Shown here in pieces: positions 1-32,532 of a stretch of DNA of 32,532 bases; position 1 is the first letter of the stretch, and each line of letters begins with the position of its first letter. Source of the stretch: Lutibacter sp. (GTDB lineage: Bacteria; Bacteroidota; Bacteroidia; Flavobacteriales; Flavobacteriaceae); contig JAUSOJ010000305.1 of NCBI GenBank assembly GCA_030656195.1, positions 1-32,532 of the forward strand. The letters are read 5' to 3'. The notes beneath the pieces are model-generated. The model was given only the letters and a program-made list of their open reading frames with translations, did no database searches and was not told where the DNA came from. The position numbers and the translations under genes are program-made.

Positions 1-1
1 C

Positions 2-1411
2 GGGCCGGCATTATTTTTTACAAATTCAGATTCTTTAATTCTTCAAATTCATCCAAAAGCAGCGCTAATAGATAGTTTATGGATGAATAAATTGATAAAA
101 TCTCCTTTGTATGACAAGGAATTATATGTATTAGGCAATGACGAAATGTTTGTTGCTGAACTTGAAGAGTTGTCAACCGAATTGTTAAAATCACGTTTAA
201 AACATTTAAACAGCAAAACGCCTTTTAAAATTGAATACAATCCAGATCTGGAACAAATCATAAGGACCTATTTGCAAAAAAGAAAATCGTCCATTTCTAC
301 CATTATGGAGCGGGCACGTTATTTTTTCCCTATGTTCGAAGAACATTTGGCTAAATATAACATCCCTATGGAACTAAAGTATTTGGCGGTTATTGAGTCG
401 GCTTTAAATCCAAATGCGCGATCTCGTGTGGGAGCAACAGGTTTGTGGCAATTTATGTATCCAACAGGGAAATTTTACAATTTAGAGGTGAGTTCGTATA
501 TAGATGAACGTTCAGATCCATACAGAGCTACCGAAGCTGCTTGCAAGTATTTGGAAAGTTTATATAAAATGTATGGTGATTGGAGTATGGTTTTGGCAGC
601 CTACAATTACGGTCCGGGAAATGTTTCCAAAGCCATCAGAAGAGCCGGAGGAAGCACCAACTATTGGACTATCCGTAAATATTTACCTAAAGAAACCGCA
701 GCTTATGTACCGGCTTTTTACGCCACGATGTATCTTTTTGAATATGCAAAGGAGCACAATTTAAAATCGAAGGAAAATGCAATTTCTTATTATGCAACAG
801 ATACAGTCCAAGTTAAAAGACAGTTGACTTTTGCACAAATCAATGAAACTTTAAATATTGATATTGAGGTACTTAAATTTTTAAATCCGCAATATAAACT
901 GGATATTATTCCTTATATTAAAGATAAAAACTATATACTAACCTTACCGATAAAAGATATAGGAAATTTTGTAAGCAATGAAAGGTTGATTTATGCCTAT
1001 GCCGATTTAGCCGATGCAAAAGAAGAAAAGCCATTGTTGGAACTCATAAAATTGGAAGATAAGATTACATACAAGGTGAGAAGTGGCGATAATTTAGGAA
1101 AAATAGCCCAAAAACATGGTGTTGCCGAAAGCAATTTGAAAAAATGGAACAATTTAAAAAGCTCAAGAATATTGGTAGGGCAAAATTTGGTGGTTTATCC
1201 TAAAAACACCAATCCGGTTGTTGCACAAAAAGCGACTCCAGCCAATAGCGAAAGCAAAGAACAAACGTATTACATTGTTAAAATGGGAGATTCATTATGG
1301 TCTATCGCAAAAAAATATTCAAATGTTTCGGTCCAAAATATTAAAGATTGGAACAATATTTGGAGTGTAAATAGTCTAAAACCCGGAATCAAATTAAAAA
1401 TATTTAATTAA
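2..1411 (+). CDS. mltD: Membrane-bound lytic murein transglycosylase D-like protein (SLT domain plus two C-terminal LysM domains), 5' end outside window
   Basis: The frame stays open upstream of the listed ATG at 83 to the window edge. SLT motifs ALNPNARSRVGATGLWQFMYPTGK and AAYNYGPGNV; LysM-like YKVRSGDNLGKIAQKHGV and YIVKMGDSLWSIAKKYS. Confidence 0.9.
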   Translation, partial: GPALFFTNSDSLILQIHPKAALIDSLWMNKLIKSPLYDKELYVLGNDEMFVAELEELSTELLKSRLKHLNSKTPFKIEYNPDLEQIIRTYLQKRKSSISTIMERARYFFPMFEEHLAKYNIPMELKYLAVIESALNPNARSRVGATGLWQFMYPTGKFYNLEVSSYIDERSDPYRATEAACKYLESLYKMYGDWSMVLAAYNYGPGNVSKAIRRAGGSTNYWTIRKYLPKETAAYVPAFYATMYLFEYAKEHNLKSKENAISYYATDTVQVKRQLTFAQINETLNIDIEVLKFLNPQYKLDIIPYIKDKNYILTLPIKDIGNFVSNERLIYAYADLADAKEEKPLLELIKLEDKITYKVRSGDNLGKIAQKHGVAESNLKKWNNLKSSRILVGQNLVVYPKNTNPVVAQKATPANSESKEQTYYIVKMGDSLWSIAKKYSNVSVQNIKDWNNIWSVNSLKPGIKLKIFN

Positions 1412-1498
1412 TGAAACGAGCATAACAAATTTTGATGCACAAGGGAATGATTAATAGCGAACAGCAGCTGTTACCGCAAATAAATAAAATTTAAACAG
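1411..1498 (+). repeat. Copy R1 of a dispersed repeat, ATGAAACGAGCATAACAAATTTTGAT...GCGAACAGCAGCTGTT...AACAG, ending at the ATG of the next gene
   Basis: Aligns directly with 28975-29062 and 29063-29166. Confidence 0.85.
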
Positions 1499-2473
1499 AT
1501 GAAAAAGATCGGACTTTTATTGGCATTTATCTCCATGCTGATTTCCTGTGATACAGGCAGTAATAAAAAAGTACTGCAAGAAGCAAACGGCCGAATGAAC
1601 AATTTGCTGATCGTTATGAAAAATAGCGAATGGCAAGGCGAAATTGGCGATGAATTGCGAAAAATTATTGCAGAACCAGTAATTGGATTGCCACAACCTG
1701 AAGCACAATTTGAAGTGACCCAAGTGCCGCCAGAAAGTTTTGGAAGCATGTTTAAAGCCAGCAGAAGCATTTTGCATGTGGGCATTGGAGCAGAGAATTC
1801 TTTTTTGGGAGTTTCAAATGTATATGCAGAGCCGCAAAAAATTATCACCATTACCGGAAAAGACAAAGAATCGCTGATTCTTGAAATTCAAAAAAACGCA
1901 AAAGCACTTATCTCCGGATTTAAAACCGCCGATTTGCTCACCGTGCAACGTTCAATTTATAAAAATTACTGGGATCCGACAAAAATGGAAACTTTTACAA
2001 AAAACGGTTATTCCTTAAAAATTCCAAAAACCTTCAGCAAAGTTGACGATACCGGAGATTTTGTTTGGTACAGGATGCGTTTAGACGGCGGAAACAGCAT
2101 GGAATTGTTTTCCTACACGGTTCCAATTCAATCCATAGATGACGAAAACGGAAACAATCTTGTGGCGATAAGGGACACCATCGGCAAAAAACATATTCCA
2201 GGTCAAATTGAAGGATCTTATATGATTACAGAAGCGGCGTACACGCCACATATTTTTGAGGTAAAACTTGATGGAAAAAAAGCCCTGGAAGCAAAAGGAA
2301 AATGGGAAGTGAAAGGCGTTTATATGGCCGGCCCGTTTTTAAGTTATTCCATTATCGACAAGGCAAAAAACAGGTTGGTGGTGGTTGAAGGTTTAACCTA
2401 TGCGCCATCAATTAACAAACGCGACTATATGTTTGAATTGGAAGCGATAATGAAAACCATTAAGATAAATTAA
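1499..2473 (+). CDS. DUF4837-like lipoprotein
   Basis: 324-aa ORF with lipoprotein signal MKKIGLLLAFISMLISCDTG; overall resemblance to the Bacteroidetes DUF4837 family from memory. Confidence 0.75.
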   Translation: MKKIGLLLAFISMLISCDTGSNKKVLQEANGRMNNLLIVMKNSEWQGEIGDELRKIIAEPVIGLPQPEAQFEVTQVPPESFGSMFKASRSILHVGIGAENSFLGVSNVYAEPQKIITITGKDKESLILEIQKNAKALISGFKTADLLTVQRSIYKNYWDPTKMETFTKNGYSLKIPKTFSKVDDTGDFVWYRMRLDGGNSMELFSYTVPIQSIDDENGNNLVAIRDTIGKKHIPGQIEGSYMITEAAYTPHIFEVKLDGKKALEAKGKWEVKGVYMAGPFLSYSIIDKAKNRLVVVEGLTYAPSINKRDYMFELEAIMKTIKIN

Positions 2474-2497
2474 GGAATTGGTATAGTGCTATAATTT

Positions 2498-2535
2498 ACA
2501 CCCGCATATTTATTAAAATATGCGGGTGTTTTTTT
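2498..2535 (+). terminator. Rho-independent terminator
   Basis: ACACCCGCATATTT / AAATATGCGGGTGT stem followed by a T run. Confidence 0.85.
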
Positions 2536-2781
2536 ACATTTAGATTCTTTTAAACCACAATCTCCCATATTTATTTTTAGTTCAATGTTTATTACCAACA
2601 AAGATTCAATTTTTTTGATGTTATGTTTTGGTTCTCTTGATTTTGAATTATAAATTTTTGAATAAAATTTATGAAAGTTGGACTTATTTAATTTATTGGT
2701 TTTGTTTTCTTTTAGCAGGTAATTATGAGGCATTTGTCCTAATAAATATTTTTGAAATGTCTGTTAATTGAAAAAATTAAA

Positions 2782-2789
2782 TATATTTG
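2782..2789 (+). promoter_or_regulatory. Putative Bacteroidetes -7 element TATATTTG upstream of the repeat-protein gene
   Basis: Exact match to TAnnTTTG, 16 nt before the ATG at 2806; no well-spaced -33 TTG found. Confidence 0.45.
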
Positions 2790-2805
2790 AAAAAAGTTTA
2801 AAACA

Positions 2806-3378
2806 ATGAAATACTTATTTACGCTATTATTTGCAATTTTTATTATTTCTAATTCGATTGCACAAACGCAAAAAGCGAATATCAATACTTCTCGTTCAAA
2901 TATTAAAAAGGGATTAAATAACCCAGCCGACAGTTTGCAGCAAAAAGCGAATATCAATACTTCTCGGTCAAATACTAAAGGGGGTTTAAACAAGCCAGCC
3001 GATAGTTCGCAGCAAAATAAAGGTTATGATGCGTCTCATAGACTAACAAGAGGCACTAGTTCTTCTATCAAAAGTGATGAAAGAAACACAACCGACAGTC
3101 TGCAGCAAAAAGCGAATCACAACACTGCCAGAAGCAACAAAAGTACAGTTAAAGGTGATGGAGGAAGTCCAGCCGACAGTTTGCAGCAAAAAGCGAATAT
3201 CAACACTTCACGGTCAAATTCTAAAGGGGGATTAAACAAGCCTGCCGACAGTCTGCAACAAAAAGCAAACATCAATACTTCTCGGTCAAATATTAAAGGG
3301 GGATTAAACAAGCCAGCCGACAGTCTGCAACAAAAAGCAAACATCAATACTTCTCGGTCAAATATTAAAAAGAATTAA
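2806..3378 (+). CDS. Secreted 24-aa tandem-repeat protein (consensus QKANINTSRSNIKGGLNKPADSLQ)
   Basis: Signal peptide MKYLFTLLFAIFIISNSIAQ followed by about seven repeat units, two of them degenerate. Confidence 0.7.
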   Translation: MKYLFTLLFAIFIISNSIAQTQKANINTSRSNIKKGLNNPADSLQQKANINTSRSNTKGGLNKPADSSQQNKGYDASHRLTRGTSSSIKSDERNTTDSLQQKANHNTARSNKSTVKGDGGSPADSLQQKANINTSRSNSKGGLNKPADSLQQKANINTSRSNIKGGLNKPADSLQQKANINTSRSNIKKN

Positions 3379-3428
3379 AAAAGCGATTTTATTGAGAGTG
3401 TCATCTCACATAAATAATAAAATATTAA

Positions 3429-3465
3429 ACAAAAAGCGCCTTGAAAAGGGCGCTTTTTGTTTAAT
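3429..3465. terminator. Bidirectional terminator hairpin AAACAAAAAGCGCCTTGAAAAGGGCGCTTTTTGTTT
   Basis: Long inverted repeat with A/T tracts on both sides; its core is the reverse complement of the hairpin at 4409-4445. Confidence 0.85.
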
Positions 3466-3479
3466 ATAATTTTGTAAAC

Positions 3480-3626
3480 CTATTCTTCTATTTTAGCCCA
3501 GCTGTCTCTCAATGGCACGGTTCTGTTGAAAACCAAATGGAATTCGGTGGTATCTTTATCAACACAAAAATACCCCAAACGCTGAAACTGGAATCGGTCC
3601 AAAACATTGGCTTCTTTTAAACTTAA
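3480..3626 (-). pseudogene. Duplicated 3' end of glnS (about 47 codons)
   Basis: Encodes [47 protein letters not shown], identical to the glnS C-terminus except for M to I near the end. Confidence 0.9.
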
Positions 3627-3752
3627 CCTTTGTTTAGAGATAAGAGTACATAAACCCTTAAATTTCTTCATATAGTTTTGATTGAATTTAAACGAAAAAA
3701 AAGAATTCTTGAAAAATTGTACTCAGAAAGTTTCACTTTGGTGCAACTTTTG

Positions 3753-3760
3753 TATATTTG
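3753..3760 (+). promoter_or_regulatory. Putative -7 element TATATTTG immediately upstream of the toxin gene
   Basis: Exact TAnnTTTG, ending 4 nt before the ATG at 3765. Confidence 0.4.
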
Positions 3761-3764
3761 AATT

Positions 3765-4103
3765 ATGAAAAAGATACGAACAATAATTTTTTACAAAGAT
3801 TACTTTGAAGAATTCTTTGTAAAGCAACGTGAAAAAGTGAAGTCGAAAATTATTTGGACGCTAACATTAATGGAAGAATTAGAAAGAATTCCCGAAATAT
3901 ATTTAAAACATATTGAAAGCACAGCGGGGCTTTTTGAAATTAGAATTCAGCAAGGGAGTGATATTTTCAGAATCTTTTGCTTTTTTGATGAAGGACAATT
4001 AATAATTTTAGCAAACGGATTTCAAAAGAAAACACAAAAAACACCTAAAAAGGAAATCGAAAAAGCACTTAAAATTAAGCAAGATTATGAAAACGAAAAA
4101 TAA
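3765..4103 (+). CDS. Type II toxin-antitoxin toxin, RelE/HigB (Gp49-like) family
   Basis: 112 aa; pattern TAGLFEIRIQQGSDIFRIFCFFDEGQLIILANGFQKKTQKTPKKEIEKA is typical of HigB/Gp49-like toxins; overlaps an XRE antitoxin. Confidence 0.88.
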   Translation: MKKIRTIIFYKDYFEEFFVKQREKVKSKIIWTLTLMEELERIPEIYLKHIESTAGLFEIRIQQGSDIFRIFCFFDEGQLIILANGFQKKTQKTPKKEIEKALKIKQDYENEK

Positions 4104-4392
4104 CAATACCAAAACACTTGACCAATTTAAAGACAAGCATTACGGAAAAATTGGAACAGCAAAACGTGATGAACTTGAAAGCGGTTATGAAAACTTTAAA
4201 ATTGGCGCAATGATTTACAATGCCCGAATTCAAAAAGGTTTGACTCAAGAAGAACTTGCTAAAAAAGCCGGAACTACAAAATCCTATATTTCTAAAATTG
4301 AGAATAATATTAAAGAAGCAAGGTTTTCAACTTTGCAAAAAATCGTTGAATTAGGTTTGGACGGGCATTTAGAATTATCGATTAAACTTTAA
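4087..4392 (+). CDS. XRE-family HTH antitoxin (HigA-like)
   Basis: HTH MIYNARIQKGLTQEELAKKAGTTKSYISKIENN; start overlaps the toxin 3' end by 17 nt. Confidence 0.88.
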   Translation: MKTKNNNTKTLDQFKDKHYGKIGTAKRDELESGYENFKIGAMIYNARIQKGLTQEELAKKAGTTKSYISKIENNIKEARFSTLQKIVELGLDGHLELSIKL

Positions 4393-4408
4393 GAGAAAAT
4401 ATGCAATC

Positions 4409-4445
4409 AAACAAAAAGCGCCCTTTTCAAGGCGCTTTTTGTTTT
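4409..4445. terminator. Bidirectional terminator hairpin AAACAAAAAGCGCCCTTTTCAAGGCGCTTTTTGTTTT
   Basis: Strong inverted repeat between the convergent antitoxin gene and glnS. Confidence 0.87.
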
Positions 4446-4462
4446 ATTATAATTTAGTAGAC

Positions 4463-6142
4463 TTATTCTTCCATTTTAGCCCAGCTGTCTCTCAACGGAA
4501 CGGTTCTGTTGAAAACCAAATGGAATTCAGTGGTGTCTTTATCAACACAAAAATACCCCAAACGCTGAAACTGAAATCGGTCCAAAACATTGGCTTCTTT
4601 TAAACTTGGCTCCACAAAAGCTTCCAAAACCGTTAAAGAATCCGGATTTAAAAAGTCTTTAAAATCTTTTTCTTTATGGCTGTCTGGCGCTTCTTCGGTA
4701 AACAATCGGTCGTAAACCCGAACTTCTGCTTTTATGGCGTGTTTAATGGAAACCCAGTGCAACGTGCCTTTAACTTTGCGCTGACTTGCTTCTGTGCCGC
4801 TTCCGCTCAAACTTTCGGTATCATAGGTACAGTGAATTTCAGTAATTTCACCGTTTTCGTCTTTTACCACCGATTCAGCTTTAATAATATAGGCATTTTT
4901 CAAACGCACTTCATTTCCTAATTTTAAACGGAAGAACTTTTTGTTTGCCTCTTCTCTAAAATCTTCTTTTTCAATATAAATTTCTCTGCTAAAAGGAACT
5001 TCTCTAAAACCGGCACTTTCATCTTCCTGGTTGTTTTCAGCAGTTAGCCATTCTTCATTTCCTTCAGGATAATTGGTTATCACTACTTTTATTGGATCTA
5101 AAACTGCCATCACGCGTGGCGCCGTTTTGTTTAAATCGTCTTTAATGCAATATTCCAGCAACGCCACATCGGTTACGTTATCGCGCTTCGAAATTCCTGC
5201 AGTTTCGCTAAAAGTCCTGATAGATTCTGGCGTATAACCTCGTCTTCGCAAACCCGATATGGTTGGCATTCTTGGGTCATCCCAACCGGTAACAATGCCT
5301 TCTTCAACCAATTGCAGCAATTTGCGTTTGCTCATCACCGTATAACTCAAATTTCTTCGCGCAAATTCACGTTGTTTCGGACGCAATTTTTCCGGATCGT
5401 AAACCTGGTCAATATACCAGTCGTACAAATCCCTGTGACTTTTAAACTCCAATGTGCAAATAGAATGCGAAATTTGCTCCAAATAATCACTTTCGCCGTG
5501 CGTCCAGTCGTACATCGGATAAATACACCAATCATTTCCTGTTCTGTGGTGGTGTCTTTTTAAAATGCGGTACATAATGGGGTCGCGCATATGCATATTC
5601 ACGTGTTTCATGTCAATTTTTGCGCGCAAAACGTGTGAACCTTCCTCAAAATCACCATTTTTCATTTTTAAAAACAGCGCCAAATTTTCTTCTACCGACC
5701 TGTTTCGGTTCTTACTGTCGGTTCCCGGTTCGGTTGGCGTTCCTTTTTGCAAAGCCATTTCTTCCGATGATTGGTCATCAACATACGCTTTTCCGTTTTT
5801 TATAATTTCAACAGCCCAATCATACAATTGCTGAAAATAGTCCGATGAATACAATTCTTTGTCCCACGTAAAACCCAGCCATTGCACATCGTGTTTTATG
5901 GAATCAACATATTCCTGTTCCTCTTTTGCCGGATTTGTATCGTCAAAACGCAGGTTCACCGGCGCATTGTAGCGCAATCCCAAACCAAAATTCAAACAAA
6001 TGGAAGCCGCGTGGCCAATATGTAAATAACCATTTGGTTCAGGCGGAAATCTAAATCGTAATTTATCTTGGGCCAAACCGTTTGCCAAATCATCTTCAAT
6101 AATTTGCTCAATAAAATTCAGCGATTTTTTTTCTTCACTCAT
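4463..6142 (-). CDS. glnS: Glutamine--tRNA ligase
   Basis: Motifs RFPPEPNGYLHIGHAASICLNFGL (HIGH) and VMSKRKLLQL (KMSKS-like). Start probably MSEEKKSLNF rather than the longer track ORF. Confidence 0.95.
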   Translation of the reverse strand: MSEEKKSLNFIEQIIEDDLANGLAQDKLRFRFPPEPNGYLHIGHAASICLNFGLGLRYNAPVNLRFDDTNPAKEEQEYVDSIKHDVQWLGFTWDKELYSSDYFQQLYDWAVEIIKNGKAYVDDQSSEEMALQKGTPTEPGTDSKNRNRSVEENLALFLKMKNGDFEEGSHVLRAKIDMKHVNMHMRDPIMYRILKRHHHRTGNDWCIYPMYDWTHGESDYLEQISHSICTLEFKSHRDLYDWYIDQVYDPEKLRPKQREFARRNLSYTVMSKRKLLQLVEEGIVTGWDDPRMPTISGLRRRGYTPESIRTFSETAGISKRDNVTDVALLEYCIKDDLNKTAPRVMAVLDPIKVVITNYPEGNEEWLTAENNQEDESAGFREVPFSREIYIEKEDFREEANKKFFRLKLGNEVRLKNAYIIKAESVVKDENGEITEIHCTYDTESLSGSGTEASQRKVKGTLHWVSIKHAIKAEVRVYDRLFTEEAPDSHKEKDFKDFLNPDSLTVLEAFVEPSLKEANVLDRFQFQRLGYFCVDKDTTEFHLVFNRTVPLRDSWAKMEE

Positions 6143-6250
6143 AATAACATCAGACTTATAAGTTGCAAAATTATTGATTTTTTTCGGCAATAACTACAAA
6201 ATCACACTGCATATTCAACAAAGGCGTAAAGCCATCATTTTTAAAGCATT

Positions 6251-6360
6251 TTTTTGGGCGTTCCCCGCCAACTGGCGGGGTCGGGCTTTCACTACTCGCA
6301 TTTTTTAGTTGCGAAAAGCAACAAAAAAAGTGCTCAAACACGCCGTTCAATCCCTAACGC
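6251..6360 (+). repeat. Copy A of a two-hairpin dispersed intergenic repeat (core TTTTTGGGCGTTCCCCGCCAACTGGCGGGGTCGGGCTTTC)
   Basis: Palindrome CCCCGCCAACTGGCGGGG at 6263-6280; matches the reverse complement of regions near 6960-7040 and 21119-21192. Confidence 0.75.
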
Positions 6361-6462
6361 GAATTCAAATTAATAATGAATCCCGCACCAGCGTCATGTC
6401 GGGCATTACAGTTTACCTTTGCACTATTTGCGGTTAATAGCAACTTCCAGCTCCATAATTGA

Positions 6463-6496
6463 ACTTCCGTCTTCTGACTTCGGACTTCTGACTTTT
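6463..6496 (+). repeat. Short degenerate repeat ACTTCCGTCTTCTGACTTCGGACTTCTGACTTTT
   Basis: Internal repetition of CTTCTGACTT. Confidence 0.5.
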
Positions 6497-6501
6497 AGAG
6501 T

Positions 6502-6509
6502 TATCTTTG
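6502..6509 (+). promoter_or_regulatory. Putative -7 element TATCTTTG upstream of folB
   Basis: TAnnTTTG match 16 nt before the ATG; a second match, TACCTTTG, lies at 6415-6422. Confidence 0.4.
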
Positions 6510-6525
6510 CCTAAATATTTTTAAA

Positions 6526-6882
6526 ATGGGAATTATAAAGTTAAAAAATATACGGGTTTACGCCTATCACGGCTGTTTGCTTGAAGAAGGAAAAATTGGT
6601 TCCGATTATCGTGTGGATGTTTCTGTAAATGCAAATTTAAACTTATCGGCACAAAGCGATAACCTTACAGATACGGTAGATTATGTTCATTTAAACAAAA
6701 TTGTGAAACAGGAAATGGCCATCCGTTCCAAATTGTTGGAAACGGTGGTGAAACGCATTTTGGACCGGATTTTTTTGGAAATTCCTTTGGTTGAAGAAGC
6801 TGTTGTTGCCGTTTCAAAAATAAATCCGCCCATTGGAGGCAATGTGGCGATGGTGACCGTTGAGATGCGTAAAGTGAAATAG
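6526..6882 (+). CDS. folB: Dihydroneopterin aldolase
   Basis: 118 aa; MGIIKLKNIRVYAYHGCLLEEGKIGSDYRVDVSV and TVDYVHLNKIVKQEM are typical FolB motifs. Confidence 0.92.
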   Translation: MGIIKLKNIRVYAYHGCLLEEGKIGSDYRVDVSVNANLNLSAQSDNLTDTVDYVHLNKIVKQEMAIRSKLLETVVKRILDRIFLEIPLVEEAVVAVSKINPPIGGNVAMVTVEMRKVK

Positions 6883-6916
6883 TTGGAAGCAATATTCGTA
6901 AATCAAAAATCGTAAT

Positions 6917-6932
6917 CCCGATAGCTATCGGG
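6917..6932. repeat. Perfect palindrome CCCGATAGCTATCGGG
   Basis: Self-complementary 16-mer in the folB/tRNA-Cys intergenic region. Confidence 0.6.
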
Positions 6933-6954
6933 ACGTAAATCATTTTACGTTAGC

Positions 6955-7043
6955 AATTGCAGCGGCATCCTTTTTTATAGCGAAGCGAAAAAAAGATATA
7001 GCGGAAAGTGCGACCCGCCAGCCGGCGGGGAACGTCCAAAAAA
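6955..7043 (-). repeat. Copy B of the two-hairpin dispersed repeat (minus orientation)
   Basis: Reverse complement reads TTTTTTGGACGTTCCCCGCCGGCTGGCGGGTCGCACTTTCCGCTATATC; palindrome at 7014-7029. Confidence 0.75.
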
Positions 7044-7142
7044 TAATTAAAAGATAAAGACTTAAAGACCAAAGTTATAGCAAACAATTGCATAAATTCA
7101 ACAAATCCGCAGTTAAACGATTATACAATTAAAAAAAAATTG

Positions 7143-7150
7143 TAAATTTG
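7143..7150 (+). promoter_or_regulatory. Putative -7 element TAAATTTG for tRNA-Cys
   Basis: TAnnTTTG match 12 nt upstream of the tRNA 5' end. Confidence 0.45.
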
Positions 7151-7162
7151 CAATCCGATAAT

Positions 7163-7233
7163 GGCGTTTTGGCCGAGTGGCTAGGCAGAGGTCTGCAAAA
7201 CCTCGTACAGCGGTTCGAATCCGCTAGACGCCT
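7163..7233 (+). tRNA. tRNA-Cys (anticodon GCA)
   Basis: Acceptor GGCGTTT/AGACGCC, anticodon loop CTGCAAA, T arm AGCGGTTCGAATCCGCT. Confidence 0.95.
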
Positions 7234-7235
7234 CA

Positions 7236-7272
7236 TCAAAAACCCGAGCTAACCGCTTGGGTTTTTTGTTTT
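7236..7272 (+). terminator. Rho-independent terminator after tRNA-Cys
   Basis: AAAAACCCGAG...CTTGGGTTTTTTG hairpin. Confidence 0.75.
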
Positions 7273-7302
7273 CTTTAACACCTTGTTAAAAATAAATTCT
7301 TG

Positions 7303-7310
7303 TATATTTG
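7303..7310 (+). promoter_or_regulatory. Putative -7 element TATATTTG upstream of the MBL hydrolase
   Basis: Exact TAnnTTTG, 16 nt upstream of the preferred ATG at 7327. Confidence 0.45.
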
Positions 7311-7326
7311 TGTTAAAGTTTTATTT

Positions 7327-8187
7327 ATGAAAATTTACCCCATTGAAACAGGGAACTTTAAACTGGATGGCGGCGCCATGTTTGGCGTAGTTCCAAAAGT
7401 AATTTGGCAACGCACAAACCCCGCAGATGAAAATAACTTAATTGATATGGCGTTGCGCTGTTTGTTGATTGAAGACGGTGACCGCCTTATTTTAATCGAC
7501 AACGGCACCGGAAACAAACAATCAGAAAAGTTTTTTAGCTACTATTATTTCTTCGGAGGCTTTTCGCTTGACGCCTCTTTGGCAAAATATGGTTTTCACA
7601 GAGACGATATTACCGATGTTTTTTTAACCCATTTGCATTTTGACCATTGCGGCGGAAGCATTCAGTGGAATAAAGACCGCACCGGCTATGAACCAGCGTT
7701 TAAAAACGCCAAATTTTGGAGCAATAAAAACCATTGGAAATGGGCGGTTGAACCAAATCCGAGAGAAAAAGCCTCGTTTTTGACAGAAAACATCAATCCA
7801 ATCCAAGAGAGCGGACAACTGAATTTAGTGGATTTGCCAACCGGTGATTTTGCCAAAAACACGCCGCTTGGTTTCGATATTTTATTTGCAAACGGACATA
7901 CCGATAAACTGATGATTCCCCACATTCAATATCAGGGTAAAACCATTGTCTTTGTATCGGATTTGTTGCCGACCGTTGGGCATATTCCTTTGCCGTACGT
8001 GATGGGCTATGACACGCGTCCGCTTTTGACCATGGAAGAAAAAGAGAAGTTCTTAAACATTGCTGCCGACAATAATTATTTTTTGTTCTTTGAGCATGAT
8101 GCCACCAATGAACTTTGTACCATAAAACACACCGAAAAAGGCGTGCGATTAAATCAAACTTATACATTTAACGAAGTATTTAATTAA
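7327..8187 (+). CDS. MBL-fold metallo-hydrolase
   Basis: FLTHLHFDHCGGS (HxHxDH motif). Start moved to MKIYPIETGNF because the track start overlaps the putative -7 element. Confidence 0.9.
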   Translation: MKIYPIETGNFKLDGGAMFGVVPKVIWQRTNPADENNLIDMALRCLLIEDGDRLILIDNGTGNKQSEKFFSYYYFFGGFSLDASLAKYGFHRDDITDVFLTHLHFDHCGGSIQWNKDRTGYEPAFKNAKFWSNKNHWKWAVEPNPREKASFLTENINPIQESGQLNLVDLPTGDFAKNTPLGFDILFANGHTDKLMIPHIQYQGKTIVFVSDLLPTVGHIPLPYVMGYDTRPLLTMEEKEKFLNIAADNNYFLFFEHDATNELCTIKHTEKGVRLNQTYTFNEVFN

Positions 8188-8201
8188 CACAAAACAAAAG
8201 A

Positions 8202-9845
8202 ATGAGAATATTTAAATCGATGTTTGTTGTTGCGTTGGCAACAATTTCATTAGCAAGTTGCGGTTCTGTAAAATCTATCGCTGACAAACCAGTTCCGACC
8301 ATGGAAACCACTATTTCCATGCCACAAAAGAAAGGCGCCATTGGCGAAGAACAATTCAACCATTGGGCACATGCCGATTTGGTGGCGGATACCATTCCCG
8401 GAATGAGCCTGGACAAAGCCTATAAATTTTTAGAGGGAAAAAAAGGCGTAACAGTTATTGTTGCCGTAATTGACTCTGGAATTGACATTGAGCACGAAGA
8501 TTTAAAAGACGTTCTTTGGATCAATACCAAAGAAATTCCTGGAAATGGCATTGACGATGACAATAATGGTTATGTGGATGATATTTACGGATGGAATTAT
8601 TTAGGAGGAAACGGTGATGCCGCTCCAGAACAATTGGAAATCACACGTATTGTAGCCAAATTAAATCCGCGTTTTGAAGGTAAAAAATTGGAAGACATCA
8701 GTGAAGCCGACAAAGCCGACTTTAAAAAATACCAGGAATATGTGGAAGAGTTTAAAACGGCTTCCTCAAGACATTTCCAAACCTTGACCCGTATGGAGCA
8801 AATAGCCGATAATTTTGCGGCAGTTAAGAAATACTTGGGCAAACAAGCCATTACCTTGGAAGATTTACAGGGAATAAACACGGATGACCAAACATTAAAA
8901 GCACAAGTTGGCGATTTGATTGGTTTATTTGGCAGAGGTTTGGATGAAGATGCCTATTTGGACTATTATGAAACTCAAAAGAAAAATAAAAACTACGATT
9001 TTAATTTTGACGGACGCGCCATTGTTGGCGACAATCCGGAAGATTTTAACGACAGAAATTACGGAAACGGGTTTGTGATCGGTTCAAAAGAGGAAGAATC
9101 TCACGGAACACATGTGGCCGGAATTATTTTAGCTTCAAGAAATAACAATAAAGGATTGCAAGGGGTTGCCCACAACGCAAAATTAATGTCTGTTCGGGCG
9201 GTGCCAGATGGTGATGAACGCGATAAAGATGTTGCGTTGGCAATTAGATATGCCGTAGACAATGGCGCAAAAGTAATCAACATGAGTTTTGGAAAAAGCT
9301 TTTCACCGAACAAAGAATGGGTTTTTGACGCTATAAAATACGCCGAAAAGCATGATGTTTTGTTGGTGCACGCTGCCGGAAACGACAATAAAAATATTGA
9401 TGTAAAAGACAATTTTCCAAATGATTCTGAAGATAAAGTAACCGAATTTTCAGACAATGTACTTACCATTGGGGCTTTGAGTGCCAATTTTAACGAAAAT
9501 TTGCTGGCTTCATTTTCCAATTACGGCAAACTAAATGTTGATGTTTTTGCGCCTGGAGTGCAAATTTATTCAACAGTGCCAAAAGATGAATATGCAAAAT
9601 TTAGCGGTACTTCTATGGCTTCGCCTGAAGTTGCCGGTATTGCAACATTAATTCGTTCTTATTATCCACAATTGTCCGCAAGTCAGGTAAAACACATTAT
9701 CATGAATTCAGGTGTTAAAGTAAATTTACAAGTACTTGTTCCTGGACAAAAAGGTGATAAAGCGCCGTTTTCAAGCTTGTCAAAAGCAGGAAGTATCGCA
9801 AATGCTTACAACGCCTTGTTATTGGCCGATAAAATGGTGAATTAA
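8202..9845 (+). CDS. S8 family subtilisin-like serine protease, lipoprotein
   Basis: Lipobox ISLASCGS; Asp VIVAVIDSGIDIEHEDL; His ESHGTHVAGII; Ser FSGTSMASPEVAG. Confidence 0.93.
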   Translation: MRIFKSMFVVALATISLASCGSVKSIADKPVPTMETTISMPQKKGAIGEEQFNHWAHADLVADTIPGMSLDKAYKFLEGKKGVTVIVAVIDSGIDIEHEDLKDVLWINTKEIPGNGIDDDNNGYVDDIYGWNYLGGNGDAAPEQLEITRIVAKLNPRFEGKKLEDISEADKADFKKYQEYVEEFKTASSRHFQTLTRMEQIADNFAAVKKYLGKQAITLEDLQGINTDDQTLKAQVGDLIGLFGRGLDEDAYLDYYETQKKNKNYDFNFDGRAIVGDNPEDFNDRNYGNGFVIGSKEEESHGTHVAGIILASRNNNKGLQGVAHNAKLMSVRAVPDGDERDKDVALAIRYAVDNGAKVINMSFGKSFSPNKEWVFDAIKYAEKHDVLLVHAAGNDNKNIDVKDNFPNDSEDKVTEFSDNVLTIGALSANFNENLLASFSNYGKLNVDVFAPGVQIYSTVPKDEYAKFSGTSMASPEVAGIATLIRSYYPQLSASQVKHIIMNSGVKVNLQVLVPGQKGDKAPFSSLSKAGSIANAYNALLLADKMVN

Positions 9846-9869
9846 AACCAAAAATTATAATTTATTGTT

Positions 9870-9903
9870 AAAAAAACGCACGGTTCGCCGTGTGTTTTTT
9901 TGT
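9870..9903 (+). terminator. Rho-independent terminator with TTCG loop
   Basis: ACGCACGG-TTCG-CCGTGTGT followed by a T run. Confidence 0.88.
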
Positions 9904-9947
9904 TTTATAAAGTAATGTTTATATTGCGGCAAATAAACAAATCCCTT

Positions 9948-11795
9948 ATGAATAGATTTTTTGTAGTACTTTTTACAATTATTTCAACCGCAGTTTTTGC
10001 GCAAAATAACACTTCTTACTGGCAGCAACATGCCGATTACAAAATGGTTGTGGATATTGATGCAGAAAATTATCAGTATAAAGGAACACAGGAATTGATA
10101 TATACCAACAATTCTCCCGACGAATTAAATTTCGTTTTTTATCATTTGTATTTCAACGCTTTTCAGCCAAACAGTGAAATGGATGCCCGATTACAGGCTG
10201 TTCCAGATCCGGATAAAAGAATGGTAAACAATATTGGCACCAAAGAAAATCCGGTTTATGAAAGCAGAATCGCCAAATTGAAACCCAATGAAATTGGCTA
10301 TTTAAAAGTATTGTCGTTAAAACAAAACGGAAAAGACGTAACATTCAGTATCGACGGAACCGTGTTAAAAGTGACTTTAAATGAAGCAATTCAACCGGGA
10401 GAGAAAGTAAAATTTGACATGACTTTTGAAGGTCAGGTGCCTGTTCATATTCGCAGGGCCGGCAGAAACAGTGTGGATGGCGTGGCACTTTCCATGGCGC
10501 AATGGTATCCGAAAATGGCGGAATACGATTTTGAAGGCTGGCACGCAGATGCTTATATTGCCCGTGAATTTCACGGAGTTTGGGCAAATTTTGACGTGAC
10601 GCTTCATATTGATAAAACCTATACCGTTGGCGGAACAGGATATTTGCAAAATCCGCAGGAAGTTGGCCATGGCTATGAAGATAAAACCAAGGCACTGAAG
10701 CTTCCGAAGGGAAAAAAACTGAAATGGCATTTTGTGGCGCCAAATGTGCACGATTTTACCTGGGCAGCCGATCCAAATTATGTGCACGATATTTTAAAAA
10801 CGGCCAATGGAACAGAACTTCACTTCATTTATAAGAAAGACAAAAAATATGCAAAAGCCTGGAAAGCAGTTCAGCCTTTAACAGAAAAAGCATTGCAGTA
10901 TTTCAATGAAAATATTGGAGAATATCCTTGGAAACAGTATTCCGTAATTCAAGGCGGCGATGGCGGTATGGAATATGCCATGTGCACTTTAATTGAGGGC
11001 GGAGAAACCTTAAATGACATAGTTGGAACCGTTTTTCACGAATTGGCGCATAGCTGGTTTCAACAAATTTTGGCAACCAATGAAAGCAAACATTCTTGGA
11101 TGGATGAAGGTTTTACTTCGTATGTTTCAACAATGGCTTCCAGCTTAATTTTAGAAGGCGGTGACGGAAAACCAAATGCAAAAGGTTACAAAAACTATTT
11201 TTATGCGGTGAAAAATAATATTGAAGAACCATTAACCACCCACGCCGACCGATTTAATACCAATGCCGCTTTTGGTATTGGAAGCTAAACCAAAGGCAGT
11301 ATGTTTCTGTCGCAGCTGAATTATATCATCGGAGAAGAAAATGTGCAAAAAACCATTAAAAAATATTTTGAAGATTTTAAATTCAAACATCCAACACCCA
11401 ATGATTTTAAACGAACTGCCGAGAAAATTTCGGGAATTCAATTGGATTGGTTTTTGAATGAATGGACGCAAACCTTGCATACCATTGATTACGCGGTTGC
11501 GAAAGTTGAGGGAACTTCGGTTACGTTGGCACGAGTTGGGCAAATACCGATGCCTATTGATGTTTCAGTCACTTATGTTGATGGCAGCACAGAAAATTTT
11601 TACATTCCTTTAAATATGATGCGCGGCGAAAAAACCACCGATGCAACATTAATTAAAAATTGGGCCTGGGCACATCCAACTTATACTTTCTCAACTTCAA
11701 AAGAAGTGAAAAAAGTTGAAATTGATCCTTCACAATTGATGGCTGATATTGAAAGAGGGAATAATGTGTTTGAAAAACAAGAAGCCAAAAACTAA
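9948..11795 (+). pseudogene. M1 family metallopeptidase interrupted by an in-frame TAA at 11286-11288
   Basis: FHELAHSWF...WMDEGF zinc-binding motifs. ORFs 9900-11288 and 11301-11795 are in the same frame and continuous apart from GIGS*TKGSMFLSQLNYIIGEENVQ. Confidence 0.88.
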
Positions 11796-11861
11796 AAATT
11801 TCGAAATTTGATTTTTTTAAAATGACCGATTACTTTAAAATGAAAGGATTTAAATCTGAAT

Positions 11862-12707
11862 TTACGGGTTGTGCTTTTTAATTTCAACAATGGTTGATGG
11901 TAGATAAAATCCTTTTTGCAAGAGGTTTTGAACAACTTTATTTATTACAACCGACCTGATACTGTTGTGATATGTTTTTGACGAACTTTTAAAAGTATCT
12001 ATCCAAAATAAAATTTTAAAGTTTATGGTGCTGGCCGTTAACTCGTCAATAAGCACGGTTGTTTTTTTATTTTTAGTGTTCAATACGTCACTAATTTCAG
12101 AAACAGAATCTGAAATAATTTTTAAGGCTTCAGCAATGTTGCTGTTATAATCAAGGCCAATAATAAATTCATAGCGTAAAAAACCATCAATGGTATAATT
12201 GATAAGCGGATTTTTCAGGATTTGGCCATTTGGAATAAACACGTCTTTGCCGTCGGGTGTTTTTACAAGTGTTTCCCTCAAATTCAACTCCTGTACGTAA
12301 CCCAAAATAGTGCCTGATTCAATAAGGTCTTTCATCCTAAACGGACTTTTAAATGCAAGTATGATACCTGCTAAAAAATTTTCACCGATATCTTTAAAAG
12401 CAAAACCAATTATAAAAGTAAGAATTCCTGCTCCTGCCAATATTTGCGTTGTAAAGTTTTTAAAACCCAATAAATTGAGCGCCATCACAATAACAATTAA
12501 CCTGATGATTATTGAGGTAACTTGTGAAATAAAATCGGCGGATAAGGTATTGGTTAATTTTGGTTTAATTTTTTTCTGGATCAAATTTTTAAAACCACTG
12601 GAAATTAAAAAACCTATTGTTAAAATAACGATTGCAATTGAAATAGCTGGAAGTTTATCTAGGAAACTATTGTAAAGATCCAAAAAATAGTCTGTGAATT
12701 TATTCAT
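11862..12707 (-). CDS. MscS family mechanosensitive ion channel
   Basis: 281 aa; TM helices followed by ILAGAGILTFIIGFAFKDIGENFLAGIILAFKSPFRMKDLIE and FIPNGQILKNPLINY. Confidence 0.9.
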   Translation of the reverse strand: MNKFTDYFLDLYNSFLDKLPAISIAIVILTIGFLISSGFKNLIQKKIKPKLTNTLSADFISQVTSIIIRLIVIVMALNLLGFKNFTTQILAGAGILTFIIGFAFKDIGENFLAGIILAFKSPFRMKDLIESGTILGYVQELNLRETLVKTPDGKDVFIPNGQILKNPLINYTIDGFLRYEFIIGLDYNSNIAEALKIISDSVSEISDVLNTKNKKTTVLIDELTASTINFKILFWIDTFKSSSKTYHNSIRSVVINKVVQNLLQKGFYLPSTIVEIKKHNP

Positions 12708-12856
12708 TACAGTTTATTTAAGGATTGTTTTATGATGTCCATTATTTTTCAAAATTAAATAAAAGCTAAGGATTACTTATAAAGGTACTAATTATTCGTT
12801 AATAAATTAAATGTAAAACTGATTTTTAGAAAGCATTAATTAAGAAGTAACTTATT

Positions 12857-14014
12857 TCAATCAACAATTAATCTGGGTAAATTTTCAGGTAATCTTGTAA
12901 GCAATTCATAATTTACCTGCTCGCTAAATTCGCTAAACGACGAAACGCTTATTTCCAAGTCGCCTTGTTTGCCTATCAAAACAACTTCATCGCCTTTTTC
13001 AACCGAATTAACTTGGGTAACATCAACCGTAATCATATTCATATTTACGGTTCCAACAACGCTAACACGTTGTCCGTTGATCAGCACAATGCCCTGATTG
13101 CTTAAATTACGGCTAAAACCGTGAGCGTAACCAACAGGAATTATGGCTATTTTTAAATCGGAATTGGCAAGATAGGACGTGCCGTAGCCAACAAATTCGC
13201 CCGTTTTTACTTTCTTCACATCCATCACGTGGCTTTTCCAGGAAATCAGGCGTTTCAACGGATTTTGAGTCACTTTCTTTTTGGTTAAATACTCAATCAA
13301 AATTTCTTTGTTGGGAAAAAATCCATACTGAATAATGCCTAACCGCACCATGTCCATTTGAAATTTAGGATAGCGCAAAGCGGCGGCCGAACAAGCCGTA
13401 TGTTTTTGTTCGGGCGTTAGACCAGCGGCAGCTACTTTTTTCAGCACTTTTTGGAAAACCTGTTGCTGTTTGTGAATCCGATAATAATTGGCAATGCTTT
13501 CCGCTCCTGCAAAATGGGTGCAAAGTCCTTTAAAAAAAAGGTAATCACTATTGTTTTTCAGCAATTTCAACACTACCGGAAGTTGGTCCATCGCAAATCC
13601 GGTTCTGTTCATTCCGGTTTCCACTTCAATGTGAATTTTGGCCGTTTTACCAAGTCTTTTAGCTGTTTCAAGCGCTTTTTCTAGTCGGTCAGGTTCAAAA
13701 ACATAAAATTCAATATTGTTTTCAATGGCCCATTCCAGCTGCTCATTGTTGATGAGTCCCATAATCATCACCGTGCTGTTTTTAGTGCTTGCATTATGTA
13801 CACGCAAAGCTTCATCGGCACTAAATACCGAAAAATGATTGATGCCGCAATTTTCCGCCAGCGGAACAAACACTTCAAGTCCGTGCCCATAAGCATTGCC
13901 TTTGACCACCGAAGATATTTGTACGCCGTTTCCAATGTAATTTTTTAAAAACTGAAGGTTGTGCTCCAGTGCCGATTTGCTGATTTCTATGTGTGAGGTG
14001 TGAAGGGATTTCAT
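12857..14014 (-). CDS. alr: Alanine racemase
   Basis: SSVVKGNAYGHG (PLP lysine), VETGMNRTGF, IIPVGYAHGFSR, VNMNMITVDV. Confidence 0.93.
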   Translation of the reverse strand: MKSLHTSHIEISKSALEHNLQFLKNYIGNGVQISSVVKGNAYGHGLEVFVPLAENCGINHFSVFSADEALRVHNASTKNSTVMIMGLINNEQLEWAIENNIEFYVFEPDRLEKALETAKRLGKTAKIHIEVETGMNRTGFAMDQLPVVLKLLKNNSDYLFFKGLCTHFAGAESIANYYRIHKQQQVFQKVLKKVAAAGLTPEQKHTACSAAALRYPKFQMDMVRLGIIQYGFFPNKEILIEYLTKKKVTQNPLKRLISWKSHVMDVKKVKTGEFVGYGTSYLANSDLKIAIIPVGYAHGFSRNLSNQGIVLINGQRVSVVGTVNMNMITVDVTQVNSVEKGDEVVLIGKQGDLEISVSSFSEFSEQVNYELLTRLPENLPRLIVD

Positions 14015-15165
14015 GATAAAATACGTAAGCTTATTTTGTGAAACAATTGCATGGCGACAGGTAAAATGTCATCCGGAAAATCATAATCGGGATTGTGCAG
14101 TGACGGACTTTTTTCACCCGATCCAATGCCAAACATGGCGCCTTTAAAATGTTGCGTAAACAGGCCAAAATCTTCTCCCCATTTAAAAGGAAATTTTCTT
14201 TCATAAATGTCAAAATCCAAATTTGTTGCAGATTCTTTAATAATTTCAACTGCTTTATCAGCATTTTGGTTTGCGTAAAATTCTTGTGTCCACGAACAGG
14301 TGATGGGCATTTGATGATTTTCAGCTGCTTTTTCAACACAATTTATGATATCGGCGGTTAATTTTTCCATAGTTTCTTCATTCCAGGTGCGAATGGTAAG
14401 TCGTATTTCTCCATAACCTGCTGAAATTCCGTATGCAATTTCACCCATTTCAATATGAATTGGCGTAATTAAGGTAAAATCGTTTCGGTTTGGATCATTG
14501 TTGGAAAATTTCGCCGATTCCTGTAAAATTTCTGCAATGGCAAGCGCCGGATTCAAGCCGTTTTCCGGCTCTGCGGCGTGTGCGGTTTTCCCGTTTATTT
14601 TAATGATGATGCTTTTTACGGCGGCGGTAAACGAATTGTTTTTCACCACAATTTGGTTTAAAGGATAGGCAGGCAGGTTGTGAAAAGCAAAAATATAATC
14701 GGGTCTTAATGTTTCAAATTTTGGGTCGGCAAACACTGCTTTTGCACCTTCGCCGTCTTCTTCCGCAGGTTGAAACAGTAAAAATACTTTCCCGGTTTTT
14801 GGTTTTTGTTCAGATAAAATCCTGGCCAATCCCAATAAAACAGTTGTGTGCCCATCGTGTCCGCATTTATGGGAAACGCCATCGATTGTTGATTTATGCG
14901 AAAACGTGTTGATTTCCTGTATTGGCAAAGCATCCAATTCTGCCCTAAACATGACCGATTTCCCTGGTTTTTTGCTGTCAAACACAGCCACAATACCAGT
15001 TACTCCAATGTTTTCTATGACTTGGGTTGGCGTGCAGGTTTTTAAAAAGTTGGCAACGCTTTTGGCAGTGTTGTATTCTTTCCCCGAAACTTCAGGATTG
15101 GCGTGCAGCATTTTACGAAATGTAACGAGTTCTTTTATTAATTCATTATTGAATATTGGTTCCAT
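14011..15165 (-). CDS. M20 family metallopeptidase / amidohydrolase
   Basis: MLHANPEVSGKEYNTA, KCGHDGHTTVLLGLA, FQPAEEDGEGAKA, HAAEPENGLNPA; overlaps alr by 4 nt. Confidence 0.92.
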   Translation of the reverse strand: MEPIFNNELIKELVTFRKMLHANPEVSGKEYNTAKSVANFLKTCTPTQVIENIGVTGIVAVFDSKKPGKSVMFRAELDALPIQEINTFSHKSTIDGVSHKCGHDGHTTVLLGLARILSEQKPKTGKVFLLFQPAEEDGEGAKAVFADPKFETLRPDYIFAFHNLPAYPLNQIVVKNNSFTAAVKSIIIKINGKTAHAAEPENGLNPALAIAEILQESAKFSNNDPNRNDFTLITPIHIEMGEIAYGISAGYGEIRLTIRTWNEETMEKLTADIINCVEKAAENHQMPITCSWTQEFYANQNADKAVEIIKESATNLDFDIYERKFPFKWGEDFGLFTQHFKGAMFGIGSGEKSPSLHNPDYDFPDDILPVAMQLFHKISLRILS

Positions 15166-15474
15166 TTGTATTATTTTTTAGGTCAAACATTTCTCTTTTC
15201 ATATTGAATAAAACTTCAGATGGATGATTGAAAACTAGGAATAAAATTATTGCAGAAATCAAAAAGTCTAAAAAGGAAGATTTATCGGCTTAAAGCAAAG
15301 ATAACCCGATTTTACCAGATTTTTAAGGTTAAACTGTTAATGATTTCTTATTTATAGGATTTTTTTCATCAAAAATTGGCGTTCTTGCGTGAAATTGACA
15401 TAAGGTCAATCCAATTTAAAACAACATGATTCTGTTAAATTATTTACCTTAGCCAATCAGAAAATAGCCTTTAA

Positions 15475-16044
15475 ATGTCTGTAACCGATAAACAATTTTT
15501 AAATCCGGAAAAATGGGTCAGCTTGCATGCCGATTACCTTTTCAATTATACCATTAGCCGGCTTAACGACAGAGATTTGGCCAAAGATTTGGTACAGGAC
15601 ACTTTTTTTTCGGCCTTAAAGGCTAAGGATAATTTTAAAGGAGAATCCAGCGAGCGCACTTGGTTAATCGCTATTCTAAAACGTAAAATTGTTGATTATT
15701 ACCGCAAAATTAATTCGACAAAAGGAAAGGCTGAAGTGCGTATGAGTTTTTATGCGGAAGGCGAAAAAGAAGGAGAATGGCTAGAAGAACGTGCGCCAAC
15801 CGACTGGAGCGGTGAAATTGAAAAAAAGATTGAAAACGAAGAATTGGCCATTGTTTTGGAAAAATGCATCGAAAGCCTGCCCGAAAAATACGCTATGGTT
15901 TTTAGGATGAAAACCGTGCATCAAATTGAAACGGAGGATATTTGTAATGAACTTGAAATTACTTCGACAAATTTTTGGGTCATTATTCACAGAGCCCGAA
16001 CCCAACTCAGAAAGTGCATGGAAGAAAATTGGTTTAAAATTTAA
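15475..16044 (+). CDS. ECF RNA polymerase sigma factor (sigma-70 family)
   Basis: Region 2 DRDLAKDLVQDTFFSALKA; region 4 LPEKYAMVFRMKTVHQIETEDICNELEITSTNFWVIIHRARTQLRKCM. Confidence 0.92.
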   Translation: MSVTDKQFLNPEKWVSLHADYLFNYTISRLNDRDLAKDLVQDTFFSALKAKDNFKGESSERTWLIAILKRKIVDYYRKINSTKGKAEVRMSFYAEGEKEGEWLEERAPTDWSGEIEKKIENEELAIVLEKCIESLPEKYAMVFRMKTVHQIETEDICNELEITSTNFWVIIHRARTQLRKCMEENWFKI

Positions 16045-16055
16045 AATATATTGAC

Positions 16056-16310
16056 ATGAAAATTACATGTAATGAAGCAACTGAAATTTGCGACAAAAGC
16101 CAATATAAGGAAGCCTCCATATGGGAAAAAATAAAACTTGGCACTCATTTATTTTTATGTAAAAAATGCGGACTTTACGCCAAACAGAACAAGATGATGA
16201 GTGTTTGTTTGCGAAAATTAAAGGAAGCGGAAAGCCATAAAACGACTCATTTAAACCGAGATGAAAAAGAATTAATGGCGCAGGAATTAAAAACCAAAAT
16301 AGAAGCTTAA
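16056..16310 (+). CDS. Small soluble zinc-binding, anti-sigma (ZAS)-like protein
   Basis: 84 aa; HLFLCKKC matches HxxxCxxC; 11 nt downstream of the ECF sigma gene; no TM segment apparent. Confidence 0.65.
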   Translation: MKITCNEATEICDKSQYKEASIWEKIKLGTHLFLCKKCGLYAKQNKMMSVCLRKLKEAESHKTTHLNRDEKELMAQELKTKIEA

Positions 16311-16408
16311 TCCATAAATAGACCTTAAAGATTGCTGTGGAGAATTGATTTATCGATAAATTTTTGTTGAACACAGCGTCTTTGGTTTCCTTTAAAATAT
16401 AAAATAAA

Positions 16409-17050
16409 ATGAATTTTTTACCTGAAAAAATAGATGATTACGTTGTAAATCATTCCCAAAAAGAACCAGAATTACTGCAACAGTTGAACAAGGAAACTTG
16501 GCAAAAAGTGTTAAATCCCAGGATGTTGAGCGGAGGTTATCAGGGCAGAATTTTGTCGATGATTTCTAAATTAATCCAGCCAAAAAACATTTTGGAAATT
16601 GGCACTTATACCGGTTATTCGGCTTTATGTTTGGCGGAAGGAATGCAAAAAAACGGAACGCTTTTCACCATCGATAAAAATGAAGAACTGGAAGATTTTG
16701 CCAAAAAATATTTTGAGCAATCGCCCTATAATTTACAAATAAAACAGTTGGTTGGAAATGCCATGGACATTATCCCAACCTTAAACGAAAAATTCGATCT
16801 GGTTTTTATTGATGCGGATAAAGAAAATTACATTACCTATTTTAAGATGATTATTGATAAAATGAATTCGGGCGGCGTAATTTTATCCGACAATGTGTTG
16901 TGGAGCGGAAAAGTTGTTGAAAAAATTGAACCCCATGATAAAGACACCCAAGCCTTGGTTGTATACAATGAATTGTTAAATAATGACGATAGAATTGAAA
17001 CTATTTTGCTGCCAATCAGAGATGGATTGTCAATTAGCAGGGTGAAATAA
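16409..17050 (+). CDS. Class I SAM-dependent O-methyltransferase
   Basis: ILEIGTYTGYSALCLAEGM, FDLVFIDADKENYITYF, GGVILSDNVLWSGKV. Confidence 0.93.
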   Translation: MNFLPEKIDDYVVNHSQKEPELLQQLNKETWQKVLNPRMLSGGYQGRILSMISKLIQPKNILEIGTYTGYSALCLAEGMQKNGTLFTIDKNEELEDFAKKYFEQSPYNLQIKQLVGNAMDIIPTLNEKFDLVFIDADKENYITYFKMIIDKMNSGGVILSDNVLWSGKVVEKIEPHDKDTQALVVYNELLNNDDRIETILLPIRDGLSISRVK

Positions 17051-17081
17051 GCTGGAATTTTTTGATGCGGTAATTTGAAAA

Positions 17082-17612
17082 TTATCTTTCTCTTTTAACA
17101 GATCCGTTCTCTTCTTCTTTGGGATCTTTAACTTCAGGTTCAGGAGAATTTTCAGCAACGTTTTTAACTTCTTCTGTTGGCGTTGCAGAATTTTTAAGGT
17201 CTATGGCCGTAGTTGAGGAATCGGCGGTAATATTGGCGGAAATGTCAGTTACCGTATTTTTTGCATCCTTTGGTTTGCTAAAATAACTCACCAAATTTCC
17301 GTCGGCATCTTTTAAAGGATTGATGGATTTTTCAATATCATCCTTAACTTTTTTCATAGGGTTAGAGAAATCGTCAAAATTGTCTTTTATCCTGTTTACC
17401 TCATTTCTCACTTTTGCGGCAACATCAATATCAATGTCGTTTTTTTCGGCGCTATTATGAATTTCGCGCTTAATGTCATTGGTTGCATTTTTAATTTGCC
17501 GCATTCCTTTTCCCAGTTCGCGTGCAATTTCCGGAAGTTTGTCCGCTCCAAAAACCATCACAACCACCAATAAAATTACAAATATTTCGCCACCGCTGAT
17601 AAATAAAAACAT
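17082..17612 (-). CDS. Twin-arginine translocase TatA/TatB family subunit
   Basis: N-terminal FISGGEIFVILLVVVMVFGADKLPEIARELGKGMRQIKNATNDIK with a charged, low-complexity tail. Confidence 0.88.
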   Translation of the reverse strand: MFLFISGGEIFVILLVVVMVFGADKLPEIARELGKGMRQIKNATNDIKREIHNSAEKNDIDIDVAAKVRNEVNRIKDNFDDFSNPMKKVKDDIEKSINPLKDADGNLVSYFSKPKDAKNTVTDISANITADSSTTAIDLKNSATPTEEVKNVAENSPEPEVKDPKEEENGSVKRER

Positions 17613-17721
17613 ATTAAATATTTTTTAGGCTACAAAGATAATTAAAAAATGACGCAATGAATAAATCTTAACAAACCCAACAAAACAATTAACATTATAA
17701 AAACAAAATAGCCAATATTAT

Positions 17722-20328
17722 TTACTTTTTGGTAAGCATGCGTTTTATTTCATTCAACTTCATCAAGGCTTCAATAGGCGTAAGCGTATCGATGTTGGTG
17801 GAGAGAATTTCTTCTTTGATGTTTTCAAGCAAAGGATCATCCAGCTTAAAAAAACTCAATTGCATATCGTTTTCTGAAGCCGTTTTCAAGGTTTCTTTTA
17901 CGGATGAATTTGTGTGATTTTTTTCAAGTTGCTTCAGCATTTTTGTTGCACGGTGAATAACCGATGATGGCATTCCGGCCAATTTAGCCACGTAAATTCC
18001 AAAACTGTGTTCGCTGCCTCCGGGAACCAATTTTCGCAGAAAAACCACTTTATCTTTCAGTTCTTTTACGGAAACGTTGAAGTTTTTTACACGTTCAAAC
18101 GTATTGGTCATATCATTTAATTCGTGGTAATGCGTGGCGAACAATGTTTTTGCATTTGACGGATGTTCATGCAAATATTCTGCAATGGCCCAGGCAATTG
18201 AAATTCCGTCGTAGGTGCTTGTTCCCCGGCCAATTTCATCCAGCAACACCAAACTTCTTTCGGAAATATTGTTCAAAATACTGGCGGTTTCGTTCATTTC
18301 AACCATAAAAGTTGATTCGCCCATAGAAATGTTGTCACTGGCGCCAACACGCGTAAATATTTTATCGACCACGCCAATTCGGGCGTTTTGCGCAGGTACG
18401 TAACTGCCCATTTGCGCCAACAGCACAATTAAGGCAGTTTGGCGTAAAATAGCCGATTTACCGCTCATATTCGGACCGGTAATCATAATAATTTGTTGTT
18501 GGTTTCTGTTTAAAACAACGTCATTGGCAATATATTCTTCGCCTATTGGCAATTGCTTTTCAATCACCGGATGGCGGCCGTTTTTAATTTCCAAATCGGT
18601 GCTTTCATCCAAAAGCGGACGTACATAATTGTTTTGCTTGGCCACTTCGGCAAAAGAACTCAAACAATCAATTTGGGCAATTAATTGTGCGTTTAGCTGA
18701 ATGGGCTGAATGGAATCCATCAAAGAGCTGATCAATTCCGCAAAAAGTTCATTTTCGAGTTTTCCGATTTTATCTTCAGCGCCTAAAATTTTGGTTTCGT
18801 ATTCTTTTAATTCCTCAGTAATATAGCGCTCGGCGCTTACCAAAGTCTGTTTTCGAATCCAATCTTCAGGCACTTTGTCTTTGTGTGTGTTGCGAACTTC
18901 AATATAATAGCCAAAAACATTGTTGAAGGAAATTTTTAAGGAAGAAATGCCGGTGCGTTCAATTTCACGCACCTGCATATTGTCCAAATAGCCTTTTCCC
19001 AAGGTTGAAATAGCGCGTAATTCATCCAATTCGGCCGAAACGCCGCTTGCGATGGCATTTCCTTTATTGATATTTACCGGAGCGTCTTCATTTAATGTTT
19101 TGGTAATTTTTTCACGAATGGTGGTGCAGCTTTGCAGTTGTTCACCAATTATTTTTAACGCTTCGTTGTTGCTTTTTTCTGCGGATTCTTTTATGGGAAT
19201 GATGGCATTCAGGGAATTTTTAAGCGCCACAACTTCCCGCGGATTCACTTTTCCCACCGCCACTTTTGAAACCAACCGTTCAATATCGCTAATTTGCTTT
19301 ATTTGATAAGTGGTCAGTTCAAAAAAGTCGTCGTTGTCTATAAAATATTTTACAATATCATGGCGCCTTTTAATGCGATTTAAATCTTTTAAAGGCAATG
19401 CAAGCCAGCGTTTAAGCAACCTGCCTCCCATTGGCGAAATGGTTTTGTCGATCACATCCAAAAGCGTCACGGCATTTGGCGAATTGGAATGGTACAACTC
19501 CAAATTTCGAATGGTAAACCGGTCCATCCAAACATAATTTTCTTCGGAAATGCGATTGATGACCGAAATATGCTCTAATTTGTTGTGTTGTGTTTCTGAG
19601 AGATAATACAAAACCACGGCGGATGCAATGATGCCCTCTTCCAATTCTTCAATCCCAAAACCTTTGAGGGTTTTCACTTTAAAGTGATTGGTTAAAGCTT
19701 CGTTGGCATATTCTGGCTGAAAAATCCAGTCTTCCAAATAAAAATTATAAAAGCGCTCACCAAACAATTCGTTGAATTTTGCTTTGTGCTGTTTTTGCAC
19801 CAATACTTCGCTAGGACTGAAATTTTGCAACAGTTTGTCAATGTATTCTGCATTTCCCTGTGCGGTTAAAAATTCGCCGGTTGAAACGTCTAAAAAGGAA
19901 ATGCCAAGCAGTCTTTTTCCGAAATGCACCGCTGCTAAAAAGTTATTGGTTTTAGACTGTAAAACTTCATCGTTTAAGGAAACGCCAGGCGTTATCAATT
20001 CCGTAACGCCACGTTTTACAATGGTTTTTGTCATTTTAGGATCTTCCAGCTGGTCGCAAATTGCCACACGCATTCCGGCTTTTACCAATTTCGGCAAATA
20101 AGTGTTTAGAGAGTGGTGCGGAAATCCGGCCAAAGCGGTTTCTGATTCGCTTCCCGCGCCGCGTTTGGTTAAAACGATTCCTAAAACCCGGGATGCTTTT
20201 TTGGCGTCTTCACCAAAAGTCTCGTAAAAATCGCCAACCCTAAACAACAACATGGCATCAGGATATTTTGCCTTGATTGCATTGTATTGTTTCATTAAGG
20301 GAGAGACTTTATCGATTTTTGACGCCAA
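17722..20328 (-). CDS. mutS: DNA mismatch repair protein MutS
   Basis: 868 aa; [30 protein letters not shown]-like N-terminus, [17 protein letters not shown] Walker [23 protein letters not shown]. Confidence 0.97.
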
Positions 20329-20406
20329 TTTTTTAAGAATTTACATTAGTTTTGCGAAGTTACATTTTAATTGAAATATTCAACGTTTCAACAAATAAAA
20401 AAAACA

Positions 20407-20937
20407 ATGAGAAAATTAAAAAACAGTGAATTGGAACGATTGGATGTTGAAGCGTTTAAAAAAACGGCTAAAATTCCGCTGATTGTTGTTCTTGACAATA
20501 TCAGAAGTCTGAACAATATTGGATCGGTTTTTAGAACCAGCGATGCTTTTTTGATTGAGAAAATTTATTTGTGCGGCATCACGGCAAAACCGCCGCATAA
20601 GGACATTCATAAAACTGCTTTGGGCGCCACCGAATCTGTTGATTGGGAATACGTTGAAGATACACTTGAACTTATTGAAAGACTGAACGATTCAAAAATT
20701 AAAATTTTGGCGATTGAACAGGCCGAAAACAGCACGATGCTGCAAGATTTTACCGTTGAACCCAACCAGAAATATGCAGTTATTTTTGGAAATGAGGTAA
20801 AAGGCGTGCAGCAAAAAGTGGTTTCAGCATCGGATTATTGCATTGAAATTCCGCAATTTGGCACCAAACATTCTTTGAATATTTCGGTAAGTGTGGGCGT
20901 TGTGCTTTGGGATTTGTTTAAGAAATTTAGGTTTTAG
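20407..20937 (+). CDS. TrmH/SpoU-family RNA methyltransferase
   Basis: LDNIRSLNNIGSVFRTSDAF, VIFGNEVKGV, IPQFGTKHSLNISVSVGVVLWD. Confidence 0.92.
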   Translation: MRKLKNSELERLDVEAFKKTAKIPLIVVLDNIRSLNNIGSVFRTSDAFLIEKIYLCGITAKPPHKDIHKTALGATESVDWEYVEDTLELIERLNDSKIKILAIEQAENSTMLQDFTVEPNQKYAVIFGNEVKGVQQKVVSASDYCIEIPQFGTKHSLNISVSVGVVLWDLFKKFRF

Positions 20938-21118
20938 CGGAATCTGTTGTTTTTGATTTGGGTTAATAAGCCAAAGACTTAACCGCGAGGGACGCAAAGA
21001 AAAAAACGCAAGGTGCGCGATGTTGTTTTGGTTAATTTTTGATGATGAAAGTTTTAAAATAGAAAATCGCAGATTGTAAATCAATTTGCATTAAGGATTG
21101 AAGCGATTGTTTGAGCTC

Positions 21119-21192
21119 TTTTAATTGTTGGAAACAATTAAAAAGCGAGTGCGAAAAGCCTGACCCGCCGGATGGCGGGGAATGCCCAAAAT
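21119..21192 (-). repeat. Copy C of the two-hairpin dispersed repeat (minus orientation)
   Basis: Reverse complement TTTTGGGCATTCCCCGCCATCCGGCGGGTCAGGCTTTTCGCACTCGCTTTTTAATTGTTTCCAACAATTAAA; palindrome at 21164-21179. Confidence 0.75.
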
Positions 21193-22547
21193 TAAAATCC
21201 TAAAATGATTTTTGCGATCCAAAAATAAATTAAAATCCCGAAAATATCGTTGCTTGTGGTGATAAAAGGCCCTGTTGCCAATGCCGGGTCGATGCCTCTT
21301 TTGTCTAAAATGATTGGGACAAAAGTGCCAATTATAGAGGCGATTATGATTACCGAAACCAAAGATATGGCAACGGTTAAGCCAACTTTTATGTTGAAAC
21401 CTAAAAAGAACATCCCTGCCGACATTAATAGCGCCGCAAGCACCAATCCGTTTAACAAGCTTAATGAAACTTCTTTGATCAATCTTTTCCACCAAGAACC
21501 TCTTAAACTGTCGTTTGCCAAACCTTGGAGGACAATTGCGGAAGATTGTACGCCAACGTTTCCGGCCATTGCCGCAATTAAAGGGGTAAAAAAGAACAAT
21601 TCTTTGTATTTCACCATAGCGGCTGAGAATCCGCCCAAGATGGAAACACTCACAAATCCGCCAAAAAGCGCTAAAATTAGCCAGGGCAAACGCGCTTTTG
21701 TCAATTCCCAAATGGTATCATCAGCTTCCACATCCTGTGAAATCCCTGCAGCCATTTGGTAATCTTTTTCCGCTTCATCTTTAATAACGTCAACAATATC
21801 ATCAATGGTGATTCTTCCCACCAAACGGCCAGCTTTATCCACCACCGGAATGGCTTCTAAATCGTATTTTTGCATAATTCTTGCCACATCTTCGGCCTTA
21901 TCGTCAACGTGCACAAAATCCACTTTTTTGATAAAAATGTCTTTGATGGCGGTTCTTGTTGAGGTTGTCAATAAATCTTTTAAAGACAATCGGCCTTTTA
22001 AAATGTCATGGTCATCAACCACATAGATGGAATGTACGCGCGACACTTCTTCAGCCTGGGCGCGCATTTCTTTAACGCAGGTAAGCACATTCCAATTTTC
22101 ATTGACTTTGATAAGCTCTTTCGCCATTAACCCGCCGGCAGAATTTTCATCGTACCGCAAAAGATCCCGAATGTCCTTGGCGTGCTCTTCATCTTCAATA
22201 TGGGAAATTACTTCTTCCTGTTGTTTGTTGGTAAGTTCCGCAATAATATCGGCAGCATCATCGGTGTCCAATTCCGAAATTTCTTCCGCAATCTCTTTGG
22301 ATGAAAGTCCGCCCAAGATTTTTTCACGGGTATCTTCATCCAATTCGGTAATCACATCAGATGTTACATCGCTATCCAGTAATTTTATTAAATAGATGCC
22401 TTCCTCAATGGTTAAATCCTCGATAATTTCAGCAATGTCGGCATAATGCACTTCAGCCAATTGCTTTAAAATCGACTCATTGTTGCCGTCAGCAATTAAT
22501 TCCTGAATTTCTTGGATGTAACCTTTTGTTATTTCAAACGGCATCAT
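21192..22547 (-). CDS. mgtE: Magnesium transporter MgtE
   Basis: N-terminal helical repeats, CBS domains ([44 protein letters not shown]), C-terminal TM segments. Confidence 0.94.
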
Positions 22548-23310
22548 TTTCTATTTTAGCGGTCAGACTTATAAATTCTTGAACGGATAATTGTTCCGGA
22601 CGTTTGGCAAAGATAGGGTCTTCTCTTAAATTATCGGATAAATTGAGCGTTTTTAAACTGTTACGCATGGTTTTTCTGCGCTGGTTGAAAGCGGTTTTAA
22701 CAACGGTATAGAACAATTTTTCGTTCACCGGCAAGGTGAAATTTTCTTTTCGGGTGAGCCTGATTACGCCAGAATCCACTTTTGGCGGCGGATTGAAAAC
22801 TGTGGGCGGCACCGTAAATAAATATTCCACATCGTAAAAGGCCTGCGTTAACACGGATAAAATTCCGTACACTTTGCTGCCTTCTTTTTCAGCGATGCGC
22901 TTGGCGACTTCTTTTTGGAACATGCCTGAAAATTCAGGAATTTGATGTCGGTTTTCCAGTGTTTTAAACACAATTTGCGTGGAAATATTGTAGGGAAAGT
23001 TGCCTATTATTGCCACTTGTTCTTCCCCAAAATAATCGGAAATGTTAATTTTTAAAAAGTCTTTTGAAATAATTCTGTCGGCCAGGTTTAAATAGTTTGC
23101 TTTCAAATATTCCACCGACTCTGTGTCAATTTCAATCACGTGCACAACCAAGTCTTTTTTAAGGATATACTTGGTTAAAACACCCATTCCCGGACCAATT
23201 TCCAAGACGGTTTTATAGCCTTTTTCGGTTAGGCTGTCGGCAATATTTTGCGCTATCTGCTCGTCTTTCAGAAAATGTTGTCCAAGGTGTTTTTTTGCTC
23301 TTACACTCAT
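22534..23310 (-). CDS. rsmA: 16S rRNA (adenine(1518)-N(6)/adenine(1519)-N(6))-dimethyltransferase
   Basis: [41 protein letters not shown]; overlaps mgtE by 14 nt. Confidence 0.95.
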
Positions 23311-23314
23311 AAAA

Positions 23315-23647
23315 TTAGTTTTTCACGCTCATGCTAAATTGCTCGCTGATTATTTTTAATTCGGTTCTGAAAGCAACAAATTTACCACTAAAAAGTTTGG
23401 TAGCTTCGTCGCGCAATCTTGCGGCGTCTTCTTTATAATATTCCTGTAAAGTTGCCAAACTTTCGGTGGTATATTGCACAGAGTAGGTTGTGCCGCCCAT
23501 TTCTTCCTCAATCATCACCTGGCTCATTTTGGCGTAGCTGAATTTTCCGGTTGAAAGCATATCGGGAATGTGTTTTTCTTTCATCCATTGCAACCATTCA
23601 TCGTGGATGGATTCTTCTATATTTGTGGTAACGCTGTAGATGTACAT
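23315..23647 (-). CDS. DUF4286 family protein
   Basis: 110 aa; [45 protein letters not shown] resembles DUF4286 from memory. Confidence 0.8.
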
Positions 23648-23648
23648 A

Positions 23649-23774
23649 TTAAAAGTTAGATATTAGATATTAGATATTAAAAGTTAAAAGTTAAAAGTTA
23701 AATGTTAAAAGTTAAAAGTTAAATGTTAAATGTTAAATGATAAATGTTAAATGTTAAATGTTAAATGTTAAAAG
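23649..23774. repeat. Heptanucleotide tandem repeat array (TTAAAAG/TTAAATG units plus AGATATT x3)
   Basis: Period of 7 bp with about 14 or more units, directly abutting the DUF4286 start codon. Confidence 0.93.
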
Positions 23775-23825
23775 AAAAATAACTGCTAAAGATAAAAAAT
23801 ATCTTTCTTAAGTGACTCTTTCAAA

Positions 23826-23860
23826 CTCCCTTTCCTTAGGAAAGGGCTGGGGATAGGATT
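23826..23860. repeat. Palindromic element CCCTTTCCTTAGGAAAGGG plus CTGGGGATAGGATT
   Basis: CCCTTTCC-TTA-GGAAAGGG inverted repeat in the intergenic region; could also act as a terminator. Confidence 0.6.
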
Positions 23861-23869
23861 TGCTTTTTC

Positions 23870-25645
23870 CTAATTCACCTCATCGCCCCGCAGTTTCCTG
23901 AATTTTTTCCGGGCATCCACCACATAAATGCTCGATGGATAGTCAAATATCATTTTTTGATAATATTCTTTGGCTTTTTCCGGACGGTTTAATTTGTTTA
24001 AATACAATTCGGCCAGATAATAATGGGCGTCATCGGCCAAAATATCATCTTTATTTAGGCTGATAATTTGTAAATAGTTGTTTTCAGCATTTGTAAACTG
24101 ATTTATTTTTTCAAACAATTGCGCTTGTTTAAAGAGCGCTTCATCTTCAATAGGATGACCTTTATATTGGTTCAAAACAAATTGCAAGGTATCAATGGCC
24201 TGCTGATTTTTGTTCTGATAGGAAAGCAAATCGGCAACGGCATATTTTTTCAAGGCTATTTTTAAACTGTCTTTTACGGCATTGTCTGTAATCAACAAAT
24301 TTAACGCCAAAGCATCGTTGGCGATGAGTTGCGAGGTAGAGTTTTTCAATACGCTGAGCTGCGATTGTGCCCATTCAAAATCGCCTTTAAAATAGGATGT
24401 TTGCGCAATTTTAAACCGCGCCGTTTGTCCGATCGGCTGATTTTTTAAATCGTTTTGAACTTGGGTATAATAAATTAAGGCGCTGCTGAATTTGTTTTCA
24501 AATACCAAAATATCAGCCAATTTTGTTTTTAAATACCCTTTTTGAAATTCGTTAACGGGCAATTTTAGCGCTTCTTTCAACACTGAAATCGCTTGTTCTG
24601 ATTCGTTTTTTTTGAAAGCCAAAAATTCTGCATAAATGGATTGAATACTCAAAGTGGCCACGTTTTTACCATATTGTTTAAACAATTGCTGAAATTGAAT
24701 TTCAACGGTTTCAACTGGGGCGTTTGTTTTCATATTTACTTCAAGCAAATACAATTTGGCAAGCAATTCAGTTTCTAAATTTGGCGAATTTTCCAGCACA
24801 TAGTGGAAACAGTTTTTTGTGGCTTCAAAATCGTTGTTTTCAAAAGTGATTTTTCCTAAATTTAGGATGCCGTTTAAATTGCCCACATTTCTTTTGTGCA
24901 GTGCTTTTTCCTGAATTAGTGCTTTATCGTATTCTTTTTGTTGGATAAAAAGCCAGCTCAACAATTCATTCCAGCTCTTATTCGGATTGTTTTGTGATCG
25001 TTTTAACAGGAGTTTTCTCAGTAAAATATTGGATTCACTTTCAGCATCCTCCGTAATAAATCTTCCGATATAACTTTTCGCAACCGATTCGTAATTTTCA
25101 TTTGTTTCAATCAGGTCCAGGTAGGTGTTGAACATATTTTCAATTTCCCCTTTTTCACTATAAATTAAAGCGATTTGAAAGTTGTAATTGGCATTCGGAT
25201 TCATGGCCATCGCTTTTTTGTAGGCAAGCAGGGCATAGTCCAACAGGAAATTGTCGTGAAAAGTTTTGGCGACCACATAACCCAATGCCGGCGATTTATC
25301 TATTGAAAGCAAGGCTTTTTCATAATATGGAGCGGCTTTGTCGGGAAAATTTTGCAATTGTTCGTTGTAGCCTAATTCCACATACAAATACTCTTGATTT
25401 GGGTAGCTTTTTAATTGTTTCACCACAATTTGAGTCACTTCCTCAAATTTTTCCAACTGTTGATAGCAATCAATTAATGCGTTTAAATAATTGGCGTTAT
25501 AGGGATTTTTTTCAAACAGCGTTTTGTAGAGTGAAGCCGCTTTTTCATACTCGCCATTTCTAAAATACTGCGATGCCAGTTGCGGTTCCTGTGCATAAAT
25601 TTGCAGGGAAAAGCAACAGACAAACAAGATTAAAGCGTTGCGCAT
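23870..25645 (-). CDS. Secreted tetratricopeptide-repeat protein
   Basis: Signal MRNALILFVCCFSLQIYAQ, then TPR units such as QYFRNGEYEKAASLYKTLFEKNPYNANYLNALIDCYQQLEKFEE. Confidence 0.87.
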   Translation of the reverse strand: MRNALILFVCCFSLQIYAQEPQLASQYFRNGEYEKAASLYKTLFEKNPYNANYLNALIDCYQQLEKFEEVTQIVVKQLKSYPNQEYLYVELGYNEQLQNFPDKAAPYYEKALLSIDKSPALGYVVAKTFHDNFLLDYALLAYKKAMAMNPNANYNFQIALIYSEKGEIENMFNTYLDLIETNENYESVAKSYIGRFITEDAESESNILLRKLLLKRSQNNPNKSWNELLSWLFIQQKEYDKALIQEKALHKRNVGNLNGILNLGKITFENNDFEATKNCFHYVLENSPNLETELLAKLYLLEVNMKTNAPVETVEIQFQQLFKQYGKNVATLSIQSIYAEFLAFKKNESEQAISVLKEALKLPVNEFQKGYLKTKLADILVFENKFSSALIYYTQVQNDLKNQPIGQTARFKIAQTSYFKGDFEWAQSQLSVLKNSTSQLIANDALALNLLITDNAVKDSLKIALKKYAVADLLSYQNKNQQAIDTLQFVLNQYKGHPIEDEALFKQAQLFEKINQFTNAENNYLQIISLNKDDILADDAHYYLAELYLNKLNRPEKAKEYYQKMIFDYPSSIYVVDARKKFRKLRGDEVN

Positions 25646-25748
25646 AAGGCGATTTTTACATTTCTCAAAGATAACCAAACAAGTGTTAAAGTTTTAATAA
25701 ATAAAGCTGTTTTCACAAAAGCGCTGTTGCAAATTTACCCGTAAAAAG

Positions 25749-25762
25749 TCTTTCTAGAAAGA
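25749..25762. promoter_or_regulatory. Perfect 14-bp palindrome TCTTTCTAGAAAGA upstream of a small ORF
   Basis: Identical to its own reverse complement; 19 nt before the ATG at 25782. Confidence 0.5.
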
Positions 25763-25781
25763 ACCATTTAAATTTTAGGTT

Positions 25782-25925
25782 ATGAAAGCACAGGTTGAAA
25801 ATTACGAGACAAAAAAGAATAGCGCATTAAATTTTATGAAAAACGGACAATTGAACGCTTATTTTGAAGCGTTGGTTGAAATGAACAATTACAAAAAATT
25901 AATGTTTACCGTTTGCGCTAATTAA
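25782..25925 (+). CDS. Small 47-aa hypothetical protein MKAQVENYETKKNSALNFMKNGQLNAYFEALVEMNNYKKLMFTVCAN
   Basis: Complete ORF, absent from the track (short); amphipathic soluble-looking composition; ends overlapping the convergent serS stop by 8 nt. Confidence 0.65.
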   Translation: MKAQVENYETKKNSALNFMKNGQLNAYFEALVEMNNYKKLMFTVCAN

Positions 25926-27192
25926 TGAATTCAAATCCGCAATATGGCACCAATGCATCGGGAATTTTAATTCCTTCGGGCGTTTGGCAATTTTCCAATA
26001 AGCCTGCCAAAACACGTGGCAATGCTAACGAACTTCCATTGAGCGTATGCGCCAATTCACTTTTACCTTCACTGTTTTTAAACCGAAGTTTCAATCGGTT
26101 TGCCTGAAATGTTTCGAAATTAGACACCGAACTAATTTCCAGCCAACGGTCCTGCGCAGTTGAAAACACTTCAAAATCGTAGGTTAATGCCGAGGTAAAT
26201 CCCATATCTCCTCCACACAAACGCAATATTCTGTAAGGCAATTTCAGTTCCTGCAAAATCCCTTTTACGTGATTTACCATCAATTCCAAAGCCGCATAGG
26301 AGTTTGAAGGATGTTCAATTCGCACAATTTCTACTTTGTCAAATTGATGCAACCTATTCAATCCTCGAACATGAGCGCCGTAAGAACCGGCTTCTCTTCT
26401 AAAACAAGGCGTATAAGCTGTTTTAAGAATTGGAAATTCGGATTCTTTTAAAATAACGTCTCTGTAAATATTGGTGACGGGAACTTCCGCAGTTGGAATT
26501 AAATATAAATTATCGGTGGCGTCATGATACATTTGCCCTTCTTTATCGGGCAATTGTCCGGTTCCAAATCCTGATGCTTCGTTCACCAAATGCGGCACCT
26601 GAACTTCATCATAACCCGCAGCGGTATTTTTATCCAAAAAATAATTGATCAATGCGCGTTGCAATTTTGCGCCTTTTCCTTTGTATACAGGAAAACCTGC
26701 GCCTGCAATTTTATTGCCCAGTTCAAAATCGATGATGTCGTATTTTTTTGCCAATTCCCAGTGCGGCATGGCACCTTCGTGCAATTTTGGAATTTCGCCT
26801 TCCTGAAAAACATTTAGGTTGTCCTCTGCAGAAGTTCCTGCAGGCACAATTTCATTGGGAATATTTGGAATTAAGTATAATAATTCCTGTAAATCGGTTG
26901 ATTTTTGCTGAAGATTGTCGCTTAGTTCTTTTGATCTATCTTTTAGCTGAATGGTTTTTTGTTTTAAAATAGCGGCTTTTTGTGTTTCGCCCGATTTAAA
27001 TAAATCGCCAATGTCTTTAGAAAGTTTATTGGATTCGGCTAAAATAGCGTCCAGTTCTGTTTGAATGGCCCTTCTTTCTTCATCAGCCAAAATGGTTTTG
27101 TCGACCATTTCTTCGGCATTTTTATAATTTCTTTTTGCCAAACCTTTTAAAACAGTTTCTCTGTTTTCTCTTATAAACGCTACTTGTAACAT
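25918..27192 (-). CDS. serS: Serine--tRNA ligase
   Basis: MLQVAFIRENRETVLKGLAKRNYKNAEEMVD coiled coil; LYLIPTAEVPVTNIYRD, TPCFRREAGSYG, NGSSLALPRVLAGLLENCQTPEG. Confidence 0.96.
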   Translation of the reverse strand: MLQVAFIRENRETVLKGLAKRNYKNAEEMVDKTILADEERRAIQTELDAILAESNKLSKDIGDLFKSGETQKAAILKQKTIQLKDRSKELSDNLQQKSTDLQELLYLIPNIPNEIVPAGTSAEDNLNVFQEGEIPKLHEGAMPHWELAKKYDIIDFELGNKIAGAGFPVYKGKGAKLQRALINYFLDKNTAAGYDEVQVPHLVNEASGFGTGQLPDKEGQMYHDATDNLYLIPTAEVPVTNIYRDVILKESEFPILKTAYTPCFRREAGSYGAHVRGLNRLHQFDKVEIVRIEHPSNSYAALELMVNHVKGILQELKLPYRILRLCGGDMGFTSALTYDFEVFSTAQDRWLEISSVSNFETFQANRLKLRFKNSEGKSELAHTLNGSSLALPRVLAGLLENCQTPEGIKIPDALVPYCGFEFIN

Positions 27193-27245
27193 GGGTTTTA
27201 TCCTTTAATTAAAAGGCAAATTTAACAAATTGCAATTAAAGGATG

Positions 27246-27776
27246 TTAATTAGTTGCATTTGATTTTATACAAACTGTTTCATTGATGGCTGAAATAATT
27301 TGCGGCACTTCATCAATCTTAAAATTGAAGTCTATTTTAAGGCCTTTTTTTGAAGATTTTGTGATTTTAAATTCGCCTTTTTTGATGGGAAAATAACCCG
27401 ATTCGCCTTTGCAGAAGCATAAACGTCCAAAGTGTAATTTCGCATCCTGAAGGGTTTCATTGGTGAATGTTTTTTCTGTAATGACGGAATCCAATTCGGC
27501 AAAAACGATTTCAGAATAATTGCTGTCTTGGGTATTTGGAATGGGTTTTCTGGTATATATATATTTAAAAATCGTTTTATTTCCTTCAGAAATTACGGGA
27601 TATAAATTGCCAAATTCATCTTTTTTAAATTCCAAGGAGGAGTTTGGCAGCAATTCAATGGTGCAATCGCCATTTTCGGGACAATTTAAAGTATTGACCA
27701 AAAGGGCTTCATTTATCATAAAAGTAGATTTACAAGAAACAATAATTAAAAACAGCAATGGCAGTAGATTTTTCAT
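27246..27776 (-). CDS. Hypothetical lipoprotein
   Basis: 176 aa with lipobox MKNLLPLLFLIIVSCKS. Confidence 0.65.
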   Translation of the reverse strand: MKNLLPLLFLIIVSCKSTFMINEALLVNTLNCPENGDCTIELLPNSSLEFKKDEFGNLYPVISEGNKTIFKYIYTRKPIPNTQDSNYSEIVFAELDSVITEKTFTNETLQDAKLHFGRLCFCKGESGYFPIKKGEFKITKSSKKGLKIDFNFKIDEVPQIISAINETVCIKSNATN

Positions 27777-27794
27777 TTGTGTAATTTAAGGTTT

Positions 27795-28736
27795 TTAAAG
27801 CTCAAACAGTGTACCGTTTATAATTTCCAATGATTTTTGTCTGTCATTCTCCAATTGATTTTTCAGATTGTCAACCGAATCAAATTTTTGTTCATCACGC
27901 AAGAATTTCAGCACATCAATTTGAATTTTTTTGCCGTATAAATCTTTGTTGAAGTTGAAAAAATGAATTTCAATGGTTTGTTTTTTGCCTTTAACCGTTG
28001 GGTTGTAGCCAATATTCATCATGCCGTAAACGGTTTGGTTTTCTATTTCAGATTTAACAATATAAGACCCTGTTTTTGGCAATAATTTATAAGTTTCTTC
28101 AATAAATAAATTTGCGGTTGGAAATCCGATTTTTTCACCTAGATTTTTCCCTTTTACAATTTCTCCAGTCAGCATAAAATGATAACCCAAATAGCGGTTT
28201 GCTTCCTCGATGTTGCCACGTTCAATGGCTTTTCTGATTTTTGTTGAACTGATGGTGATATGGTCAATTTCCTGTTGGGAAATTTTGTTTACTTCAAAAC
28301 CAAAAATCTTTCCATATTCGGATAATTGATCAAAATTACCTTCTCTGTTTTTACCGAAACGATGGTCGTAACCAATGATTAAATTGGAAATTTTAAGGTG
28401 GTCAACCAACACGTTTTTTACAAAATCCAAGGCTGTTTCTTCGGCAAAATCTTTTGTGAATTCGTGTATTACCAAAATGTCCAATGCTGTTTTTTTCAAC
28501 AATTCAATGCGTTCCTCAAGGGTGTTAATCAATTTAATATCGGCATTTTTTTGCAAAACCATTCTGGGATGCGGGAAAAAAGTCAATAAAACTGAAGATG
28601 CACTGTTTTTTTTTGCACTATTGATGAGATTCAACAACACTTTTTGATGTCCAATATGTACGCCGTCAAAAGTGCCAATGGTCACAAAAGTTTTGTTTTT
28701 TGAGGAGTAGTCGGCTAAATTGGAATAAATTTTCAA
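27795..28736 (-). CDS. ribF: Bifunctional riboflavin kinase/FAD synthetase
   Basis: VTIGTFDGVHIGHQKVL, IGYDHRFGKNREGNFD, GFPTANLFIEE, GMMNIGYNPTVKG. Confidence 0.95.
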   Translation of the reverse strand: MKIYSNLADYSSKNKTFVTIGTFDGVHIGHQKVLLNLINSAKKNSASSVLLTFFPHPRMVLQKNADIKLINTLEERIELLKKTALDILVIHEFTKDFAEETALDFVKNVLVDHLKISNLIIGYDHRFGKNREGNFDQLSEYGKIFGFEVNKISQQEIDHITISSTKIRKAIERGNIEEANRYLGYHFMLTGEIVKGKNLGEKIGFPTANLFIEETYKLLPKTGSYIVKSEIENQTVYGMMNIGYNPTVKGKKQTIEIHFFNFNKDLYGKKIQIDVLKFLRDEQKFDSVDNLKNQLENDRQKSLEIINGTLFEL

Positions 28737-28827
28737 AATTGAAAACGGGTTTGGTTACTTATGGATTACAAAAATACTTTAATTAATTAAAATGGGATTG
28801 ATGTGTGTAATTAATTTGGTATTATAA

Positions 28828-28858
28828 TTGTGCAAAACAAATTATCAATATATATTTG
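28828..28858 (+). promoter_or_regulatory. Putative Bacteroidetes housekeeping promoter: TTG - 20 nt - TATATTTG
   Basis: -33 TTG at 28828-28830 and -7 TATATTTG at 28851-28858, upstream of the metalloprotease gene. Confidence 0.55.
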
Positions 28859-28974
28859 TGAATTAGGCATCTGGCATTGTCAAAATAATTTATGAAATGA
28901 GCATAAATGAACAATCCAGTGATTACTGATGATGTTTGAATTCCATACGATCTATTAAAAAATTATAACTCCAG

Positions 28975-29062
28975 ATGAAACGAGCCATAACAAATTTTGA
29001 TACACACAGAAATGATTAATGGCGAACAGCATCTGTACCAATAAAAAATAAATAATAAACAG
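28975..29062 (+). repeat. Copy R2 of the dispersed ATGAAACGAGCC repeat
   Basis: Near-identical to R1 and R3; tandem with R3. Confidence 0.9.
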
Positions 29063-29166
29063 ATGAAACGAGCCATAACAAATTTTGATATACAGAAATG
29101 ATTAATGGCGAACCTGCCAGCCGGCAGGCAGGCAGCAGCTGTTCCAATAAAAAATTATAACTCCAG
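29063..29166 (+). repeat. Copy R3 of the dispersed ATGAAACGAGCC repeat, carrying an inserted CCTGCCAGCCGGCAGGCAGG palindrome
   Basis: Aligns with R2; extra GC-rich palindromic segment at about 29113-29132; ends at the metalloprotease ATG. Confidence 0.9.
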
Positions 29167-32100
29167 ATGAAACAACATTACATAAAACGGTTCCTTTTAA
29201 CATTTTCTTTATGCCTGCTATTTTTTGCTGTATCAGCCCAAAATTCGGATGAATTATGGACTAAAAGTACCGGTTTTGAAAAAAGCGCCAGTAAAAAATT
29301 AGACAGAAAATCCATTCCAAACAAATTTGAAACCTATCAATTAAACGTTAACCAACTCAAAAGTAAGTTGAGCAAGGCGCCAAAGAGAAAAGAGAATTTG
29401 GAAAAATCGACCACCGTTTTAAGTTTTCCGAATGAAAAAGGAAAATTGGAAAAATACCAAGTTTTTGAAGCTTCCATTTTAGATGAAAATCTTCAAAAGC
29501 AATATCCGAATATCAGGTCTTATGTAGGAAAAGGGATTGACAATCCGGGTTCCACAATAAGATTTAGTGTAACGCCACATGGTTTGCATGCTATGGTTTT
29601 GGGAAATGCCGAAGGAAGCGTTTTTATTGATCCAACTACTGAAAATGGCGATTCATACATTGTTTATTCAAGCAAAAATTTGCCTTCCATTGAGCCTTTT
29701 GAATGCAAATTTGATGAGGTAAACACCGTACAAAAAACAACCGCATCAACCGCTGCAGCAAAAGCTGAAAATGCCAACGACGGAAAATTAAGAACTTTTA
29801 GGCTGGCTATTGCCACAACCGGTGAATATTCAACATTTCATTTAAATAGACAAAATATTAGTCCATCAGCAACAGTTGAAGTAAAAAAAGCGGCGGTTTT
29901 ATCGGCAATCGTAACAACAATGACCAGAGTGAACGGTATTTTTGAAAGAGATGTTGCTTTAACGATGAAGCTCGTTGCCAACAATACGGCCGTTATTTTT
30001 TTGGATGCCGCAACTGATGGTTTTACAAATAACGATTCCAATAAATTAATTAATGAAAGCCAAACGATTATTGATGCGAATATAGGAGCTGCGAATTATG
30101 ATATTGGACATACATTTAGCACCGGTGGCGGTGGTTTGGCACAATTAAACGGCCCTTGTAATGCTGGAATGAAGGCCAGAGGAATCACAGGCTCAAGCAG
30201 TCCAATTGGAGACGCTTACGATATTGATTATGTTGCACATGAAATGGGACATCAATATGGTGCGCACCATACCTTTAATGGTGATTCAGGTGGTTGTGGT
30301 GGTGGCAACCGAAATAATGGAACGGCTGTAGAGCCAGGAAGCGGATCGACAATTATGGCCTATTCCGGACTTTGTGCGCCCTATAATGTTACAAATGATG
30401 CCGATGCCTATTTTCATTTGGTGAGCATCAGGGAAATGTGGTCGAATATTTCTTCAGGATACAGTACATGCGCCGCTGTTTCTGTAACAGGAAACAATGC
30501 GCCAACTTTGATCGATATCCCAAATTATACCATCCCAAAATCTACGCCTTTTATATTAAATGCCACTGCATCAGACGTTGATGGAGACATTTTGTGGTAT
30601 ACTTGGGAGCAATTGGATACTGAAATCACCACCTATCCATTGGTTTCAACTGCTACTGGAGGACCAGCTTTCAGGTCAATTCCCCCAACTGTTAATTCAA
30701 AGCGTTATTTTCCAAATCTGGCAACGATTATTAGCGGAAATTTATCAAACCAATGGGAAGTGTTGCCTTCCGTTAGCAGAACGATGAGGTTTGGGGTAAT
30801 TGTTAGAGACAACAACAGCAATGGCGGACAAACGGGCAGCAAGGAAACGACAGTTACTGTTGCCGGAGGTTCTGGACCCTTTAAGGTTACTTCTCAATCA
30901 ACCGATGTTACCTGGGCAGCAGGAACTTCCCAAACCATCACTTGGGATGTGGCAAACAGCAATGCAGCACCTGTAAATTGTTCTTTTGTAAATATTCTGT
31001 TGTCTACGGATGCTGGTTTAACTTTCCCAATAACTTTGGCTTCAAATGTGCCAAATGACGGTTCTCAAGGGATTGTTGTTCCGAATAATGCCACCAATAA
31101 GGCGCGCATTAAAGTTGAAAGCGTGGGAAATATTTTTTATGCGATAAATGCCAAAAACATAACCATTCAAACTTCTGAATTTATCATGAATTTTGTCGAC
31201 TATTCAAAAAAAGTGTGTATCCCTAATACTGCAGTTTATACGTTTACCTACAATACTTTTTTAGGATTTAATGCCCTAACTACTTTTTCCGCCACCGGAA
31301 ATCCCGTCGGTTCAACAGTTACTTTTAATCCGGCCACGGCAACAAGCAACAATACGAGTGTTCAGGTAACCATAAGCGGAATTTCAATTGTTGGGAATTA
31401 TGATGTTTCAATTATAGGGACCTCTGCTTCAATAACAAAAACTACAAGCATTAATTTAGGGGTTTACAGTGCAACTGTTGCAGCGCCAACGCTGGTTTCG
31501 CCCGCTAACAATGTGATTGATGTATTAAAACCCTTTTATTTAGATTGGAATGATGACGTAAACGCAACAAGTTACTTTGTTCAAATCTCTCAAGACTCAG
31601 GTTTTGGCAGTATTTTAGAATCTGACAATGTAGTTTTAAGCGCTTATTCACCTCAAAATCTGCAGTCAAAAACAACTTACTATTGGAGGGTTAAATCGAT
31701 AAATGATTGCAATGAAAGCGCTTATTCGGGCATATTCAAATTTACAACCGAAAATGAGGTGTGTGACACAAAAAACGCATTGGATACACCTAAAAATATC
31801 CCTGACAATAACGCTACCGGCGTTTCTTCAACCATTTCAATTTCCGATAACAAACTAATAAGAGACATAAATGTTACCGTAAATATTCCACATGAATGGG
31901 TGGGCGATTTGGATTTGACTTTAATAAGTCCAAGCGGTAGACAAGTAATGTTATCTGCCAATAATGGTGATGACGGAACAGGTTATATAAATACTGTTTT
32001 TGACGATAGTGCTTTAAATTCAATCAGAGATGGAATAGCTCCTTTTACGGGCACATTTAGTCCGGAAGGATCATTGTCCAATTTTTATAATGAAGAATCT

Positions 32101-32532
32101 TTTGGAAACTGGACTTTAAAAGTGGTGGATTCAGGTCCTGAGGATATAGGAACAATCAATAGCTGGCGTCTTGAAATTTGTGGAGTTCCTATTGCAAATG
32201 TTAATGATGATGACAATGATGGCGTTATGAATGATGTTGACAAATGCCCCAATACAACTCCAGGGTCATTGGTTGATGCGGCTGGTTGTTTTACTTTGCC
32301 GGCAAATAATTTCACCGTAGAAACACTAAGTGAAACCTGTCCGGGCAAAAACAACGGACAAATTAAAATTACGGCTGTTAAGACACTAAATTATACCGTA
32401 ACAATTAACAATGTTCCGTATAATTATACAAGTACAACCTCAACGCCGGCAAATTTGGCTCCGGGAACGTATAATTTCTGTATTGGGGTTACAGGGCAAA
32501 CTTACACGCAATGTTACGCTGTTACCGTTGCT
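29167..32532 (+). CDS. Reprolysin-like zinc metalloprotease with fibronectin III-like and proprotein-convertase P domains; 3' end outside window
   Basis: Frame open for 1122 codons to the window end; signal MKQHYIKRFLLTFSLCLLFFAVSAQ; zinc motif HEMGHQYGAHHTF; P-domain-like VTVNIPHEWVGDLDLTLISPSGRQVML...FGNWTLKVVDSGPEDIGTINSWRLEICG; thrombospondin-type-3-like DDDNDGVMNDVDKCPNTTPG. Confidence 0.9.
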   Translation, partial: MKQHYIKRFLLTFSLCLLFFAVSAQNSDELWTKSTGFEKSASKKLDRKSIPNKFETYQLNVNQLKSKLSKAPKRKENLEKSTTVLSFPNEKGKLEKYQVFEASILDENLQKQYPNIRSYVGKGIDNPGSTIRFSVTPHGLHAMVLGNAEGSVFIDPTTENGDSYIVYSSKNLPSIEPFECKFDEVNTVQKTTASTAAAKAENANDGKLRTFRLAIATTGEYSTFHLNRQNISPSATVEVKKAAVLSAIVTTMTRVNGIFERDVALTMKLVANNTAVIFLDAATDGFTNNDSNKLINESQTIIDANIGAANYDIGHTFSTGGGGLAQLNGPCNAGMKARGITGSSSPIGDAYDIDYVAHEMGHQYGAHHTFNGDSGGCGGGNRNNGTAVEPGSGSTIMAYSGLCAPYNVTNDADAYFHLVSIREMWSNISSGYSTCAAVSVTGNNAPTLIDIPNYTIPKSTPFILNATASDVDGDILWYTWEQLDTEITTYPLVSTATGGPAFRSIPPTVNSKRYFPNLATIISGNLSNQWEVLPSVSRTMRFGVIVRDNNSNGGQTGSKETTVTVAGGSGPFKVTSQSTDVTWAAGTSQTITWDVANSNAAPVNCSFVNILLSTDAGLTFPITLASNVPNDGSQGIVVPNNATNKARIKVESVGNIFYAINAKNITIQTSEFIMNFVDYSKKVCIPNTAVYTFTYNTFLGFNALTTFSATGNPVGSTVTFNPATATSNNTSVQVTISGISIVGNYDVSIIGTSASITKTTSINLGVYSATVAAPTLVSPANNVIDVLKPFYLDWNDDVNATSYFVQISQDSGFGSILESDNVVLSAYSPQNLQSKTTYYWRVKSINDCNESAYSGIFKFTTENEVCDTKNALDTPKNIPDNNATGVSSTISISDNKLIRDINVTVNIPHEWVGDLDLTLISPSGRQVMLSANNGDDGTGYINTVFDDSALNSIRDGIAPFTGTFSPEGSLSNFYNEESFGNWTLKVVDSGPEDIGTINSWRLEICGVPIANVNDDDNDGVMNDVDKCPNTTPGSLVDAAGCFTLPANNFTVETLSETCPGKNNGQIKITAVKTLNYTVTINNVPYNYTSTTSTPANLAPGTYNFCIGVTGQTYTQCYAVTVA

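What the first reader, a model, noticed from the sequence alone, without database searches (positions are those of the whole stretch)
1411..1502. Dispersed repeat fitted between the MltD stop and a downstream start codon (copy R1)
The repeat starts on the last A of the mltD stop (TAATTAATGAAACGAG) and ends at CAG-ATG-AAA, the DUF4837-like start. The same sequence occurs twice ~27 kb away, also ending on a start codon. A repeat whose boundaries coincide with start codons suggests insertion or gene conversion seeded by the CAGATGAAA string, or selection as a 5' leader.
Basis: seen in the sequence. Interest (0 to 1): 0.6.

Follow-up and report, generated by a model that had tools for sequence, protein, structure and literature searches.

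The report
Mobile leader inserted at start codons
An 88-letter mobile DNA repeat in Lutibacter bacteria inserts, without scars, exactly in front of the start codons of dozens of unrelated genes, brings its own translation start region with it, and carries an inner stretch complementary to both of its own ends; no described repeat family was found with that behaviour.

Summary
Confirmed and enlarged. Window 1411-1498 is one copy of an 88-nt element present at about 62 sites (80 or so copies, 1-3 in tandem) in this 2.9-Mb Lutibacter genome, and abundant in about 15 relatives. Two sister families (II, III) share its architecture. At 114 of 138 distinct sites the last copy ends exactly at the ATG of an ORF of at least 50 codons; available intergenic ATGAA sites are 238 start-like to 369 not (odds ratio 7.4, p 3e-21). 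136/138 targets are ATGAA. Orthologues in relatives give exact empty sites (17 loci), so these are insertions. The 5' and 3' ends pair with adjacent halves of one internal segment, the reverse complement of the element's own joined-ends junction; compensatory changes support both helices. The A-rich 3' tail resembles a Bacteroidetes translation start region, which would explain why insertion is tolerated. Best explanation: a non-autonomous miniature mobile element whose ends are recognised through an internal guide, moved in trans by an unidentified enzyme (Y1/HUH transposase is the best candidate by distribution; IS110 and reverse transcriptases are absent from this genome). Regulation by the leader is possible but unproven; mobiliser and expression effect are inferred.

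The parts
1411..1498 (+). element copy R1 (family I), 88 nt, between mltD stop and DUF4837 start
   Evidence: empty orthologous sites in G005, G021, G029, G014
1411..1415 (+). left ATGAA (element/target core)
   Evidence: targets in 138 distinct sites: ATGAA in 136; left end stays ATGAAAC at ATGAAG and ATGAAT targets
1451..1472 (+). internal guide-like segment TTAATAGCGAACAGCAGCTGTT; left half pairs with the 5' end (weakly in this copy), right half (1465-1472) with 1494-1501
   Evidence: complementarity to own joined-ends junction; covariation
1479..1498 (+). A-rich 3' tail that becomes the translation start region of DUF4837
   Evidence: sequence; As at -6 and -10 to -13 as described for Flavobacterium johnsoniae (PMC6847099)
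1499..2473 (+). downstream gene, DUF4837
   Evidence: Pfam PF16125 E 8e-88
83..1411 (+). upstream gene, MltD-like transglycosylase with LysM
   Evidence: Pfam PF01464, PF01476
28892..28974 (+). copy R0, diverged family III-like element
   Evidence: profile match E 1.7e-4
28975..29062 (+). copy R2 (family I), 88 nt, ends at the ATGAAA of R3
29063..29166 (+). copy R3 (family I) with inner GC-rich hairpin insert; ends at the start codon of the next gene
29167..32532 (+). downstream gene, reprolysin-like metallopeptidase with P-domain (runs off the window)
   Evidence: Pfam PF13583, PF01483

Best explanation
The repeat is a non-autonomous miniature mobile element. Shown: it has inserted, precisely and in one orientation, at ATGAA sequences that are mostly start codons, placing 88 nt between the old translation start region and the gene and leaving an ATGA(A) at both ends. 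Supported by covariation: its 5' and 3' ends pair with adjacent halves of one internal segment that is the reverse complement of the element's own joined-ends junction, so a folded single strand brings both boundary ATGs to the same internal CAT. Inferred: this folding is how a mobilising enzyme finds the ends and the ATGA target on single-stranded DNA, in the manner of IS200/IS605 guides, the enzyme being supplied in trans (a Y1/HUH transposase is the best present candidate). Inferred: insertions survive before start codons because the A-rich 3' tail serves as a Bacteroidetes translation start region, whereas insertions inside genes are purged; repeated insertion at the element's own leading ATGAAA makes tandem arrays.
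For: Dispersed family. Start-codon placement: 114/138 distinct sites open at least 50 codons; available intergenic ATGAA are 238:369, odds ratio 7.4, p 3e-21; none of 100 tested start sites has an upstream frame open for 50 codons, so these are true starts. Target: ATGAAA 128, ATGAAT 5, ATGAAG 3 of 138 against 24% ATGAAA starts in element-free genes. Exact empty sites at DUF4837 and 16 further loci compared in several relatives each. Guide: complementarity 14/15 (II) and 16/17 (III_b), shuffle p <=0.0005, weaker in family I (p 0.03); compensatory changes, 27 double-changed cells against 11.9 shuffled and 0-5 in slid controls; family I C-G, T-A and A-T at the base before ATG. Y1_Tnp present in 14/16 high-copy and 6/20 low-copy genomes, p 0.0008; IS110 and RVT_1 absent from this genome. 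Translation start region: PMC6847099.
Against: No autonomous parent with these ends was found; the Y1 genes inspected have other ends. Two high-copy genomes (G017, G027) show no Y1_Tnp, and the Y1 correlation is not corrected for relatedness. No circle or transposition event was observed. DNA-level ATGAA targeting alone does not explain the sevenfold start preference over intergenic ATGAA; selection or a start-specific targeting step must be added. In family I many copies, R1 included, have CAG instead of CAT in the guide.
Confidence: 0.62

Rival explanations
1. A selected regulatory leader: the element spreads (by any route) but is kept before start codons because its RNA, with the start codon buried in helix 2 and an upstream mini-ORF from the old start codon, regulates translation.
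For: Start preference beyond the ATGAA motif; orthologous copies 94% identical versus 91% for adjacent coding and 85% for upstream flank; helix 2 includes the start codon and covaries; subfamily I_A and family II keep a 22-27 codon upstream ORF.
Against: Presence is patchy among close relatives at nearly every site; target genes are functionally unrelated (by reading translations: thyA, hypD, thrB, coaE, TspO, DUF4837); family III has an upstream ORF of at most 10 codons; some copies are decayed; conservation could reflect recent origin.
Confidence: 0.25
2. RNA-level insertion: an element RNA is joined to mRNA at the start codon (by base pairing of its CAT with AUG) and is returned to DNA by reverse transcription.
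For: Would explain sense orientation and start-codon preference; the guide is complementary to AUG contexts.
Against: No reverse transcriptase family match in this genome or in G003, G009, G021, G029, G034, all rich in copies; a few sites are ATGAA sequences that are not starts.
Confidence: 0.07
3. Gene conversion or recombination between leaders seeded by short identity.
For: Tandem arrays and mixed I-II arrays show that copies meet and may recombine.
Against: Empty sites share only ATGA(A) with the element, too short for homologous exchange; site-specific copy variants are shared by orthologues, for example at the L017 site.
Confidence: 0.05

Closest known systems
IS200/IS605 elements and their ends-only derivatives (PATEs)
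   Same: no terminal inverted repeats, precise insertion at a fixed short target, guide bases in the element pairing with the boundary sequences, mobilisation in trans (PMC6006769, PMC7290912)
   Different: one shared internal guide for both ends instead of a tetranucleotide guide beside each subterminal hairpin; target is mostly a start codon; no parent with these ends found
REP sequences / REPINs with RAYT transposases
   Same: small, high copy, intergenic, non-autonomous (PMC3116915, PMC6006769)
   Different: not a palindrome with GTAG foot; placed exactly at starts and in sense orientation
TAACTGA heptamer repeats of Beggiatoaceae, Cyanobacteria and five Bacteroidetes
   Same: repeats just upstream of putative start codons of unrelated genes (PMC4679880)
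   Different: 7-nt tandem units, not an 88-nt inserting element with empty sites, guide and own start region
IS110 elements with bridge RNA
   Same: guide complementary to joined element ends around a core (PMC11208160)
   Different: no IS110 gene in this genome; here one contiguous guide matches one strand of both ends, whereas bridge RNA guides pair opposite strands

Membership tests
MITE | terminal inverted repeats | tested here: not met
   ends ATGAAACGAGC and TTTAAACAG(ATG) are not inverted copies
MITE | target-site duplication copied from the target | tested here: inconclusive
   ATGA(A) at both ends, but the target is itself always ATGA(A), so copying cannot be told from element ends
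IS200/IS605-derived element (PATE) | insertion next to a fixed tetra- or pentanucleotide in one orientation | tested here: met
   ATGA in 137/138 (the one GTGA has an ATGA orthologue, L144), ATGAA in 136/138
IS200/IS605-derived element (PATE) | subterminal hairpin with guide at its foot at each end | tested here: not met
   two helices share one central guide
IS200/IS605-derived element (PATE) | ends shared with a TnpA-encoding element | tested here: not met
   Y1_Tnp loci inspected have other ends; not every Y1 locus in the genus was read
REP/REPIN | GTAG/GTGG foot and short palindrome | tested here: not met
   absent from the family consensus sequences; REP-like GC hairpins occur only as nested inserts
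Rfam RNA families | match to a curated model | tested here: not met
   no match up to E 5 at R1
IS110 / bridge RNA | IS110 recombinase in the genome | tested here: not met
   0 matches in G000
retroelement | reverse transcriptase in the genome | tested here: not met
   0 RVT_1 matches in G000

The most novel reading that the evidence does not exclude
A mobile 5' leader: a class of miniature element that targets translation start sites as such, through an internal guide complementary to its own joined ends and to AUG, and rewires the translation start of dozens of genes per genome. To my knowledge it would be the first described mobile element whose insertion site is the start codon.
Probability: 0.35. 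Interest if true: 0.88.

Novelty: new variant of a known kind. Interest (0 to 1): 0.76.

Why it matters
It offers dozens of natural before-and-after experiments per genome on how translation starts in Bacteroidetes, which lack Shine-Dalgarno sequences, and it suggests a way for a transposable element to be nearly harmless in a compact genome: land on start codons and bring a replacement start region. The self-complementary guide makes the transposition mechanism directly testable.

Tried and rejected
Conserved leader peptide: subfamily I_A and family II have 22-27 codon upstream ORFs, but I_B is frame-shifted, family III stops after at most 10 codons, and residues vary freely at some positions. 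Autonomous parent element: searched via 3'-end-only copies (ten were further start-codon copies, one was chance) and via Y1 loci (other ends). Reverse transcriptase and IS110 as mobilisers (absent from this genome). Phage or plasmid carriage: no match in 50,697 phage and 72,556 plasmid records. Rfam: none. A family III copy next to a Y1 gene in L305 lies at the start of the next gene and is probably coincidence.

Full report
Observation. R1 is real and exactly placed. The MltD-like ORF ends TAA at 1411, the element runs 1411-1498 and DUF4837 starts at 1499. The same core occurs three times in the window against 0.02 expected. Of the distant pair, R2 ends on the ATGAAA opening R3, and R3 ends on the start codon of a reprolysin-like peptidase gene; an older copy R0 (28892-28974) stands before them.

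Extent. A search of the window's own genome (2.92 Mb, 336 contigs) gave 61 matches at once. A 5'-end pattern gave 59 places against 5 for the reversed control. A profile over the fetched loci gave 70 copies at 52 sites, in tandem at period about 88. A 3'-end pattern added about 10 sites, each before an ORF such as thyA, coaE or a PPK2-like gene (gene names from reading the translations). Named records place the genus as Lutibacter. Near-identical copies are abundant in about 15 of the genus genomes searched and rare or absent in the rest. The high-copy genomes that could be named are metagenome-assembled.

Placement. For 138 distinct terminal copies of the three families, the ATG at the 3' end opens at least 50 codons in 114 (41/50 in this genome, 73/88 in others). 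In the joined sequence the frame upstream of these ATGs closes after a median of 6 codons and is never open for 50 (100 sites tested), so they are true starts and not internal ATGs. Against all intergenic ATGAA in the same loci (238 start-like, 369 not) the odds ratio is 7.4, p 3e-21. 2,366 ATGAA lie inside genes, yet no copy was seen to interrupt the body of a gene. Several of the 24 exceptions are ATGAA sequences a few bases upstream of a probable start (L122, L047, L157) or open shorter ORFs, which points to DNA-level recognition of ATGAA with a further start preference of unknown cause.

Insertion. At DUF4837 the relatives G005, G021, G029 and G014 lack the element; G029 reads ...ATTTAATTA|ATGAAAAAGATCGG and the window ...ATTTAATTA|ATGAAACGAGC...TTTAAACAG|ATGAAAAAGATCGG. 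Sixteen further sites were compared in several relatives each, with clean empty alleles. At hypD (ATGAAGC) and an acetyltransferase-like gene (ATGAATT) the left end is still ATGAAAC, so at most ATGAA is duplicated. Presence is patchy on a small tree; the L017 copy, with private variants shared by G000, G009, G021 and G034, is cleanly absent from G001, the sister of G000 on that tree (support 0.72), which implies precise loss or exchange with an empty allele.

Relatives of the element. Families II (ATGAAACGCC..., 31 copies in G023) and III (ATGAAATGAGCATAACGG...) have the same length, placement and kind of tail; I and II occur in mixed arrays. GC-rich hairpins are found nested at one point inside many copies, between the two helices.

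Inner guide. In II and III the internal segment is nearly the exact reverse complement of the element's 3' end joined to its 5' start: TAGGCGTT-C-CATTTG and TATGCGTATT-A-CATATG, with the one mismatch facing the A after ATG in both (shuffles reaching the score: 0/2000 and 1/2000). In family I the 3' side is exact in copies with CATCTGTT/AACAGATG and the 5' side is partial. On an alignment of II and III, 84% of cells pair, with 27 double-changed cells against 11.9 after shuffling and 0-5 when slid. In family I the base before ATG covaries as C-G, T-A and A-T; the gain in that family is smaller. The alignments were small (17 and 28 rows) and the sequences are related, so the slid control is the more telling one.

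Working model. Both boundary ATGs can pair with one internal CAT. I read this as end recognition on a folded single strand, as in IS200/IS605, where guide bases pair with the boundary tetranucleotides (PMC6006769). The mobiliser is unknown: Y1_Tnp genes follow copy number (14/16 against 6/20 genomes, Fisher p 0.0008, not corrected for relatedness), but none inspected carries these ends. Tolerance before start codons would follow from the tail, which in family I has A at -6 and at -10 to -13, close to the positive positions measured in F. johnsoniae (PMC6847099), although -3 is C in all three families.

Function. Orthologous copies are 94% identical, the adjacent coding sequence 91%, upstream flank 85%. 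Some pairs may be different insertions, and recent origin is an alternative to constraint, so a regulatory role is left as the main rival.

Literature. Ten searches of the open library found no description of such an element; the nearest are TAACTGA repeats before start codons (PMC4679880) and miniature elements of other kinds. Most subscription papers are not in that library.

Noticed in passing
window 28892-28974: Diverged older element copy upstream of R2; it shares the tail AAAAAATTATAACTCCAG with R3, so the array probably grew by insertion between related copies.
   Followed up: partly
window 29113-29134 (inside R3) and loci L071, L137, L122, L156: GC-rich REP-like hairpins (such as GCCAGCCGGCAGGCAGGC or AGTCCCGAATTTTCGGGATT) nested at one fixed point inside element copies, between the two helices.
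   Followed up: partly
L017 (G000 C252:2495-2585): Insertion at an overlapping stop/start changes the C-terminus of the upstream gene, which now ends inside the element.
   Followed up: partly
window 6943-7019: Rfam Flavo-1 RNA above its gathering score, beside a GC palindrome repeated inverted at 6250-6279 and 7014-7043.
   Followed up: no
window 23635-23788: Array of TTAAAAG/TTAAATG/TTAGATA heptamers upstream of the minus-strand ORF 23315-23647.
   Followed up: no
window 2806-3407: 72-nt tandem repeats within the small ORF 2806-3378.
   Followed up: no
window 3424-3465 and 4406-4447: 42-nt inverted repeats (95%) with terminator-like cores around two small ORFs; 3439-3624 and 4422-4607 also form a 90% direct repeat.
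   Followed up: no
L306, L307, L310: IS200-like elements with shared left end AATCAATAG|AATTCCCCGAGGCTCTGCCTCGGG, unrelated to the start-codon element.
   Followed up: partly
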